Below, one piece after another: positions 1-64,000 of a DNA stretch of 64,000 bases. This DNA is from Candidatus Polarisedimenticolaceae bacterium (GTDB taxonomy: Bacteria; Acidobacteriota; Polarisedimenticolia; Polarisedimenticolales; DASRJG01): the NCBI GenBank assembly GCA_036275915.1, contig DASUCV010000022.1, positions 434,001-498,000 of the forward strand, given 5' to 3'. Every line of letters begins with the position of its first letter. Positions within the stretch are counted from its first letter, which is position 1. The position numbers and the translations under genes were made by a program. The notes under the pieces are model-generated. The model was not told the origin of the DNA and ran no database searches. It saw nothing but the letters and a program-made list of their open reading frames with translations.

Positions 1-2
1 CG

Positions 3-1958
3 AAGCCGGACGTCCTGAAGTACCTCAGGGACGAGAACGCCTATTACGCCGCCGAGAGCGCCCCGTACAAGGACCTCACCGAGAAGCTGTCGAAGGAGTT
101 CATCGGCCGGCTGAAGCAGGACGACAGCAGCGTCCCGTCGAAGTGGAAGGACTACATTTATTACTCGCGCTTCGAGCCGGGCAAGGAGTACCCGATCCAG
201 GCGCGGCACGCGGTCGGCTCGGACAAGGAGCAGATCCTCGTCGACGGCAACAAGCAGGCGGAGGGGAAGCCGTTCTACGCGCTCGGCGGCCGCGCGATCA
301 GCATGAACCAGGCGCTCGTCGCCTACCTCGAGGACACCGCCGGCCGGCGCCAGTACACGCTCAAGGTCCGCGATATCGCCACCGGCAAGGATCGCCCCGA
401 GGCGATCAAGGGGCTGAGCCCGGCCGCCGTCTGGGCCAACGACGACAAGACGATCTTCTATGTCGAGAACGATCCGACGACGCTCTTGTCGACGCGCGTC
501 AAGCGGCACGTGCTGGGGACCGACCCGAAGACCGACCCGCTGGTGTACGAGGAGAAGGACCACGCCTACTACCTCGGGATCGACAAGTCGGGGGACGACA
601 AGTTCGTCTTGATCCGGCTGGGAAGCACGGTCGCGGATGAGCTTCTGTTCATCGACGCCGCCGCGCCGGCGGCGGCGCCCAAGCTCCTCGCGAAGCGGAC
701 GAAGGATCATCTCTACGGCGCGGATCACATCGCCGGCCGCTGGATCATCCGCACCAACCTGAACGCCCAGAACTACAAGCTGATGGCGGTCGCCGACAAG
801 GACGTGACCGGCGGGGTGGAGAAGTGGAGCGACGTCCTGCCGTACGACAAGGACGTCTTCATCGAGGACTTCGCGCTCTTCCGTGACTACCTGGTCGTCA
901 ACGAGCGCAGCGAGGGGCTGCTGCGCATTCGCGTGAGGCCGTGGTCCGATCTCGCCTCATCGACGGTCATCCGCTCCGACGAGCCGGCCTACGCCGAGGA
1001 GCTCGGCGTCAACCTCGAGCAGGACACCGATCTCCTGCGCTACACGCACGACTCGCTGGTCACACCGACGCGCACCTTCGAGACCAACATGAAGACGGGC
1101 GAGCGCAAGCTCCTCAAGGAGCAGCCGGTCCTCGGGGGGTTCGACGCGTCGAACTACGTGACCGAGCGCGTGTGGGCGACGGCGCGCGACGGCACGAAGG
1201 TGCCGGTGTCGCTCGCCTACCGCAAGGGATTCAAGAAGGACGGCACCGCGCCGATGTACCAGACCGCCTACGGATCGTACGGGGCGTCGTCGGATCCGGC
1301 GCTGCGCATCTCGTCCATCTCGCTCATGGACCGCGGCTTCGTCTACGCGCTCGCGCACATCCGCGGCGGGCAGGAGATGGGCCGGCAGTGGTACGACGAC
1401 GGACACCTGCTCCACAAGAAGAACACCTTCACCGACTTCATCGACGTGACCGACTACCTCGTGAAGGAGAAGTACGCCGCCCCCGACAAGGTGTTCGCCA
1501 TGGGCGGCAGCGCCGGCGGCCTGCTGATGGGCGCGGTCGCCAACATGGCCGGCGAGAAGTACCGCGCCATCGTCGCGCACGTGCCGTTCGTCGATGCAGT
1601 GACGACCATGCTCGACGACTCGATCCCGCTCACGTCGAACGAGTTCGACGAATGGGGCAACCCGGCGCAGAAGCCGTACTACGACTACATGCTCTCGTAT
1701 TCGCCCTACGACAACGTGCAGGCGAAGGCGTACCCGGCTCTCTACGTCACCACCGGCCTCAACGACTCGCAGGTCCAGTACTACGAGCCGGCGAAGTGGG
1801 TCGCGAAGCTGCGCGCCATGAAGACAGACGCCAACCCGCTCCTCTTCAAGATCAACATGGAGGCGGGGCACGGCGGCAAGTCGGGCCGCTTCGCACGCCT
1901 GCAGGAGACGGCGGAGGAGTACGCGTTCCTGCTGAACCTCATCGGCCGCCGCAGCTAG
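3..1958 (+). CDS. ptrB: Oligopeptidase B (prolyl oligopeptidase family S9A), 5' end missing
   Basis: The reading frame is open from the first bases, so the gene starts left of the window. Family S9A peptidases cut short peptides after basic residues, using a beta-propeller cap over an alpha/beta-hydrolase domain. The C-terminal third carries GGSAGG with the nucleophile Ser at 1509-1511, the acid in GLNDSQ (Asp at 1764-1766) and the base in AGHGGKSGR (His at 1869-1871). The stretch MLDDSIPLTSNEFDEWGNP is characteristic of oligopeptidase B rather than prolyl oligopeptidase. The start, and any signal peptide, are not visible. The gene ends 28 bp before the next gene. Confidence 0.93.
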   Translation, partial: KPDVLKYLRDENAYYAAESAPYKDLTEKLSKEFIGRLKQDDSSVPSKWKDYIYYSRFEPGKEYPIQARHAVGSDKEQILVDGNKQAEGKPFYALGGRAISMNQALVAYLEDTAGRRQYTLKVRDIATGKDRPEAIKGLSPAAVWANDDKTIFYVENDPTTLLSTRVKRHVLGTDPKTDPLVYEEKDHAYYLGIDKSGDDKFVLIRLGSTVADELLFIDAAAPAAAPKLLAKRTKDHLYGADHIAGRWIIRTNLNAQNYKLMAVADKDVTGGVEKWSDVLPYDKDVFIEDFALFRDYLVVNERSEGLLRIRVRPWSDLASSTVIRSDEPAYAEELGVNLEQDTDLLRYTHDSLVTPTRTFETNMKTGERKLLKEQPVLGGFDASNYVTERVWATARDGTKVPVSLAYRKGFKKDGTAPMYQTAYGSYGASSDPALRISSISLMDRGFVYALAHIRGGQEMGRQWYDDGHLLHKKNTFTDFIDVTDYLVKEKYAAPDKVFAMGGSAGGLLMGAVANMAGEKYRAIVAHVPFVDAVTTMLDDSIPLTSNEFDEWGNPAQKPYYDYMLSYSPYDNVQAKAYPALYVTTGLNDSQVQYYEPAKWVAKLRAMKTDANPLLFKINMEAGHGGKSGRFARLQETAEEYAFLLNLIGRRS

Positions 1959-1986
1959 AGGCGAGGCCACGGACGATCGTCTCCTG

Positions 1987-3411
1987 ATGGATCCTACCGG
2001 AGCCGCAGCTCGAATCGTTTGGCCGCGCGGCGTCGCCCCGGTCATGGCGCTTGCGCTGATGTCCCTCGCCCGCGCGCCGCTCGCCTCCGCTGCCGCCGAT
2101 CCGATTGCGGCCAGGATCGACGCCGAGCTCTCGGCCGCGTATCCGCCCGGCGGAGCGGGCGCCGCGGCGATCGTCGTACGCGACGGAAAGACGATCCTGC
2201 GCAAGGGTTACGGCATGGCGAACGTCGAGCTCGGAGTGCCGAACGCTCCGGATACCGTCTTCCGCATCGGCTCCATGACGAAGCAGTTCACCGCGGTAGC
2301 GGTGCTCATGCTCGTCCAGGAGGGGAAGATCGCATTCGACGATCCGCTGAAGAAGTTCCTGCCGAACTATCCGGCCGGCGGCGAGAAGATCACCATCGAG
2401 AATCTTCTCACGCACACCTCCGGCGTCCGTAGCTACACCGAGATGCCCGACTTCGAGTCCGGCATGCGCAACGACTACACCGTCCCCGAGATGATCGATC
2501 GCTTCGCGAAGGAGCCTCTCGACTTTCCGCCCGGCTCCCAGTGGCACTACGACAACTCCGGTTACTTCCTTCTCGGTGCGGTCATCGAAAAGGCGAGCGG
2601 GATGGCGTGGGGCGCGTTCCTTCAGCAGCGCATCCTCGATCCCCTGAAAATGAAGTCGACCTACATCGGAAGCAACGATCAGGTCATTCCGCATCGCGCT
2701 TCCGGGTATTCGCACGACGAGAACGGCAAGCTCGTGAACGCGCCGTTTCTCAGCATGACGCAGCCGTACGCCGCGGGAGCCCTGTGTTCCACGGTCGACG
2801 ATCTCGCCCGATGGGACGAGGCGCTCTATGCCGGCAAGCTGGTCCGGCCGGAGCTTCTCGCCCGCGCGTGGACGGCGCACCGGCTGCCGAGCGGCGCCTC
2901 GACGGGCTATGGCTACGGATGGGAAATCGGTTCGTGGGATGGACATCGCGTGATCGAGCACGACGGCGGGATCAACGGTTTCAGCAGCGACGGCATCAGG
3001 CTGCCCGACGATCGTCTTTTCGTCGCGGTGCTCAGCAACGACGAGGACCATCAGCCGGGTTCCGACACGGTCGCCGAACGGATCGTCACCGAGGCGCTGG
3101 GCAAGCCGTACGACGCTCGGCCTCGCATCGCCGTCTCCGAAGGCAAGCTGCGCGAATACGTCGGCATCTACAGGATCGACGCCGACTCGACCCGCAGCGT
3201 CACGTACGATGCCGGCAAGCTCTACACGCAACGGTCGGGCGGCCGGAAGGCCGAGGCGATTCCCACGGCGCCCGACCAGTTCTTCTATGCCGAGACCCTG
3301 AACACCCTGAGCTTCGATCGCGACGGCGCCGGCAAGGTCGTTGGGATGACGATGTCCTCGTTTGGACACGAGCCGGAGAAGGCGGTTCTCGAGCGTGGGG
3401 GGACGAGATGA
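1987..3411 (+). CDS. Secreted serine hydrolase, beta-lactamase/AmpC-like family
   Basis: A 474-residue protein with an N-terminal export signal: a hydrophobic run ending in SAAADP at about residues 35-38, and a possible inner start at the Met at 2044. The penicillin-binding-protein-type fold is shown by SMTKQF (SxxK nucleophile), YDN (YxN motif) and HDGG in place of KTG. This pattern is typical of esterase or peptidase members of the family rather than true beta-lactamases. A C-terminal domain of about 90 residues follows, resembling the lipocalin-like tail of such enzymes. The stop overlaps the kinase start as ATGA, so the two genes are probably co-translated. The substrate is unknown. Confidence 0.88.
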   Translation: MDPTGAAARIVWPRGVAPVMALALMSLARAPLASAAADPIAARIDAELSAAYPPGGAGAAAIVVRDGKTILRKGYGMANVELGVPNAPDTVFRIGSMTKQFTAVAVLMLVQEGKIAFDDPLKKFLPNYPAGGEKITIENLLTHTSGVRSYTEMPDFESGMRNDYTVPEMIDRFAKEPLDFPPGSQWHYDNSGYFLLGAVIEKASGMAWGAFLQQRILDPLKMKSTYIGSNDQVIPHRASGYSHDENGKLVNAPFLSMTQPYAAGALCSTVDDLARWDEALYAGKLVRPELLARAWTAHRLPSGASTGYGYGWEIGSWDGHRVIEHDGGINGFSSDGIRLPDDRLFVAVLSNDEDHQPGSDTVAERIVTEALGKPYDARPRIAVSEGKLREYVGIYRIDADSTRSVTYDAGKLYTQRSGGRKAEAIPTAPDQFFYAETLNTLSFDRDGAGKVVGMTMSSFGHEPEKAVLERGGTR

Positions 3412-5801
3412 ACGACGACCCGCGAGACGACGAGGCGACCCGCACCCCGGGCGAGCTGGCCTCCGAAGCCGCCGCCCGGTCCTTGCCGGCGGCGATCGGT
3501 CAGTACAAGGTTCTGCGTCTCATCGCGGAAGGCGGGATGGGCGCCGTCTACGAGGCCGAGCAGGAGCGGCCCCACCGCAGGGTCGCGCTGAAGGTCATCA
3601 AGGCGGCATGGGCCGATAGCGATCTTCTTCGGCGCTTCGGACAAGAGTCGACCGCGCTCGGCCGTCTCCAGCATCCCGGCATCGCTCAGATCTACGAATC
3701 CGGGACCGCGGAGACCAGCTTCGGCGCGCAGCCGTTCTTCGCGATGGAGCTGATCCACGGCCGCCCGTTGACCGAGTATGCCGATGCGCGCGGCCTGGGA
3801 TTGCGCGAGCGGCTGACGCTCGTGATCCAGGTCTGCGACGCGGTCGAGCACGCGCATCGAAGGGGCATCATCCATCGCGACCTCAAGCCGGCCAACATCC
3901 TCGTCGACGAGCACGGGCAGCCGAAGGTCCTCGACTTCGGCCTGGCGCGTGTCACCGACAGCGATGCGCAGGCGACGCGCCAGACGGACATGGGACAGGT
4001 GCTGGGCACGCTTCAATACATGAGCCCCGAGCAGGTTCGCGGCGATCTTCTCGAAGTCGACACGCGCACGGACGTCTACTCGCTCGGCGTCATCCTCTAC
4101 GAGCTGCTCGCCAAGAAGCGGCCGTACGAGATCGGACGGACGCTCCCCGATGCGGTCCAGACGATCCTGCGAACGGAGGCTCCTTCGCTCGGCTCCGTCA
4201 GTCGCGCGTATCGCGGAGACGTCGACACCATCGTCCGCAAGGCGCTCGAGAAGGACAAGGAGCGCCGCTACACCTCGGCCGCGAGCCTGTCGGCCGACCT
4301 TCACCGCTACTTGGAGGATCAGCCGATCGTGGCTCGGCCGCCGAGCACCGGCTACCAGCTCAAGAAGTTCGGCTTGAGGCACAAAGCGCTCGTGGCGGGG
4401 ACCGCGGCGGTCTTCCTGGCTCTCTCGGTGGGAATGGTCGCGGCCACGTGGGAGGCGGTCCGGGCGCGGCGAGAGAGCGCCCGCGCCAAGGCCATGAACG
4501 GCTTCATGGAGCAGATGCTCAGCGCCGCCGACCCCGAATCGCAGGGCGACAAGGACGTGACGGTCGCCCAGGTGCTGACCCTCGCCTCCGAGAAGGCCGA
4601 CAAGACGCTGCAGCAGCAGCCGGAGGTGGAAGCGGACGCGCGCATGCTCCTCGGAGCGACCTTCCACTCCCTCGGCAAGCTCGATGAATCGCTGAAGGAG
4701 CTGCGGCGCGCCGTCGCGCTGCACGATGCCGGCGCGGGAGCCGGGACCGATGCCCACGTCCAGGCCCTACGCGGGCTGGCCTGGGCGCTCGACGACAACG
4801 GCGACCTCGAGGAATCCGCGAAGACGTACGAGCGCGCGGGGACGGTCCTGGCGGCGCTCGGTCCATCGCACGCGAAAGATCTGGCGATGAACTACAGCTC
4901 GACGGGACGCGTCAGAACCGAGCTCTCGCAATACGAGGAGGCGGGGAAGTGTCTCGACAACGCGCAAGCGATCCTCGATCGGCTCCCCGGCGACCACACG
5001 GCCGAGCGTGCCGACATCCAGGCCAACCGGGCCATCTTGATCAAGAATTGGAAAGGCGATCTCGCCGAGGCCGAGCGCCTGTCCACCGCCGCGGCGGCGC
5101 TCTACCGCGAGCACGGTGACCGCATCCTGCTCGCCACCCAGCTCAACGACCTCGCCGTCATCAAGATGCAGCGCGAGCACTACGACGAAGCCAACGCCGT
5201 CTACGAAGAAGCGCTCGCGATCGAGCGAGCCGAACACGGCGAGCAGCACCAGGCCACGGCGCGCGTTCTCGAGAACATGGCCGCCGTCGCCTACAAGAAG
5301 GGCGACCTCGAGAAGTCGCTCACGCTCTTGAACCAGGTGCTGTCGATCCGCGAGAAGATCTTCGGCGCCGACAGCTTCGCGGCCGCCCGCACCCGCTTCA
5401 ACGTCGGCGCGGTCGCTCTGGCGAACAAGGAGTACCAGCGCGCTCTCGAGCTGACCGACGGGGCGATCCCGGCGTTCCGCAAAGGCGCCGGGGACAAGAG
5501 CACGGAGGTCGCGGTCGCTCTCTCGCAACGCGGCAGCTGCCTCAAGGGGCTCGGCGATCCGACCGGCGCGATGAAGGAGTACCAGGCGTCGCTGGCGATC
5601 TACGATGCGGGCAGAGCGCCCACCGACGGAGGACGAATGCAGACGCTCGTCCTGATCACGAGGCTCCAGTGCCAGGAGCGGGACCGGCGCGCCGCGAGCG
5701 CCACGGCCGCCACGGCAAAAAGCGCCTTGAAGGGCGACAACCCCGACGAGGCGGTCTGGATCAAGAGGTTCGACGAGGAGATGGCGAAGTGCGGGGACTG
5801 A
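3408..5801 (+). CDS. Membrane Ser/Thr protein kinase (PknB type) with C-terminal TPR domain
   Basis: About 797 residues. The start at 3408 gives an ATGA overlap with the upstream hydrolase; longer readings only shadow that gene. The kinase domain (about 33-300) shows the glycine loop EGGMGAVYE (41-49), Lys62 in VALK, HRDLKPAN (156-163) and DFG (176-178). A single membrane segment lies near 326-347. The rest (about 360-797) is a run of 34-residue TPR units. This is a cytoplasmic N-terminal kinase with a TPR sensing or scaffolding half beyond the membrane, an architecture common in Acidobacteriota and Planctomycetota. Its partner and trigger cannot be read from sequence. Confidence 0.93.
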   Translation: MNDDPRDDEATRTPGELASEAAARSLPAAIGQYKVLRLIAEGGMGAVYEAEQERPHRRVALKVIKAAWADSDLLRRFGQESTALGRLQHPGIAQIYESGTAETSFGAQPFFAMELIHGRPLTEYADARGLGLRERLTLVIQVCDAVEHAHRRGIIHRDLKPANILVDEHGQPKVLDFGLARVTDSDAQATRQTDMGQVLGTLQYMSPEQVRGDLLEVDTRTDVYSLGVILYELLAKKRPYEIGRTLPDAVQTILRTEAPSLGSVSRAYRGDVDTIVRKALEKDKERRYTSAASLSADLHRYLEDQPIVARPPSTGYQLKKFGLRHKALVAGTAAVFLALSVGMVAATWEAVRARRESARAKAMNGFMEQMLSAADPESQGDKDVTVAQVLTLASEKADKTLQQQPEVEADARMLLGATFHSLGKLDESLKELRRAVALHDAGAGAGTDAHVQALRGLAWALDDNGDLEESAKTYERAGTVLAALGPSHAKDLAMNYSSTGRVRTELSQYEEAGKCLDNAQAILDRLPGDHTAERADIQANRAILIKNWKGDLAEAERLSTAAAALYREHGDRILLATQLNDLAVIKMQREHYDEANAVYEEALAIERAEHGEQHQATARVLENMAAVAYKKGDLEKSLTLLNQVLSIREKIFGADSFAAARTRFNVGAVALANKEYQRALELTDGAIPAFRKGAGDKSTEVAVALSQRGSCLKGLGDPTGAMKEYQASLAIYDAGRAPTDGGRMQTLVLITRLQCQERDRRAASATAATAKSALKGDNPDEAVWIKRFDEEMAKCGD

Positions 5802-5843
5802 TCGGCTCACATTGCGGTCGCGCCGCGCAGATGTCGGTGGCAG

Positions 5844-6587
5844 TCATGAAAAATTCGCGATCACCGGGTTGTGGTCGCTGAGCTCGTCCCAGCGAGAGCC
5901 TCGGACGACGCGGCACGATGTGAGACGTTCCATCCACGACCGGGGGACGAAGATTCCGTCGCAGTGATAGGGCGTGGCGCGATTGGCGCTCCACCTCAAG
6001 GTTTGCGCGAGGGCGCGCGTGGGATTCGCGGCCTGCCAGCAGCTGATCAGATCGAATTCCCCCGCAAGCCTCTCCAGGATGCCGCGCTCACCGCGGCTGA
6101 TCGTGCGGCTCTCTTCGGGACGGCGGTATCCGACGACGACGTTGAAGTCGCCTCCCAGAATCAGATCGGCCCCGGCCGCCAAGGGAGCCAGACGGTCGAG
6201 GATCTCGTGCATCGTGCGCACGTACCCGCGGTCTCCCACCGGACAATGAACGCTGAACGCCCGGACCGGCCTGCCGTTCGTCCACGTCGCGCTCTCGAGC
6301 GTGCCGCCCACGATCCAGCCGTCGTAGCCGGCAACCGCAATCGGCGATAGTCGCGCGGAGCGGGCCAAGATGGCGCTGCCCCACAGCGACCTGCCCGCCC
6401 GACCCCAGACCAAAGCATCCTCCCCGGCAGGCCGGAACCTCTCGTTCGGAGCCTCCTCGGGGCGGCGACACTCCTGGACCAGCAGCAGATCGGCCTTCAG
6501 ATCGCGGATCAGTCGCGACCAGTGTCCGGCGCGCTTCCTGCTGCCTCCAGCGAGGAAGTTGTACGCGACGATGCGAAGGGACGACAT
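5844..6587 (-). CDS. Endonuclease/exonuclease/phosphatase family protein
   Basis: About 247 residues, starting at the ATG of MSSLRIVAYNFLAGG. The fold is shown by the N-terminal RIVAYN strand, the metal-site glutamate in LVQEC, GGDFNVV in the middle and SDHNPVI at the C terminus, the paired motifs of the DNase I/exonuclease III/phosphatase superfamily. No signal peptide is seen. It lies 14 bp downstream of the BtuF-like gene on the same strand, so they probably share a transcript, and it converges with the kinase gene. Whether it acts on DNA or on a phosphodiester such as a lipid or nucleotide cannot be decided. Confidence 0.85.
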   Translation of the reverse strand: MSSLRIVAYNFLAGGSRKRAGHWSRLIRDLKADLLLVQECRRPEEAPNERFRPAGEDALVWGRAGRSLWGSAILARSARLSPIAVAGYDGWIVGGTLESATWTNGRPVRAFSVHCPVGDRGYVRTMHEILDRLAPLAAGADLILGGDFNVVVGYRRPEESRTISRGERGILERLAGEFDLISCWQAANPTRALAQTLRWSANRATPYHCDGIFVPRSWMERLTSCRVVRGSRWDELSDHNPVIANFS

Positions 6588-6601
6588 TCGTCCGTCCGCA
6601 C

Positions 6602-7456
6602 CTAGGCCCGAGGCATCGCCGTCAGCTCCACGTCGAGCCTTTCGAGCGGTGCGAGCTCGCGCTCGATCTCGACCCCGTGGGATCGCGCCAACAACGCGTG
6701 CAATTGGCGGAGTCCCTCCGAGAGGGATGCAGGCCCTGGCTGGAGGATGTAGGTCGATTTGATCTCGAAGATGCGGCCATGGCGCACGGCGCTCACGGTG
6801 TTCCATCCCGGTCGATCGCAAATCCTCGTCTTCCTGACCTTCTTGCCGCACCACGAAGCGAACACGACCTCCGGATCGCGGCGCACGACTTCCTCCGATT
6901 CGACGATCCGATCGCGTGCCAGAGCCGCGCGCGCGAGCTCCGGGAAAACCGGATCGCCTCCGGCGATCGAGACGAGCTCCTCGACCCACCGAATCCCCGA
7001 GATGAGAGGCGCGTCCCATTCTTCGAAGAAGACGCGGAGCCGTCTTGGAAAGACTCCGGCGGAGCGTCGGATCGCTGCAATGCCGGACTCCAGCTCGCCG
7101 GCAAGGCACTCGGCCTCGCCGGGGCAACCCACGAGTCCCCCGAGAGCGCGAATCATCTGAAGGATCTCGGCCACCGATCGCTGGTTGAACACCATGACCG
7201 TCATTCCGCGGCGAACGAGCGCCGCGGCGATGTCCGCCTGCAGGTCCGAGAACGCGAGCACGAGATCGGGCCGAAGCGATTCGATCTTGTCCAGGTTCGC
7301 GCTGATGAAGGCTGAGACCTTCGGCTTGGAACGCGCCTCGGGCGGGCGAACGGTGTACCCGGAGACGCCCACGATCCGATCGCCTTGCCCGAGCCGATAG
7401 AGCGTTTCGGTCGTCTCTTCCGTCAGGCAGACGATTCTTTCAGGGAACCCGCTCAC
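6602..7456 (-). CDS. Cobalamin-binding protein, BtuF-like (helical backbone metal receptor fold)
   Basis: 284 residues. The opening RIVCLTEETTETLYRLG and LRPDLVLAFSDLQ are typical of the two-lobed periplasmic-binding proteins for vitamin B12 and siderophores, and WCGKK near residue 200 belongs to the cobalamin-binding subset. The protein starts directly at the fold, with no hydrophobic leader. It is therefore either cytoplasmic, as in a known group of BtuF-like proteins without signal peptides, or exported differently. No permease or ATPase is adjacent. It is probably co-transcribed with the downstream phosphatase/nuclease gene. Confidence 0.82.
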   Translation of the reverse strand: MSGFPERIVCLTEETTETLYRLGQGDRIVGVSGYTVRPPEARSKPKVSAFISANLDKIESLRPDLVLAFSDLQADIAAALVRRGMTVMVFNQRSVAEILQMIRALGGLVGCPGEAECLAGELESGIAAIRRSAGVFPRRLRVFFEEWDAPLISGIRWVEELVSIAGGDPVFPELARAALARDRIVESEEVVRRDPEVVFASWCGKKVRKTRICDRPGWNTVSAVRHGRIFEIKSTYILQPGPASLSEGLRQLHALLARSHGVEIERELAPLERLDVELTAMPRA

Positions 7457-7549
7457 GTCGTAATCATACAGGCGAGAGAAGCGGCTCTATGATCTGCGAC
7501 CTTCCCTCTCCCCACGTGAAGTGGTTAACTTTCCGCGGATGAAGGTGCG

Positions 7550-9061
7550 TTGCAGATAAACGACGAAGCCGAGACGCAGGAGCGGTTCGAAAAGCTTCAG
7601 CGCAAGCTCGTCCCCCTCTGGCGGTCCATCCGCGCCATGGGAGAGGACGAGCAGACGATCGTGGTCGTCCCTTCGATGACCGTCGACAAGGTCTTCCCTG
7701 GTGCCGTTCAGCAGGCCTATGAGGAGCGCTTTCTCTTCCTTCTCTTCCTCCTGCGCCAACCGCGCGCACGCATGGTCTACGTGACGTCGCTCGCCATCGC
7801 ACCCGCGGTGATCGACTACTACCTGGGGCTCCTCCCGGGTGTCATCGCGAGCCACGCGCGACGACGGCTGTTCCTGGTGTCCCCGCTCGATCCGTCCTCG
7901 AGGCCCCTGAGCCTGAAGCTGCTGGGTCGCCCCGAGCTGCTCGAGCGGATCCGTGGGCTGATTCCCGACCCGGATCGCGCGCACCTCGTTCCGTTCAATA
8001 CCACGGCGTACGAGCGCGACGTTGCCGTCGCTTTGGGTATCCCGATGTACGGCTGCGATCCCAAGCACTTCCACCTGGGAACGAAGTCGGGGTGCAGGCG
8101 AATCTTCGCCGAGCTCGGGGTCGATCATCCTCTCGGCGCCGAGGGGCTCACGACCGAGGACGACCTCGCCGGTGCGATCGCGGAGATGCGCGCGCGCAAA
8201 CCGTCCATCGCGCAGGTGATCGTCAAGCTGAACGAAGGCGTCTCGGGGGAAGGCAACGCCATCGTCGATCTGTCCGATCTCGCCGGCGGGGGCAGCGGGA
8301 CGGCAATCCGCTCGAGGATCCGCGGCATGCGCTTCGACACGCCTTCCATGACGCACGACGGCTACATGGCGAAGCTAAGGGCGGTCGGGGGCGTTGCCGA
8401 AGAGCGCATCGCCGGGGACGACTTTCGCAGCCCGAGCGCGCAGCTACGCATATCACCGCTCGGGGAGGTCGAGCGGCTCTCGACGCACGACCAGATTCTG
8501 GGCGGCCCGTCGGGCCAGCTCTACATGGGCTGCAGGTTTCCGGCAGATCCCGCGTACGCCGCCGCGATCATGCGCGACGCAGCGCGCGTCGGCTCGCGCC
8601 TCGCCGAGGAAGGGGTGATCGGCCGCTTCGCCCTCGACTTCGTCGCGGTGCGCGAGCCGGCCGGAGATTGGAAGGTGTATGCGATCGAGATCAACCTACG
8701 CAAAGGGGGTACGACGCACCCGTATCTGACGCTGCAGTTCCTGACCGACGGCGTCTACGACCCCGAGGCGGGGCGTTTCCTGGCCCCGTCCGGCCGTGAG
8801 AAGTTCTTCGTCGCAAGCGACGACGTGGAGTCGCCGGCCTACCGCCGGCTCACGCCGGATGATCTGTTCGACATCGCGGTGTGCCGCCGGCTGCACTTCG
8901 AGCCGACGCGACAGACCGGAGTCGTCTTTCACATGATGAGCGCTCTTGGCGAGTGCGGCCGCGTCGGCCTGACCGCGGTGGCCGACACGATCGCCGACGC
9001 CGATGTCCTGTTCAAGCACACGGTCGCGGCGCTCGACGTGGAGGCCGCGCGTCGCGCGTAG
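7550..9061 (+). CDS. ATP-grasp peptide ligase, PGM1-related
   Basis: 503 residues. The frame opens only at 7529, so TTG at 7550 is the earliest start; it follows a weak GAAGG. The N-terminal FEKLQRKLVPLWRSI, the central YGCDPKHFHLGTKSGCR and the ATP-grasp core (VIVKLNEGVSGEGNA, then YAIEINLRKGGTTHP with metal-binding Glu/Asn) match the PGM1-related carboxylate-amine ligases, named after a ligase of pheganomycin synthesis. Such enzymes join an amino acid or peptide carboxylate to an amine using ATP. No biosynthetic partner is nearby, so the substrate is unknown. It is divergent from the BtuF-like gene. Confidence 0.82.
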   Translation: MQINDEAETQERFEKLQRKLVPLWRSIRAMGEDEQTIVVVPSMTVDKVFPGAVQQAYEERFLFLLFLLRQPRARMVYVTSLAIAPAVIDYYLGLLPGVIASHARRRLFLVSPLDPSSRPLSLKLLGRPELLERIRGLIPDPDRAHLVPFNTTAYERDVAVALGIPMYGCDPKHFHLGTKSGCRRIFAELGVDHPLGAEGLTTEDDLAGAIAEMRARKPSIAQVIVKLNEGVSGEGNAIVDLSDLAGGGSGTAIRSRIRGMRFDTPSMTHDGYMAKLRAVGGVAEERIAGDDFRSPSAQLRISPLGEVERLSTHDQILGGPSGQLYMGCRFPADPAYAAAIMRDAARVGSRLAEEGVIGRFALDFVAVREPAGDWKVYAIEINLRKGGTTHPYLTLQFLTDGVYDPEAGRFLAPSGREKFFVASDDVESPAYRRLTPDDLFDIAVCRRLHFEPTRQTGVVFHMMSALGECGRVGLTAVADTIADADVLFKHTVAALDVEAARRA

Positions 9062-9091
9062 CGTGCGCCGCGCCGCCGGCGCGAATTTGAC

Positions 9092-10783
9092 TCAGCGGCC
9101 TGCGCGCGGGGCGATGAACGCGCCCCACCAGTTCGCGCCGACGGGATGGACGCGTCCGCGGTCACCGAGCCACGACGCGAGCGCCTCGCGCTGGGCCGCC
9201 GGCGCCAGGACCAGGACTTCGTTACCGCGCGAGGAGATCCACGCTTCGCGCCCCGCGGAGCTTACGATCGTCGCCGGGAGCGCGGCAGACCGCCTGAGCC
9301 AGTAGGGCACGAAGTTGCTCGGGAGAGCATGCGCATCGTCGCCGATCAGGGTGATCGTCCGGTCGAGGTAGAACGAGAGGCCGGCTGGGTAGCCTTCGTA
9401 CGCCGCGATCTCGACCTGTTGCGGGACGCGGGCGAGGCTCTCCGCCAGGGGCTCGACCGAGCGAGCGCGCGCATAGGCAGCAGCACCCGGAAGCGCTACC
9501 GTGAACAGCGCGATCTGTACGACACATCCGGCGGCGACGGCGAACCCGACGCGCCGCTCGCGCCACGCGAGGAGCCCGCAGAGCGCCATCAGGAGGAGGG
9601 CGCACACGAGCTGCGGCCACACGAGGCCGAGCCACGCGCTTGGGCCGTCTTGCGAGCCCCGCAGCGCGAGCCACCCGAGCGCGGCGGCCCCGGCGAGCGC
9701 CATCCCCGCGAGAACGATCGCGGTCCGCGCGACGAGGTGCGACGCGCGCCCATCACGGCGACGCCACGCGTAGCCGAGCCCGCGGCCGACGAGCGCTGCG
9801 GCCGCGACGACGCCGGAGAGGATGTACGCGGGTTGCTTCGTACGCGAGAGGGAGAAGAACACGAGGACGACGAGCGCCCAAGCGACGAGCAGTCGATCGG
9901 CAGAGGTCAGCCGGGCGCGCTCGCGCCACGCGGCGACTGCCATGGGAGCGAGCAGGACCGTCCACGGCATGAGCGTCGCGAGGAAGACCGGCAAGAAGAA
10001 CCAGAGCGGCTTGCCCCGATGGAACGCCGGGGTCAAGAACCGGTTGAGCGACTCCTCCACGAGACCGTAGCGCGCGAATTCCGGGTGCGCCCGGACGAGC
10101 AGGAGAAACCACGGAAGTACGAGGCCGAGGACGATCGCGACGTTCACCGGTGCGAACACTCGCCGCAGCGCGCGGGGCCGTCCGTCGGCGACGAAGAACG
10201 CGACGAGCACAAGCGCTGGGACGATCGTACCGACGGGGCCCTTGACCAGCGTACCGAGCCCCGCGGCGGCGGCACCGGCGGCGTGCCAGCGCCGGTCGGG
10301 CATGGCCCCGGCTTCCGCGATGAACCCGGCCAGAATCGCCGCGGTCGTGCACGCGCACAAGGCGCCGTCCATGATCACGATGCGTGAGAATGCGATAAAC
10401 AGAGGCGCCGTGCCCGCGACGATCACCACGAGCGCGGCGGTGACCGGCTCGTAGACGCGCAGCGAGAACGCGTAGAGCAGCGCCAGCGTCGCGAAGCCGC
10501 AGACGACGGAGGGGAGGCGCGCGGCCCAGGCATCGTTGCCGAACGCCCGCAGGGAGAGGGCAACGGCGTCGAAGTACGCCGCCGGCTTGTCCAGGTACGG
10601 TAGCCCTTCGAGGGTCGGCACGAGCCACGAGCCGCGCTCCGCCATCTCGCGCGCCACCTCGGCGTTCCGGCCCTCGTCCGGCTCCATGAGCGGAAGCGAG
10701 CCGAGGCCCGAGATAAACACCGTCCCTGCGACGAGAAACGCCGCGACGCCGCCCGCCGTGACGAGATGTCCTCTCCGAGTCAT
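9092..10783 (-). CDS. Polyprenyl-phosphate sugar glycosyltransferase, ArnT/PMT-like (GT83 type)
   Basis: About 563 residues, starting at the ATG at 10783. Multiple membrane segments (about 12) lie in the N-terminal 420 residues. The first periplasmic loop holds EPDEGRNAEVAREM, the acidic catalytic motif of ArnT-type lipid-linked sugar transferases. It would act at the outer face of the inner membrane, moving a sugar from a polyprenyl-phosphate carrier to a lipid or glycan. It is transcribed away from the GT4 gene, with about 100 bp between them, and belongs to an envelope-polysaccharide neighbourhood. Confidence 0.88.
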   Translation of the reverse strand: MTRRGHLVTAGGVAAFLVAGTVFISGLGSLPLMEPDEGRNAEVAREMAERGSWLVPTLEGLPYLDKPAAYFDAVALSLRAFGNDAWAARLPSVVCGFATLALLYAFSLRVYEPVTAALVVIVAGTAPLFIAFSRIVIMDGALCACTTAAILAGFIAEAGAMPDRRWHAAGAAAAGLGTLVKGPVGTIVPALVLVAFFVADGRPRALRRVFAPVNVAIVLGLVLPWFLLLVRAHPEFARYGLVEESLNRFLTPAFHRGKPLWFFLPVFLATLMPWTVLLAPMAVAAWRERARLTSADRLLVAWALVVLVFFSLSRTKQPAYILSGVVAAAALVGRGLGYAWRRRDGRASHLVARTAIVLAGMALAGAAALGWLALRGSQDGPSAWLGLVWPQLVCALLLMALCGLLAWRERRVGFAVAAGCVVQIALFTVALPGAAAYARARSVEPLAESLARVPQQVEIAAYEGYPAGLSFYLDRTITLIGDDAHALPSNFVPYWLRRSAALPATIVSSAGREAWISSRGNEVLVLAPAAQREALASWLGDRGRVHPVGANWWGAFIAPRAGR

Positions 10784-10900
10784 GAGCGCAGCGTATCCGC
10801 TTCGGGGGACGTGGTGGCGGCGGCAGGGATTTGTTGGGTCACCGTTAAGCGACAGTAGCGCCCGCGGGGTGTAGTGTCCTGTCCTTCCATGGGACGACAC

Positions 10901-12085
10901 ATGGTCGTCGAGCGAACGTCGGGTGCGGCGCAGGACGATGCGAGCATGCCCGATGCCCAGAGCGTGCGTCCCTTGCGCATCGTCCAGGTCAATTCGCTCC
11001 TCAGCGGCGGCGGCGTGGACAACCAGACGCTCCAGCTGTCCGCCGGGCTCGCCGCGCTCGGCCAAGAGGTCACTCTCGTCATCCCCGAGGAGAGCCGTTG
11101 GGCACCGCTCGCGCGAGGGCTCGGAGGAGTGCGCGTGGTGTGGCTTCCCGGTCGGACGAACCGGCCCGTGGGCGTGGGGCGCGCGCTCGCCTCGCTCGTC
11201 CGCTCTTTCGACGCGGACGTCGTGCACGCACATCAAGGGCGCGACTACTGGCCTGCGGTTCTCGCCGCGCGAACCTCCGGACGGAACACGCGCGCGGTTG
11301 TCACCCGCCACCTCATGAAGCGGCCTCGGGCCTTGAGCCGGTGGCTGCTGCTGCGGACGGCGGACGTCATCGCGGTCTCACGGGCGGTCGAGGAGGTCCT
11401 CAGGCGCGATCTCATCGGACCCTCCGATCGGCTGCACGTCGTGCACGGCGGCATCGAGACCGACCGATTCGCGCCGTCACCGGCCGGGCTTCGCCGCGAG
11501 CTGCGTTCCCGCTTCGGGTGGGGCGAGCGGGACGTCGTCTTCGGAGTGATTGGAGTCTTCAACCATCCGCGCGGGAAGGGCCAGATGGAATTCCTCGCCG
11601 CAGCGCGGGAGGTTCACGCCGCCTTCCCGGAGGCGCGCTTCGCGATCGTCGGGCGGGGCTCGATGGAGGCCGATCTTCGGGAGCGGATCCGCACGTCCTC
11701 GCTCGACGGCATCGCGACGATGGTCCCGTTCATGGACGATGTCGCCGGTGTCATGAACGCACTTGACGTCGTGGTTCACCCCGCGGTCGGCACCGAGGCG
11801 CTCGGGATCGTGCTCTGGGAAGCGCTCGCGAACGGGAAGCCGGTCATCGCCTCGCGGCTCGACGGCATTCCCGAGGCGTTCGAGGACGGACGGCACGGCC
11901 TTCTGGTGCCGCCCGGAGACGTCGCGGCCCTCGCCCGCGCCATGGAGGACTTGGCGCGTGATCCGCAGGCGCGGCGCACGCTCGGGGAGGCCGGGCGGGC
12001 GCACGTGCTCGCCCGATTCACGCGCTCGGAGTCGGCCCGGCGAGTCCTCGGCATCTACCGCCGAATCTGCGCGGGGCGGCTCTAG
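10901..12085 (+). CDS. Glycosyltransferase family 4 (GT-B fold)
   Basis: About 394 residues. Starts at 10874 (GTG), 10889, 10901 and 10946 are all in frame; the conserved fold begins at RPLRIVQVNS, so the first 15-25 residues are uncertain. N-terminal acceptor half: LSGGGVDNQTLQLSAGL and VHAHQGRDYWPA. C-terminal nucleotide-sugar half: EALGIVLWEALANGKPVI and GIPEAFEDGRHGLLVPPGD, with the EX7E pattern of retaining GT4 enzymes. It is soluble or peripheral at the membrane. The next gene, a polysaccharide deacetylase, follows after one base, so they form an operon for cell-surface glycan assembly. Confidence 0.9.
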   Translation: MVVERTSGAAQDDASMPDAQSVRPLRIVQVNSLLSGGGVDNQTLQLSAGLAALGQEVTLVIPEESRWAPLARGLGGVRVVWLPGRTNRPVGVGRALASLVRSFDADVVHAHQGRDYWPAVLAARTSGRNTRAVVTRHLMKRPRALSRWLLLRTADVIAVSRAVEEVLRRDLIGPSDRLHVVHGGIETDRFAPSPAGLRRELRSRFGWGERDVVFGVIGVFNHPRGKGQMEFLAAAREVHAAFPEARFAIVGRGSMEADLRERIRTSSLDGIATMVPFMDDVAGVMNALDVVVHPAVGTEALGIVLWEALANGKPVIASRLDGIPEAFEDGRHGLLVPPGDVAALARAMEDLARDPQARRTLGEAGRAHVLARFTRSESARRVLGIYRRICAGRL

Positions 12086-12086
12086 C

Positions 12087-12851
12087 GTGAGCCGAGCCGA
12101 GCTGCCGGCCTACTACACACGCCTCGCGGAGTTCCGGTCCCTGTTTTCGACTGGCACGCCGATCCTCACGTACCACAAGCTCGGACCGCGGCCGCCCCGC
12201 GTTCGACGCAAGGGACTCTACCTGTCGACCTTCCTCTTCGACCGCCAGCTCGGCGAATTGCGCCGCGCCGGGTTCGCCTCGGGGAGCCTCGATGCGCTGC
12301 CCGGCGCCGTGGTGAGTGCGAGGCCGAGCGTGGTCGTGACGTTCGACGACGGGTGCGCGAGCGTGCTCGACCACGGACTCGAGCCTCTCGAGAGGTTCGG
12401 ATTCCGTGCGATCCAGTTCCTCGTCGCCGGCCTGCTGGGGGGGACTAACGCGTGGGACGCGGAGCGCGGAGAGGTGGAGGAGCGGCTCATGGACCAAGCG
12501 CAGGTCCGCACGTGGGTTGCCGCGGGACATTCCATCGGCGCGCACTCGATGACGCACCCGGATCTCACTCGCATCTCTCCCGTCCGCGCCCGCGAGGAGA
12601 TCGTCGCGAGCAAGAAGCGTCTCGAAGATCTGTTCGCGGTCTCGATCGATCACTTCTGTTACCCCTTCGGCTCCTGGAACAGCCAAGTGGCGGAAATGGT
12701 CCTGGAGGCGGGCTATCGAACCGCCTGCACAACGGAATTCGGCGTCAACACCGCCGATACCCCTTCGCTGGCTCTCCGTCGCATCACCGCCCGCTACCGC
12801 TCTCGGTCGCTGCGGTCGTTCCTTCGCACCGTTCTTGGGGCGCGAGCGTAA
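12087..12851 (+). CDS. Polysaccharide deacetylase (NodB homology, CE4)
   Basis: About 254 residues from a GTG start at 12087, one base after the GT4 stop. CE4 motifs are present: TFDDG (catalytic base and metal Asp), HSMTHPDL (HxxxH metal ligands) and CYPFGSWN. These enzymes remove N- or O-acetyl groups from glycans using a divalent metal. No signal peptide is seen, as in several capsule and exopolysaccharide deacetylases that act before export. Translational coupling with the glycosyltransferase points to one glycan pathway. Confidence 0.88.
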   Translation: MSRAELPAYYTRLAEFRSLFSTGTPILTYHKLGPRPPRVRRKGLYLSTFLFDRQLGELRRAGFASGSLDALPGAVVSARPSVVVTFDDGCASVLDHGLEPLERFGFRAIQFLVAGLLGGTNAWDAERGEVEERLMDQAQVRTWVAAGHSIGAHSMTHPDLTRISPVRAREEIVASKKRLEDLFAVSIDHFCYPFGSWNSQVAEMVLEAGYRTACTTEFGVNTADTPSLALRRITARYRSRSLRSFLRTVLGARA

Positions 12852-12926
12852 GCGGCGGCGTCCAAGACGTTTGGCTGCATGCTGTTCTCGCGGTACATTC
12901 GCGCCGAGGCGTTGGGGGGGGGCGGC

Positions 12927-15713
12927 ATGCGGGTTCTCACCTTCATTTTGACGGTGGTTTGTCTTCTCTGGACGCCAGCTTCGGCCGGGTGCCCACCCAT
13001 CACCCTTTCACCCCCGAGTCTCCCCGGGGGAACGCTCGCGACGGCGTACAGTCAGACGATCTCGGCCACGGGCGGATTGGCGCCGTACACCTACGCCGTC
13101 TCGGCCGGCGCACTCCCTCCGGGGCTCTCGTTGGCTTCGAACGGCGTCCTCTCCGGCACGCCGACCGCGCTCGGTAATTACGCGTTCACGGTGACCGCTC
13201 TGGATTCCAGCGGCGCGGACGGCACTCTCGGCTGTACCGGGAGCCAGCCCTACTCGATCGTGATCGGTTGCTCCACTCTCGCGATCTCTCCGTCCTCCTT
13301 GCCCGGAGCGACCCTCGGAGTGGCCTACAACCAGACCCTCGTCGCGAGCGGTGGGAACCCCCCCTACACGTTCGCCGTCACGGCAGGCGCGCTCCCACCC
13401 GGGCTCAGCCTGAACGCCGGGAGCGGCGCGCTCACCGGCACGCCCACGGCAACCGGAAGCTTCTCCTTCACCGTCACGACGACCGACGCCCGGGGATGCA
13501 CGGGAAGCCAGGCCTACACGGTGGCCGTCACTTGCCCGACGATCTCACTCTCGCCGTCGTCCTTGCCGAACCCCACGGTGAATGTTCCCTACAACCAGAC
13601 GATCACAGCGAGCGGAGGCGCGGCTCCCTACACCTTCGCGGTCGCCGCGGGCTCTCTGCCGTCGGGGCTCAGTTTGAACGGAGCGACCGGCGCGATCTCG
13701 GGCCTCCCCACGACGTCGGGCCCTTCGTCTTTCACGATCTCGGCCACTGACGCCAACGGCTGCGTCGGGACGAAGAACTACTCCGTCACGGTCTCGACGT
13801 GCACGCTGCCCCCCGCATGGACGCAGGCGGCATCGCTGGCCGCGGCTCGCCAAGGCCACACCGCCACGCTTCTCCCGGCGGGGAAGGTCCTGGTGGCGGG
13901 TGGCAATGGGTCGAGCAACCCGGCCAGCGCTCTTTCGAGCTGCGTTCTCTACGACCCCGCGGCCGGAACGTGGAGCCCCACGGGCCCGCTGACCACGGCT
14001 CGAGGCGGGCAGAAGGCCGTCCTCTTGATCGGCGGGAAGGTCCTCGTCGCCGGTGGAACGGATGTCTCCGGCTTCGCCGTCGCCGGCGCCGAGATCTACA
14101 ACCCGGCGTCGGGAACGTGGAGCGCGACCGGAGCGATGGCGACGCCGCGCTACAACCACACGCTGACGCTCCTCCCCGGCGGGAAGGCGCTCGTGGCCGG
14201 AGGCACCGCAGGCAGCGCTGCTCTCGCCAGCGCGGAGGTGTTCAACCCGTCGTCCGGAACCTGGAGCGCCGCGCCCCCCATGGTCGGCGCCAGGCTCAAC
14301 CACACCGCGACCCTTCTCCCCAACGGGAAGGTCCTCGTGGCCGGGGGCTCGGGGAGCAGCGGGGCCGTCCCGACCGCGCAGCTCTACGACCCGTCGTCCG
14401 GAACCTGGAGCCCCACCGGCTCGATGGTCTCGGCGCGCTCGGGCCACACGGCAACTCTCCTGTCCAATGGCAAGGTGCTCGTGGCCGGAGGTCTCGGTAC
14501 GAGCGGGCTCGTGGCGAGCGCCGAGATCTACGATCCATCGCTTGGCACCTGGTCCTCGACCGGCGCCATGATCGCGCCGCGATTCTTCCACTCGGAAACG
14601 CTTCTGTTCAGCGGGAAGGTCCTCGTGGCGGGAGGTTCCGGAGGGAGCGGTTTCCTCTCCAGCGCTGAGCTCTACGATCCTTCGGCGGGAACCTGGGGTC
14701 CGGCCGGCTCGATGGCGACGACGAGGGAATTCCACACCGCCACGCGCCTGCCGAACGGCAAGGTCCTCGTGGCGGGAGGATGGAAGGGCTCCCTCGGATT
14801 GACGGGAGCGGAGCTCTTCGATCCTGCTCCCTGCTACCCCAACCCGATCATCGTGTTTCCCGTCTCTCTCCCGATCAGCATTTTCGCGACGTCGTACAGT
14901 CAGACCATCCGAGCGTTCAGCGGCGGCGGAGCCGGCGGTCCGTTCTCCTTCGAGATCTGGGACGGCGCGCTTCCTCCGGGCCTCGCGCTCGATGCCGATA
15001 CCGGCACCCTCGAAGGAGTCCCCACGCTCGAGGGGACCTTCGACTTCACCGTCGTCGCGAGAGCGCTCGACGGCACCGAGTCCGCCGGGAGCCAGGCCTA
15101 TTCGCTCTCGGTGGTCAGCCCCATCCCCATCACCGCCTTCTCTTCGGCCACCGACACATCGGTCTCGATGTCGTGGACCGGCGTCGACGGGGCGACCGGC
15201 TACTCCGTCTGGCGCGCGCAGGGACCTTCGTGCTCGGACGCGGTGAAGATCACCGACATCCCGCTCGAGGGCACCGCATACGAAGATCAGGGCCTCCAAT
15301 GCGGCGGGACGTATACCTACTTCGCCACTGCCGAAGGGGTCTGCTGCCTCCCGCCCGGCGGGGAATGTGGGACGGTGACGCTTCAGACCTGCTCGATCCC
15401 CGTCGAGGCTGCTCCGTTGAACTGGATCGACAAGGACACGCTCGCATGGCCGTCCGTCGCGGGAGCTTGGAGCTACAACCTGTACCGAGGAACGCGCTCG
15501 AGCCTACCCGCCCTGCTGGACGGAACTGCCAACTCCTGCACCGTCTACGAGGGCGCTGCCGCGCTGTCCTGGGGAGCGGGCGATCCATCGCTCCTGCAAG
15601 AGGGAGACTTCTACTGGTACCTCGTGACCGCTGTGAACACCGCGGGCGAGGGATCTGCCGGCGACGCGAGCGCGGGGTTCCGCACCGTCAACTCCTCGGG
15701 CGCGTGCCCGTGA
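12927..15713 (+). CDS. Secreted He_PIG / Kelch-like propeller / FN3 surface protein
   Basis: About 928 residues. ATG 12927 is chosen because a G-rich ribosome site precedes it and it begins a clear signal peptide ending near TPASAG; an upstream ATG at 12879 would add 16 residues that spoil the signal. Three putative Ig (He_PIG) repeats, each with ALPPGLSL or close to it, fill about 20-310. Seven Kelch-like units with the core GKVLVAGG follow (about 310-640), enough for one seven-bladed propeller. A fourth He_PIG and two fibronectin type III-like domains close the protein. It is an extracellular adhesion or carbohydrate-binding scaffold with no enzymatic motif. The repeats make it a poor assembly region. 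Confidence 0.85.
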   Translation: MRVLTFILTVVCLLWTPASAGCPPITLSPPSLPGGTLATAYSQTISATGGLAPYTYAVSAGALPPGLSLASNGVLSGTPTALGNYAFTVTALDSSGADGTLGCTGSQPYSIVIGCSTLAISPSSLPGATLGVAYNQTLVASGGNPPYTFAVTAGALPPGLSLNAGSGALTGTPTATGSFSFTVTTTDARGCTGSQAYTVAVTCPTISLSPSSLPNPTVNVPYNQTITASGGAAPYTFAVAAGSLPSGLSLNGATGAISGLPTTSGPSSFTISATDANGCVGTKNYSVTVSTCTLPPAWTQAASLAAARQGHTATLLPAGKVLVAGGNGSSNPASALSSCVLYDPAAGTWSPTGPLTTARGGQKAVLLIGGKVLVAGGTDVSGFAVAGAEIYNPASGTWSATGAMATPRYNHTLTLLPGGKALVAGGTAGSAALASAEVFNPSSGTWSAAPPMVGARLNHTATLLPNGKVLVAGGSGSSGAVPTAQLYDPSSGTWSPTGSMVSARSGHTATLLSNGKVLVAGGLGTSGLVASAEIYDPSLGTWSSTGAMIAPRFFHSETLLFSGKVLVAGGSGGSGFLSSAELYDPSAGTWGPAGSMATTREFHTATRLPNGKVLVAGGWKGSLGLTGAELFDPAPCYPNPIIVFPVSLPISIFATSYSQTIRAFSGGGAGGPFSFEIWDGALPPGLALDADTGTLEGVPTLEGTFDFTVVARALDGTESAGSQAYSLSVVSPIPITAFSSATDTSVSMSWTGVDGATGYSVWRAQGPSCSDAVKITDIPLEGTAYEDQGLQCGGTYTYFATAEGVCCLPPGGECGTVTLQTCSIPVEAAPLNWIDKDTLAWPSVAGAWSYNLYRGTRSSLPALLDGTANSCTVYEGAAALSWGAGDPSLLQEGDFYWYLVTAVNTAGEGSAGDASAGFRTVNSSGACP

Positions 15714-15802
15714 CCTGAGTTCAGCATCGGGGGGAAAGATGTTGTCCTCCGGACGGATCTTCGACGTACATTCCGCCGGACACCGACGCGGGGACCCACG
15801 CC

Positions 15803-16753
15803 ATGTCATTGATGCGCAGCTCGCTGATCCTCGGGATCTTCCTGACCGCCGCCTCCACGGCGAGCGCGCAAGTCTGCTCGACTCCACCCTCGGAGGCCCG
15901 GAACCTGACCGTCTCCGGCAGCAACCCGACGCACCTGAGTTGGCAGCCACCCGCCGATGCCGGCGGCTCGACCACCATCCTCTACGACGTCCTGGGCAGC
16001 TCGACCCCCGGAGATTTCTCGGCCGCGCAATGCCTCGCCAGCGGGACGTCGGCGACCACGTACGACGAGAGCGGCTTCACGGGCATTCGCTACTACCTGG
16101 TCCGGAGCCGCAATGCCTGCGGTAGCAGTCTGGGATCCGGATCCAACGGCAATCCGCGCACCGGCGCCGCATGCCCGCAGAGCGACGGCGGGCAGTGCTT
16201 CAACAACTTCGACTGCGTCACCACGTCCTGCTGCAGCGGCTTTTGCCGCAATCTCGCCACCAACACGGACAACTGCGGCAACTGCGGCAACGTGTGCTCC
16301 ACGGTGAACGGCACCCCGAGCTGCGGCGGCGGAACGTGCACCATCGCCTGCAACACGGGGTTCATGAACTGCGACGGCTCCGCGACGAACGGTTGCGAGT
16401 GCGGAGGGAACCTCTGCTGCAGCGGCGCGTGCGAGCCCGCGCACTTCAACGGCCTCGGGCAGAGCTTCGACGACTGCGCGCCGCTCGGTACACCCGGAAC
16501 CGGCTCCACCTACACCCACACCCTGGCCGTCGAGGCGCGGGCGGCGTGGCCGTTCCCCGCCGTCATCGATGACGACTGCATTTGCGGCACCGGGACCACG
16601 ACGACGTGCGTGTATCGCCAGACGGCGACGAGCTGCGCGGTGTGGGAATTCAAGAACGCGACGGGGCTGAGCTCACCAGCCGGACACGTGAACCTGAATA
16701 CCGCGAACAACGGCTGCGTCTGTCCCTCGGGCACCGACGCGACCTGGAGATAA
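15803..16753 (+). CDS. Secreted cysteine-rich protein with N-terminal FN3-like domain
   Basis: About 316 residues; the signal peptide MRSSLILGIFLTAASTASA begins at the in-frame ATG 15812, or three residues earlier. Residues about 25-115 look like a fibronectin type III domain (EARNLTVSG, LSWQPPADAGG). Residues about 118-220 hold some 26 cysteines in CC, CGNCGN and CNTGF-like clusters, resembling disulfide-rich repeats of myxobacterial and acidobacterial outer-surface proteins. The last 90 residues are unassigned. It follows the Kelch protein by 90 bp on the same strand and probably shares its location. Function unknown. Confidence 0.72.
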   Translation: MSLMRSSLILGIFLTAASTASAQVCSTPPSEARNLTVSGSNPTHLSWQPPADAGGSTTILYDVLGSSTPGDFSAAQCLASGTSATTYDESGFTGIRYYLVRSRNACGSSLGSGSNGNPRTGAACPQSDGGQCFNNFDCVTTSCCSGFCRNLATNTDNCGNCGNVCSTVNGTPSCGGGTCTIACNTGFMNCDGSATNGCECGGNLCCSGACEPAHFNGLGQSFDDCAPLGTPGTGSTYTHTLAVEARAAWPFPAVIDDDCICGTGTTTTCVYRQTATSCAVWEFKNATGLSSPAGHVNLNTANNGCVCPSGTDATWR

Positions 16754-16933
16754 CTCGTTCGGCTTCGAGGCCTCGCGTTGGTCCCAGTGTCGTCGCGCTG
16801 ATTCAGGAGAGCCGCATCGTCGTGGTCGAGAATTGCTTGGGGAGTTCAGGAAGCGCTGACCAAGCGGACAGCGCTCCTGCCGACCTACGCACCCCCCGTT
16901 CCAACTGGTGCTTCCCTCTCTGATCCAATCCCA

Positions 16934-18095
<1,162 letters not shown>

Positions 18096-18100
18096 CCCGT

Positions 18101-18146
18101 TGAGTCCCCTGGAGTCCCCTCCAGTCCCCTGGAGTCCACCGCAGTC
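18101..18146. repeat. Short repeats of AGTCCCCTG type
   Basis: Three copies of AGTCCCC at about 10-base spacing (18102, 18112, 18122), then AGTCCAC and AGTCCTG, lie directly beside the tmRNA fragment. The spacing is one helical turn, so a protein could bind one face. GTCCCC/GGGGAC clusters recur near 31.5 kb. Possible recombination or regulatory sites; nothing proves a function. Confidence 0.5.
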
Positions 18147-18169
18147 CTGGAGACATTTTGGAGACGGGT

Positions 18170-19609
18170 TCACGAAGTCGGGCGTCCCTCGTTAGTCCTT
18201 GGACCGTGGCCTGTCGGAGCCTGGGAGTCGCGGTAGGTCAGACCCGCCAAGTCGTGGGCGCCGTAATTGCCGGACGTCACTCCGATCCCGCCGGCAGGAG
18301 CGACCAGTCCCATTTTGAAATCTGTGTACGCCGCCCCACCATGTAGCAGTCGGATCGATTCTGCGACGACAAGACTTGCAGCGGCTGCGCCAACAAAAGG
18401 CACCGCGATCGCCTTTTCAGCGAGTTGGACGCGTCCGCACTCATCACCGTGGAGGCGCGCGTAGGCGGCACTCTCACGAGCTACGCGCGCTCGATGCTCC
18501 TGTTCTAGTGCGACTTCTTCTGGGGAGACGTCCGGCCAAAGTTCCACTGCTCTTCGGGGATTGGGAAGTGAATGGAGACTGATCGTGTCGAAGTTGCTGG
18601 TCATCCCTCCGAGCCCGCTCTCGATCACCCGCGTGAACTCGGCCGTGGCTAAGTGTCTACGCGCCGAGTTTGAGTCAAAACCGCACAACGCCAGCTGCGG
18701 CTCATCGGTGTGACAACGAAAGTCAGAATGGAACCGCCGCTCGATAATTCTGGTCTTGAATCCGCGTTGCTCCAGCCACGCACTGCAAACCCGCGTCTTG
18801 TACGAACCAACATTGTTAGTTCTGAAGATGAGGCTGGTTTCGAGATTCTCCGATGCGACCTTATCGAAATCGTTCAGGAAGAGCTCCATCGATCGCGGAT
18901 TTGCGTACGGCAAGGTGGCGAGCGCCCACAGATAGGCGTTCCCCAAGTGCCCCAAGCCCAGTACCCAGAGGTCGCCAGGTAGGAACTCCGCGGGAACCCC
19001 GAGCGCTGATGGGTCGCGAACGTCAGCGTCAGGCTGCCAGAGAGATAGCGCGACCGTACGTCGGCCCGCCTCGATGCAGAAATCGGCGAACGACAGGAAT
19101 ATCTCCGACATTGCGAGAGCGGCGGCAAGGATGCCAGAGACGGAGCAGTACTCCCGCTCGGTCAGGCGTTCCATCTCGCAAGCGGGACCGACCTTCGCAA
19201 TCCAGCCGTCGAACGTGACGCGGAGGGCCTTGATCGGCGGAACGGCGTTTCCGAAAACCACGGCGTGGCAACCCGGCTGGTAGCTCCCCAAGCCCGTCAA
19301 AGCCTTTGGCCCCAAGATGTTCATGAGCGCCTGGCCGAAGGTGAGGTTGAGCACAGGCCATAGCAACAGCGGCGTTTCCGCCAGATGTGCGTGAAGGGAG
19401 ACGCGCACGGCGCCGGGAAAGCAGCGCGTCGCGATGTTGGCAGCCGTCAGGACGGCGAGTTGCAGCGTGTACGAGGACGCCACGTCAGAGCCACACACTA
19501 GCGTGACGCCATGCGACTGCCGACGGGCGAGTGCGTCCTCCACGTTCATTTCATCGCGGTCGACGAACAACTTGGAGATGCGCGAGAGCTGGATGTCGGG
19601 CGTGGTCAT
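18170..19609 (-). CDS. E1-like ThiF-family activating enzyme of a ubiquitin-like cassette
   Basis: About 479 residues from ATG 19609 (MTTPDIQLSRIS), preceded by GGTGAG and 5 bp after the JAMM gene. E1/ThiF proteins adenylate the C terminus of a ubiquitin-like protein. The Rossmann nucleotide site is VLGLGHLGNAYLWAL near 240; acidic residues follow in LFLNDFDKV. LCGFDSNSARRHLATAEFTRV is the usual segment after the adenylation site. A Cys in DECGRV just before AVPFVGAAAASLVVAE is the best candidate for a thioester residue. The N-terminal 230 residues are a family-specific domain. It is the last gene of the four-gene operon. Confidence 0.85.
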   Translation of the reverse strand: MTTPDIQLSRISKLFVDRDEMNVEDALARRQSHGVTLVCGSDVASSYTLQLAVLTAANIATRCFPGAVRVSLHAHLAETPLLLWPVLNLTFGQALMNILGPKALTGLGSYQPGCHAVVFGNAVPPIKALRVTFDGWIAKVGPACEMERLTEREYCSVSGILAAALAMSEIFLSFADFCIEAGRRTVALSLWQPDADVRDPSALGVPAEFLPGDLWVLGLGHLGNAYLWALATLPYANPRSMELFLNDFDKVASENLETSLIFRTNNVGSYKTRVCSAWLEQRGFKTRIIERRFHSDFRCHTDEPQLALCGFDSNSARRHLATAEFTRVIESGLGGMTSNFDTISLHSLPNPRRAVELWPDVSPEEVALEQEHRARVARESAAYARLHGDECGRVQLAEKAIAVPFVGAAAASLVVAESIRLLHGGAAYTDFKMGLVAPAGGIGVTSGNYGAHDLAGLTYRDSQAPTGHGPRTNEGRPTS

Positions 19610-19614
19610 GCGTC

Positions 19615-20112
19615 TCACCAAAGAGTCAAGACCACCCGCCGTGTCTTGTCGCCCGGCGCGTGGGTTCGCCATTTGAAATCGCCGAGGTACTCATAGATGC
19701 CGACGCCGCTTAACGACCACGAACTCGTGCGAGCAAACTTCGGCACGATGATCGCGGTGTGACCGACGATCGGCATCATGGGGTTTCGCTGGTCGATCGA
19801 ACTCTGTCCGACGCCATCGCCGGGATGCGTGTGCACATCCGCGAGCACAGCGAGACCTTTTTCCCGGCAGTATTTCCAGAACGCGGCATATCCGTCTGCG
19901 TGGAAGGCGATGGCGCCCGCTTGATAGGCAACCGAATCGAGATCGTCGTAGCAGACGAACGTCGTGACGCGCGTGATTCTCCCTTGTTGGCGACCCAGCA
20001 AGAAGGCGCCGCTTTCGCGCCTGCCGCCTCCGCGTCGCCGCAATTGGAGAATCACCCGCATCCACGTCAGCCTGGGAATCTGAATCGTCGTGTCGGGGAC
20101 GCTAGACGCCAA
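19615..20112 (-). CDS. JAB1/MPN (JAMM) metallopeptidase of the ubiquitin-like cassette
   Basis: 165 residues from a TTG start overlapping the E2-like stop by 11 bases. The JAMM zinc site is complete: Glu in ESGAFLLG, HTHP, then S-x-x-D in SSID (HTHPGDGVGQSSID). JAMM peptidases cut after the C terminus of ubiquitin-like proteins, either to mature the precursor or to remove it from targets. In a cassette with Ubl, E2 and E1 it would be the processing or deconjugating enzyme. No transmembrane or signal region is seen. Confidence 0.9.
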   Translation of the reverse strand: MASSVPDTTIQIPRLTWMRVILQLRRRGGGRRESGAFLLGRQQGRITRVTTFVCYDDLDSVAYQAGAIAFHADGYAAFWKYCREKGLAVLADVHTHPGDGVGQSSIDQRNPMMPIVGHTAIIVPKFARTSSWSLSGVGIYEYLGDFKWRTHAPGDKTRRVVLTLW

Positions 20113-20593
20113 GGTAATCTCCGCTGTTCAGAAGTGCATGAAACTCCGCGAGGTAATCAGTGATTGTGTGGTCCGCGGTCCAAACCAGGTGCGGCTGCTC
20201 GGTGGTCCAATTCGGATGACTTTGAGCCGCGACCCGGTCGTATGGATGATAGAAAACGGTGTTGTTCCAGTCCGTCCGGAATACCTTGGCGAAGCGACTG
20301 TCCGGCTTCCCCTTCGGACGCCTGGCGAGATCGAGCGCAGCGTTGGTGGCGGGGTCCCAAAACGTACCCGTTGGTGCGACGGATCGATACCCGGCCGCGT
20401 CGAGCGAAAGATAGAAACGGTCCGGCGCGCCAGCGCGGGTCGCCGCCTCGATCCAGAAGATCACGCGTGGCCAAGTCAGATCGGTCGGCTGCATCTCTTT
20501 CTCGGGCCGGCCCCACCAGCCATTCAGCACGCCATTTCGGAAATCGGCCGACAAGAGGTCAGCTTGGAAGAGGCGTTGGTCAGGCTGCTCCAT
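20102..20593 (-). CDS. E2-like protein without any cysteine (ubiquitin-like cassette)
   Basis: About 163 residues from ATG 20593, 4 bp after the Ubl gene. The C-terminal half has an E2 layout: YRSVAPTGTFWDPAT, FRTDWNNTVFYHPYDR (105-120), then PHLVWTADHTITDYLAE and a helix ending LLNSGDY. In relatives I recall a Cys in P-C-D-R; here residue 118 is Tyr (PYDR), and the whole protein has no Cys. The nearest plausible nucleophile is Ser125 (AAQSHPNW). So either transfer runs through another residue, or the protein is a non-catalytic adaptor. Reading it as E2 depends on fold cues plus the neighbours. Confidence 0.75.
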   Translation of the reverse strand: MEQPDQRLFQADLLSADFRNGVLNGWWGRPEKEMQPTDLTWPRVIFWIEAATRAGAPDRFYLSLDAAGYRSVAPTGTFWDPATNAALDLARRPKGKPDSRFAKVFRTDWNNTVFYHPYDRVAAQSHPNWTTEQPHLVWTADHTITDYLAEFHALLNSGDYLGV

Positions 20594-20597
20594 GTGC

Positions 20598-21137
20598 TCA
20601 TCCCTGGGGCGTGACTTCCCGGACGAGGTTAAAGCAGATCGAGCAGACGGCCGCCTGCACGAGTTCGCCCAAGTGCCGATCGGCCCTCGGCCGCTCGGTG
20701 GAGTTGCAAAGCTGCAGAACGTATTCAGCGGCCGCGGCCGGGTCGAGGTGCAGCTTCCGGCGCGCCCATGTCGTGACGACCGCGATCGTCGTAGCCGGTG
20801 AAAAGCGGTGGCGCTTCGTCTGGCCGCTGAAATGGACCTCGACTGCGACGTGCCGGCACTTGTGGACGTGCACATGCCGGTGCCGCCTGAGATCGAGCTC
20901 TTCGAGCGTCAAATTGACGTCAGCCGGGTCGTGCTTGTCGACTCCGTCCTCGACGTCCTCCAGCTCGGTCAGCGCCTCACCGCACTCGCCCACGAAGACG
21001 TAAACTTCTCCCCCCTCGCCGGTGATGACCCCGGCCCGCACCAGCACCGTGCGGAGCGTTTCCGCTGCGGACCCCGTGGCGACCGTCGGTTTCGCGCCCT
21101 GTGCGTGAACGAACAATTCAACGTTCTGATCGGCCAT
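20598..21137 (-). CDS. Ubiquitin-like protein with two beta-grasp-like domains
   Basis: 179 residues; AAAGGTGA precedes the ATG. Domain 1 (about 4-60) opens with VELFVHAQGAKPTV and includes EVYVFVGE. Domain 2 (about 88-150) opens RHVAVEVHFSGQTKRHRFSP and continues through YVLQLCNSTERP to CSICFNLV, a paired-Cys end known in bacterial multi-ubiquitin proteins (DUF2604-like). The C terminus, EVTPQG, ends in Gly as a conjugating tail would, so processing may not be needed. It is the first gene of the cassette Ubl-E2-JAMM-E1, the order of the BilABCD antiphage operons. Confidence 0.78.
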   Translation of the reverse strand: MADQNVELFVHAQGAKPTVATGSAAETLRTVLVRAGVITGEGGEVYVFVGECGEALTELEDVEDGVDKHDPADVNLTLEELDLRRHRHVHVHKCRHVAVEVHFSGQTKRHRFSPATTIAVVTTWARRKLHLDPAAAAEYVLQLCNSTERPRADRHLGELVQAAVCSICFNLVREVTPQG

Positions 21138-21212
21138 GACTTTTCACCTTTCCGAAAGGCGCCAACGAATCCACGAACCCTGCGCTCGGGGGGTCGAGGC
21201 GCCCTGGTAAGC

Positions 21213-21226
21213 TGTCCATTGGGACA
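21213..21226. promoter_or_regulatory. Operator-like dyad TGTCC-N4-GGACA
   Basis: A dyad of 5-base arms, followed by AC to give the half-site GACAAC. The same half-site forms the larger dyad 75 bp to the right. It lies in the 206-bp space between the Ubl gene and the XRE regulator, close to the Ubl start, so it could control the leftward operon. Confidence 0.5.
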
Positions 21227-21286
21227 ACGACGTGACCGTGATAAATTCCCTCGTGAGGCCAACGAATCTTGCGCCGATCAGAGGTC

Positions 21287-21306
21287 TGTTGTCCATACAG
21301 ACAACA
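21287..21306. promoter_or_regulatory. Operator-like perfect inverted repeat upstream of XRE gene
   Basis: TGTTGTC and GACAACA, perfect 7-base arms with 6 bases between, 37 bp before the XRE ATG. The GACAAC half-site is shared with the dyad at 21213-21226. It is a likely binding site for the XRE protein next to it, giving autoregulation and perhaps control of the ubiquitin-like operon. Confidence 0.6.
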
Positions 21307-21343
21307 TGCTAGAGGTCCACGGTAGCCCTGTCAAGGAGGAGGA

Positions 21344-21739
21344 ATGGCGCAGCCAGCACTCGGATTGCTGCTTAAGCGACTACGCGAAGAAAGAGGACTG
21401 TCGTTGCGCGAACTGGCGCAGTTCGCAGAAGTCGATCACGCGTACATCTATCGCTTGGAAGCCGGCGACAAGGAGTCCCCCTCAGAAGAAACGCTTTCAA
21501 AATTGATCCGCGCCTTGAAGGTCGTCGGCAAGCGCGAGGGGAATATGCTCCGATACATCGCGGAGCACAGCGACACAAACCCCGCCCTCGTGGCCTTCGT
21601 GCTCGACGACAAGACGATCACCTACGAGCTTTTCACCTCGGTGGCGGCGATCGCCTTCCGTGGCGCTGCCCGACCGGACTTGCCGAAGCTCTTCGAGCGG
21701 GTACGCAGAATTCTGGATGACGAGCATGGCACTCACTGA
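21344..21739 (+). CDS. XRE-family HTH regulator
   Basis: 131 residues with a strong AAGGAGGA ribosome site. The HTH (about 7-62) reads LLKRLREERGLSLRELAQFAEVDHAYIYRLE, a classic cro/C1 fold. The remainder is a helical tail. It overlaps the next gene by 14 bases and is divergent from the Ubl cassette. XRE plus ImmA/IrrE is a known derepression pair in mobile elements: the metallopeptidase cuts the repressor after damage or infection. I infer it controls the adjacent cassette. Confidence 0.88.
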   Translation: MAQPALGLLLKRLREERGLSLRELAQFAEVDHAYIYRLEAGDKESPSEETLSKLIRALKVVGKREGNMLRYIAEHSDTNPALVAFVLDDKTITYELFTSVAAIAFRGAARPDLPKLFERVRRILDDEHGTH

Positions 21740-22613
21740 ATTTGCAGTCGTTCATAAGGCGCGGAAGTTTGTCATCGACGTGAATCCGACCGCCATCCCG
21801 GTCTCGGTTGAGGACTACGCGCGTAGCGTTGGCGCCGTGATTCGCCCACAAACCGATCTCGGGCCCGACGAACCCGGCATGTCCTTCGCTCACGACGGCA
21901 AGCGATATATCTGTGTGAACGCCGGAGATCGTCCGGAGCGCCAGCGATTCACGGTATGTCACGAGGTCGCGCACATCGTCCTCGGGCTCCAGTCCGACCA
22001 CAGTGAACCGCAATGGAGTTACGCCAAGCGACCGCTCGCCGAGATCTTTTGCGACGTGTTCGCCGCAGAATTGCTTCTGCCGTACAAGTCGTTTCAACCC
22101 GCGGCGGTGGAATCGTCCACCGGGCTGGCCGCGGTGGACGCCTTGGCTGACCGGTTTCTCGCATCCACAACTGCAACCGGCTCCCGGTTTGCCAGCGTGG
22201 TCACGACGCCGTGCGCATTCGTGCTCTCCGAGCATGGGAAAATCAGATACGCATCGAGGTCCAAATCGCTGATCGACGCCAGCGCTTGGATTCCACCTCG
22301 GACTGATCTGCCGCGCGGTACCCTTTCACACAGGGCACACGCAGGCGGGCCGATGGATCGGGAAGAAGTTGACGCCGCTGTTTGGTTCAGCAATTGGGAA
22401 CGCGGCGGCAAGCTCCTCGAGGAAGCCAGGTATCTGGACCAGTGGGATCAGACCCTGACACTGCTATGGTTTGACGATGATGAAGTGCCACCGTTGAAGC
22501 GTCGTGCACGCGACGACGACGATGCCGTTGGCCTCCGAGAGGATGAGGAAGAACTCGGATTGCAGGAGCTAGATGGACATCTCCCTTGGCCTGGAAAGAA
22601 ACGCCGTAGGTAG
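21726..22613 (+). CDS. ImmA/IrrE-type zinc metallopeptidase
   Basis: 295 residues. The start at 21726 overlaps the XRE gene by 14 bases. The metalloprotease site is CHEVAHIVLGL (HExxH) near residue 79, with a distal Glu in AEIFCDVFAAELLLP. These proteins cleave XRE-type repressors. The C-terminal 100 residues are acidic and charged, ending in a basic tail, which is not part of the family core. Gene order and overlap support a functional pair with the upstream regulator. Confidence 0.88.
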   Translation: MALTEFAVVHKARKFVIDVNPTAIPVSVEDYARSVGAVIRPQTDLGPDEPGMSFAHDGKRYICVNAGDRPERQRFTVCHEVAHIVLGLQSDHSEPQWSYAKRPLAEIFCDVFAAELLLPYKSFQPAAVESSTGLAAVDALADRFLASTTATGSRFASVVTTPCAFVLSEHGKIRYASRSKSLIDASAWIPPRTDLPRGTLSHRAHAGGPMDREEVDAAVWFSNWERGGKLLEEARYLDQWDQTLTLLWFDDDEVPPLKRRARDDDDAVGLREDEEELGLQELDGHLPWPGKKRRR

Positions 22614-22858
22614 GAGCGGGTACTTTGTGAGCACGCTGCGCGACTACCGGCGGAACACGCGGGCTAGACACTTCGCCTGGCGGGTCGTGCGCCAAGTACG
22701 CGGTTGCCAACGCCCCGGCCGAGCTCGCCTGTGACAACGGACTGTGGCGAGCGACAGGTGCCATCCCGGATCGACGCTCCCCTGTTTCACCTTGACTTGG
22801 TCCGCTGTATCCTCGACGATCGCGATAGGTTCGGCGCGTAAAGAAGGATCCGCGAGCG

Positions 22859-24241
22859 ATGGACCAATGGACTACGTTGATCAACATTCTTCGTCGTCTC
22901 ACCGGCCAAGACGCACCGCTGCCCGCTGATCGGTCGGCGAACCTCGCGGCGTTTTGCGCCGGCGGATCGCCCCTGGGATATAGCCAACTGAATGAGCTGC
23001 TTCTCCTCCTCGGATACGACCGCGTGAGTCAGACCTTCTTTCAATACCTCGTTGATGAGAGAACCGAGTACATCCCAGGGGCATTCATCAAGGACCTTGA
23101 CGCCCTTGAACGCGCCACAGAACGGCTGACGAAGCTGTCCCTTCTGCTGTATGGAAACACGAAGTTCGGCTTCAAGACCCTTTCAAGGGACCCAACTGAG
23201 CTCCGACGCGTGCTCAGCTACCTAGCACCTCTGCCAGAGGACGCGTTTCAGGCGAGAAACAATCCAATAACGCCGATTGAATTGGTTGATGCAGAGGACA
23301 CCCCGTATCTCGGATACATCATCCAAAGAGAGATTCGGGAGCGCCTTGCGGATCACCCGAACGATCCTGCAGCCCGAGAAGCGGAGACCAGGATGAATGC
23401 GGTGATGGCCGCAGGAAAAAGGAATCACGAATCCTATTTGGCCTCTGATCACCTTGATGTGTATGTGGCAACTTCGATGCGTCGACCTCAGGAGTACGTG
23501 GCCGTCAGCAAGCTGACGCAGGAGATCTTCAGCCATCCCGCGCTGACAGCCCTGAAGCTGCGGTGGTTTGATCCAACCCAGGCGTATTGCCCTCATCGAA
23601 TCGACAAGGGCTTATCAGAGGCTCTGATGTTGCGCAGGGCAACCTGCACGATCTATCTCGTCCAGGAATCCGATACCCTTGGCAAAGACTCAGAGCTTGC
23701 CTCGACTCTCGCTCAGGGTAAGCCGGTTATCGCGTTCGTCCCTTTGGTGGACGAAGCATATGTCGATGAAATACTTGCTGGCGCGGACGGTGAGAAGCGC
23801 AAGCGAATAATCCTTGAGCAACTTAGGCTGCTGAATCCCGGCTTGGCGTGGGTGGACGGCGACGTTCGACGGTGGCTGATCGATCCCGCCTCCTGGGACG
23901 AAGCGGCTGCGGGCGCGCTCCTCATCCATGAAATGCAAGCGCACTATGACCGCCGTGCCGAGACTTTGAAGGAGCATCACCCCCTCGGGATTCAGGTTGA
24001 TCTCGAATCAGGTGTCGCCAACGGCGTCTTGGTTGTTCGGACGGTCGACCAATGCGCACAGTTGGTGAAACGAATCATGACGAACTCGCTGGAGTTCACT
24101 GTCGAAACAATTCAGGAGGACGGCCAGGAGTACCTCCTGCTTCGTGAGCGAATTTCGAACTCAGTCTATCGCGTCATGACGGGTGACCGAATGTTGACAA
24201 ATGCGTTTTGGAACTACTACATCGATCAATTCACGGAGTAG
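22859..24241 (+). CDS. Uncharacterised protein with nucleoside deoxyribosyltransferase/TIR-like domain
   Basis: 460 residues, AAGGAT before the ATG. The N-terminal 180 residues are helical and unassigned. The middle (about 198-300) has LDVYVATSMRRPQEY, then LKLRWFDPTQAYC and KDSELASTLAQGKPVIAF. These features fit the flavodoxin-like fold shared by nucleoside 2-deoxyribosyltransferases and TIR proteins; the Glu in DSELA sits where the catalytic Glu of that fold lies. The C-terminal 130 residues, mixed alpha/beta, are unassigned. It may be a nucleotide- or NAD-cleaving defence effector. A 49-residue gene follows 6 bp later. Confidence 0.6.
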   Translation: MDQWTTLINILRRLTGQDAPLPADRSANLAAFCAGGSPLGYSQLNELLLLLGYDRVSQTFFQYLVDERTEYIPGAFIKDLDALERATERLTKLSLLLYGNTKFGFKTLSRDPTELRRVLSYLAPLPEDAFQARNNPITPIELVDAEDTPYLGYIIQREIRERLADHPNDPAAREAETRMNAVMAAGKRNHESYLASDHLDVYVATSMRRPQEYVAVSKLTQEIFSHPALTALKLRWFDPTQAYCPHRIDKGLSEALMLRRATCTIYLVQESDTLGKDSELASTLAQGKPVIAFVPLVDEAYVDEILAGADGEKRKRIILEQLRLLNPGLAWVDGDVRRWLIDPASWDEAAAGALLIHEMQAHYDRRAETLKEHHPLGIQVDLESGVANGVLVVRTVDQCAQLVKRIMTNSLEFTVETIQEDGQEYLLLRERISNSVYRVMTGDRMLTNAFWNYYIDQFTE

Positions 24242-24247
24242 AACGAC

Positions 24248-24397
24248 ATGAGCGACAAGCCTAAGCCCCGTCCGCAAGTCAGCCCTTATGATCCAGCTGC
24301 AGTACGTCGGAACAGTGATGCTTACAAGCCAGGTGCGACAGCGGTAAATAGCCCGTATAACCCACGGGCCGTGAAGCCACCTACGCGCAAGTCTTGA
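24248..24397 (+). CDS. Small 49-residue Pro/Tyr-rich protein
   Basis: ATG 24248 lies 6 bp after the upstream stop. The peptide is basic and proline-rich and repeats a short unit: SPYDPAAV, AYKPGATAV and SPYNPRAV. The repeat and tight coupling argue that it is real despite its size. It has no membrane segment or cysteine and is probably unstructured. A partner or inhibitor of the upstream protein is possible; this is inference only. Confidence 0.5.
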   Translation: MSDKPKPRPQVSPYDPAAVRRNSDAYKPGATAVNSPYNPRAVKPPTRKS

Positions 24398-24532
24398 CTG
24401 TTGGCACCGCGACCCCAGATTCGCACGATCGCCACAGCACGCGCTTTGGCCTTCCCCCGGCGTTCTCAAGTGGTCCGCGCACCACTCGTGGCGATTAGAT
24501 CATGATCTGGATCGTCCTGAGGAGGTGGCAAG

Positions 24533-25870
24533 ATGGGCCGGGGATCGGGTAACGGACACCGATTGACTTCTGCTGAGCGGCTGGAATTGCAGCGTCGAGA
24601 TCGGTCCGGTGAGACGCACCAGTCTGCCGCTGTGGCCATCGGGTGTTCCGCGAAGTCGGTGCAGCGCCTTCTGGTGAAGACAGGAGGGTTGATGCCGAGA
24701 GTGACACCACAGTCACCGCTGCGTCTGTCGCTTTCTGAGCGGGAGGAGATTTCGCGTGGCCTCCTTGCTGGCGAGTCGTGCCGCCGGATCGCCGCTCGGC
24801 TGGGCCGGTCGTCATCGACCGTGTCACGAGAAGTCTCGGCCGGTGGTCGTAGAGTTCGGTATCGAGCTTGGCGGGCTGAGGAGCGCGCTCGCCGGCGAGT
24901 GCGCCGACCGAAGACCGCCAAGCTGGCGGCGTCGCCTAGGCTTCGACGTGAGGTAGAGCGGTGGCTCGCTTTGCGGTGGTCGCCTCAACAGATCGCGGCG
25001 AGATTGGTCCACGACTACCCCGACGATCTGGAGATGCGCGTGTCGCACGAGACGATCTATCAATCACTGTTTGTGCAGGGCCGCGGGGCCTTACGCAAGG
25101 AACTCACTCGCTGTCTGCGCACAGGACGAGCCCAACGACGGACACGCGGACGCGCCATCGGCGGTGGTCATTTGACAGACATGGTGCTGATCAGTGATCG
25201 ACCCGCTGAGGTAGCAGACCGAGCGGTGCCGGGTCACTGGGAAGGCGACCTGATTGTCGGTAAGAATGGAAAGTCCGCCATCGGGACGTTGGTGGAACGA
25301 CAGACCCGGTTCGTCATGCTGATGAATCTCAGCAAGGGTCGCCTTGCTATTCATGTCAGGAATGCGTTGGCAGACAAGGTCCGTGATCTCCCCGAGCAGC
25401 TGCGGCGATCGTTGACTTGGGATCGCGGCAAGGAGATGGGCGAGCACGTTCGATTCACCGTCGCTACCGGCGTACAGGTTTACTTCTGCGATCCGCGGAG
25501 CCCCTGGCAACGGGCGACAAACGAAAACAGCAATGGTCTGTTGCGCCAGTATTTTCCCAAGGGCACAGACCTGACGGTGGACAACCAGAGGCAATTGGAC
25601 GCGATCGCCGCCGAGCTCAACGGGCGGCCTCGACAGACACTGGGATGGATGACACCTTCAGAAGCGTTTTCCCGCGTTGGTGCGATGACCGCATTGGAGT
25701 TCCCAGGATTCACTGGAGACGCCGTCGGGCCGATTTCTGATCCGTTTCGAACCGCTCGGGGCTCACGCCGCCCAGATGACCATGACGGCGAGTGGGATTG
25801 TAGAACCCATCGATGTAGTCAGCGACATCCTTCAGCGCGAGCTCCCGGCTCTTGTAGATGTGTTTCTTGA
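24533..25870 (+). CDS. IS30-family transposase, C terminus overrun by an IS3 element
   Basis: The ATG at 24533 follows GAGGAGGT. The N-terminal HTH region has LSLSEREEISRGLLAGESCRRIA; the DDE core has HWEGDLIVGKNGKSAIGTLVERQTR, LTWDRGKEM and NENSNGLLRQYFPKG, with the usual PSEAF end. The true transposase stops making sense near 25694, where the left inverted repeat of an IS3 element begins. The remaining 58 codons are read-through into that element and are not part of a normal protein. The left end of IS30 lies between 24398 and 24532 but could not be fixed. Function is doubtful. Confidence 0.85.
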   Translation: MGRGSGNGHRLTSAERLELQRRDRSGETHQSAAVAIGCSAKSVQRLLVKTGGLMPRVTPQSPLRLSLSEREEISRGLLAGESCRRIAARLGRSSSTVSREVSAGGRRVRYRAWRAEERARRRVRRPKTAKLAASPRLRREVERWLALRWSPQQIAARLVHDYPDDLEMRVSHETIYQSLFVQGRGALRKELTRCLRTGRAQRRTRGRAIGGGHLTDMVLISDRPAEVADRAVPGHWEGDLIVGKNGKSAIGTLVERQTRFVMLMNLSKGRLAIHVRNALADKVRDLPEQLRRSLTWDRGKEMGEHVRFTVATGVQVYFCDPRSPWQRATNENSNGLLRQYFPKGTDLTVDNQRQLDAIAAELNGRPRQTLGWMTPSEAFSRVGAMTALEFPGFTGDAVGPISDPFRTARGSRRPDDHDGEWDCRTHRCSQRHPSARAPGSCRCVS

Positions 25871-26673
25871 TCCGTTCCTTCTTCAGACTGCTGAAGAATG
25901 ACTCAGCCACGGCGTTGTCCCAACAGTTCCCCTTACGGCTCATGCTTGGCTCGAGGTGGTTGGAGCGGCAGAATCGACGCCACGCGTCGCTCCCGTACTG
26001 GGAACCTTGATCCGAATGAATCAGCGTGCCTCTTGGTCGTCGTCGGCGTACAGCCATCAGCACCGCATCGAGAATAAGTTCACGACGGATGGTGGGACTT
26101 GCAGACCAGCCGACGATCTTGCGCGAGAATAGATCCATGACGACCGCGAGATAAAGCCAGCCCTGCCATGTCCGAATGTACGTGATATCCGTGACCCAGG
26201 CCTTGTTGGGGCGTGTGACCGTAAACCGTCGCTGCAGGATGTTTGGGATCAATACCGCCGGTTTTCCAACGGACCAGCGCCGGATCAGCCGTGAAGCGCA
26301 CGAAGGTTGTTCACCCGCATGAGGCGAGCGACGCGATGCTTGCTGCACGTCTCGCCTGCCTCCCGCAGATCCAGGAAGATTCGTGGAGCGCCGTAGACTC
26401 CGTGACTTGCGGTAAAGGCAGCGCGGATCAGGCGAAGAAGTCTCGCATCCTCCTGGGCTCGATTGGAAATCGGCTGCTTGAGCCATTCGTAGTAGCCGCT
26501 CTGGGCGACTTCGAGGATGCGGCACATCGACTGAACGTCGTATCGGTCTCGGTGTGCCTTGATGAACTCATAGGTCGATCGAACTCGCCCAATACGGAAT
26601 CGCGTGGACATCGGCTTTGACCTCTCGTGCTATCCCGATGCTAACGCGCCTCCACCAAATCCTGGGAACTCCA
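25695..26673 (-). mobile_element. IS3-family element, internally decayed
   Basis: Terminal inverted repeats TGGAGTTCCCAGGATT are identical for 16 bases at both ends (25695 rightwards, 26673 leftwards) and then partly match (TGGAG). The 979-bp length is short for IS3. The orfA HTH gene is missing, since only 60 bp separate the right repeat from orfB. Target-site duplication is not evident: different sequence flanks each side, IS30 on the left and a DUF2971 remnant on the right. That points to a later deletion or rearrangement. Confidence 0.8.
25710..26611 (-). pseudogene. IS3 orfB transposase, frameshifted
   Basis: The N-terminal part (26611 to about 26285) reads MCRILEVAQSGYYEW and HGVYGAPRIFLDLRE, the HTH_21 region. 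The integrase core continues in another frame (PNKAWVTDITYIRTWQGW, LIHSDQGSQYGSD, RKGNCWDNAVAESFFSSLK), complete with DDE residues, to 25710. The frame break lies near 26290-26310. In intact IS3 elements orfB is reached by frameshift from orfA; here the break is inside orfB and orfA is absent, so it is inactive. Confidence 0.82.
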
Positions 26674-26732
26674 ATTCGCCGATTCGTGAGGATATCGATT
26701 CGTTCAGCAGGGACGTACTTGAAGAGCGCCAT
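26674..26732 (-). pseudogene. N-terminal remnant of a DUF2971-family gene
   Basis: MALFKYVPAERIDILTNRRI, read from ATG 26732, matches the conserved opening of DUF2971 proteins, which often sit in defence or mobile islands. After about 19 codons it runs straight into the IS3 terminal repeat. The rest of the gene is not found on the other side of the IS pair, so it was lost. Confidence 0.6.
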
Positions 26733-26839
26733 TAGGGTTCTCCGAGGGCTTGGTCTCCCAGATGCTCTTGAGCTGAAGAGTCGGTTCGGCACGGCGATCC
26801 TACGATGCGCAGTCCGGGTCACATTCTAGTGATACGACC

Positions 26840-28174
26840 CTACTGTTTCGGAGCGCTTCGAGTAGATCGTCGCTTACTTCGAAAGCGTTCTCCTCGGTAC
26901 TGGCTACTCGCAAAACGCTTCACGATTCCTGCTTCTGAGAATTTCTCGGCGATGACGTGCGGGTCGTCGTGAGTACGCGTCGCAGCCAGGGAACGAGCGA
27001 TGAGTGCCTCCAGCTCGACGACAGCATTCCGGGGCGGTCTGCACCGTCGCGGGTTGCTCGGGAGATTCAACACCCACTTCATGAATCGATCCGGCTCAGA
27101 CAGATTCGGCCAGACACCCCACTCTGCGATACCACGCACAAGCATCGAGCGATGTGCTTGAGGTAGCCAAGCGCTTTCTTCCGAGAGGAGCCATATGAGG
27201 TAGTCGAAAGTTTCGTAGAACTTCGGGCATGGACCGCCGACATCCCCCTGAACGAATTGACAGGCCGCTCGGACCGCATCAATGGAGTCCGGATCGGTCA
27301 CCCGCAGCGCCCACGCGTCGTCGCCGGGGTCCTTGGTCATCGCTTCGTCAAAGAGCGTCTCCATCTCACCGCTGAGGCCCGGAATAGTGAGTTGAGGAGC
27401 GTAGCTCGCAAGCCAACTCGGGAACCGATGACACGATTCCTCGAGCCCCGGCATTTCTTTCACGAAGGCGAGCACGTCACACGGGTCCGAGATCTGGGTG
27501 ATCCGTCTGGCTTCCGCTTGCTCCACCCAGCGGAGCTGCAGTGCAGTCCACGCGAGGCGCACTCCCCGGTCCCCACCACGAGAACTGTGGTTCGGGAGCG
27601 GGAATGCCCAGCGCCCCCAACAGACCTCGTCAGGAACGTGAAAACCCACGGGTAGCATCCGATTGCTTGCCTCGATGATATCGAGCCACCATTCGTCCGA
27701 AATCACAGGCGGTGAAACGCCAAACGCGATCAACTCATCGCGGGCTACTACTAGCGGGCTCTCCTGTGGGCGCACAACGCGAAGAATCTCCCGACACACG
27801 GCCGGGATCCCGTCATCCGTCGAGACCGCGACCAGATCGGCCAATGGGCTGGAAAACTCAAGTACATCATCACGTGACACCTTGTGCCAAATCGGGATGA
27901 TCACCCGCTCGTCGCCCCTCATTTGGCGAGCGACGAGCCCGTTCAGTTCCCACTGCGGCCACCGCTTTGAAAAGAACGCCTCGCTGAGCACCACGAGTCC
28001 GTGTCGACTTCTTGCCAGCCCTCTATCTATCGATTCGCGAAGGCTGTCGCCAAGTCGCAAGGAGAACTCGTCGTACCAGACTTCAATGTGCTGGCTGGCG
28101 AGGGCAGTCGCCAGCGGGCGGGCAATCTCGTCCTTATCCTCGGAAGCGTGGCAAATGAATACGTCGTAGAGCAA
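26840..28174 (-). CDS. TIR-domain protein
   Basis: 444 residues. The N-terminal TIR domain (1-140) has YDVFICHASEDK, DEFSLRLGDSLRESIDRGL and WPQWELNGL; Glu76 in that last motif is in the position of the catalytic Glu of NAD-cleaving TIRs. The C-terminal 300 residues are helical and tryptophan-rich, with no recognised domain. The family pattern (TIR plus unknown sensor) suits an antiphage or interference effector that depletes NAD. A 169-residue gene lies 12 bp upstream on the same strand and is probably co-transcribed. Confidence 0.88.
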   Translation of the reverse strand: MLYDVFICHASEDKDEIARPLATALASQHIEVWYDEFSLRLGDSLRESIDRGLARSRHGLVVLSEAFFSKRWPQWELNGLVARQMRGDERVIIPIWHKVSRDDVLEFSSPLADLVAVSTDDGIPAVCREILRVVRPQESPLVVARDELIAFGVSPPVISDEWWLDIIEASNRMLPVGFHVPDEVCWGRWAFPLPNHSSRGGDRGVRLAWTALQLRWVEQAEARRITQISDPCDVLAFVKEMPGLEESCHRFPSWLASYAPQLTIPGLSGEMETLFDEAMTKDPGDDAWALRVTDPDSIDAVRAACQFVQGDVGGPCPKFYETFDYLIWLLSEESAWLPQAHRSMLVRGIAEWGVWPNLSEPDRFMKWVLNLPSNPRRCRPPRNAVVELEALIARSLAATRTHDDPHVIAEKFSEAGIVKRFASSQYRGERFRSKRRSTRSAPKQ

Positions 28175-28186
28175 GCGCTACCGCCG

Positions 28187-28696
28187 TCAAGGGGCGCGCA
28201 ACACGCAAGAAAAATCCCGCGCTTCAATGTCTAGTTCCCGCGAAAACCGTCCTAACGTACTGCTGAACCCCGCCGTGCCCGTAACCTGCATCGTTCGGAG
28301 TCTTCCAGCATCTCCAGCTTGCGATCTCAAGTAAGCGACCTGGTATTCCGACAGAAGAGCCACGTAATGCAGCGTGTGACGATCCGATCGCGGCTCGATC
28401 GTTCGAACTCCGTCGAGCAAGCCGGTGGCGACGAGCTGTCCGTTCGTCCAAACATTGATCGACATCCCCTCAAACCTGATCGGAAGATTCGAGAGATTCA
28501 CGACTGTAAACCAAAGAGTGAGACGCGGGATCGACGATCCAGCGCTGATTTCGCCTGGGGAGTCTCGTCGAAGGCACACCTGAACGTCTTGCAGGAGCGT
28601 CTCCGGACTCCAGATTCTCCGCAACAGCAGCCCGGGCATGCGAGCTGCCGCCTTTCCGACCAGGCTTCGAGCGATCTCCATTACCACTGTCTGCAC
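28187..28696 (-). CDS. Hypothetical protein, TIR-gene partner
   Basis: 169 residues. After a short helical start, residues about 45-165 are rich in beta strands (LTLWFTVVNLSNLPIRFEGM, then a tail of short strands), like an Ig-type or beta-sandwich fold. No catalytic motif, signal peptide or membrane segment is seen. It stands 12 bp before the TIR gene, so the two form a pair; it could sense or regulate the effector. I do not recognise the family. Confidence 0.6.
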   Translation of the reverse strand: MQTVVMEIARSLVGKAAARMPGLLLRRIWSPETLLQDVQVCLRRDSPGEISAGSSIPRLTLWFTVVNLSNLPIRFEGMSINVWTNGQLVATGLLDGVRTIEPRSDRHTLHYVALLSEYQVAYLRSQAGDAGRLRTMQVTGTAGFSSTLGRFSRELDIEARDFSCVLRAP

Positions 28697-28794
28697 CTCA
28701 ATATTTATCTTCAGGTTGGGAGATCCTCACTCGCAATCACTATGAACGCGATGACGAAGATCTCCTACCCATCTGCGCCCTGCCCCTAATTTCA

Positions 28795-28828
28795 CAGCCC
28801 ACAGAGGCCCTCACGCCGCCGTGGGCTG
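28795..28828 (-). terminator. Possible terminator after DUF2188 gene
   Basis: CAGCCCAC and GTGGGCTG pair over 8 bases with an 18-base loop, just past the DUF2188 stop in its direction of transcription. There is no good U tract, so this is weak. Confidence 0.3.
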
Positions 28829-28840
28829 CGTCTTTGGCAA

Positions 28841-29074
28841 CTAGTGTTTCTTGTCCTTCGGTGGGTTCGGGTCGCGGCCGTAGGAATCCTTGTCCCGGAT
28901 TCTTCCGTCACGACCATGGATGACAACCTCACCGCCGGTTGTCTGCGCGATCTCTCGAGCGTGGTCGATCGCCGCTGCTTGCGTGTCATGGATCGAGCTC
29001 GCGCGTTCAGCGCCGGGCTTCTTCACTACCCAATCGCCATCCTGGGGAACTACGTGTCGGTCTTTGTCGCTCAT
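28841..29074 (-). CDS. DUF2188 small protein
   Basis: 77 residues; the whole protein is one DUF2188 domain: RHVVPQDGDWVVKKPGAERA at the start, VIHGRDGRIRDKDSYG and DPNPPKDKK at the end. The family is a small beta-rich protein of unknown role, frequent in mobile elements and stress-related loci. A broken second copy of the same family lies at 41511-41588. Confidence 0.88.
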   Translation of the reverse strand: MSDKDRHVVPQDGDWVVKKPGAERASSIHDTQAAAIDHAREIAQTTGGEVVIHGRDGRIRDKDSYGRDPNPPKDKKH

Positions 29075-29090
29075 TGGTGAAACTCCTAGA

Positions 29091-29117
29091 ATGGGGGCGC
29101 AGTTCGTGCGCCCCCAT
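29091..29117. terminator. GC-rich hairpin between DUF1508 and DUF2188 genes
   Basis: ATGGGGGCGC and GCGCCCCCAT form a perfect 10-bp stem with a 7-base loop. It follows the DUF1508 gene stop on the minus strand. There is no long U run, so it may be a terminator or a transcript-stability hairpin. Confidence 0.55.
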
Positions 29118-29146
29118 GGTTCCTATTAAGTGAGGTGCGTTCCGAT

Positions 29147-29503
29147 TTAGCGGTACGCGCCGGTCTTCGACTTCGTCAGATCGACCGTGGGCGCCGAAGG
29201 GCCGACCTTCTTGCAGGCCTCGATGCCGTTGTCGCGGCCCCAGGACGATGTGTACGTCTCCGAGGTCCCGAGCTTCTGGTGGTTCTCCGCGTTCAGCGTG
29301 AAATAGTGCTGGCCGTTCGCCGTGTTGCCCTTCTGATAGCGGATGTCGTACGGCGAGTTCGCCATGGCGGAGGCTATCCCCTTCTCGGCGGCCGGCTTCG
29401 TCGTGTAGGTCTCCGACGTCAAGAGAGTCTCGTTGTTGTTGCCCTGCAGGGTCCAGAAATACTGGTCGTTCTTGCTGTCCTTGAGTTCGTATCGAGCAGA
29501 CAC
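29147..29503 (-). CDS. YegP-like protein with two DUF1508 repeats
   Basis: About 118 residues from GTG 29503, preceded by GAGGT; this gives the usual YegP length, whereas a longer reading from 29617 adds an unrelated proline-rich stretch. Two DUF1508 repeats are clear: YELKDSKNDQYFWTLQGNN with LLTSETYTTKPAAEKGI, and YQKGNTANGQHYFTLNAEN with GTSETYTSSWGRDNGI. Each repeat is a beta-beta-beta-alpha unit. The role is unknown; such genes are common in mobile and stress loci beside DUF2188. Confidence 0.86.
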   Translation of the reverse strand: MSARYELKDSKNDQYFWTLQGNNNETLLTSETYTTKPAAEKGIASAMANSPYDIRYQKGNTANGQHYFTLNAENHQKLGTSETYTSSWGRDNGIEACKKVGPSAPTVDLTKSKTGAYR

Positions 29504-29632
29504 GGGGGGTACCTCATCGGACGCCTTCGCGTCCTGTTTTAGGGACCCGGCACCCGTCGGCTTCTTCGAATTCCCGCTATACTGCGGGTGGAGGTATTTT
29601 CCGAAGCCTTCGGGCACCGGGGAATACTGGTT

Positions 29633-29654
29633 AGGGCCGTCGAAAGACGGCCCT
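29633..29654. terminator. Hairpin with GAAA tetraloop
   Basis: AGGGCCGTC and GACGGCCCT make a 9-bp stem around GAAA, directly downstream of the small gene at 29671-29955. The plus side has TTGCCTTT and the minus side lacks U residues, so the direction is unclear. A very stable hairpin, most likely a terminator. Confidence 0.6.
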
Positions 29655-29670
29655 TGCCTTTGGTGCTGTC

Positions 29671-29955
29671 CTACTCCGTGCGGGCAGCTTCCTCACCCCC
29701 CTCCTCATCGTCACCGAGCGTGAATTTCACGCCGTCCTTATCGCGTTCGAAGCCGATTCGTGCGCGATCTAGCTCTGTCTGTATCACACCGAAGATCTTT
29801 TCGACGTCGGCCCCCGTATAGGCGTAGGACGCCGTGTTCGAGCATTTTCCTAGTAGACGAATGTCCCGGAGTACCTTGCGGGTGCGGGGTTGAGCAACGT
29901 CCAGAAATCTCTGGCGCTTCGACTTTCGGACCGGTTTTTCGGTCGCGTCGGACAT
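29671..29955 (-). CDS. Small hypothetical protein
   Basis: 94 residues. The start is well supported: GCAGGAGGTCGAGC lies just before the ATG, and an extended -10 (TGCTATAAT) is about 20 bases upstream of that. The protein has a basic N terminus (KPVRKSKRQR), a helical centre (RKVLRDIRLLGKCSN) and an acidic C terminus (GDDEEGGEEA). No known domain. It probably belongs to the mobile-element module. Confidence 0.65.
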   Translation of the reverse strand: MSDATEKPVRKSKRQRFLDVAQPRTRKVLRDIRLLGKCSNTASYAYTGADVEKIFGVIQTELDRARIGFERDKDGVKFTLGDDEEGGEEAARTE

Positions 29956-29974
29956 GCTCGACCTCCTGCCGTCT

Positions 29975-29983
29975 ATTATAGCA
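29975..29983 (-). promoter_or_regulatory. Extended -10 promoter
   Basis: The minus strand reads TGCTATAAT, a consensus extended -10. It lies 19 bases before the start codon of the small gene at 29671-29955. No clear -35 is seen, as expected for extended -10 promoters. Confidence 0.6.
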
Positions 29984-30108
29984 GACTGAAACGCGAATCG
30001 TGCCCCTGTCAGCGACCCAGACCATTTTAGTGGGTGACAGAGCTATGACGCTACGCACAAGAGACCGGCGCCCTATCGTGGATAGAACTCCGGTTGCCGT
30101 CAATGTCG

Positions 30109-30402
30109 TCAGCCAAGAAGCGTCTTGAGCCGGTCGGCGGGTAGCCTGTCCCGCTGCTCGCCCTCTCCGAGTTTGGATCGCGCTCAGGAACATCCGCCGC
30201 TCGAGCCGGCCGTAGAACTCGCACAGGCACTTGGCGCCTGCCTCTCATCGCCACCGAACATCAGCACGAGGCGATCCGTCATGTCGATCAGGAGCTACTC
30301 CTGATATTCCAAGAAAGACGAGCCCATGAGTGCGATGACATTCGGGAAACCAGCCTGATGGACCCATGCTGACTCGCCGACAGACGGCTTAGTCGCCACT
30401 CG
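30109..30402 (-). pseudogene. DNA primase (TOPRIM) remnant
   Basis: Starting right after the RuvC-like stop, the minus strand reads KPSVGESAWVHQAGFPNVIA, then LMGSSFLEYQE, a stop, TDRLVLMFGGDE, and later EGEQRDRLPADRLKTLLG before a final stop. The series matches the TOPRIM half of DnaG-like phage and plasmid primases, where the Gly-Asp-Glu of GGDE is in the LMFDGDE metal motif. Two internal stops and a scrambled middle show it is decayed. It explains the 450-bp stretch with no intact gene here. Confidence 0.7.
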
Positions 30403-30405
30403 ACG

Positions 30406-30960
30406 CTAGCGATCCCGCCCGCCGGGGATCTTCGGCGTGTTTTGCACTAACTCGGAGTCGGACTGAAGATAGAACACAAGTGCGAATCCCACCGCGTCGA
30501 AGATCGACGTACGAGTATCCTCACTCATCCAAGCCTTCCGAATCGGCGGTACACGGGGCCCAAGCTCGGGGAAGTGGGCCGAGATCGCGATCACGACGGC
30601 TCGTTTGTTGACGCTCTGATTGCCGGCGAACAGCTCAAGGACGTGCCGTCGGGGTATTCTCGCTTGCGCGATCCCGTGAGATCCGGCGTCCGCGCATACC
30701 GACAGAATCAATTCTTGGGCACGATCACGCCTCCGGGAATCGCGATGGGACGTGTCCTCAACAATCAAGGCATCGGGGCGGTAGTGCTCGACAAGAGCGG
30801 TCGCCTGGTCAAGCGCTGCTGCGCTGTCGGCGCGTCTCGTGTCCTTGGTTCCCCAGTCGATGAGGCGTGTGGCGCCTTCGAGCACGGCGTAGCCAAACCC
30901 ACGACTGGTTGGATCAATCGCCACGACACGGTATAGGTCTTCCCTCCTTTGGTCAGACAT
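30406..30960 (-). CDS. RuvC-like Holliday-junction nuclease/RNase H-fold protein
   Basis: About 184 residues from ATG 30960. VVAIDPTSRGFGYAVLEG has the first catalytic Asp of the RNase H fold; DALIVEDTSHRDSRRR carries the Glu; and EDTRTSIFDAVGFALVFYL ends with an Asp in a helix. This is the RuvC spacing (D-x-G, E, D). Phage- and element-borne RuvC-like nucleases process branched DNA during replication or packaging. Its neighbours are a primase remnant and an XRE regulator. Confidence 0.75.
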   Translation of the reverse strand: MSDQRREDLYRVVAIDPTSRGFGYAVLEGATRLIDWGTKDTRRADSAAALDQATALVEHYRPDALIVEDTSHRDSRRRDRAQELILSVCADAGSHGIAQARIPRRHVLELFAGNQSVNKRAVVIAISAHFPELGPRVPPIRKAWMSEDTRTSIFDAVGFALVFYLQSDSELVQNTPKIPGGRDR

Positions 30961-30970
30961 GGTGATGGGT

Positions 30971-31300
30971 CTAGGACACTCGCCGTAGGATGTCGCGAAG
31001 GACTTCGAGCTTGTGCCGTAATACCGGATTCGGCGATCGGCCTTCGAGGCGGAGAACCAGCGCACTTGCCCGTTCGCCGACATGATGCGCGATTCGCTCA
31101 TAGAGACCCGCGAAGAGCTCAGCGGATGACTCCGCGAAGATGACCTGGTAGGCGAGCGCGGTCTCGAGTCCGGGCTCGCGGTCGAATTGCTCGTAGCGGG
31201 AAACGCGGGTGCCGCTCTCGGTCCCCAGAAGGAACGCCAGTTCGTCCTGGGTGAGGTACGCCCGTTTGCGGAAGGTCCGCAGGTAGTTGGGCAGTTTCAT
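30971..31300 (-). CDS. XRE-family HTH regulator of the mobile-element module
   Basis: About 109 residues; the start is placed at MKLPNYLRTFRKR, where the conserved region begins, although ATGs at 31306 and 31333 are possible and none has a clear ribosome site. The HTH reads YLTQDELAFLLGTESGTRVSRYE. The rest is a helical dimerisation tail. It is divergent from the gene at 31668, and the space between holds repeated ACAAACA motifs that are plausible binding sites. It ends 10 bp before the RuvC-like gene. Confidence 0.8.
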   Translation of the reverse strand: MKLPNYLRTFRKRAYLTQDELAFLLGTESGTRVSRYEQFDREPGLETALAYQVIFAESSAELFAGLYERIAHHVGERASALVLRLEGRSPNPVLRHKLEVLRDILRRVS

Positions 31301-31311
31301 TGCCATGGGTT

Positions 31312-31507
31312 TGTTGTTTGTGCTTTCCAACATAGTAGCGAACTGTCAGCGGTCGTACAGGGGTACAAACATGCCTAATTCGGCAGTGTCAAGTGGAATA
31401 AGTGAGGACTGTCTGTGTACACACGGCAACAAACAACATGGTTCACGCCTCGGGGACAAGGGGGACTTTGGGGACTTGATATGAAGAAAGCCTCGTACAA
31501 ACAACAT
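31312..31507. repeat. Dispersed ACAAACAACAT motifs (possible operators)
   Basis: ACAAACAACAT occurs at 31429-31439 and again at 31497-31507; ACAAACAACA occurs in inverse orientation at about 31312-31321; and GTACAAACATG occurs at about 31364. All lie in the space upstream of the XRE gene. The spacing is irregular, so this may be a set of operators. Confidence 0.5.
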
Positions 31508-31601
31508 TGGAGCATCGCTGCAGTTAGCCTAGCGAAGAGTGCGCCCGAGAAGCGCTAGTACAAGTGAGCGGAAGTCCCCGAACTCCCCGAAGTCCCCACT
31601 T
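31452..31601. repeat. Facing GGGGAC / GTCCCC triplet clusters
   Basis: The plus strand has GGGGAC three times at 31452-31475. At 31574-31597 it has GTCCCC, CTCCCC, GTCCCC at the same 9-base spacing, so the two clusters are inverted to one another. The same heptamer group stands at 18101-18146 next to the tmRNA fragment. The interval between holds no gene. Confidence 0.5.
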
Positions 31602-31667
31602 GCCGGCGACCGAGATTCCCCGTGGTAGCCTTCTTGGTCCAGACAATAGAAACTCCGAGGGACACTC

Positions 31668-31973
31668 ATGCCGAAGGGAATCCCACGTCAGACAGAAATT
31701 CGAGCAATTCGTCGAGCATTCCGCGTCATCGAGCGAGCGCTCGTGCGTGTGGCCGAAGCGGCCGCTCATCCAACGAGAGATATCAAATCAAGTGGGACGC
31801 GTGGGCAGCTGCGGTTGACTCCGAAACGGCGTGCCGCGCTCAAGCTGCAGGGACGCTACATGGGCTACATGCGGCAGCTCAAGCCCAGGCAGAAGGCGAA
31901 GATCCGAAACCTCAGGGAGCGAAACGGTTACTCCGCAGCAATCAGACTCGCGAAGGAACTTGTCAGCCGCTAG
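31668..31973 (+). CDS. Small basic hypothetical protein
   Basis: 101 residues with GAGGGA before the ATG. It is highly basic (about 25 Arg/Lys), helical and without cysteine: FRVIERALVRVAEAAAH, then LTPKRRAALKLQGRYMGYMR and LKPRQKAKIRNLRERNGY. It might bind DNA or RNA. I do not recognise the family. It is divergent from the XRE regulator and is followed on the other strand by the P-loop protein. Confidence 0.55.
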   Translation: MPKGIPRQTEIRAIRRAFRVIERALVRVAEAAAHPTRDIKSSGTRGQLRLTPKRRAALKLQGRYMGYMRQLKPRQKAKIRNLRERNGYSAAIRLAKELVSR

Positions 31974-32025
31974 TGGACGCAAGGTCCCCTGGGACCTGAT
32001 CCGGTAGTCAGAGTGTCTCGCCGAT

Positions 32026-33402
32026 CTAGGATCCCGGAAGCTCATGAGGCTGCGGAAGCCCGTTTGGCGGGGTAACGCTCGGAGGGACCCCCACCTCCTC
32101 CTTGTTGATGCCGTACCGGTCGAACAGCCGTTCCAGCTTTGCGACTGATCCGTCGGCGATGACGTAGACCCCGTGGCGCTTCTGGGTGCCAAGTCGCAGA
32201 CGCTTTCTGATAATCCAGCCGATCCATTTCGCAGTCACCTTGCGCTCGTACTCATCGCCGTGCCGATCGGAAAACCAGTCCGAGATGTCTTTGATTGCAA
32301 GCGGAGCGTTCTGGGCCAGCATGTCTCGGATGATTTCGAGGATCTGGGCTTCTGAGTCCATTCCGCGCTCGGCGATGATCTCGCCGTGGTAGCGACGAGC
32401 GAGTTCCTGGAGCTCGGCCCGAACGCTTGCATCTTCGACCAGCGAAAGAAGCGGCACGAAGACCTGATTTAGGCGCGGCTCGATCGTCCGGTCGACGAGG
32501 CTGTCGACGATATGTCGCTTTCCCACGTTCTTGAAGCGGAAAGTGAGAAGCTTGTTTCGAAGTGAGAGCGCGCGCATTCCATGCGAGGGCGGCAAGTTGA
32601 TCGGAATATCGTCACGGAGCCTTCGCTGGCCAAGCTCTTCTGTGATGCAGCGGCTCTCGAGGGCGCGATCCTGGAAGAATCCGCGGGTTGCAACAAGCTT
32701 CGGGCCAAACACCCGATACGCTCGTGGGTTGTACTCACCTGTCGGTGAGAGCTCACTTCGGAGAACGGGAAATCCCCGCGCATGGCCGTTGTTCAAGATT
32801 TTGACGATCTCTGCATGCTCGTCCGAGGCTCTGAAGTCTCCCTCGTCGATCACGAGCGTGCCCTGGAACGCGTGCAGGATTCGAAAGATCGGAGAAACTG
32901 AAGATGCGCCGCTTGCAAAGATCGGCTTGTAGCAGATCGATCCTACGGTAAGTAGGAACCGCGTCTTCCCGGAACCCGGCTCTCCGATGACTCGAAGATA
33001 GGGAAGCTCGTTGAACGAGTCGTAGACCCAGGAGAGGAGGACGTAGTAGCTCGCGATCGCCTCGAAGAGTGGGCTGACGTCAACGAACTGATGGATGAAA
33101 GCGCGAATCTCGGCGATCAGCGAGGCTTCGGATTCGAAGTTGTCGGCGCGTGATGAAAATCGGACGACATCATGGCGAATCAGATTGTTCCTTGCGGTAT
33201 AGGGGACGATGATCTGGTTCGCATCGGTGATCTGCTCTTCGTAGTGCGGCTCGCCATCGCGGAACACACAGAAGATGGTTCGGCCGGCTGTCGGGTCGAA
33301 GACGGTCTCCGCGAGTGCGCCATCTGAGAGACGGACCGAGACAAGGTAGCGAGGATGAGAGATCGCCTGCCTTGGCGCCGCGATTGAATCATGTTCGTTC
33401 AT
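32026..33402 (-). CDS. P-loop replication protein (primase/helicase-like) of the mobile element
   Basis: About 458 residues from ATG 33402 (MNEHDSIAAPR), or 502 from TTG 33534. Walker A is RVIGEPGSGKTRFL and Walker B is GTLVIDEGDF, with a sensor-type ATRGFF and arginines after. The N-terminal 130 residues are beta-rich; the C-terminal part has a winged-helix-like end (VTAKWIGWIIRKRLRLG). The layout resembles AAA/DUF3631-type helicases linked to primases of integrative elements. It converges with the small gene at 31668. Confidence 0.72.
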   Translation of the reverse strand: MNEHDSIAAPRQAISHPRYLVSVRLSDGALAETVFDPTAGRTIFCVFRDGEPHYEEQITDANQIIVPYTARNNLIRHDVVRFSSRADNFESEASLIAEIRAFIHQFVDVSPLFEAIASYYVLLSWVYDSFNELPYLRVIGEPGSGKTRFLLTVGSICYKPIFASGASSVSPIFRILHAFQGTLVIDEGDFRASDEHAEIVKILNNGHARGFPVLRSELSPTGEYNPRAYRVFGPKLVATRGFFQDRALESRCITEELGQRRLRDDIPINLPPSHGMRALSLRNKLLTFRFKNVGKRHIVDSLVDRTIEPRLNQVFVPLLSLVEDASVRAELQELARRYHGEIIAERGMDSEAQILEIIRDMLAQNAPLAIKDISDWFSDRHGDEYERKVTAKWIGWIIRKRLRLGTQKRHGVYVIADGSVAKLERLFDRYGINKEEVGVPPSVTPPNGLPQPHELPGS

Positions 33403-33537
33403 ACACTTCAGCACTACCGTAAGTTCCGGGCTGACGGAAGGATGCGAAAGTTGTCGCTGAATTACAGGGAATGCAGTTGCCGGTTCGATGGAGTTGCTGG
33501 TCCTTGGCGTTAACGATCCCATGGATAGGCTCAAGGT

Positions 33538-33741
33538 ATGCAGCTCACCGACCAGGACATCACCGAGTTTCAGGAAGCCTATGCCGAGGCCTTCGGGGAG
33601 AACATCTGCGCCGCGGAGGCGCGGGAGATGGCCTCGCGCGTGCTCTGGCTCTACGAGCTCCTCAGAACACCAGAGAATGTCGGCCCGCCACTTGATGATC
33701 GTCCGGTTTTTGGGGTACGTTCAGGGCAAAGGTCGAATTAA
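33538..33741 (+). CDS. Small conserved protein next to serine recombinase
   Basis: 67 residues: MQLTDQDITEFQEAYAEAFG, then EAREMASRVLWLYELL. It is short and helical. I recall similar peptides upstream of serine recombinases in uncultured bacteria. It is divergent from the P-loop gene and lies 72 bp before the recombinase on the same strand. The role is unknown; a directionality factor is possible but unproven. Confidence 0.6.
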   Translation: MQLTDQDITEFQEAYAEAFGENICAAEAREMASRVLWLYELLRTPENVGPPLDDRPVFGVRSGQRSN

Positions 33742-33813
33742 TCAACCGACAGGATCGCAGCAAGCGGGTGGAAATACGTCCACCCGCACGACTGCGGTCC
33801 AACATCACATCAC

Positions 33814-35397
33814 ATGAAATACTTTCTCTACTGCCGCAAGTCGACCGAGGACGAGGATCGCCAAGTCTTGTCGATCGAGTCGCAACGGCGAGAGTTGGAA
33901 CGGCAGATCCCGTCCTGGCCGAACGTCGAGATCGCAGGGGTCTACGAGGAGTCGTTCAGCGCGAAGAAGCCGGGCAGGCCCGTATTCGATCAGATGCTCC
34001 TGCGCGTCGATCGCGGCGAGGCAGACGGGCTCATCGCATGGCACCCGGACCGCTTGGCTCGAAACTCGGTCGACGGCGGCAAGATCATCTACGCCCTCGA
34101 CAATGGCAAGCTCAAAGACCTGAAGTTCTCCACATTCTCCTTCGAGAACAATCCGCAGGGCAAGTTCATGCTTTCCATCATCTTCGGGTACTCGAAGTAC
34201 TACGTGGACAATCTGTCCGAGAACGTTCGACGGGGCAACCGCGCGAAGCTGGAACATGGATGGCTACCCGGGCCCGCTCCCATCGGCTACCTCAATGACC
34301 GGGAGGCCAAGACAATCATCGCCGACCCTCAGAGGTTTCCGCTCGTCCGGAAGATGTGGGAGCTGATGCTCACGGGGAGCTACTCCCCGCGGCGAATCCA
34401 TGAGATAGCGGCCCACGAATTGGGGCTCTGCACCGTGAAGCGTCGGCGAAGCGGTGGAAAACCGTTGGCGCTCTCCGGCGTCTACGCGATGTTCACGAGC
34501 TCATTCTACGCGGGTGTCATCGAACGAAACGGGAGAACGTATCCAGGAAAGCACCCGCCGGTGGTGGCGCTCGACGAGTTCGATCGCGTTCAAGAGATGC
34601 TGGGCAGACCTGGCCGCCAACGACCCAAGACCCACGAGTTCGCCTTCACCGGCATGATCCGGTGCGGCGAATGCGGGTTCTTCGTGACCGCCGAGACCAA
34701 GAAGAACCGATATGGATCCGTCTATACTTACTACCACTGTTCAAAGCGGCGGCTCGACTACCGGTGCCAGCAACCGTACGTCACGAGTTCGGGCCTTGAG
34801 AGACAGCTCGCGGAATTCCTCGCCACTCTCTCCGTTCCAGACCCGATCAACCGATGGGCTCTCGCTCGCCTGAAACGCGGTGCAAGCGAACAGGCGCGTC
34901 TCCGAGCACTTCAAGAGCGCTCACTCGAGGAAGCCCGCGCCGGCCTAGAACGTCAACGGGAGAACCTGACGAGACTACGGATGCGAGATGTTGTCACCGA
35001 CGAGGAGTACGCTGCGCGGCGTGCGGAACTCGACCTCGAGGGAATCAAGCTCAGCCATCGAACGGAACCGCTCAGCGAGCGGTTCGAACCCGCCGAGCTC
35101 GTCATTTCGTTCAGTACACATGCGGTTTCGCAGTTCGTAGCAGCGGGCGATACCACAAAACGCGCAATCATCGACATCGTGGGTTCGAACCCACGGCTCA
35201 CCGACAAGACAGTGCTTATTGAAGCGAAAAAACCGTTCCGGCAATGGACCGGAACGGCTTCTATTCCTGACTGGTGGGCCTTCGTAGAGGACGTTAGAAC
35301 TTTTGCAGCTCAAAATCGGGAAGCATGGGATGAACTGGCAGACAAGATGTTGATTGCAATGCCCGATCTCGAGCGCTTGAGGCTCAAGGCCGCCTGA
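33814..35397 (+). CDS. Large serine recombinase (site-specific integrase)
   Basis: 527 residues. Resolvase domain (1-150): YCRKSTEDEDRQVLSIESQ with nucleophile Ser10, and WHPDRLARNSVDGGK with catalytic arginines. Recombinase domain (about 160-290), zinc ribbon (MIRCGECGFF, YYHCSKRR, DYRCQQ) and a coiled coil (about 345-420) follow. Such enzymes integrate and excise elements between attP and attB without a tyrosine integrase. Its attP should lie beside the gene. It is the best candidate to have moved this module, although serine recombinases do not usually choose tmRNA sites. Confidence 0.93.
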   Translation: MKYFLYCRKSTEDEDRQVLSIESQRRELERQIPSWPNVEIAGVYEESFSAKKPGRPVFDQMLLRVDRGEADGLIAWHPDRLARNSVDGGKIIYALDNGKLKDLKFSTFSFENNPQGKFMLSIIFGYSKYYVDNLSENVRRGNRAKLEHGWLPGPAPIGYLNDREAKTIIADPQRFPLVRKMWELMLTGSYSPRRIHEIAAHELGLCTVKRRRSGGKPLALSGVYAMFTSSFYAGVIERNGRTYPGKHPPVVALDEFDRVQEMLGRPGRQRPKTHEFAFTGMIRCGECGFFVTAETKKNRYGSVYTYYHCSKRRLDYRCQQPYVTSSGLERQLAEFLATLSVPDPINRWALARLKRGASEQARLRALQERSLEEARAGLERQRENLTRLRMRDVVTDEEYAARRAELDLEGIKLSHRTEPLSERFEPAELVISFSTHAVSQFVAAGDTTKRAIIDIVGSNPRLTDKTVLIEAKKPFRQWTGTASIPDWWAFVEDVRTFAAQNREAWDELADKMLIAMPDLERLRLKAA

Positions 35398-35589
35398 CGA
35401 AAGGCGCGTTTCACTCTACCGAAATTAAGCCTTCCTGACAAGGGTGGGTGGTTTGTCGCTCCTGCAGATTCTTGCTTCGTTTCGCATTGAAAGGTCGATG
35501 CTAAGAAGACCAAACGTGAAAAGATCATGATACTCGCCGATCAAGACATCGACGCTTTGGAAGTAGTGCCAGGACTAGATTGCAATCAG

Positions 35590-35626
35590 AGAAAGAGGGT
35601 CGGCCCGGGATGCCGACCCTCTTTCT
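35590..35626. terminator. Strong bidirectional terminator
   Basis: AGAAAGAGGGTCGGC and its complement form a 15-bp perfect stem with a 7-base loop. The A run on the left and T run on the right let it work in both directions. It stands between the recombinase and the convergent 100-residue gene. Confidence 0.85.
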
Positions 35627-35719
35627 GACGCGTCACCTTACTCTTCCGCTCCCTCTTGTTTGCCCTGACAGTGCCAAGCCAAGCGCACTATCGGGACAAT
35701 CTAACGCACTCCGGAATCT

Positions 35720-36022
35720 TCAACGTTCTACTAGTTTGAGTGCGTGTTCGTTCTTCCCGGCAGGAGACGGATGTTGCCCGCGTGATTCCCACAAGGCAAC
35801 GAGTAGACCAGCATCATCCATGAACTTCGATCTCCATTTCTTCGGACAAAGGTCCTTGAACTCTCCGATCAATTCGAGTTCCCGGTTCAGCCCCTTTCCC
35901 TTTTGAAGCGCGCTCATGAACTCTCCGAGGAACTCTGCGTACGTCGCAGCCATCTCCGGGGTAGTCGTCTCACCATCGAGGTCGATGGCGTGCGCTGCTT
36001 CTTTCTGTCTCGTGGCTCTCAT
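35720..36022 (-). CDS. Small hypothetical protein
   Basis: 100 residues from ATG 36022 (MRATRQKEAAHAID). It is mostly helical: ATYAEFLGEFMSALQKGKG, then LELIGEFKDLCPKKWRSKF. No known domain. Longer starts run through a low-complexity, arginine-rich stretch and are less likely. It is convergent with the recombinase and downstream of the sigma-like gene. Confidence 0.5.
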   Translation of the reverse strand: MRATRQKEAAHAIDLDGETTTPEMAATYAEFLGEFMSALQKGKGLNRELELIGEFKDLCPKKWRSKFMDDAGLLVALWESRGQHPSPAGKNEHALKLVER

Positions 36023-36129
36023 GTTGCACCTCGCCGTGGTTGTGACGGCCGAACGCGGAGAAACGATCTCGCAATTCGCACGGAGCCCGCAACCCGCTCG
36101 CCGGATCGCGGGCCCCGTCTTGGTTCGGA

Positions 36130-36432
36130 TCAACTAACCGAATTCCCAGATGACAGTTCGGAGAGGGTCCAGAGGACGTCGTTCTTGAACCATCCTCTCT
36201 TCCTCATTCCGCGTCGGATGCCACTCAGCGCCTTCCCGAGCCGGCGATAGACGGTCGTCCGGCTGATCTTCAAACGATCGGCCACAACTTCGCCGGGAAG
36301 CTCTTGGTGGATGAGCAACTCAAGCACATCTTGCTGGGACTTCGGCAGGTCGATCACTGAGTCGTGGAGGGCTTGCTGAAGCTCGCGCCAGAATAGGCGC
36401 CGTTCAGGAGCCCCAGTAATTTTCATGACCAT
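36130..36432 (-). CDS. Sigma-70 region 4-like HTH protein
   Basis: About 100 residues from ATG 36432, which has AGGAGG 8 bases upstream. The centre is a sigma region 4/LuxR-type helix-turn-helix: DLPKSQQDVLELLIHQELPG then EVVADRLKISRTTVYRRLGK. It lacks region 2, so it is not a full sigma factor; it is either a regulator or a phage-type small sigma-like activator. A space of 490 bp follows, upstream, with the RNA candidate. Confidence 0.72.
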   Translation of the reverse strand: MVMKITGAPERRLFWRELQQALHDSVIDLPKSQQDVLELLIHQELPGEVVADRLKISRTTVYRRLGKALSGIRRGMRKRGWFKNDVLWTLSELSSGNSVS

Positions 36433-36669
36433 TGAAAGGACCTCCTTCATTGGTCACGTCCGAGATCGTTTTCTCACCTAGGCCGCTCGGTACCAGTTCC
36501 GATCGGCGCCCCCGCCGACCACTCCTCCTTTCCGAGGTCTGTTTGCCTCTACTTACAACGTAGCTTGTCTCACTGACAACTGTTGCGTGGTTTCTTCGTC
36601 AATTGCGAGCCCGCCAGGTGGAGGAAGGGAAGACCATTCTCGGAGGCGTTCATCCGAAGCGCGCCGACC

Positions 36670-36698
36670 TTGACTTATTCCTGTAACTTATTGATACT
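36670..36698 (+). promoter_or_regulatory. Sigma-70-like promoter pointing right
   Basis: TTGACT (36670-36675), a 17-base spacer and GATACT (36693-36698) stand in a locally A+T-rich patch. No protein gene starts downstream on this strand, but a terminator lies about 140 bases later. Confidence 0.55.
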
Positions 36699-36704
36699 AA
36701 AGTA

Positions 36705-36845
36705 GTTGTCGGGTACGGGTGGGGCGCTACGCCTCTCATGACCATGCGTAGGCGATCAGATCGCTGACGCGGGAGGCGGGGGACCTCCCCTCACACCGTT
36801 GTCGACAGCCCCCGCAAAGACGAGTGTCCGAGCGGGGTTTTCCTT
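36705..36845 (+). ncRNA. Candidate small structured RNA
   Basis: Between the promoter at 36670-36698 and the terminator at 36810-36841 is about 140 bases with no reading frame. It holds three possible helices: CTACGC/GCGTAG, GCGATC/GATCGC (small loop) and GGAGG/CCTCC, then the terminator stem. It lies in the gap between the sigma-like gene and the CBASS operon, both transcribed leftwards, so it would be an independent rightward transcript. Evidence is the promoter-terminator frame and pairing only. Confidence 0.4.
36810..36845 (+). terminator. Rho-independent terminator of the RNA candidate
   Basis: CCCCGC (36810-36815) pairs with GCGGGG (36832-36837) around a 16-base loop and is followed by TTTTCCTT. 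Confidence 0.65.
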
Positions 36846-36924
36846 ATTTCAAAAGCATCGCCTAGGAGATCGCGCGCACCGATCATCACCGCCACGTATT
36901 CTGTCATCGGTTCTATCGCGGGGA

Positions 36925-37596
36925 CTACGGCCGAGAATTGTCTCTTAACCGCTTGAGACTTTCTAAACTATGGGCCGCCTGCTCTCGCCCAATTCTGCTA
37001 CGGTAGCGTTTGACCAGAGCCCAGTGGCACCGAGCGAGGCGCTCTCCTGATCCGCAGGGACACGGGACGTGGCCTTTGATTTTCTTCGGCACTAGACACT
37101 CGGTGAATGCGATCGCCCGATCAAGGCTTTCAGTGCAAAAGATCCCCTCGTAGTACTGGGCGAGCCCTTCATGTCCATGGGCCCATTCGCCGAACGGCCA
37201 CGGACGACCGGCAGCCACTTCGATTTGACCTAGGAACCAGGTTCGGATGGGACCGTCTAGGAACTGTCGGAATGAACTTCCGATAGGCCAGACGCGCCAC
37301 CGCTCGTCAGGTACGAAGAGGCAGGCCTCGCCGGTCTCCCGATTCACATGCGCATTAGCGATGTGGGGAATTCGGCCGGCGACTTCGAATACCTGCGGCA
37401 GGCCCTTGGGATAGTTGAGAGGGAACTTGATTTTGACGGCGAAACTGCCGTGAACCACTCCCTCGAAAACCACGGGGAAACCACCGACCACTTCGGGCTC
37501 ACCGGTTGTGCTTGTCTCAAGCCGAAGTGTTGGGTACGCGCGGAGGCTCTCCCTAATATCCTCCAGTAGAGCCGGCGTACGCTCGAACCACCGCAT
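36925..37596 (-). CDS. CBASS E2-like protein with C-terminal SEC-C zinc motif
   Basis: About 223 residues. ATG 37596 overlaps the CD-NTase stop as TAATG; a GTG six codons earlier is possible. The E2 core has FPLNYPKGLPQVFEV, a His-Val-Asn loop and Cys92 in GEACLF where the E2 nucleophile lies. The last 45 residues hold HVPCPCGSGERLARCHW, a SEC-C zinc finger that recruits or binds partners. E2 proteins without a dedicated E1 mark type II-short CBASS, where they are linked to priming the CD-NTase. Here an E1 stands three genes upstream. Confidence 0.82.
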   Translation of the reverse strand: MRWFERTPALLEDIRESLRAYPTLRLETSTTGEPEVVGGFPVVFEGVVHGSFAVKIKFPLNYPKGLPQVFEVAGRIPHIANAHVNRETGEACLFVPDERWRVWPIGSSFRQFLDGPIRTWFLGQIEVAAGRPWPFGEWAHGHEGLAQYYEGIFCTESLDRAIAFTECLVPKKIKGHVPCPCGSGERLARCHWALVKRYRSRIGREQAAHSLESLKRLRDNSRP

Positions 37597-38507
37597 TACA
37601 CCGACGGAGTCCACGGCTTGGTCGGTGTAGCGACTGCGGCTGCCGCTCTCTTCAGAATCTCTGGACCCCGACTCCCCTTGTCTCCTGGATCAGGGAGCTT
37701 GCCGAAGACGGCCTCCCAACCGGAATTACCAAGGATGGAAAGCGTGGTCTGTGCCACAGCAGACAAGGTGGCCTTGACCCCGGCATCAAGCAATCCTGAC
37801 AGGTCGTTTCCGTTTGGGTTAGCAGGATCCTCGATGGACAACTTTGCGCTTCGATCTCGGAATTCCGTCCAGACGTGAACCAATTGATCTGCAAGTCCAC
37901 TCTTCGTCTTGGAGGAAAGGAGGTCAATGACCAAGAGCTCGAGACCGAAGTGCTTGATGGAGAGTCCGTTACGGTAACGCCACAGCTTCAAAAGGCGGAT
38001 CGCTGGCACAACACCACTGCCCTTCACGTGTGTGATATGGGTCGAGAGGTTGGTCTTAAGGCGCTCACCCTCAACCCCGTTCTGGTACAGCCAGGCATCT
38101 CCGCCCTTCTCATCGATGTAGCGACCAGGTACGGCATCGATGTGGAAGTCCTGCTTGTAGTTCTCCGCGTCCTTGCCCCGAAGCCGCAGAGCGGACGGCT
38201 TCTTATCCACGTAATAGTCGTCTTCGAGCGCCTTAGCAACATTCTCGTAGATTGCCTTCAGGGTCTCGCCGGCGCTCGTATCATCGTGCGGGAAGTAGCA
38301 GATGACGTCGAGGTCGTACGCTTCACGGATCATCGTGCCCTTCGCCATCGAGCCGCCGTACTGAATCGTAGGCGAGCACTTCGGAAAAGCCTTGCGCACG
38401 ATTCCTTCAACGGCCTTGCGGTGATCCTCCAAGGCGACGAGCTCCGAGCTCTTGGGGGCAAGGGTCTGATCCTCAAGCACTGCACTCAAATATTCGTTAG
38501 GTTCCAT
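37596..38507 (-). CDS. CD-NTase (CBASS cyclic-oligonucleotide synthase)
   Basis: 303 residues. The polymerase-beta-type active site is complete: GGSMAKGT (GS at 52-53), D65 and D67 in YDLDVICYF and a third Asp in DFHIDAVPG (D124). This places it in the CD-NTase family that makes cyclic di- or trinucleotides after infection. The C terminus has the usual PAIRLLKLWRYRNG helix and ends near the E2 gene. It overlaps the Cap5 gene by 11 bases, so both are translated together. Product identity needs clade assignment. Confidence 0.9.
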   Translation of the reverse strand: MEPNEYLSAVLEDQTLAPKSSELVALEDHRKAVEGIVRKAFPKCSPTIQYGGSMAKGTMIREAYDLDVICYFPHDDTSAGETLKAIYENVAKALEDDYYVDKKPSALRLRGKDAENYKQDFHIDAVPGRYIDEKGGDAWLYQNGVEGERLKTNLSTHITHVKGSGVVPAIRLLKLWRYRNGLSIKHFGLELLVIDLLSSKTKSGLADQLVHVWTEFRDRSAKLSIEDPANPNGNDLSGLLDAGVKATLSAVAQTTLSILGNSGWEAVFGKLPDPGDKGSRGPEILKRAAAAVATPTKPWTPSV

Positions 38508-39660
38508 GTTCGTTTACCTTAATTGTTTCAATATATCCGTCACCCGTCCGGTTCCGGTCCCAGATGACAAGAGTCGGGTCAACTCGGGGCATCAGATCGA
38601 GCCCTAGAGCGACGGCCACTGGTGCTGGTACCGCTGGGACAATGTGGATCTGACGAGTAGTTGGACGATCGCGTCCTACGTCGCCCCGCAGGAAAGCCTG
38701 GTACGTCCGGCGAAAATTCGCAAGAGTAACTCGAGATCCTAAGATCGTTGGATCAGCGTCCGCCCCTTCAAGAGCAATCTCATATACGGGAGCATCAGCC
38801 AGACCATCGGGAAGCTGGGATAGATGAACCTTACCGCTGAGAGAAAGCACCAGGACCACCCTCATGGTATCTGATCCATCGCGCAGGAGCCGCGTCGACG
38901 TCGAGAGACTCGGTGCATCGTTCTTCCAGCTCCAGCTCTGTGTGTCTCGGTGACGCTGGAAAAGCTCAATAGGAAGCTTGTTGCTGAGCTTGGATCCGAG
39001 GTAAACAAGCAGCGGAATGGGTCCCAGCGCAAATACCGCGAGCTGCTGAATCGGAGCCGCTCGTCGGAGCAAAGCACCACTACTATCGCCGATGAGTCGG
39101 GTAGCCGTCTCCCAGTATGCCGGGTCTGCGTAATCTGGTAACCGAGTTAGATCAATGGTTTCAATGTCACGGGTGATGTACCAAGGCGAGACTGCCGACT
39201 GCATCTGAGCCCGAGTAACCTGCACCGGTTGACGGTCGATTAGCGCCTTCAGGACTAGAGCGGTCGACTCGCGGTCGGGGCGCGTCTCAGTCAATTCCCA
39301 GACCCGATCCTCGTGAGCCTTCTTGAAGTCTCGAAGGACTGGGACCGGATAGCGTACGGGCTCCCTGTCAATCAAAGTATGGCAAGCTCCGCAGAGCAGC
39401 ATGAGATTATCGAGTGCGTTCACAGCCACGGGATCCATCGCAGCGTCGCCACGCGGGCCTTCAGGGCTGAAGGCGAAGATGTGTGCCATTTCCGCAAAGT
39501 TGCCTGGGATTCCCGTAACCGGATGCTCTAGGAGATACCGATTGCATCCGTCGAACTCGCATCGACCACCTGCCTGCACATAGAGGTATAGCCGCACTGG
39601 ACCGCTGATCCCACGAGCACGTCTTACTGGACTAGTGGTGGCTTGTTTGCGTACTGCCAT
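38497..39660 (-). CDS. cap5: Cap5: HNH nuclease with SAVED domain (CBASS effector)
   Basis: 387 residues. The N-terminal HNH nuclease (about 30-100) has CEFDGCN, EMAHIFAF with His60, LDNLMLLCGACHTLID with Asn85, Cys90 and Cys93. The C-terminal SAVED domain (about 170-387) shows LAVFALGPIPLLVYLGSKLS and SWSWKNDAPS. In characterised Cap5 a cyclic nucleotide binds SAVED, triggers assembly and activates double-strand DNA cleavage, killing the infected cell. It overlaps the CD-NTase gene and is followed by the E2 gene. Confidence 0.9.
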   Translation of the reverse strand: MAVRKQATTSPVRRARGISGPVRLYLYVQAGGRCEFDGCNRYLLEHPVTGIPGNFAEMAHIFAFSPEGPRGDAAMDPVAVNALDNLMLLCGACHTLIDREPVRYPVPVLRDFKKAHEDRVWELTETRPDRESTALVLKALIDRQPVQVTRAQMQSAVSPWYITRDIETIDLTRLPDYADPAYWETATRLIGDSSGALLRRAAPIQQLAVFALGPIPLLVYLGSKLSNKLPIELFQRHRDTQSWSWKNDAPSLSTSTRLLRDGSDTMRVVLVLSLSGKVHLSQLPDGLADAPVYEIALEGADADPTILGSRVTLANFRRTYQAFLRGDVGRDRPTTRQIHIVPAVPAPVAVALGLDLMPRVDPTLVIWDRNRTGDGYIETIKVNEHGT

Positions 39661-39725
39661 AAGGCTGCGTCATTTTCTCGCGTCAACTTCGGCTTGTTAA
39701 TGGATTGCCTATCGCGATGCGACCG

Positions 39726-40070
39726 CTATCGTCTGCCACGCTCCGTTCTAGTACCTCGGGGCTTCTTCCTGTTCCGTTCGATTTCCCTCTTCGACCACTG
39801 ACGCGCCCAGACGACCCGGTTCCTTCGTATCCAATAGTGCGACTGACACGGGAAGCTCCAATTTCCAATTGACGGCTGAAGCGAAATAGTCTGCCCGTCG
39901 TAGTTCAGGTTCCAGTCTGTGGGGCTTAGAGGAGTCACAACCTGACTTCCACATCCACAGCAGCATCTGTGAATCGCGGTTGCGAACTCCACAGAGACGT
40001 AAACAATCCCGGATTCAAGGTCGTCTGGGATGAAGTGCACGAATTGATGTGTCATCTGATTCAGCTTCAT
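39726..40070 (-). CDS. DUF6527 protein of a ubiquitin-like module
   Basis: 114 residues, ATGA overlap with the ThiF gene. The core is VHFIPDDLESGIVYVSVEFA, a cysteine cluster CCCGCG, TPLSPTDWNLNYDG and a His/Trp-rich FPCQSHYWIRR, matching DUF6527. The cysteines suggest a zinc site. DUF6527 genes usually follow a multiubiquitin gene and an E1-like gene, so it should be a processing or regulatory component. The C-terminal 30 residues are arginine-rich. Confidence 0.82.
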   Translation of the reverse strand: MKLNQMTHQFVHFIPDDLESGIVYVSVEFATAIHRCCCGCGSQVVTPLSPTDWNLNYDGQTISLQPSIGNWSFPCQSHYWIRRNRVVWARQWSKREIERNRKKPRGTRTERGRR

Positions 40071-41245
40071 ACGTGGTCGTCGCTATCCAAGACGTTAGTG
40101 TTGATGACGTACGTCGAGTCGTGCTCCCGTTCGAAGTCGAGGTAGAAGCCGCAGAGTTTCTTCCACTTGATTACTGCGATGCAGGCATTCATCGCGTTCA
40201 AGTCCGCGATCTGAATATTCCGTTCGTACTCCGCGTTTGCTGTTGGAGCGGCTATCGGTACACGGCTTCGGAAGTGATCGCGTTTCGTCGGTGTACTCGT
40301 AGTCACTCGCAGCATGCCGCGCAATGAGTCCTCTACGAGTTCTACGCCCATGCCCGTATCGATGAAAGTGATGTTGGTATCTTCGAGATGGTCGACGACA
40401 GCAACCTTCGGATCTCCTGGGTCCATGCACAAGAATACACAGTCCATCAGTTCCAATTCCGAAACGTTGTCGGCGGTGATGTCGTACTCGTGCGGAATGA
40501 TCCCTCGGTGCAACTTCGAATAGATCTCCTTGAAGTGACCGACTTTCGACTCACGCGTCTCCAGCTCGGCTCTCGACACAGCTCCAGGCGCCCTGAAAGC
40601 GTTGTGCGTTAAGAACCGATCCGCGTCGAAGAGATGAATCTCTTTCACGTGAGTCTTCGCTACCAAATCAAGGATGTATGATCCCGTGCCGCCGAGCCCC
40701 AGTATCGCGAGGCGCTTTGATTCTAGTTTGCTTGCCGGAAGACCAATGCCAGCCCTACTCGTCGCGGTATCCACGTACTCGAAGACTGACTCATCAGGAT
40801 CGGTGGGGATCACGGGAAACGTCTGGGCTGTCGCGTTGGCATCGATCGCTTGCGCGGGACTCGTGAAGATGTTCACATACGTGGTCATCTTCTGGTAATA
40901 GTCCGCGTAGTCGACTCCTCCATGTAATTTGCATGAAAACGAGTGATTCACTTCCAACTCTGGACTGAGCCTCTGAGTTCCCCCACTCACGAGCTTCTCC
41001 ATTGGCACACCATCTTTGCTACATGGGAGCTCGCCAACGAACATCGCTTGGTGGTTGCCAGGAGCTACCGTGATTTCACCCGCGGTCTTTAGCTCGGATA
41101 CGAGAATCCCTAGCTTCACCTCCTTGTTGGAGTTTACATACGGAACATCCTTGATCAGAAGATAGCCCGACCGAACCTCGACGTCGTAGCCTTCATCCCG
41201 CAGCTTCTTTAGGTCAGGACTACGATTTATCAGTTGCTGTGACAT
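40067..41245 (-). CDS. ThiF-type E1-like protein with N-terminal DUF6791-like domain
   Basis: 392 residues. The C-terminal half has the ATP-binding loop LGLGGTGSYILDLVAK, LFDADRF and a later Asp-rich strand, as in ThiF and E1 enzymes. The N-terminal 150 residues (NHSFSCKLHGGVDYADYYQK, with a Cys) match the DUF6791 domain that I take to be E2-like; the protein would then be an E1/E2 fusion. It overlaps the multiubiquitin gene by 26 bases and the DUF6527 gene by four, so the three genes are a translation-coupled unit. Confidence 0.82.
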   Translation of the reverse strand: MSQQLINRSPDLKKLRDEGYDVEVRSGYLLIKDVPYVNSNKEVKLGILVSELKTAGEITVAPGNHQAMFVGELPCSKDGVPMEKLVSGGTQRLSPELEVNHSFSCKLHGGVDYADYYQKMTTYVNIFTSPAQAIDANATAQTFPVIPTDPDESVFEYVDTATSRAGIGLPASKLESKRLAILGLGGTGSYILDLVAKTHVKEIHLFDADRFLTHNAFRAPGAVSRAELETRESKVGHFKEIYSKLHRGIIPHEYDITADNVSELELMDCVFLCMDPGDPKVAVVDHLEDTNITFIDTGMGVELVEDSLRGMLRVTTSTPTKRDHFRSRVPIAAPTANAEYERNIQIADLNAMNACIAVIKWKKLCGFYLDFEREHDSTYVINTNVLDSDDHV

Positions 41246-41492
41246 CGAAGATCATGCCTTCCTTCACCTTCACCGGCTCACCACCAGGCACGAGCGTTCC
41301 GTGCTTGTTCCCTTCGGCCCGGCTATACTTCACGGTGATGACAACGCCCGGTCCTGACGGTGGGTTGTTGTCGTAGGCTAGGTTCACCACCCTCTCGTAG
41401 GTGAGCTCCTCGTTCTTGGGTACCTGCTTTTCGCGGCCGTTGACAATGATGGTAACGGTCTGCGTTTGTGATGTAGTGTTTGTAGTATTCAT
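41220..41492 (-). CDS. Multiubiquitin-domain protein
   Basis: 90 residues; AGGAAGG precedes the ATG at 41492. One Multi_ubiq-type beta-grasp domain: VTIIVNGREKQVPKNEELTY at the start, VNLAYDNNPPSGPGVVITVK in the middle and VKEGMIFDVTATDKS at the end. The protein ends in Ser, not Gly-Gly, as usual for this family, so conjugation through its C terminus would need processing or another chemistry. It is the first gene of the six-gene operon and has the best start signal. Confidence 0.88.
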   Translation of the reverse strand: MNTTNTTSQTQTVTIIVNGREKQVPKNEELTYERVVNLAYDNNPPSGPGVVITVKYSRAEGNKHGTLVPGGEPVKVKEGMIFDVTATDKS

Positions 41493-41510
41493 GGTGTCCT
41501 TCCTCACTAG

Positions 41511-41588
41511 TCAATTCGCCCCGGGGCCTTGTTGCTTCACATCCTTGGGAGGATTTGGATCCGGCCCGTGGCCGTCCTTGTCGCGGAT
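41511..41588 (-). pseudogene. Fragment of a second DUF2188 gene
   Basis: Directly upstream of the multiubiquitin gene the minus strand reads IRDKDGHGPDPNPPKDVKQQ then GPGAN and a stop, the C-terminal end of DUF2188 (compare IRDKDSYGRDPNPPKDKK at 28841). An in-frame TAG lies just before, and no earlier part is seen. It shows that a DUF2188 gene was lost here during assembly of the island. Confidence 0.65.
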
Positions 41589-41667
41589 CTACAACCTCTC
41601 GCACGCTAACACCCGCACTTCGACAGTCATTTGTAATTACTTACATTTGCCTCTCATTGTAAATGGT

Positions 41668-41874
41668 ATGATTCTGCCACGCTTTCGTCAAGGGCGTCGC
41701 GTACCGCGTTCAGCCCTTCCACCCCAAGACTTCCTGGTTTTCGATGAACGCGCAGCGATTCTGAACGCCGTCGGATCCTCCCTGTCCTCGACTGCCTCGG
41801 ACGAACGCGCAGATCTTGAATGGCTTGCTCGTTTGAAGGGGTCGCTTCTTGATTGCAGCCCCCGCGTCGGTTGA
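41668..41874 (+). CDS. Possible small protein
   Basis: 68 residues: MILPRFRQGRRVPRSALPPQ, later ERAAILNAVGSSLSSTASDE and WLARLKGSLLDCSPRVG. The codon pattern looks protein-like, and an A+T-rich patch with a TTACA...TGTAA dyad precedes it. No ribosome site is clear. It is the only rightward frame in a long leftward block. An alternative minus-strand frame over 41654-42055 is less convincing. Confidence 0.3.
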   Translation: MILPRFRQGRRVPRSALPPQDFLVFDERAAILNAVGSSLSSTASDERADLEWLARLKGSLLDCSPRVG

Positions 41875-41972
41875 GCGACTCAACACCCCTACGAGCCTTG
41901 CGCCGACGCCGTTCTGCTGGGTCCGCCACGGCGTGCACCGTCAATCGAACCAGTGAAATGCCGTAGGCTGCT

Positions 41973-42161
41973 CTACCAATAGCACGTCGGGGATAAGGTC
42001 CCGTCCTGGCAGACGACCCGGCAAGTGTCCGGGTCGTATGTCTTGACGCCCCCATGGTCGGAGCAACATCCCTGATGGCTGTGCTGCTCGCACACTTGGG
42101 ACCCGGCGCCGTGAGAACAGCCCACGATCAGGATGGCGACAAGTAGTAACGTTATGCGCAC
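41973..42161 (-). CDS. Small cysteine-rich lipoprotein
   Basis: 62 residues from GTG 42161. MRITLLLVAILIVGCSHGAG has a type II signal peptide with lipobox IVGC; the mature part (CEQHSHQGCCSDHGG, then CRVVCQDGTLSPTC) has seven further cysteines in a compact disulfide pattern. It would be anchored in the outer membrane. It is the last gene of the leftward nine-gene operon. Confidence 0.65.
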   Translation of the reverse strand: MRITLLLVAILIVGCSHGAGSQVCEQHSHQGCCSDHGGVKTYDPDTCRVVCQDGTLSPTCYW

Positions 42162-42220
42162 GATGTGGTACGATCGCGGCGAGCTTTGGTCACGACAGGC
42201 CTCCGGATCAGGCGATTCGC

Positions 42221-44410
42221 CTACTCAGCAAGAGGAGCGTGTGAACTGCCCCGGCCGTCCGGGGGCTCCAGCGTCCTCGCCCAATAGTCTCTCAACAGGA
42301 CTCGTTGGCCGCTGATAAGCCGGTAGAATTCTTCGTAGAAGGCCACGTCCCATCGTCGCGTTGACACGTATCCGTGTACGCGTAGTAGGTCTATGCCTTC
42401 GACGCTTGTGATCGAACGTTCCACGACGTAGTGTTCGGTGACAACAACACAATTGTCATCCACAAGTCCGAAGTCCTTGTCCCTAAAACTGCGGATTCCT
42501 GGATTCAACTTATCAAGAAACGCCACCCATACACTTCCACCACCTTCACGAGTCTGCTCTTCTAGTCGCGCCAGCTCCGCCCGATGCTCGCTGCTGATTT
42601 TCGCCCACGAACGCTTGTCCTCTACGACTATCGTCCGATCAATGGAAACCCCCGTATTTAGGACAGTAAGCAGGTTCCGCTTGAACAACTCCGCAAGGTA
42701 GTAATCTCGCACTACTCCGCGGACTTTCTTCTTCTCGTAGAGAGCCTCTACGAACTTCATCCCGTCCATAAAGCTGAAGCTACCCTCCTCGAGTTCGCTA
42801 ATCCGGCGTCTGATTGTCTGGACTTCCTCAACGGCAGGAATAGCTTGATCGATACTCGGTGGCCTCTCACTCGCCTGACTCTCAATGAACTCGCTGTGCC
42901 CCAAATGGACAGACCTCCTCACTGCAGCTTCGAGGTGGCGAATCCCCTCCGCCTTACCACCATCTCTGAGGAAGAACGTAATCCGCGGTACCCTGGTGGC
43001 AAGATGCTCAATCCGGACGTTCCACGTGCCAGCGTACCGAACACGTTCCATCACGACACCGTAGCGCGCGAGACGTGCTCGAGTCGCCTTCGTCATCGTC
43101 CACATTTCGTCCCCGCGCTTTAGGGGTTCTTTCTCGATATCGACACTCATGTCCAGATGCTGCTCGCTTTCCTCACCAAGCTCTTTCGACTCCTCGTGCT
43201 TCCGCCGAAACAGAACTGTGAAGAACTTAGACCACGAGCCCCCAATGTCCCATTCAGACGCCCGCGATGTGACCTGCCGCGATCCTGTTGTGAACTTGTA
43301 GCTCCCGACCTTTGTATGAGCGTCGACTGCGATCTTGCGCTGCAGCTGCCACACGGTGTCCCTTCGCCATGGGCCGAGACACCCGAGCGCGAAGAGGGCC
43401 GCAACGATTCCGCTTGGCGGAAGGCACCTTCGCCAGTTGTTCCAGGGCGCGAACTCGTTTCTCAGCACGTCCCAACTGCTCCGACCTGCAACCTCCGCAG
43501 CTCCTCCGAGTCTTTTCGAATTCAGAGGTTCATGGAGTAGGTCCATGCCTAGAACATACTTCTTGGGAGCACAAGGCGGTGCTTTGGCCCCCGAACGGTC
43601 TGGACAGTCGTTCACTTCGAACCTGTGCACGATGGTCCGGACGATTGTCGAGTCACTCTGACTCATGTAACTGCTGTAATCGATGTATGGCGACGTAACC
43701 AGGACGTCGGATGCCCTTGCATTCTCCATGGCTTCTATCCACCAAGGGCGACCAGTTGGATGATACCGGTCACTTGCATGCAGCCGACTCGCTGGAAATG
43801 ACACCTGCGAACCGTCGTCAGATGCGAGGTATACCCACGGCACCGTGAATTCGCCGTCGGTCTGGTCGTAGACACCGAATGCTCTTGATAAAACGACTCG
43901 CGGCGTGATGTCGCCCAAGTCGCGCGGCTCTCTCTTCGCGTCTTCGTATTTGTCTCGCACCGCCTTCGTAAACACCTCGAACGAGCTTTCTACTCTATCC
44001 GGCAGTGAGCATGTCGACCTTTGTGCTTCGGGCTTCTTCAGGCACTCGTCGGATGACCACACTGCTACGTCGGTGTTTACGTCCACGCCCGGGAATTGCG
44101 CTTCCTTATTGCGGTGCTGTTTGTTGAACTCGTCGGTCGTGTAGTTGTATGCAGGAATGGGACGCTCCTTTGGCTCCGATGAAGTATCTCGATCTTCAAT
44201 CGCTTTCGCCAATCGAGAGAACGGTGTTCCCGCAGTTACAAGCGCTTCAAGCCGCTCCGTTCCCATGCCTCGGTGCCAATATTGTTCTTCACGTAGCAGG
44301 CGGAGGCTGTCCGGCAACACAAACGCAGCTCTAGCGAGACAGAACACAACGGCTGCAACAATTAGTGAGTGCACCATCGCGGCACTCGAGTGGATTCTCA
44401 CTCTAAGCAT
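42221..44410 (-). CDS. Large membrane protein with Cache-like extracytoplasmic domain
   Basis: 729 residues; ATG 44410 follows GAGGACGAG. There is one N-terminal transmembrane helix (about 12-32), an extracytoplasmic region (about 33-330) with WVYLASDDGSQVSFP and RPWWIEAMENARASD, reminiscent of Cache sensors, and a second transmembrane helix near 340-360. The cytoplasmic C-terminal 370 residues include a coiled region (VEEVQTIRRRISELEEGSF) and an unassigned end with LLTVLNTGVSIDRTIVVEDK. It lacks kinase and receiver motifs. It looks like a sensor acting with the neighbouring ATP-grasp protein, which is inference from position. Confidence 0.65.
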   Translation of the reverse strand: MLRVRIHSSAAMVHSLIVAAVVFCLARAAFVLPDSLRLLREEQYWHRGMGTERLEALVTAGTPFSRLAKAIEDRDTSSEPKERPIPAYNYTTDEFNKQHRNKEAQFPGVDVNTDVAVWSSDECLKKPEAQRSTCSLPDRVESSFEVFTKAVRDKYEDAKREPRDLGDITPRVVLSRAFGVYDQTDGEFTVPWVYLASDDGSQVSFPASRLHASDRYHPTGRPWWIEAMENARASDVLVTSPYIDYSSYMSQSDSTIVRTIVHRFEVNDCPDRSGAKAPPCAPKKYVLGMDLLHEPLNSKRLGGAAEVAGRSSWDVLRNEFAPWNNWRRCLPPSGIVAALFALGCLGPWRRDTVWQLQRKIAVDAHTKVGSYKFTTGSRQVTSRASEWDIGGSWSKFFTVLFRRKHEESKELGEESEQHLDMSVDIEKEPLKRGDEMWTMTKATRARLARYGVVMERVRYAGTWNVRIEHLATRVPRITFFLRDGGKAEGIRHLEAAVRRSVHLGHSEFIESQASERPPSIDQAIPAVEEVQTIRRRISELEEGSFSFMDGMKFVEALYEKKKVRGVVRDYYLAELFKRNLLTVLNTGVSIDRTIVVEDKRSWAKISSEHRAELARLEEQTREGGGSVWVAFLDKLNPGIRSFRDKDFGLVDDNCVVVTEHYVVERSITSVEGIDLLRVHGYVSTRRWDVAFYEEFYRLISGQRVLLRDYWARTLEPPDGRGSSHAPLAE

Positions 44411-44472
44411 CTCGTCCTCGTCGTTTGCGGAGGAGATACGACGTTCATGTCGGCCTCACGGGACGGTCGCCA

Positions 44473-45765
44473 TCATGCTTCGACAACAAAGAAGTCGTCG
44501 CGCTCTCGATCGCGAATCCATTGATAGTCGCGATCCAGCACGGACACGTCGGAACTGACCAGATGCACAAGCCCAGGTGACGTAAAGTAGTCGACGGTCT
44601 TTCGAATGGACCCACCTGGAGAGACATAGAGAGAATGAGAATAGTAGGAGTCCAGTCTCGTGAGGTCTTCGATCCGAGGCGTTGCTACCAGCCTTCCCGT
44701 GGTGCTGGCGATCAGGAAGACTCGGTACACGGCCTGCTTGCTCACGTACCCTTGCAGCGCCGAGTCAAAGAACTCATCTCGTCCCAGGTAAGCATCCGCG
44801 GTCCACTCCACGTGGGTACGGTCGAGCGCGCACTCCAATGCGCCGAGATGAATTGCGCCCTGCAAGCGAGCGGCCAACTCCATCAGAAGCGGACCGCGGG
44901 GAGTCACAATCAGCTCTAGGTGTGACGGTCCGTATTGCATTCGCAAGGCATGTAGTACTCGATACGTATAGTGCACCAGCGCGGACTGTTCCACGCCGGA
45001 GTACGGGAGCAGAGCTTCGAGTGCTGAGAGTCGGCCCGCTCCAGGCAGTCGGAGTTTCGTGCATCTCCAGATGTCGGTGATTCGGTGGACACCTCTTGAG
45101 CTCACGGCGTTCACGATGAACTCGTTACCAGTCACTAACTCTTGTGCAACCACAGTCTCGTTAACCAGATTGAGGGCATTCCGCTTGCGGTAGATTGTGG
45201 CAAATGCTCTTCGTACCTCATTTTCGGAGTGGCAAAAGTAGACATCCTCGGCACCCGCGCTGGCTGGTGGCTTGAGAACCACGCCGGCGGGATACGATCT
45301 GCTCCATTCGAGCACCGTCTCGATGTCCGCGGATTCGAAGTGCGGAATACTCGGAATGTTGTTCTCGCGGAGCGCCTCCTGCATTAGGTGTTTCTCCCGA
45401 CGAGCGCGGGACATTCGAACTCCATTCGATGGCAGTCCGAGCCGTTCGCTAAGTGTGTCCGCGAGTTCCACTCCGGTCTCGGACCCTGCGAGGACGGCTA
45501 CTGGACGGTACTGTCGCGAGACTTCGGTAAGGCGATCAACCTCTGCACCACTGCCGTCAAGACACACATCATTTGAAAGGAACTCTTGCGGCAAGAATGT
45601 CGCCTTAGCAACATCGGGGATGATGGGAGCGCTTTGAATGTGGCGCGAAGTCACGCCGCGTGCGGACAAGGCGCCTGTCAGATAGCGCCCCGTAGAATAC
45701 GCATCAACGATCAACACTGTGGGCGCTGACATTGATTGCTGATGATTCCTGCGTGCCTCAGCCAT
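44473..45765 (-). CDS. ATP-grasp ligase-like protein
   Basis: 430 residues (Met at 45732 is an alternative start). After a Rossmann-like N terminus (VLIVDAYSTGRYLTGALSAR), the ATP-grasp core is GVVLKPPASAGAEDVYFCHS, VVAQELVTGNEFIVNAVSS and HLELIVTPRGPLLMELAARL (metal-site Glu). It resembles L-amino-acid ligases of the BacD type that join two amino acids. A peptide or amino-acid product would be unusual in a defence-like block. It is 24 bp after the nuclease-like gene and 62 bp before the membrane protein gene. Confidence 0.75.
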   Translation of the reverse strand: MAEARRNHQQSMSAPTVLIVDAYSTGRYLTGALSARGVTSRHIQSAPIIPDVAKATFLPQEFLSNDVCLDGSGAEVDRLTEVSRQYRPVAVLAGSETGVELADTLSERLGLPSNGVRMSRARREKHLMQEALRENNIPSIPHFESADIETVLEWSRSYPAGVVLKPPASAGAEDVYFCHSENEVRRAFATIYRKRNALNLVNETVVAQELVTGNEFIVNAVSSRGVHRITDIWRCTKLRLPGAGRLSALEALLPYSGVEQSALVHYTYRVLHALRMQYGPSHLELIVTPRGPLLMELAARLQGAIHLGALECALDRTHVEWTADAYLGRDEFFDSALQGYVSKQAVYRVFLIASTTGRLVATPRIEDLTRLDSYYSHSLYVSPGGSIRKTVDYFTSPGLVHLVSSDVSVLDRDYQWIRDRERDDFFVVEA

Positions 45766-45789
45766 GGACTCACGTCCTACGATGATTGG

Positions 45790-47469
45790 TTAGTGATTGC
45801 AGAAGAAATGGAACTCGACGTTACTTGGAAGACAGGCCGAATCAGCATGATTCAGCAAAGCGTGAATCTTGTTCCTGGGTGCCTTCGCTAGACCCGATGC
45901 TGAGATCCCCGGCTGCACGACCCAGCACTCTCGAACCGTTCGCTGGTTCTCATAGGTTTCGCGAATGAGCGTCGGGATGCTACCCGTCGGCCGAAACCCA
46001 CGAAGTACCTTCGTTGCCAGGCGTTCGGTGTGCGGCTCGAGCACGGCCCACTGAAAGAACTGGAGGTTCTTTAGGCACTGCGCCAGGACGACTTGCACGT
46101 CATCAACTCGCAGACCCGCTTCAGCTCTCCCGGAAAACTTTGCATGGACGAGGGCAACCCTGCCCTTCCCGACGACGAGGTAGTCAGCGATCTCGTTCGA
46201 CCCGTCGTCGCAGACAACGAGCTGAGGCCATCTTTCCTTTCGAAGGAATCGGAGAATGCCGTCCCCGATCGTATCTCGTCTTCCTTTTGCAAGACTCTCC
46301 TTGCGGATATCAATTCCAGCCCAACTCATGTCTGTCCTGACCTTGGTGAATACTTCTTCGAGGCCGGTGTTCTTCCAGAACCCGCCAGACCGGTATGACA
46401 GACCTTGCGTGAACACGACGGTGAAGGCTTCTTCTGCCGCCAAGGCTTCTACTAGATCCCGCGAGCGCCGGTGCTCCAGCTCGCCACTGTCATCACACAG
46501 CTTGAGTCGTCGACCATGCGCGGGGTTTCGATATTCGAGGGCGATCTTTTCTCCATCGCGACCGAGAGCGAGGTCGAAGACTGAGAGTTGGCCCTCGTCG
46601 TTCGCGACCTCGAAACGAATGCCCGCAGGGGGCACGAAGTAGCACGTCCAATCGGCCGAGAAGTTACCGGCGTCATCTTCGATCCATACCGTGCCTTTTC
46701 GATAGATGTTGTAGTCGGCGTAGAAGGCGATAGGTTCAATGTCTGCGGATGGCGTCGGCACTGGCGCTGCAAGCACCCATGCGCGTTTTCCTGGATCACG
46801 GGACAGAAGATCGGATGCAAGCCGATCGCACTCTGCGGTGAACGCTTTGGAGTCGTCCACCCAAGTTCCCCAGACCTTCCGCTTGGTGGTTGAACAGCCG
46901 AACGGTTTGGACTTTGCACCAGCTTTGCCCCGCTCAACTGCGAAGGCATGTCGAAACCCAAACATGGCATCACGAACAGGAGACAGCGTATAGGTCGCAT
47001 CTCGCGCAAAATGGATCTTCCCTTCGGGAGCACTCCGCCCCGGTGCATTGAGGTTTTGCATGCCAAGCGAACGGATCTCTGGCCGGCGTTTCGCAAGTAC
47101 TTTCTCGATATCACTTGCCTTGACGGGACGGAGCTTCTCGCTGAGTGCGGCCGTCAGAAGATCCAGGAGCGTCGAGCAGTTCGAATGAAGGAATACGAAG
47201 CCATCCTTCGAATAGAGCATGGCCTCGTCATGCTCAGTATTCCTAACGCTCGTTCGACCCCGAATCCAGGATGGGACCGATCTGTGTTGGAGATACAGAT
47301 ACTGGAGGTGTCGGGACGTTTCGGAACCGATGACTCGGAAGATGGATTCACTTCTCTGCCGATCGGCCACGGCGCGCGCGACTAGAGCTTTGAAGTCATG
47401 CGTCTCGCCGTTCGGATCCACGAATACAACCACCTGGTAGAAAGGGCGCACCTGATCTAGCGGAATCAT
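45790..47469 (-). CDS. Uncharacterised large protein with possible restriction-endonuclease fold
   Basis: About 559 residues from ATG 47469, 19 bp after the DUF2235 gene. Most of the length is not recognised. In the last third, EIADYLVVGKGRVALVHAKF has the D-x(n)-x-A-K pattern of PD-(D/E)XK nucleases (Asp in IADYL, then Ala-Lys), preceded by WPQLVVCDDGSNE. The central part has RFEVANDEGQLSVFDLALGR, which resembles a beta-domain. It could be a nuclease effector. A family search is needed, and the motif alone is weak. Confidence 0.55.
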   Translation of the reverse strand: MIPLDQVRPFYQVVVFVDPNGETHDFKALVARAVADRQRSESIFRVIGSETSRHLQYLYLQHRSVPSWIRGRTSVRNTEHDEAMLYSKDGFVFLHSNCSTLLDLLTAALSEKLRPVKASDIEKVLAKRRPEIRSLGMQNLNAPGRSAPEGKIHFARDATYTLSPVRDAMFGFRHAFAVERGKAGAKSKPFGCSTTKRKVWGTWVDDSKAFTAECDRLASDLLSRDPGKRAWVLAAPVPTPSADIEPIAFYADYNIYRKGTVWIEDDAGNFSADWTCYFVPPAGIRFEVANDEGQLSVFDLALGRDGEKIALEYRNPAHGRRLKLCDDSGELEHRRSRDLVEALAAEEAFTVVFTQGLSYRSGGFWKNTGLEEVFTKVRTDMSWAGIDIRKESLAKGRRDTIGDGILRFLRKERWPQLVVCDDGSNEIADYLVVGKGRVALVHAKFSGRAEAGLRVDDVQVVLAQCLKNLQFFQWAVLEPHTERLATKVLRGFRPTGSIPTLIRETYENQRTVRECWVVQPGISASGLAKAPRNKIHALLNHADSACLPSNVEFHFFCNH

Positions 47470-47488
47470 GGCGATTCTGCTCGACGCT

Positions 47489-48574
47489 TCATCGACCTGT
47501 TGGGAGATTCGGCGGCCGGTACTCGACGACCAGCCGCATCCTCTCAGCCACGGCGGGGTTGACTTCCGCATCATCGGGGACGTAACGATGCCGTCCCGCA
47601 TGAATCATCCAACGTCTCGCGAAGTTCCGGACCGGGTCCTGATACGGCTTAGGGACGAACTCTAGAATCCACCACAGCCCGCGAAGGGACTCATGGATCT
47701 TGGCGTCGGCCCGCGGCGCCGCACGGTCCTTCGTATCCTGCTCGGGCAGGATCCGCGCCTTCGCGCTCGCGTCAACGTGCAAGCCGGCGGCCTGCGCTTC
47801 TCCGGCCATCCACTGGAGCCCGATCTTCGAAAGGCCAGAGTCTTTCTCCAGGTATCCTCCGCCGACGTCGCAGTGAACGCCGGGGAACCACATTTCGAGC
47901 ACGTCTTGATCCTCTCGCTTCTGATCGGTCCAACGATTCTGCGGGAAGTGAGCGCGGCGTTCGTCGAGGGCGATCGCGTGGCGGACGATCTCGACGCTGG
48001 GGTTGTCGCGTGTGAACTGAAGCGATTCTGGATTCCAAATCCAACCGATGGATCTAACAGTATCCCAAAGCCCGAGAAAATGGAGAGGGACGGTCCGCGC
48101 GAAGGTCTTCTTGAAGCCCGCCGCCTCTCCCCAATCGTCCTTCCTCTTGTAGGTATCCCAGGCAAATGGAATGAGCTCCTCGTTGCCGCGGGTAAGGAGG
48201 CCGACTTTGTGGATCATCCCCGCGAGCGCACGAGCCGTGTAAGCACCGCGGCTGAACCCGAACAGGAAGATCGAATCCCCTGGTTCGTAAGTCCGCATTA
48301 GGAAGCGGTAGGCGTCGCATACGTGCTGCTCGAGAAGCCATGCGATCGCAAGATCGAGACGAGCGACGATCAGCCGCCCGAGTGTATTCCAGATGCTGGG
48401 CGGGGGCATCGTTCCGATGCCCGGCTGATAGTACGAGAGCTGATCGGAGCGATCGCGGTCAAGCATTTCATAAAGCTTGACGACGTTGGTCTTGTCGCGG
48501 GCGTACTTATTGCTCGTTCCGTCGAGGCAGACGGCAATTCTCCGCCCGACGCCGACCGGCGCTGCATTGGTCAT
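47489..48574 (-). CDS. DUF2235 alpha/beta-hydrolase (Tle1-like phospholipase fold)
   Basis: 361 residues. IAVCLDGTSNKYARDKTNVV opens the domain; GFSRGAYTARALAGM holds the GxSxG nucleophile (Ser108), and FPGVHCDVGGGYLEKD holds the His/Asp region of DUF2235. Members include type VI secretion phospholipase effectors (Tle1), which hydrolyse membrane lipids. No secretion genes are nearby and no signal peptide is visible, so it would act inside the cell unless delivered by another route. It is third from the middle of the nine-gene operon. Confidence 0.87.
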   Translation of the reverse strand: MTNAAPVGVGRRIAVCLDGTSNKYARDKTNVVKLYEMLDRDRSDQLSYYQPGIGTMPPPSIWNTLGRLIVARLDLAIAWLLEQHVCDAYRFLMRTYEPGDSIFLFGFSRGAYTARALAGMIHKVGLLTRGNEELIPFAWDTYKRKDDWGEAAGFKKTFARTVPLHFLGLWDTVRSIGWIWNPESLQFTRDNPSVEIVRHAIALDERRAHFPQNRWTDQKREDQDVLEMWFPGVHCDVGGGYLEKDSGLSKIGLQWMAGEAQAAGLHVDASAKARILPEQDTKDRAAPRADAKIHESLRGLWWILEFVPKPYQDPVRNFARRWMIHAGRHRYVPDDAEVNPAVAERMRLVVEYRPPNLPTGR

Positions 48575-48634
48575 CAGCTCTTTGCCTCGTCTCGATGCAT
48601 CTGCTCTTGGGCCTTTCGGACCCTGGTCCAGATG

Positions 48635-48817
48635 TCATTCACCGGCGCACTCGACGATACGCATGTAGAGTCGATGGTTGAACCGAAAAAAGAACACTCC
48701 CGTGTCGTCGTCGCAGACCAACTGAACTTTGGACAGCAGCTGATCCGCCGTTATTCCGTCAGGAATTGGCTTCTCGCCTTTCGCCGGCTGGAGCTTTCCG
48801 CAATCGCACTCTGACAT
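48635..48817 (-). CDS. Small cysteine-containing protein
   Basis: 60 residues from ATG 48817, with AAGGAGC at a good distance. It starts MSECDCGKLQPAKGEKPIPD and has VQLVCDDDTGVFFFRFNHRL near the end, ending VECAGE. It may bind metal through the CDC pair. No known domain. It sits between a secreted protein gene and the DUF2235 gene (19 and 60 bp away). Confidence 0.6.
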   Translation of the reverse strand: MSECDCGKLQPAKGEKPIPDGITADQLLSKVQLVCDDDTGVFFFRFNHRLYMRIVECAGE

Positions 48818-48836
48818 CAGCTCGCTCCTTTCGGAC

Positions 48837-50240
48837 TCAGAAGTCCCATGCATGAGCAACCGCGTTTGACAGGCGCTGGTAGTTCACACCGTTCGCGCCG
48901 CTCTGTGCGGCATACGTCGTCGCGCCATCCGTAAAAGCTTTGAGAATTTTCTCGACAGTCGGTGGGTCGGTCGAGTCGGGGCAAGGCTTGTTTGCAAGCA
49001 AAGTTCGAACGCAATCAAAATCATGCTCGGGTAGTTCTGCTGTCGCTCTCGCAATGACATGCCGTACCCTGTCGGGTTCGTTCTCCGCAAGGGCTTTGAG
49101 TGCTACCAAGTCGAATCGGAGACGTTGTTGCTCATCCGTGAGCGGCCCTGCAACGGTCGGCCGTGAAGTAGTGACTCGCTGCTCAAGGTGGTCGAAAGTC
49201 GGAACCGGGACACCAAGCTCCCCACCTTCGAACAGTTCGACATCAAAACCCAGATAGCCAACTGCGAGCAGGCGATCAAACGCTTCCGCCATGCTGACGT
49301 CAGATTCGGAGGCGCCCAAGAACTTGAACGCGACGCCAGCGCCGGCGGCCGCGCTAATAGACTTGGCTGGCTCAGCGGCCTTGTTTAGCTGTTCGAGGAT
49401 TTGGTCGTAGTTCTTGTTCAGCGTTCCATCAGGCGTCACGAGCGATACGTTGGGAGCATCGCCGGCCGTAACACCCCCGCCGCTAGTTGTCGAACGGTGT
49501 AGCGATACGACGACCCCACCCGTGAGATACACGCGCGTAACGACTCGAAGGAAGACCTGTCTTCCATTTCTATTTCGGGTGAGCTCGACCAACGAAGGTC
49601 GAACTTCTGGAAGACTTGCCCATGCTCGAAGCTTCTGATAGAGCTCGGCGCCGTCGGCCGCATACGTTCGCGTGTCCGCGATCAAGACCGACCCAGAAGC
49701 TGTCGATGTTCTGAGAAAACTCAGGCCGACAGGTACCGACTTGATCGGAACGGCAAGCCCGAGCCCTTGACTCGCCTTCGCGGAGAACGAGTAAGCCGGA
49801 AACGCAGCCCGCGGCGCAAGTGCCTCAGTCAGCGCTATCGGCGTATTCTCCGGCATTGGTCCCGCGCTCGGCCGTCCAGGGCGCGGGTGCGGTGTACTCC
49901 CGAACTCGTCCTTCCAATACCCATCAGAGTACATCCGCTTGAAATCGAGATTCGAGAGTCGTGTTCGATGATCATCGAGAGTCAGAAACCCTTTGCGCTT
50001 GTAGAGGCTGGCTTGGTCCGCAATCGGCATTTGCACCAGGAAGACATCCCCAGGAACTAGATCTTCGGTTAGGGGGTAGACGGGAATTACTTGGCTCGCT
50101 CGAATCGTCTCGCACCAGCGCTTCGCGACTGACTGAAGCTCCTTGCGGGCCCGAGAATCGGCGTTCGCCCAAGCAACCTCGCCGAACAACATTCGTCCGA
50201 CAATACAAAGGCAGATCATCCGCAAGAGCGTTCTGGTCAT
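48837..50240 (-). CDS. Secreted protein of unknown function
   Basis: 467 residues; GAGGGAC precedes the ATG. A hydrophobic leader (LLRMICLCIVGRMLFGEVAW, cut near AWANA) marks export. The mature protein is mixed alpha/beta with proline-rich segments (GSTPHPRPGRPSAGPMPENT) and a helical C terminus that ends with paired cysteines. No family is recognised. It lies between the four-helix membrane protein gene and the small cysteine protein gene. Confidence 0.7.
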   Translation of the reverse strand: MTRTLLRMICLCIVGRMLFGEVAWANADSRARKELQSVAKRWCETIRASQVIPVYPLTEDLVPGDVFLVQMPIADQASLYKRKGFLTLDDHRTRLSNLDFKRMYSDGYWKDEFGSTPHPRPGRPSAGPMPENTPIALTEALAPRAAFPAYSFSAKASQGLGLAVPIKSVPVGLSFLRTSTASGSVLIADTRTYAADGAELYQKLRAWASLPEVRPSLVELTRNRNGRQVFLRVVTRVYLTGGVVVSLHRSTTSGGGVTAGDAPNVSLVTPDGTLNKNYDQILEQLNKAAEPAKSISAAAGAGVAFKFLGASESDVSMAEAFDRLLAVGYLGFDVELFEGGELGVPVPTFDHLEQRVTTSRPTVAGPLTDEQQRLRFDLVALKALAENEPDRVRHVIARATAELPEHDFDCVRTLLANKPCPDSTDPPTVEKILKAFTDGATTYAAQSGANGVNYQRLSNAVAHAWDF

Positions 50241-50270
50241 TTGTCCCTCTAGCCCCCTCCAGACGATTTG

Positions 50271-51353
50271 CTATGACTTGCGCTCCGGTAGTTTCAGCCC
50301 CACGTATGTTCCCGAGGAGATTCCAATGAGCCCCAGTATCGTTGGGGACAGGTCCGGCATTGCAAGGGCTTCCCACACGGTTACCGCGAAGACCACAGCC
50401 ACCGCGAGCGTCCAGACTACTAGTTGCAGACGGTGAAGAGACGCCCCGCAGACATCCGTTGTGAGGTCCTGGACAAAACCATCGGACCTTGAGACCGTCG
50501 TCCGCTCCGTTTTCACCTTGTTCGCGTCGATGGCAGCCGCAGTGCCAAACGTGCCAAGGCTTATCCCCATGAGACCGACGATCGACTTCGGGATATCTAC
50601 GTTGTAATCACAGGTGAGACACCAAATGAATAGGTAGGCATAGACAACCAGCAGCGTCCACAGCGAAATCTGAACGCGTGAGAGACTGTACGAACGGTCC
50701 GTAGGCTTCTCGATGCCAGGCCCGGCAGGCTCCTTGTCCCGAAGAGCTCCCGTCCGAGCCGCAATCGCAAAGAACGCCACAGCCCCTGCGCCAGCGAGGA
50801 GGGCCCACAGGAGTAATCGGTTGCCCCGAACTGGCACAAACTCGATTTCAACGTCGCTCTCGGCTGGCTGCCCATCGGGAAGTCCCGCGCTGATCCTGAA
50901 TGCGTGCCCAGAATGGGCTTTCGCAATAATCTCCTTCCACGTCTTTCGTGCTGACTCACTCGATAGATCCCGCCGAATGAAAAAGGTCACCAGTGTCGTT
51001 GTGACCTCTTTGTCATCTGTTTCCTGGGTGCCGACGTGGGCACGAGAACCAATAAGCGGAGTCCCGTCGAAGAACAGGACCAACTTGGAGGGATCCGGGG
51101 GCTCCTCGCCCTCGTCGTCCGTATCGTTCTCAAAGGCTGTCGTCGATTGAACGGCAAGCGTTACTGATTCGCCGAACGACAGGCTTTGAGGCTCGTGCAG
51201 GCAGGCGTGCCGTCCCGCAATCGGCTTCCCATTGGGGTCCGCGATGCAGATCACATCGAAGGAACCACTTGCTGCGTTGGCGTAGAGACTCCCGACCACC
51301 GCCACCACGGCCGAGACAACCGAGCCCCTGGCGATTCTCATGAGGAATCCCAT
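50271..51353 (-). CDS. Membrane protein with extracytoplasmic N-terminal domain
   Basis: About 360 residues from ATG 51353, 8 bp after the previous gene, with AGGAGACAGG before it. A signal-anchor helix (VVSAVVAVVGSLYANAA) is followed by about 160 residues with an Ig-like beta-rich domain (SLSFGESVTLAVQSTTAFEN and VTTTLVTFFIRRD), then three or four helices (LLLWALLAGAGAVAFFAIAA, VQISLWTLLVVYAYLFIWC, SIVGLMGISLGTFGTAAAI and a last helix near the end). No enzyme motif. Likely an inner-membrane component acting with the secreted neighbours. Confidence 0.7.
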   Translation of the reverse strand: MGFLMRIARGSVVSAVVAVVGSLYANAASGSFDVICIADPNGKPIAGRHACLHEPQSLSFGESVTLAVQSTTAFENDTDDEGEEPPDPSKLVLFFDGTPLIGSRAHVGTQETDDKEVTTTLVTFFIRRDLSSESARKTWKEIIAKAHSGHAFRISAGLPDGQPAESDVEIEFVPVRGNRLLLWALLAGAGAVAFFAIAARTGALRDKEPAGPGIEKPTDRSYSLSRVQISLWTLLVVYAYLFIWCLTCDYNVDIPKSIVGLMGISLGTFGTAAAIDANKVKTERTTVSRSDGFVQDLTTDVCGASLHRLQLVVWTLAVAVVFAVTVWEALAMPDLSPTILGLIGISSGTYVGLKLPERKS

Positions 51354-51361
51354 CCTGTCTC

Positions 51362-52240
51362 CTAGTCCCACCTCTCGAGGGCGGTCCAATCCGCGTCTGA
51401 CGTGCACTTTGTCTTCGTGCACACCTCAAATTCGGTTACGGGGTGAACCTCCCATAGCGAGATGCGTTTCGGCTGATTCTTAATGGGATGTGACTCGTCA
51501 GAGTTCACTTTGTGATGATTGTCGAAGAACAGATGGCCGCGGGCTCTGACACGAAGATGCGCCCCTTGAACCGCCTTCAACCTTGCCTCTGTCCACGATT
51601 CCGCACGATCCTGCGGGACCATCTCGACGACGATGCCGTCATATTCGGAACCGCCCTTCGTCGGTGTCAGATTGATATGAAAGTCGTTGTTTGCGGCTTT
51701 CGCGAGGTTGCAATTGACCGACTCACCCGTGTTTGCGTGGGGCTTCGATGGCTTCGGCTTATCTGGTTGTTCTGCGATATACCCCTCGATCTCGACGAAG
51801 CTTCCTTCGCCAATCGTTTGGCCTTGAAGCTTCAAGTGTTGGAGCCGAACCCGCTTCGGCTCTGAAAGAGCTGCATATCCGGTCGTCTTGAAGTCGTCGT
51901 CCGCTTGCTTCTGGAGGTTTTGGAAATCTGCGAAGGTCAGCGCATGCAGGTCGCCCTTAGGCTCGCCATGCTTCAGGACGTTGCAGAGAGCCTCTGGAGT
52001 ATCCTCTTCAGTGCAGCCCCGAAGCGGACACTGCGAGAGAGTTTTCGCACATGGCTTTTTCTTTGCCGCCGCTACGGCGCTGGTCTCGAACGACAAACAA
52101 AAGCAGCAAACGAGAAGAAGCCAGATGGGTAGGAGGGTTTGTGCACGGCTACCGTTGCGGTAGCTCTGGAAGCCTTGAGCTCGGCTCGTGCACGCCAAGC
52201 TGGTCGATCCGGACCCAACGGTTCGGCTCGTGCAGCCCAT
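51362..52240 (-). CDS. Secreted protein with OB-like domain (operon lead gene)
   Basis: About 292 residues if it starts at ATG 52240; a start at 52297 would overlap the operator dyad, so the shorter one is preferred. A hydrophobic leader lies near LLPIWLLLVCCFCLSFETSA. The later half has GSFVEIEGYIAEQP, a beta-strand series and RVRARGHLFFDNHH, then SLWEVHPVTEFEVC, as in OB-like domains of some exported proteins. Four cysteines are spread out. It is the first gene of the leftward operon and lies 8 bp before the membrane protein gene. Confidence 0.65.
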   Translation of the reverse strand: MGCTSRTVGSGSTSLACTSRAQGFQSYRNGSRAQTLLPIWLLLVCCFCLSFETSAVAAAKKKPCAKTLSQCPLRGCTEEDTPEALCNVLKHGEPKGDLHALTFADFQNLQKQADDDFKTTGYAALSEPKRVRLQHLKLQGQTIGEGSFVEIEGYIAEQPDKPKPSKPHANTGESVNCNLAKAANNDFHINLTPTKGGSEYDGIVVEMVPQDRAESWTEARLKAVQGAHLRVRARGHLFFDNHHKVNSDESHPIKNQPKRISLWEVHPVTEFEVCTKTKCTSDADWTALERWD

Positions 52241-52287
52241 TTCATGCGCCCTCAACCCGTTACGTGAAGAGGGTATCTTGAATGCTG

Positions 52288-52321
52288 TTGCTGTCAAGCA
52301 AATTTGTTGCAGGTCAGCAAC
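52288..52321. promoter_or_regulatory. Two operator-like dyads upstream of the nine-gene operon
   Basis: TTGCTGTCAAGCAA (52288-52301) has 5-base arms TTGCT/AGCAA with four bases between. Five bases further is GTTGC-N6-GCAAC (52306-52321). The first sequence occurs exactly before the XRE-TPR gene at 54034 and with one change at 61743; the second type recurs at 60692. Both lie just ahead of the first gene of the leftward operon. Confidence 0.65.
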
Positions 52322-52452
52322 AGCGCTCAGTTGGGGCCACGATGGGCGGGTCGAGTCGTGTCCCGGCGTTCGACGATTGCTCCGCCGGGGCCATGGAGAT
52401 CGTGTCTCCGGGCTGCCCGAAGTTGCGAGCAGCGGATGCGCCGCGCACTTGA

Positions 52453-53694
52453 CTATGTCAACCCAAACCCAAGCGCCGGAGCCGCTGCGGACAAGCGTTC
52501 GAGTAGCTCCGCGGCCTGAGCGGCAATCGGTGAATCAGTCAGTCCTCGTTCCGCTGCGATTCCCAAGATAAACCGTAACCGTTCGAATTCCCTTCGAGAC
52601 GCCGCTCGGCGGATCGCTACCGCAAGCAGAAATGGCTGGAGCGATCCCCGTTGCTGTGGGCTGAGACGTTCAAACACCGTGCGCCAGTGGCGCGGCCGCG
52701 AACCCTCACCTGGAAGTGTTAGCAACTCATTGACTAGCCGCGACTTCGGGTCGTTCCCGTGTATCTTCTGCGCTGGAAAGAAGCCGCTGGCTAGGATCGT
52801 CGCGCACAGGACGCCCATCACGTACACGGTGTGGTAGGCGGTCGCGAGGACGTAGCCCGCTCGATGAGTTCCCTCGAGTTCCGCCGCTCGTTCAGGTCTG
52901 GTGCTCGGTGTGGGCAGGAAGCCAGCTTCGTCTTCGACGAGAGCGAGAACATGAAAGCCGAATGTCGCCGCCGGACTCCACCGCTTCCTCAGGAGCGGCC
53001 AAGCCAAGAGAATCTCGCCTGCGAGGTCGTAGTCCTCTTCGTCCAGACTCCATGCGAGGAGCGCTTCCGCTTCTTGAATCAGTTCGCCAGCCGATCTCGG
53101 CAGCGTCTGCCGCCTCTCGCCGTCGCAGAGATACATCAAGGAATGCGTGAAGCCATAGACGTCCTCGCGGCTGCACCCAAGCAAGTCCATCGGCCGACCG
53201 ACTGCCGATGCGCGTGCCGAAGCGCTGTCCCGTCGCCCGGCCAACCACGCCTGCTCGAGCATGCGGTGGGGAGGCCGTTCCCGTCCGCGATGCCCTAGGG
53301 ATCCAAGGCTACGCTTGAGAACGGCATCGAATGCTTCATCCGGGACTCCGAGACGCGATAGACAGATGTGCGCTCCAGCATAGTCAAGCGCCATCGTGGG
53401 CTGGATGCAGACGCCGAGGAGCATCCGCGCGCTACGCGCCGGACCACTGAGCCTTTGGGACAGCCGGCGAACCCGGCCGAGGATCTCTCCGTCGTGGGCA
53501 ACTCGAGATGCTACGAGAAGCAGATAGGCTGTTTCGTAGATCACCTTCTCTGGGCGCAAAGCTTCATGGCCGTCGGGATGCGCGTAGCCTGTCTCGGCGA
53601 GTCGATCTACGGCACGAGCTGCGACGTCGAGAGCTTGGCACACCCTGCGAGAGAGATCCCCAGGTTCCCATCTAAGCCCTGCGATGCTGGCCAA
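52453..53694 (-). CDS. Hypothetical protein, DUF6895-like
   Basis: About 413 residues from TTG 53694, 5 bp after the preceding gene; the longer reading shadows that gene. It is helical throughout, with DVYGFTHSLMYLCDGE near the centre and EEDYDLAGEILLAWPLLRK following, resembling DUF6895 proteins (identification tentative). No signal peptide or membrane segment. It could be a helical scaffold. It is upstream of the operator and in the same direction as the nine-gene operon, but 212 bp separates them. Confidence 0.6.
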   Translation of the reverse strand: MASIAGLRWEPGDLSRRVCQALDVAARAVDRLAETGYAHPDGHEALRPEKVIYETAYLLLVASRVAHDGEILGRVRRLSQRLSGPARSARMLLGVCIQPTMALDYAGAHICLSRLGVPDEAFDAVLKRSLGSLGHRGRERPPHRMLEQAWLAGRRDSASARASAVGRPMDLLGCSREDVYGFTHSLMYLCDGERRQTLPRSAGELIQEAEALLAWSLDEEDYDLAGEILLAWPLLRKRWSPAATFGFHVLALVEDEAGFLPTPSTRPERAAELEGTHRAGYVLATAYHTVYVMGVLCATILASGFFPAQKIHGNDPKSRLVNELLTLPGEGSRPRHWRTVFERLSPQQRGSLQPFLLAVAIRRAASRREFERLRFILGIAAERGLTDSPIAAQAAELLERLSAAAPALGFGLT

Positions 53695-53699
53695 TCGAC

Positions 53700-53951
53700 C
53701 TAGGACCGCAACTCTCCCGCAACCCCGCGTAGCGCCGCGAGATCGGCGACGGGATTCCCTTCGATCCCGCCCCGAATGACATAGAACCGGATGAAGTGCC
53801 GCATTGTGCCGCAGAACACGTCCCAAGGGTCATCGGCCAACGAAACCGAAGGCCCGAGCTCACCGATCAGCTTCGCGATCTGGTTGAAATCAACGGCTTT
53901 CGTGTCGAGTGCTCGCTTGACGATCTCTTGGTGATTGGTCCGCTGGCTCAT
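53700..53951 (-). CDS. Small hypothetical protein
   Basis: 83 residues from ATG 53951 with GGAGCG before it. MSQRTNHQEIVKRALDTKAV, then LADDPWDVFCGTMRHFIRFY. It is helical, without signal or membrane segment. It is coupled with the helical protein gene that starts 5 bp after its stop and is divergent from the XRE-TPR regulator. Confidence 0.6.
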   Translation of the reverse strand: MSQRTNHQEIVKRALDTKAVDFNQIAKLIGELGPSVSLADDPWDVFCGTMRHFIRFYVIRGGIEGNPVADLAALRGVAGELRS

Positions 53952-54033
53952 GCTCGCTCCTATTCGCCCCCTCGGGCTTCCGCTAGCTCGTAGCTCGACC
54001 CGGACTTTCGTGTTGAGATACGTGATTATCTTG

Positions 54034-54047
54034 TTGCTGTCAAGCAA
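54034..54047. promoter_or_regulatory. Operator-like dyad TTGCTGTCAAGCAA before the XRE-TPR gene
   Basis: The 14-base sequence is identical to the one at 52288-52301. It lies 43 bp before the XRE-TPR ATG and between two divergent genes, so it can serve both. Autoregulation by the adjacent HTH protein is the simplest explanation. Confidence 0.65.
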
Positions 54048-54089
54048 ATTCCCTGGAGCCTTTGGCCAACCGGAGGTATCTTTCGGGAC

Positions 54090-55247
54090 ATGCCGTCGAA
54101 CCGCCTTCCGACCTCTGTGGCCGTCGGCACGTTCCTCAAAGATCAACGGAAACGGCTTGGGTACACTCTCCGAGACGTCGAAGAACTGTCGGCTTCATCC
54201 GGGCAGTTGATACCCTTCAGCACCCTCGCACGAATCGAACAAGGAAAGCTCGACCCAGGGCTACCCCGACTGCAGCACCTGCTTCGGGTCTATCACGTCC
54301 CGACGCAGGCGGCTGGAGATCTCCTGGATCTCGAGGAGTTTGCAGGAGAACTGCCCAAGGAAATCGATCCTGACCGTTTGTACGAGCTCGGTCGAAGCGC
54401 GTGGCAGCGCGGCGACGCGCGGGAGGCCTTGGCCGCGTTTATCGCGGTGCGACGGCGGGAAGGCGAGGACAATCAAGCGCGAAGGCAAAAGACACTGCTT
54501 GCTCTGTCTTCGATTGCCGGCACTCTCGGCAAGTACCACTTCGCCAAGCACATCATCGACGCGCTGCTCCTCGAGCCGCCTGACCCGTCGATCGTCGTCT
54601 CCGTGCTCGTTCAAGCCGCCAAGTGTTGGCAATGGTTGGGGAACTCTGACGTCGCGCTCTCGCTCGTCGAACGAGCGGAGAAGACACTGACTCGTAAGAG
54701 CCCTGCCAGGCAGGTTGCGTTCATCTTCCACGAGAAGGCGTCCATTCTCGTGGGGGTTCGCCAATTTCGTACTGCGGACGAAGCTCTCGATCGCGCCCTT
54801 GCGGCCTACAGGCGTGCTGGAGACGAGAGCGGATTCTGCCAGGCATTGGGAGTCCGGGTTCGGATGCACTTCGAACGCAAGAAGCCGAAGGACGCCCTCA
54901 CGGCTGCGCGCACCGCTCGCATGTACGCGCAACGTCACGGCAACCACCGGCTTCGGCTACTGTTCTCGCTTGAAGAGGCGCGGGCACACCTGCTCCTACG
55001 GAACGTGAAGGCCTGCCTGACTCGGCTTGGACAAGTGGTTGCTGATTCGGCCGGCACAGACGACAAGGTCGTGCGCTTCTACACACACTACTACTACTGG
55101 CGGGCGTACGAGGAGCTTGGCGATGACCGCGGAGGGGTGGAGTTTGAGGCCGCGGCTCGCTACCTGGACTACCTCGACGAAATGACGCCAGAAGCGATTG
55201 AGATGCGCACACTGTTATCCGAGCGCGGGCGGCCACGGAGGCCGTGA
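54090..55247 (+). CDS. HTH-XRE regulator with TPR-like helical repeats
   Basis: 385 residues. The HTH (about 11-75) includes FLKDQRKRLGYTLRDVEELS and TLARIEQGKLDPGLPRLQHL. The remaining 300 residues are paired helices of TPR type, including GKYHFAKHIIDALLLE and QWLGNSDVALSLVERAEKTL. The same layout serves Rap/Rgg/PlcR-type regulators that sense peptides. A small gene follows 34 bp downstream. It probably recognises the TTGCTGTCAAGCAA dyad. Confidence 0.82.
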   Translation: MPSNRLPTSVAVGTFLKDQRKRLGYTLRDVEELSASSGQLIPFSTLARIEQGKLDPGLPRLQHLLRVYHVPTQAAGDLLDLEEFAGELPKEIDPDRLYELGRSAWQRGDAREALAAFIAVRRREGEDNQARRQKTLLALSSIAGTLGKYHFAKHIIDALLLEPPDPSIVVSVLVQAAKCWQWLGNSDVALSLVERAEKTLTRKSPARQVAFIFHEKASILVGVRQFRTADEALDRALAAYRRAGDESGFCQALGVRVRMHFERKKPKDALTAARTARMYAQRHGNHRLRLLFSLEEARAHLLLRNVKACLTRLGQVVADSAGTDDKVVRFYTHYYYWRAYEELGDDRGGVEFEAAARYLDYLDEMTPEAIEMRTLLSERGRPRRP

Positions 55248-55281
55248 TTGAGGCGCAGATGAACTCAATGTGGGGGAAACC

Positions 55282-55536
55282 ATGTCCTACTCAGATCTTG
55301 AAGCCAGCCTTGTCGGAACGAATGGAAATCTCGCGAGCGTGTCCGTCCACAACCCGCAATCAAACGCGGAAACCGCGCGCGTTCAGCTCACGGTCGCGTT
55401 CTCGGGTGGGGGTTCCCAAACGCTGACGAGCTCGAACTTCACGCTGCAAGCGGGTGGGACTAAGAACGTTCAACTGGCTGCGTCTGGAACGATCGGTAGT
55501 ATCACTGACGGACCGACGCCCATCGAGCCGCTCTAG
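55282..55536 (+). CDS. Small beta-rich protein downstream of XRE-TPR
   Basis: 84 residues; GGGGGAAACC lies before the ATG at 55282. The sequence is Ser/Thr/Gly-rich with alternating hydrophobic residues (VSVHNPQSNAETARVQLTVA and SNFTLQAGGTKNVQLAASGT), a small Ig-like beta-sandwich of CARDB type. No signal peptide. It could be a ligand-like partner of the regulator, but the peptide is larger than known Rap/Rgg ligands. Confidence 0.6.
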   Translation: MSYSDLEASLVGTNGNLASVSVHNPQSNAETARVQLTVAFSGGGSQTLTSSNFTLQAGGTKNVQLAASGTIGSITDGPTPIEPL

Positions 55537-56023
55537 TCGTCCGATCGCCTCATTCACTCCAGCGTAAGCGACGGATCGCGCGGGGGTCGCCTCGTGAGGC
55601 CGATACGACTTTCTTGGGCAAGTTATCGGAAGCGCGGCGAGAGCAACACTTTGTGGATCTCCTTCTTACTTGCCGCGGAGAGAAGAGCAAGACGAAGGTC
55701 ATGTCACACGCCCCGTACACAGTCGGGCTCTTGCCACAATCAGACGCCGATCACTTTGAATGAGGTTCTGGCCATGGGCCCATTGACCGCTCGAGTGTTC
55801 TATTCGGGTACCGCGAACGATGGCTGTCGCCCTTGCTCGCGGCCTCGATCTGCTGCCACGCGTTCGTGAACTGGGATCGGTGTCTCACTGGTGACCGCCA
55901 CGCCCAGACGATCTGCGTGAACCGGCGACGGGACTAGTGGAACCCAGGCAGCCACCCGATTCGCGGTACCGCGGAAAATCAAACTCAACACTGCAGCGTA
56001 CGTAATTCATCCTGCGACATGAA
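55537..56023. other. Intergenic stretch, no gene seen
   Basis: About 490 bases without a credible reading frame on either strand. No tRNA, repeat or strong promoter is seen. Candidate frames over it are arginine- or proline-rich shadows. Confidence 0.5.
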
Positions 56024-56054
56024 AAGAGTGAAGCCATGTCGTGACTTCACTCTT
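56024..56054 (-). terminator. Terminator of the leftward small-membrane-protein operon
   Basis: AAGAGTGAAG and CTTCACTCTT pair over 10 bases with an 11-base loop. On the minus strand TTTTC follows the stem directly. It lies 66 bp past the stop of the 80-residue membrane protein gene. Confidence 0.7.
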
Positions 56055-56119
56055 GTAGTGAATGCTGCGTCCCGTCGCATTGAGCATCGCGATTGGACGA
56101 CAGCCGGATTGGTGGGTTC

Positions 56120-56362
56120 TCAGACCCCGCGACTTCTGCCGCGGAAGCCGGCTAACACCCAGACAATAAGCACAAGGCTGGGGCCCCACACTGCCGATCT
56201 GACAGCAACAGCGACCCACAGCGAGCTATGTGGACGCACCGAGAACAGAACCGTCTCAACGCTCGATAGTAGAAGCAAGCTTAGAATTGCTCCCATGCGT
56301 CTGGCAGTCGTGAGAGTGCGTGGAGCGTTGGGGGCGATCGCAAAGAACGAATGTCGTCGCAT
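56120..56362 (-). CDS. Small membrane protein
   Basis: 80 residues from ATG 56362, with GAGGAGGTCTC right before it, a strong ribosome site. Two helices: MGAILSLLLLSSVETVLFSV and LWVAVAVRSAVWGPSLVLIV, ending in a basic tail. No family is recognised. It is followed by a terminator and preceded on the same strand by another membrane protein gene. Confidence 0.7.
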   Translation of the reverse strand: MRRHSFFAIAPNAPRTLTTARRMGAILSLLLLSSVETVLFSVRPHSSLWVAVAVRSAVWGPSLVLIVWVLAGFRGRSRGV

Positions 56363-56495
56363 GAGACCTCCTCAGCAGGCTGTATCCCGTCGCGGTCATC
56401 GCGAAGGAATTGCGCCCGCCGAGGAAGTGCGGGTATGGGAAAGGGTACCGGCAACGAACAGGTTAATAGTGACAAGGATGCGGCAGGGTGAACCA

Positions 56496-56996
56496 TCACC
56501 GCCGGAAGACATCGGCCATCCGCACTACATACAACGCCGCAGCAACCAGAGCTCGATCGAACGACTGAAGCCACACAAGCAGCGGTGAATGAAGAGACAC
56601 TTTGGCGATTGTCGCAATGGCTACAGCGATGTTCAGCGCTGTAGCAAGTCCATGTACGAACCAGCCGCTGGTATCAGTTGTCCTATCATTGGCGGGGGAG
56701 ACAAACGGGCCGATCACGATGATCGCACATGTGGCCGCGCCAATGAGTAGAACTATGATGCCAATGAACGCTATGACGTTGTCGGGGGCTCGCTGGGTAA
56801 TCTCATGACCGAGCGAACCCAACACTGCGTAGCCAATAGCAAGATTCAGGTATACAGCAATTGTGCGAAGCAGTCCCAGGAATCTAGCAGTAACACGTCC
56901 GCACCATCGCGTGGCGCGGGCGGTTGCTCGAGTTGCTCGGTCGATGGCCAATTCGACACGCTTGGCAGCTCCTCGTAGAGCAGATTCGATACTCAA
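56496..56996 (-). CDS. Membrane protein
   Basis: 166 residues from TTG 56996, preceded by GGGAGGTGCTGC. After a basic amphipathic segment (RATRATARATRWCGRV), there are four helices, including LRTIAVYLNLAIGYAVLGSL, VIAFIGIIVLLIGAATCAII and ATALNIAVAIATIAK. No motif. It is co-directional with the 80-residue membrane protein. Confidence 0.6.
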   Translation of the reverse strand: MSIESALRGAAKRVELAIDRATRATARATRWCGRVTARFLGLLRTIAVYLNLAIGYAVLGSLGHEITQRAPDNVIAFIGIIVLLIGAATCAIIVIGPFVSPANDRTTDTSGWFVHGLATALNIAVAIATIAKVSLHSPLLVWLQSFDRALVAAALYVVRMADVFRR

Positions 56997-57117
56997 GCAG
57001 CACCTCCCGCGGTCGTGCAGCCAGTTGCCGGAACGACGGCCGGCCCTCGGCGGTCAGCGGAAGACGCCATCGTTGCTGCAATTGACCGATGATCTCCACG
57101 CAATTGGAATGTGCCAT
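56884..57117 (-). CDS. Possible small protein overlapping the membrane protein gene
   Basis: 77 residues from ATG 57117 with GAGGAG very close before it. The first part (CVEIIGQLQQRWRLPLTAEG) looks protein-like; the end is rich in Arg and Cys and overlaps the next gene by 113 bases. It may be a shorter, frameshifted gene. Low confidence. Confidence 0.35.
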   Translation of the reverse strand: MAHSNCVEIIGQLQQRWRLPLTAEGRPSFRQLAARPREVLLEYRICSTRSCQACRIGHRPSNSSNRPRHAMVRTCYC

Positions 57118-57193
57118 GGACTCCTCGATTGCGAGACGCCACCGTCCTTGAATGTGCCTGGTGTGAAGGTAGTGGTATCTGTTACCGAGGTTG

Positions 57194-57211
57194 TGTGAGT
57201 ATTTACTCACA
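57194..57211. promoter_or_regulatory. Perfect palindrome TGTGAGTATTTACTCACA
   Basis: Arms of 8 bases (TGTGAGTA/TACTCACA) with two bases between, about 77 bp upstream of the small gene at 57117 and before the leftward membrane-protein group. Typical of an operator for a homodimeric regulator. Confidence 0.65.
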
Positions 57212-57624
57212 AAACGTCGAATTTGTCAAGCTGGGCCGAGTCGATTGCAGCCACCGGGACCAGTCGGTCATCCCTCACGGATGACCGCGGATGACTGAAC
57301 ATCAAGCCGGACACCCCTTCGGTTCTAGTTCGCCCCGTTCCCGCAACGTGCGCTCGCACGACGGACTGGTCGAATCGTACAGCGAGCTTCACCTCAATGG
57401 AAGTACTTTCTTGATGTTCATTGTGGGCAGAATCGGTCGCTTGCCCGAAACCCGTCGATTTCCTGGCTGCTCCGAGGAAGACTGTCGCCGCCGCTGAGTC
57501 CCGGCCACTCACCTGCTCGTCCGAATTCAAGTCGTGCCTGCTCTCGATCGACGCGGAAGAGCTACGCGCCCCCATGTGGATAAGTGTCGGTTTACAAGTT
57601 CAGTCGGTTTCCTACAGTGAAGCA
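57212..57624. other. Intergenic stretch before resolvase gene
   Basis: About 410 bases. A minus-strand frame over 57207-57575 is open but has no ribosome site and a Ser/Ala-rich composition, so I do not call it. No repeat or RNA is seen. Confidence 0.45.
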
Positions 57625-58290
57625 ATGAATACGAAACACATCGCGATCTACGCTCGGGTCTCCTCGTCAAGTCAGGACTTGGCGGCCCAGGAGCCTGATC
57701 TCAAGGCGTGGGCTGAAACTCATGCGAACGACCTCGAGGTCGTCTGGTACCGCGACACCTTCACGGGGAGCACGCTCGCCCGCCCGGGGATCGAAGCCCT
57801 GGAGTCCGCTCTTCGATCTCAGACCGTTTCACGAATCGTGATCTGGCGCCTCGACCGTCTCGGACGGACCGCTGCTCAGACGCTTGCGTTTCTCGCGCAG
57901 CTCGACGAGGCAAGAGTTGAACTCATCTCCATCCGAGACGGCTTCGATGCGACTTCGGCAACCGGAAGGCTACTGAGAACCATCCTCGCGGGCTTTGCAG
58001 AATACGAGCGAGAGGTGATCTCCGAGCGCATCCGCGCTGGGATTGCTGCCGCGAAAGCGCGGGGGCGGCACTGGGGAGGCAGGAAGCCAGGCGTCCGCCC
58101 CAAGCTGACACCGGCACGGGTCCAGGTGATCCGTGCGCTCGTGCGTGCGGGCACGAGCAAGACCGAGATCGCGCGGCAGCTTGGAATCAGTCGATCGACG
58201 GTCTACGAAGGGATTGATCTCACCGACCATCACCGGAACACGCACGAGACGCCGAATCTCACTTCGACCGGAGCAACAGGAGGCCCATGA
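57625..58290 (+). CDS. Small serine recombinase (resolvase/invertase family)
   Basis: 221 residues from ATG 57625. Resolvase domain: IAIYARVSSSSQD with nucleophile Ser13, WRLDRLGRTAAQTLAF with catalytic arginines, and the dimer helix with AEYEREVISERI. The C-terminal HTH (about 170-200) reads SKTEIARQLGISRSTVYEGI. Such enzymes invert or resolve DNA between short sites. It overlaps the next gene as ATGA, which is unusual because the partner is a secreted protein. Confidence 0.88.
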   Translation: MNTKHIAIYARVSSSSQDLAAQEPDLKAWAETHANDLEVVWYRDTFTGSTLARPGIEALESALRSQTVSRIVIWRLDRLGRTAAQTLAFLAQLDEARVELISIRDGFDATSATGRLLRTILAGFAEYEREVISERIRAGIAAAKARGRHWGGRKPGVRPKLTPARVQVIRALVRAGTSKTEIARQLGISRSTVYEGIDLTDHHRNTHETPNLTSTGATGGP

Positions 58291-59150
58291 TGCGAGCGAC
58301 CGTGTCCGGTACCATTTCGACGACCATCGTTCTTGTGGCGATTGCCATTTGTGTCATCGCGACGCCCCCAGCTCTCGCAAGCGACAAAAAGAGCAAGAAG
58401 AGCGAAGTCGAGAAGCGGCCGTTCCAGGTTCTGAGGCCTACGGTCGAACTGTCGCCCACGCAAGGCTACGACGCCGTTCGTGAGATCGGCGGGGTTCGGA
58501 TCGAGCTAACTTCGACGCAGTTCGAAAGCAAGCCGATGTACTTCGTCTCAGTCCAAAAGCGCGAGGACGCTCTCGAGTCCTGGACCGGCGTCCGAGTCAA
58601 TGACCTTGCTCCGGTCTGGGTTGGCGTTCTTCCATTCTTTGAAGTGACACCGAGGAACGTTGAACTCAAACTCAGAATCACGAATCATCTCGGCCGTGTC
58701 CTGCGGTTGGAGGGCGTGGCACTTCAGTTCGTGAAGGACGGCGAGGCCTTGGACGTCGGTGAGACCGCAAACGCTCTCGGCAAGGTCCTGATCCTCCCGG
58801 AGAAATCTTGGGAGGGAACACTCTCAGGCCCGACGCTCCAAGCCTTCGGACTGAAAGAGTTCGACGCGCGGACGTCGTCTGCGGGCCTGCTGAAGGATGC
58901 GGTCACCGCCAGCGAGGGCACGCTCCTCATCGGAATCTACGATGTGATCACGGAAGTCGACGAGGCGAGCAATCCCAAGAAGCGTAGCAACTTTGAATGG
59001 GTCTTCGCCTACAAGGCCAAGGCCACGCCGGAAGACGCCGAGGCCATGCGGTGGAAGGCGAGACTCACGACCGAGCAGATGAAGCAGATCGTAGGCAATC
59101 ACTCCCCTGAGGAATTCAATGCGATGCTGCCCGGAGGACAGGCGCATTGA
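58287..59150 (+). CDS. Secreted protein of unknown function
   Basis: 287 residues with an ATGA overlap with the resolvase gene. The signal peptide (TTIVLVAIAICVIATPPALA, cut near ALASD) is clear. The mature part starts with a lysine-rich segment (KKSKKSEVEK) and then beta-rich domains with VELKLRITNHLGRVLRLEGV. It resembles Ig-like or C-terminal carbohydrate-binding modules only by pattern. No enzyme motif. Convergent with the next gene. Confidence 0.7.
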   Translation: MMRATVSGTISTTIVLVAIAICVIATPPALASDKKSKKSEVEKRPFQVLRPTVELSPTQGYDAVREIGGVRIELTSTQFESKPMYFVSVQKREDALESWTGVRVNDLAPVWVGVLPFFEVTPRNVELKLRITNHLGRVLRLEGVALQFVKDGEALDVGETANALGKVLILPEKSWEGTLSGPTLQAFGLKEFDARTSSAGLLKDAVTASEGTLLIGIYDVITEVDEASNPKKRSNFEWVFAYKAKATPEDAEAMRWKARLTTEQMKQIVGNHSPEEFNAMLPGGQAH

Positions 59151-59183
59151 CGTGGCCGTACGACTCCCTGGCGCCGGCGGAGC

Positions 59184-60458
59184 TCACTGGCTAGCGAGCC
59201 CTGCCCCGCGAAACAAGTACCCTCGCGCCAGCCTCACTGTGTCGATGAGTGGAATTGCATAGAGACTCAACAGGGCAAGCGCGACGCCTCGCCACCAGGA
59301 CGTGAAAATGGTCGCATTGACGATTGCGACGGGAATGAGCGTACTGATCGGCAAGCAGAAAAGACCGAGCAGAATCGAACGGTTGATCGCCACGTCGGCG
59401 GAAGACCTCCCCTCCCGTCTCACGAGCCAAGTCGAAAGCAATTCGATCATGTGAGTCCGCGGGCCCAGGCGGTCGTCGTGACGGCCCTTCTTGCTTCTGG
59501 CGGGCGTCGAAGCGCTTTCGTCCCTGGCCTCGGGGGCTTGCTGTTCGCGAAGGCCACGTGCTTCATCCGCGAGTACCAGCAGATATCGCACCATCACGAA
59601 GTACAACAGTGGTGCTAGCAAGAATGCGATCCGTCCCGTTACGTTCTCGCCAACTACCGGGAGCCGAATCGATGGCTCCGTGTCGGCGAGATCGTGCGCG
59701 ATCGAGCGACCGGAATCTAGGTTGCGGAGCCAAATCCCTGTCCCGCGAAGGGCCTTGGCCTGCATACGATCAGTGATGGGCCCTTGGTAGAAACCCTGGA
59801 GATCCGCGATCGTAGCGTCGAATTCATCCAGCCCCTGAAACAGGACTCCGATTTGGTTTGCGGACAGCGTGTTCCAATCCGGTTCATCAACTTCCTTGGG
59901 GATACTTGAGACAAGATCGGCAGGCAGTTTCAGCGCATTGGCGGTAGTGGTTAGCCAGCCAGGAGGTTCGTTCAGTGAATAGTACGTGGTCCAGATCTCG
60001 AGAACTTCCGACTTGAGAACGATTCGACGCACTCGGAGCCACTTCAGCTCCTCAAGCCACGAACGGACGAGGTCGGAGAAGTCCCGACTGTTGGTCTGAT
60101 TGATGAGTCCGAGGATTCTGCGGTCGTCGATGTGTACTTGTGCGTTGAGGTCAAGATGTGCGGCGCCGACAGGCTCGGCCCACTTCGGACCTTGCAGCTC
60201 GTGAAGGAACCGCTCGCCAACCTCGATCGCCTGAAAGATCTTGGCATCGTACAGCGAGCGAAAGCCCACTTGGTCTGTCTCGAGCTGATCTATGGCACGG
60301 ACGAATCGTCGAGCAGCCGGTACGAGGGCCCGCTGTGGGTCTTGAAGAAACAGCGCGAATGAGAGCCAGTAGAGAACGCTGAGCAGAACCAAGCTCAGAA
60401 AGACGGTGCCGAGTCGTTTCTCGGTTTCCGTGTAGCGCTCTCTTAGGTCGGAACCCAC
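59184..60458 (-). CDS. Membrane protein of unknown function
   Basis: 424 residues. An N-terminal helix (VFLSLVLLSVLYWLSFALFL) is followed by an extracytoplasmic region of about 240 residues with EIWTTYYSLNEPPGWLTTTA, then a helix (IAFLLAPLLYFVMVRYLLVL), a basic loop and two further helices near the end. No enzyme motif. It is convergent with the secreted protein and divergent from the DUF4214 gene. Confidence 0.7.
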   Translation of the reverse strand: MGSDLRERYTETEKRLGTVFLSLVLLSVLYWLSFALFLQDPQRALVPAARRFVRAIDQLETDQVGFRSLYDAKIFQAIEVGERFLHELQGPKWAEPVGAAHLDLNAQVHIDDRRILGLINQTNSRDFSDLVRSWLEELKWLRVRRIVLKSEVLEIWTTYYSLNEPPGWLTTTANALKLPADLVSSIPKEVDEPDWNTLSANQIGVLFQGLDEFDATIADLQGFYQGPITDRMQAKALRGTGIWLRNLDSGRSIAHDLADTEPSIRLPVVGENVTGRIAFLLAPLLYFVMVRYLLVLADEARGLREQQAPEARDESASTPARSKKGRHDDRLGPRTHMIELLSTWLVRREGRSSADVAINRSILLGLFCLPISTLIPVAIVNATIFTSWWRGVALALLSLYAIPLIDTVRLARGYLFRGAGLASQ

Positions 60459-60842
60459 TCTCCCCTTCTACTCGCCCGCGACACGCATCTAGTCACCCCA
60501 GACGATGCGCCGGCGGCACTCGCATTGGCGACGTGGCTACGCCCTGCCACTCGTGCTCAAGATGCGGTCAACTTCGTTCATGCCAAAAGCGTACGGTGAA
60601 TAGGAGCCTGACGGTCACCCTTTAACCGCCGACTGGGTTTTCTATCCGAGCACTCCATTCATATAAAACTTCTAAACGCCTAGCCTCCTTTGTTGCTGGT
60701 CTGCAACACCTTCACATAAGAACCGCTTGCTTTCACTTCTGGCCGCGCGCATAACGGGGCTGGGAATGGCGTGGTTCGGCGATCCCTGCTGCGGCTTCCG
60801 ACTCTTGTACCGGCGCTTGTTCGCATGCACGGGGAGAGTTAG
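60459..60842. promoter_or_regulatory. Intergenic region with GTTGC-N6-GCAAC dyad
   Basis: The dyad at 60692-60707 resembles the one at 52306-52321 (same arms, spacer TGGTCT against AGGTCA). The region between the divergent genes also has an A+T-rich stretch (ATATAAAAC) near 60660. No gene is seen. Confidence 0.5.
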
Positions 60843-61616
60843 TTGACCAGTCAAGTCATGTGCACCACGGCGTTTGTTGTCGGACTCATCCTGATTTTGT
60901 TCACCGCCGTCGTGTACCTTTTCAAACGTTCGAAGACGGAAGATGGAAAGGTCACGTTCGGTGTGTTCGGGCAGACGTTCTCTGGCACGATGCTCGGCGC
61001 ATTCCTCGTGGTAGGACTGATTCTGACGCTGGCGTCACTTGCTCAAGCGAAGCATGAAGAGTCGCAGGCAAGTGAACTCGCCCAGGAAGCAGACACCTTG
61101 GTCACCCAGGCAAAGGAGGGTGGTGCGGCCCAGCACGCCCCCGACGCTTTTCGGAAAGTCACTGAGGCAAAGGGCGAATTGGACAAAGAGATTGCTACCC
61201 AGAGCTCCAAGCTTCCGATGTTTCGGTCGTATGCGAGGGCGAAGTCGCTCGCGGAGGATACAAAGGCGAGCGCAGGTAGCCTGCAGGAGGTGCTGAGGGC
61301 AAGAGGAGTCCTCACGCCTTCATCCGGGTCACTCCAGGATCAAATCCGGCGCGTCTATCACGATGTGCTAGATCGTGCGCCACTGACCTGGGAGGTCGAC
61401 GTCTGGCTCAACAATATCAACTCAGGTAAAGAGACTATTGCATCAATGCGAAGGGCGTTCGCGAGCGACCCACAATGCGACGCGGCAATCACGACCGCGT
61501 ACCAGGCTGTGCTTCACCGCGGTCCTTCGCCCGAGGAGGTGACGACCGCCAGGATTCAATTGGCCAGCGGAGCCTCGATCGCATCAATCAGGCGGCGGCT
61601 CGCGGGGCCAGGCTAG
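60843..61616 (+). CDS. Membrane protein with C-terminal DUF4214-like repeats
   Basis: 257 residues from TTG 60843 with GGGGAGA before it (an ATG is five codons later). Two transmembrane helices (AFVVGLILILFTAVVYLF and MLGAFLVVGLILTLASLAQ) flank a short loop. A coiled-coil region (about 75-145) is followed by two DUF4214-type units: IRRVYHDVLDRAPLTWEVDV, and YQAVLHRGPSPEEVTTARIQ. DUF4214 is typical of secreted adhesins and S-layer-linked enzymes, so a membrane-anchored, cytoplasmic placement is unusual. Confidence 0.68.
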   Translation: MTSQVMCTTAFVVGLILILFTAVVYLFKRSKTEDGKVTFGVFGQTFSGTMLGAFLVVGLILTLASLAQAKHEESQASELAQEADTLVTQAKEGGAAQHAPDAFRKVTEAKGELDKEIATQSSKLPMFRSYARAKSLAEDTKASAGSLQEVLRARGVLTPSSGSLQDQIRRVYHDVLDRAPLTWEVDVWLNNINSGKETIASMRRAFASDPQCDAAITTAYQAVLHRGPSPEEVTTARIQLASGASIASIRRRLAGPG

Positions 61617-61742
61617 AAACTCGTTGCTGGGTACGCGGTCGGCGGTCGAGGCATCGTGGTCGCTTGTGTTCAAGTTTGTCGGCGCTCGATGCCCGTACCT
61701 GTTCCGCCTTCGCAACACGGCTGAACACAGCAGCCCGTTCTG

Positions 61743-61756
61743 TTGCTTGACAGCAC
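61743..61756. promoter_or_regulatory. Third copy of the TTGCTGTCAAGCAA-type dyad
   Basis: TTGCTTGACAGCAC on the plus strand is the reverse complement of the 14-base dyad with one mismatch. It lies 173 bp before the GMC oxidoreductase start. Confidence 0.5.
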
Positions 61757-61928
61757 CGCTTTTCCTGCGTCTAAGCCAGCGTCAGTTCACGACAGGGTCC
61801 ATACACAGCGTGGCAATTTTCGTTCATTACCGGTGACAGTGAGACGCGTTGGGGAGTAGCGAGGGCCGCCGGTGCTGTCTGCCTAGGCGCCAGCCGGCGA
61901 GCTCGTTTCCGTTCTGGAAGGGTCATTC

Positions 61929-64000
61929 ATGAACATCGGATCGTCTTCTCAGCCGACGGCTTTCGCCATTGACATCATGGGCCGATACGTCTGCAACACG
62001 TTCGACGAAGCCATGGCCAACTCCGACCCGGCTTTTCGCGCGACCGCAACAGATGTAAACGGCAATTCTCTTCCACCGCGCGGCGACATGCGCCCGTTCG
62101 ACTTCATAATCATCGGCGGCGGAACGTTCGGGGGCGCAGTCGCGGAGCACCTACTCTTCCGCAGCACGGGGCGCGCCGAGCGCATCCTCGTTCTGGAGGG
62201 AGGACCGTTCGCCCTTCCAGAGCACATCCAGAACGTTCCTTCGATCGCGGGGGTCGGGGAGGTTTGGGGTTTCCCATGGAATGGCAACATCGGATTCAGC
62301 GGCCTCGCCTTTTGCGTCGGGGGGCGGTCGATCTTTTGGGGTGGTTGGTCGCCACGCTTGCTCGACTCCGAGACAGGTCCCTGGCCGAAGACGGTGCTCG
62401 ACGATCTGAACGCAAAGACGCTGACGAGGAACGGCGACGATGGCTACTTCCGCCAGTCGGGCCGGCAGATTGGCGTCACGGAAACAAACGATTTCATCTT
62501 CGGGGAGCTCCATTACGCGATGCGCGATGTGCTGTTCGGGGCCGTGGAGGCAGGAACAATCAGCGATGCCATGAGCCTCTCGTCGCTGCCGGAGTCGCCG
62601 ATGGTGGAGATCCTCGACACGGTACCAACAGTGCAGGATCTCGCCGCGATGCTCGGCATTCCGGTTCCCAGCCCGCAGCCCCCGAATCTCAGGCAGCAAC
62701 TTCTGAACAAACTGAAGCTCGAAGCGCCGCTCGCCGTGCAGGCACGGCCAGGACACGCGGGGTTCTTCCCACTGAACAAGTTCAGCTCGGTACCACTGCT
62801 CGTCAAAGCCGCACGTACCGCGTATAGCGAAGCGCCGGGGGACGATGTCCGGAAGCGGCTGATGATCGTGCCGCGCTGCCATGTCTCCCGTCTCAGCGTG
62901 GTCAGCGACGGCATCGGCGGCAACCGCGTCGACGCTGTCCTCACCGAGCGCGGCCCAATCCCGGTCTCTCCCGATTGCGACGTGATCATCGCCCTCGGCA
63001 CGATCGAAAGCACGCGCCTGGCGCTCCTCTCCTTCGGCGAGGACGGGCGGATCGGCACCAATCTCATTGCCCATCTTCGTTCCAACGTCACGTTCCGTGT
63101 CGCACGCGAAGCGTTCGCGGCGCTCGATCCAAGGCTGCGGGGCCTCCAATCGTCCGCACTCTTCATGAAGGGGCAGCATCAGTTCACAAAGCTCGACGGC
63201 TCACCGGACGGCGTTGGGCATTTTCACTTTCAGATCACCGCCACTGGTTTGGACGCCGTGAACACGAATGCCTAGGCTGAGCTCTTCCAGAAAATCCCAG
63301 ACATCGACACATTGGCGGGACACCTGACCGCGAGCGACACGCATGTCGTTATCACCATCCGGGCCATCGGAGAGATGCAGACGGACAATCCGGCAAGTAA
63401 CATCACGCGCGATCTCGATCCGCGTCAAGTCGACTACGGCGAGCGAAAAGTATTCGTCAACCTCAATGCCGGCGCCCGAGATTTCGAGTTGTGGGAAGCG
63501 ATGGACACGGCCTCCGATCAATTGGCCGCCGTATTCGCCAATGGAAAGAGCATTGACATTCTGACTGGCGACGGCAAAAGGATGATCGCGCCAGGCGTCG
63601 ACGCTTCGACGTACGCGACCCACGTTCCGCACCGGATCAAGGACGCGAGCGGGCAACTCGCCAACAATCCGGACCGTCGCGACGGACTTGGAACGACTCA
63701 CCACGAGGCCGGAACGCTTCGCATGGGCGATGATCCCGCGAAATCGGTTACGAACCCCGACTGCCGTTTTCACAACGTCAGAAACGCATATGTCGCCAGT
63801 CCGGCGCTCTTCCCGTCGACCGGCTCGCCCAACCCGATGCTCACCGGCATCGCCATGGCGCGGCGTCTTGGCGACTACCTGCTCCCGCCGCCGCCGGTTC
63901 CCTCTTCCCGCATCACCTACCTCTTTGACGGGAGCCAGAACGCGGCCGAGTTCTTTTCGAAGTGGCTCATGGCTGGAGGCGGTTGTTTTCGTATCGTCGG
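61929..64000 (+). pseudogene. GMC oxidoreductase fused to DUF1080-like domain, with in-frame stop; right end missing
   Basis: ATG 61929. The FAD-binding loop is DFIIIGGGTFGGAVAEHLL; GGRSIFWGGW is the second GMC signature. A TAG at 63273-63275 stops the reading, but the same frame continues without shift: NPDRRDGLGTTHHEAGTLRM (catalytic His region) and SPALFPSTGSPNPMLTGIAM (GMC C-terminal motif), then SSRITYLFDGSQN and AGGGCFRIV, resembling DUF1080. The codon may be a real nonsense mutation or a sequencing error. GMC enzymes oxidise alcohols and sugars using FAD. Confidence 0.75.

Follow-up and report, generated by a model that had tools for sequence, protein, structure and literature searches.

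A cysteine-free E2-like protein in a Bil-type operon of a Candidatus Polarisedimenticolaceae bacterium

Introduction

Textbook ubiquitination requires a cysteine on the E2. In bacteria, the Bil system is an anti-phage, ISG15-like system for which E1-E2-Ubl and Ubl-protease complexes have been solved (8tyx, 8tyz and 8tz0; PMC11354881). There, Cys417 of the E1, BilD, is the residue that receives the modifier BilA, and the catalytic cysteine of the E2, BilB, is Cys138 within a CEHH motif (PMC11354881). An E2-like domain without a cysteine was predicted in 2006 in a different bacterial Ubl/E1/JAB cluster, the polyUbl operons (type 6e), where the domain is RWD-like and was proposed to bind the modifier (Iyer et al. 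2006, PMC1779556). The polyUbl components belong to other families: a Multi_ubiq Ubl, an E1 that is often fused to JAB and a metal-binding protein. For another bacterial E2 type, a conserved histidine downstream of the cysteine was proposed in the same year as the residue that completes the active site (PMC1779556).

Here we describe a Bil-type operon in a stretch of 64,000 nucleotides (hereafter the window) from a Candidatus Polarisedimenticolaceae bacterium of the Acidobacteriota. Its E2-like protein, like the polyUbl domain, has no cysteine; none of the BilABCD proteins of the window matched the Pfam models of the polyUbl type 6e parts.

Results and Discussion

Organization of the operon

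Four tightly packed genes on the minus strand encode, in order, a Ubl, an E2-like protein, a JAMM protease and an E1 (Table 1), the order also found in Bil operons. The initial annotation had placed a cysteine-free E2-like protein between the Ubl and JAMM genes, and the uninterrupted translation of 20593..20102 (163 aa, no Cys) bears this out. The start of bilC is read as TTG, which, if right, gives an overlap of about 10 bases with bilB. The start of bilD is the ATG at 19609, a longer alternative from 19672 being less likely.

Proteins matching BilA, BilB, BilC and BilD (PADLOC) are all encoded in this single operon. The Ubl has two beta-grasp domains and a C-terminal Gly, the E1 has a nucleotide-binding motif and the aligned catalytic Cys, and the protease has the JAMM residues E, HxH and SxxD. 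The catalytic Cys of the E2 is not there; Tyr118 is found instead. Because the E2 cysteine is missing while the other Bil hallmarks that could be tested are in place, we class the operon as a divergent Bil-type operon and not as canonical Bil. It is probably a functional Bil variant, predicted to tag proteins.

Bub (bacterial ubiquitination-like) operons are noncanonical and use oxyester chemistry. Like the window operon they combine Ubl, E1, E2 and protease genes, often beside CapW or CapH/CapP, a likeness drawn here from their description only. The initial annotation had suggested that the window operon belongs to a reported group of bacterial ubiquitination-like pathways that lack canonical residues, taken here to be Bub (named in PMC13373217 and PMC12687455). 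This assignment was not upheld: the four genes match Bil models at 9e-47 to 7e-138, in libraries in which no Bub model was identified.

A capH and capP pair adjoins bilA. The start of capP is uncertain (21717 or 21726), the frame being open from 21660. The pair also lies beside the operon in five related loci (L001-L005), and HTH and ImmA/IrrE genes are annotated upstream of the operon on plasmids of Mesorhizobium and Paraburkholderia. CapH/CapP are described as DNA-damage-responsive controllers of neighboring immune operons (PMC13373217), and we infer that the window operon is probably under DNA-damage control through them.

Table 1. Features of the window. Tyr clade and Cys clade refer to BilB proteins with Tyr or Cys in column 118 and to their operons.
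Feature	Position	Strand	Evidence or remark
bilA, Ubl modifier, two beta-grasp domains, TPQG end	20598..21137	-	PADLOC BilA 9e-47
bilB, Cys-less E2-like protein, 163 aa	20102..20593	-	Pfam DUF7665 9.8e-35; PADLOC BilB 5e-49
bilC, JAMM/JAB protease	19615..20112	-	PADLOC BilC 3.4e-59; Pfam Prok-JAB 2.5e-6; 8tyx_B 1.3e-5
bilD, E1-like adenylating enzyme, 479 aa	18170..19609	-	PADLOC BilD 7e-138; Pfam ThiF
capH, HTH repressor, divergent from operon	21344..21739	+	PADLOC capH 4.2e-14
capP, IrrE/M78 metallopeptidase	21726..22613	+	PADLOC capP 1.9e-53; Peptidase_M78 2.4e-15
BilB Tyr118 codon, TAC	20240..20242	-	column is Cys in PCDR-type BilB; Tyr 8/8 Tyr clade, Cys 18/18 Cys clade
BilB His116 codon	20246..20248	-	invariant in Tyr clade; Leu/Ile in Cys clade
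BilB His126 codon	20216..20218	-	invariant in 35/35 E2-like proteins aligned
BilB Asp146 codon	20156..20158	-	invariant in Tyr clade; mostly Gln/His in Cys clade
E1 Cys391 codon	18437..18439	-	aligns with catalytic Cys417 of solved BilD 8tyz_A, via L072
460-aa protein	22859-24241	+	no Pfam or PADLOC match
IS-like transposase gene	24533-25870		translation read
IS-like transposase gene	25710-26525		translation read
TIR-domain protein	26840-28174	-	ThsB-type models PADLOC 2e-32; Pfam TIR_2 1.6e-20
Second Ubl locus	37596-41507	-	five genes below
CD-NTase-like cyclase	37596-38507	-	
SAVED-HNH effector	38497-39660	-	
DUF6527	39726-40070	-	
DUF6791-ThiF E1	40067-41245	-	
Multi_ubiq Ubl	41220-41507	-	
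T6SS Tle1-like phospholipase effector domain protein	47489-48574	-	Pfam 1.9e-84

The BilB protein and its fold

Absence of cysteine by itself is weak evidence, as a protein of 163 aa can easily lack one and two relatives (L027, L033) are likewise cysteine-free. What gives the cysteine-free BilB its significance is the alignment. Tyr118 of the PYDR motif (residues 117-120) and Ser125 lie where the initial annotation had put them. A longer E2 frame from 20875, which would add a cysteine, was rejected; the added stretch lies over bilA in a different frame, and the match to the BilB model already begins at residue 2 of the 163-aa protein.

A predicted structure of BilB (pLDDT 84.8) has the UBC fold. 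By VIA the model gave Z 10.1 to human UBCi (1zuo), 9.9 to bacterial BilB (8tz0_C) and 8.4-9.5 to many eukaryotic E2s and UEVs, including Mms2 (8.9). The Foldseek E-value was modest (0.026 to 8tyz_C), and a sequence search of the PDB returned nothing above chance for BilB, singly or as a profile. The model was built from ten sequences, and its lowest confidence falls on the active-site loop, residues 111-130 (pLDDT 59-72). No relatives of BilB were found in viral contigs.

Column 118 across the BilB family

We aligned 32 DUF7665-type BilB proteins from Ubl/E2/JAMM/E1 loci with three more distant E2-like proteins; one locus, cut before its Ubl, was excluded from the counts for column 118. Among the 32, this column held Cys in 18, Tyr in eight and Trp in three, with single proteins showing Met, Leu or Ala. 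Several searches were seeded with the window protein, so the sample is biased towards it and these numbers are no measure of how frequent Tyr is in the family. The three distant proteins have Gln in column 118 and Cys in column 115. The PCDR motif that the initial annotation ascribed to related proteins is thus real, with Cys in that very column in 18 of 32 homologues from the same gene context, and the alignment of same-order cassettes that it proposed showed Tyr118 to be fixed in its own clade.

The Tyr clade consists of the window, L001-L005 (Acidobacteriota MAGs and one Silicimonas MAG) and two complete plasmids, of Mesorhizobium sp. AR02 (L023) and Paraburkholderia caffeinilytica (L024), and so spans Acidobacteriota, Alpha- and Betaproteobacteria. 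It forms one well-supported clade in both the E1 tree (SH-aLRT 100) and the E2 tree (96). No cysteine elsewhere is conserved among its BilB proteins: three (L003, L005, L024) have one near 157-158 and L023 has one at 44, and the window protein, L001, L002 and L004 have none anywhere. The Trp clade is also supported in both trees (97 and 98). This second cysteine-free branch (L035, L061, L062) reads YRPW[DE]R, and its E1 Cys and JAMM motifs are intact. At least two changes (E2 tree) to four (E1 tree) between Cys and non-Cys are needed in column 118, and a single clade of all 14 non-Cys E1s was not rejected (p-AU 0.23). We therefore claim neither many independent losses nor a direction, loss or gain, for Cys118.

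All eight Tyr-clade proteins have Tyr118 at pairwise identities of 39-75%, written with both TAC and TAT, and dN/dS was roughly 0.1-0.3 where dS, which is near saturation, could be estimated. These results argue that the gene is maintained and Tyr118 constrained. TAC and TGC are one base apart, and a true codon of TGC or TGT would have made the tyrosine a sequencing or assembly error. Its likelihood is negligible, being refuted by the agreement of eight separate records, two of them the complete plasmids, by synonymous codon changes and by purifying selection. The window BilB is neither a sequencing error nor a product of decay.

Six positions of the E2 are invariant in the Tyr clade and occur at most once in the Cys clade: Lys94, Phe114, His116, Tyr118, Thr143 and Asp146. 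Phe114, His116 and Tyr118 alternate within one segment, FYHPYDR. The PCDR-type proteins (L007-L009, L025-L031, L067 and others), which are about 30-42% identical to the window BilB and come from the same kind of operon, have Leu114, Leu/Ile116, Cys118 and Gly143 instead, and their Ubl ends in R-[IV]-[NE]-G or similar instead of TPQG. Trp27, Tyr115, Asp119, Arg120, His126 and Trp138 are invariant and common to both, and in the family as a whole Asp119 (one Glu), Arg120 and His126 are retained irrespective of Cys118. Two single frames, L078:3-932 (-) and L077:1397-2674 (+), apparently fuse a BilA-like Ubl to a BilB-like E2 domain; the active-site segment of the former is YSGFDR, without Cys, and that of the latter is not recognizable.

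Is Cys118 the catalytic cysteine?

To say that the window BilB lacks the catalytic cysteine presupposes that Cys118 is catalytic in PCDR-type proteins. This is probably so as judged from the alignment, and the invariance of Cys118 in 18 relatives indicates that it matters there. In the solved BilB (8tyz_C), Cys138 lies within FLCMAGVREYH, five residues ahead of an Arg, and six distant proteins (L065, L066, L070, L071, L073, L076) have a Cys at about the same distance. Cys118 is only two residues before Arg120; counted from this conserved Arg, the solved cysteine is three residues earlier, and the profile alignment puts a gap here. Either the loops may differ in length or the cysteine may have shifted by three residues.

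The residue five before Arg120 in DUF7665 proteins is Tyr115. It is invariant in all 32 and, counted from Arg, sits where distant E2s carry Cys, which would make it a candidate nucleophile in BilB. However, Tyr115 is also present in every Cys118 protein, which suggests a structural role. The serine favored by the initial annotation for oxyester chemistry fares no better, because Ser125 is not conserved: its column reads Ser in three, Gly in three, Glu in one and Asn in one of the Tyr clade and is Gly in 17 of 18 Cys proteins. A nucleophile at either Tyr115 or Ser125 is therefore very unlikely.

Partner proteins

The remainder of the cassette keeps its motifs, as had been claimed from the start. 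BilD retains GLGxxG, and the best PDB match of the E1 profile is the E1 (BilD) of 8tyz_A. In the alignment, Cys391 falls on the CG motif containing Cys417 of the solved enzyme. It is the sole cysteine of the window E1 conserved in every operon, being retained in 35 of 35 (Tyr 8/8, Cys 18/18, other non-Cys 6/6, distant 3/3). Twenty E1 positions are invariant in the Tyr clade with at most one occurrence in the Cys clade. Cys63 and Cys155 of BilD are among these positions, fixed in the Tyr clade and very rare outside it.

BilC contains HTHPGDGVGQSSID and ESGA, and the JAMM residues E, HxH and SxxD were found in 14 of 14 non-Cys operons. The predicted BilA (pLDDT 85.5) resembles ISG15 and linear di-ubiquitin, its C-terminal domain resembling BilA 8tyx_A (Z 10.4). 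While several other BilA proteins extend a few residues past the Gly, all eight of the Tyr clade end exactly in TPQG. Since these already end in Gly, the JAMM protease would not be needed for BilA maturation in this clade; removal of BilA from targets is the likelier reason for which the protease is retained.

An E2 without Cys might mean that protein conjugation has been lost, the E1 and Ubl being reused in a thiocarboxylate sulfur carrier, in acylation of nucleotides or small molecules, or in a non-covalent assembly; BilB would then be left as a structural remnant. ThiF/MoeB-like E1 enzymes can indeed work in sulfur transfer (PMC12355090), but the window E1 matches BilD far better (7e-138 vs 0.006 for ThiF/MoeB), BilB is under purifying selection, and the JAMM active site and the modifier Gly are kept in all eight Tyr-clade operons. 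We regard such a loss as quite improbable.

How BilB may act

The explanation we favor, and to which we give roughly even chances, is that of a functional BilABCD-type conjugation operon whose last covalent intermediate is the thioester E1~BilA, with BilB working as a UEV-like E2 that forms no thioester with the modifier. BilD would adenylate the Gly end of BilA and load BilA onto Cys391. BilB would then dock on E1~BilA and the target, aligning a direct transfer from the E1 thioester that might be aided by His126 and Asp119-Arg120 of BilB, and BilC would take the BilA tag off again; we infer each of these chemical steps. This explanation is favored because the four Bil genes match strongly, Tyr118 is fixed under purifying selection with the UBC fold kept, His126, Asp119 and Arg120 persist with or without Cys118, and the JAMM protease is kept though BilA already ends in Gly. 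Among the options that the initial annotation had listed, direct E1-to-target transfer with an adaptor role for BilB thus fits best.

UEVs such as Mms2/UBE2V and Tsg101 share with BilB a UBC fold without a catalytic Cys. The analogy is functional only: UEVs work together with a catalytic E2 partner, and three family searches of this genome, one of them weak, returned none. Archaeal SAMP/UbaA and Urm1/Uba4 transfer a Ubl to proteins without an E2 thioester, yet unlike the window operon they have no E2-like subunit. Two observations sit less easily with a UEV-like BilB. The cysteine of the solved BilB is three residues earlier than Cys118 relative to Arg, and the joint clade-specificity of His116, Tyr118 and Asp146 may point to a catalytic site that has been rebuilt, beyond a mere surface for binding.

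Tyr118 itself could accordingly be considered as the nucleophile, the strongest of the competing options and one that the initial annotation had overlooked. BilA would move from Cys391 of the E1 to the phenol oxygen of Tyr118, forming an aryl ester, and then to a target amine, with His116 and possibly Asp146 assisting. Aryl esters are far better acyl donors than Ser or Thr esters. The fixation of Tyr118 across 39-75% identity with both codons speaks for such an ester, as do His116 and Asp146, present in every Tyr-clade protein and missing from the Cys clade, and the alternation of Phe114, His116 and Tyr118. However, a joint change at 114, 116 and 118 would also fit a rebuilt interface, the active-site loop is modeled with the least confidence, and we know of no E2 that employs Tyr. 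Where column 118 holds Trp, Met, Leu or Ala, none of which can carry an acyl group, the operons retain the same E1 and JAMM motifs, and for this reason an adaptor-type BilB is preferred. A tyrosine ester appears unlikely on present evidence but worth testing, given the clade-specific His116, Tyr118 and Asp146.

Other genes in the window

The second Ubl locus adjoins CBASS genes. Its DUF6527, DUF6791-ThiF and Multi_ubiq genes, identified by Pfam models, resemble the polyUbl operon type of PMC1779556. DUF6791-ThiF was also found in the genomes of two Tyr-clade relatives. This locus bears on the idea that another E2-fold protein of the cell provides the cysteine in trans, BilB pairing with it in the way that the UEV Mms2 pairs with Ubc13. 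Pseudo-E2/E2 pairs of this kind are known in eukaryotes, and the second Ubl locus, 17 kb from the Bil operon, includes an E1. Against it, no second BilB-family protein was found in this genome or those of four relatives (L001, L003-L005), this genome gave no Prok-E2_B or UQ_con match (the Prok-E2_B search, which matched nowhere, being weak), and the DUF6791-ThiF gene was present in only three of five Tyr-clade genomes searched. We consider a cysteine in trans highly improbable; both it and the loss of conjugation are less likely than a UEV-like or a Tyr-ester BilB.

The TIR-domain gene near the Bil operon is likely a defense gene, judging from its model matches. The 460-aa protein lies just past CapP, with the two IS-like transposase genes beside it. 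A T6SS phospholipase effector domain protein is encoded further along (Table 1).

Significance

We know of no experiments on any cysteine-free BilB, and our literature search, which covered the smaller part of the Bil work, found no description of one, so its novelty is tentative. Cysteine-free E2-like domains had already been predicted in other bacterial Ubl operons (PMC1779556); it is the Bil-type case that appears to be new. A whole branch of Bil has fixed a non-Cys residue in the E2, yet keeps the E1, the modifier and the protease, while related operons retain the Cys. In operons of the Tyr clade, the chemistry by which the tag reaches its targets is probably different. If BilB did form a tyrosine ester, it would be an E2 that holds its Ubl on Tyr while the E1 still uses a thioester. 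The two kinds of operon are a natural comparison pair for asking whether proteins can be tagged without an E2 thioester, and the comparison may show whether the E2 fold can position a Ubl rather than carry it.
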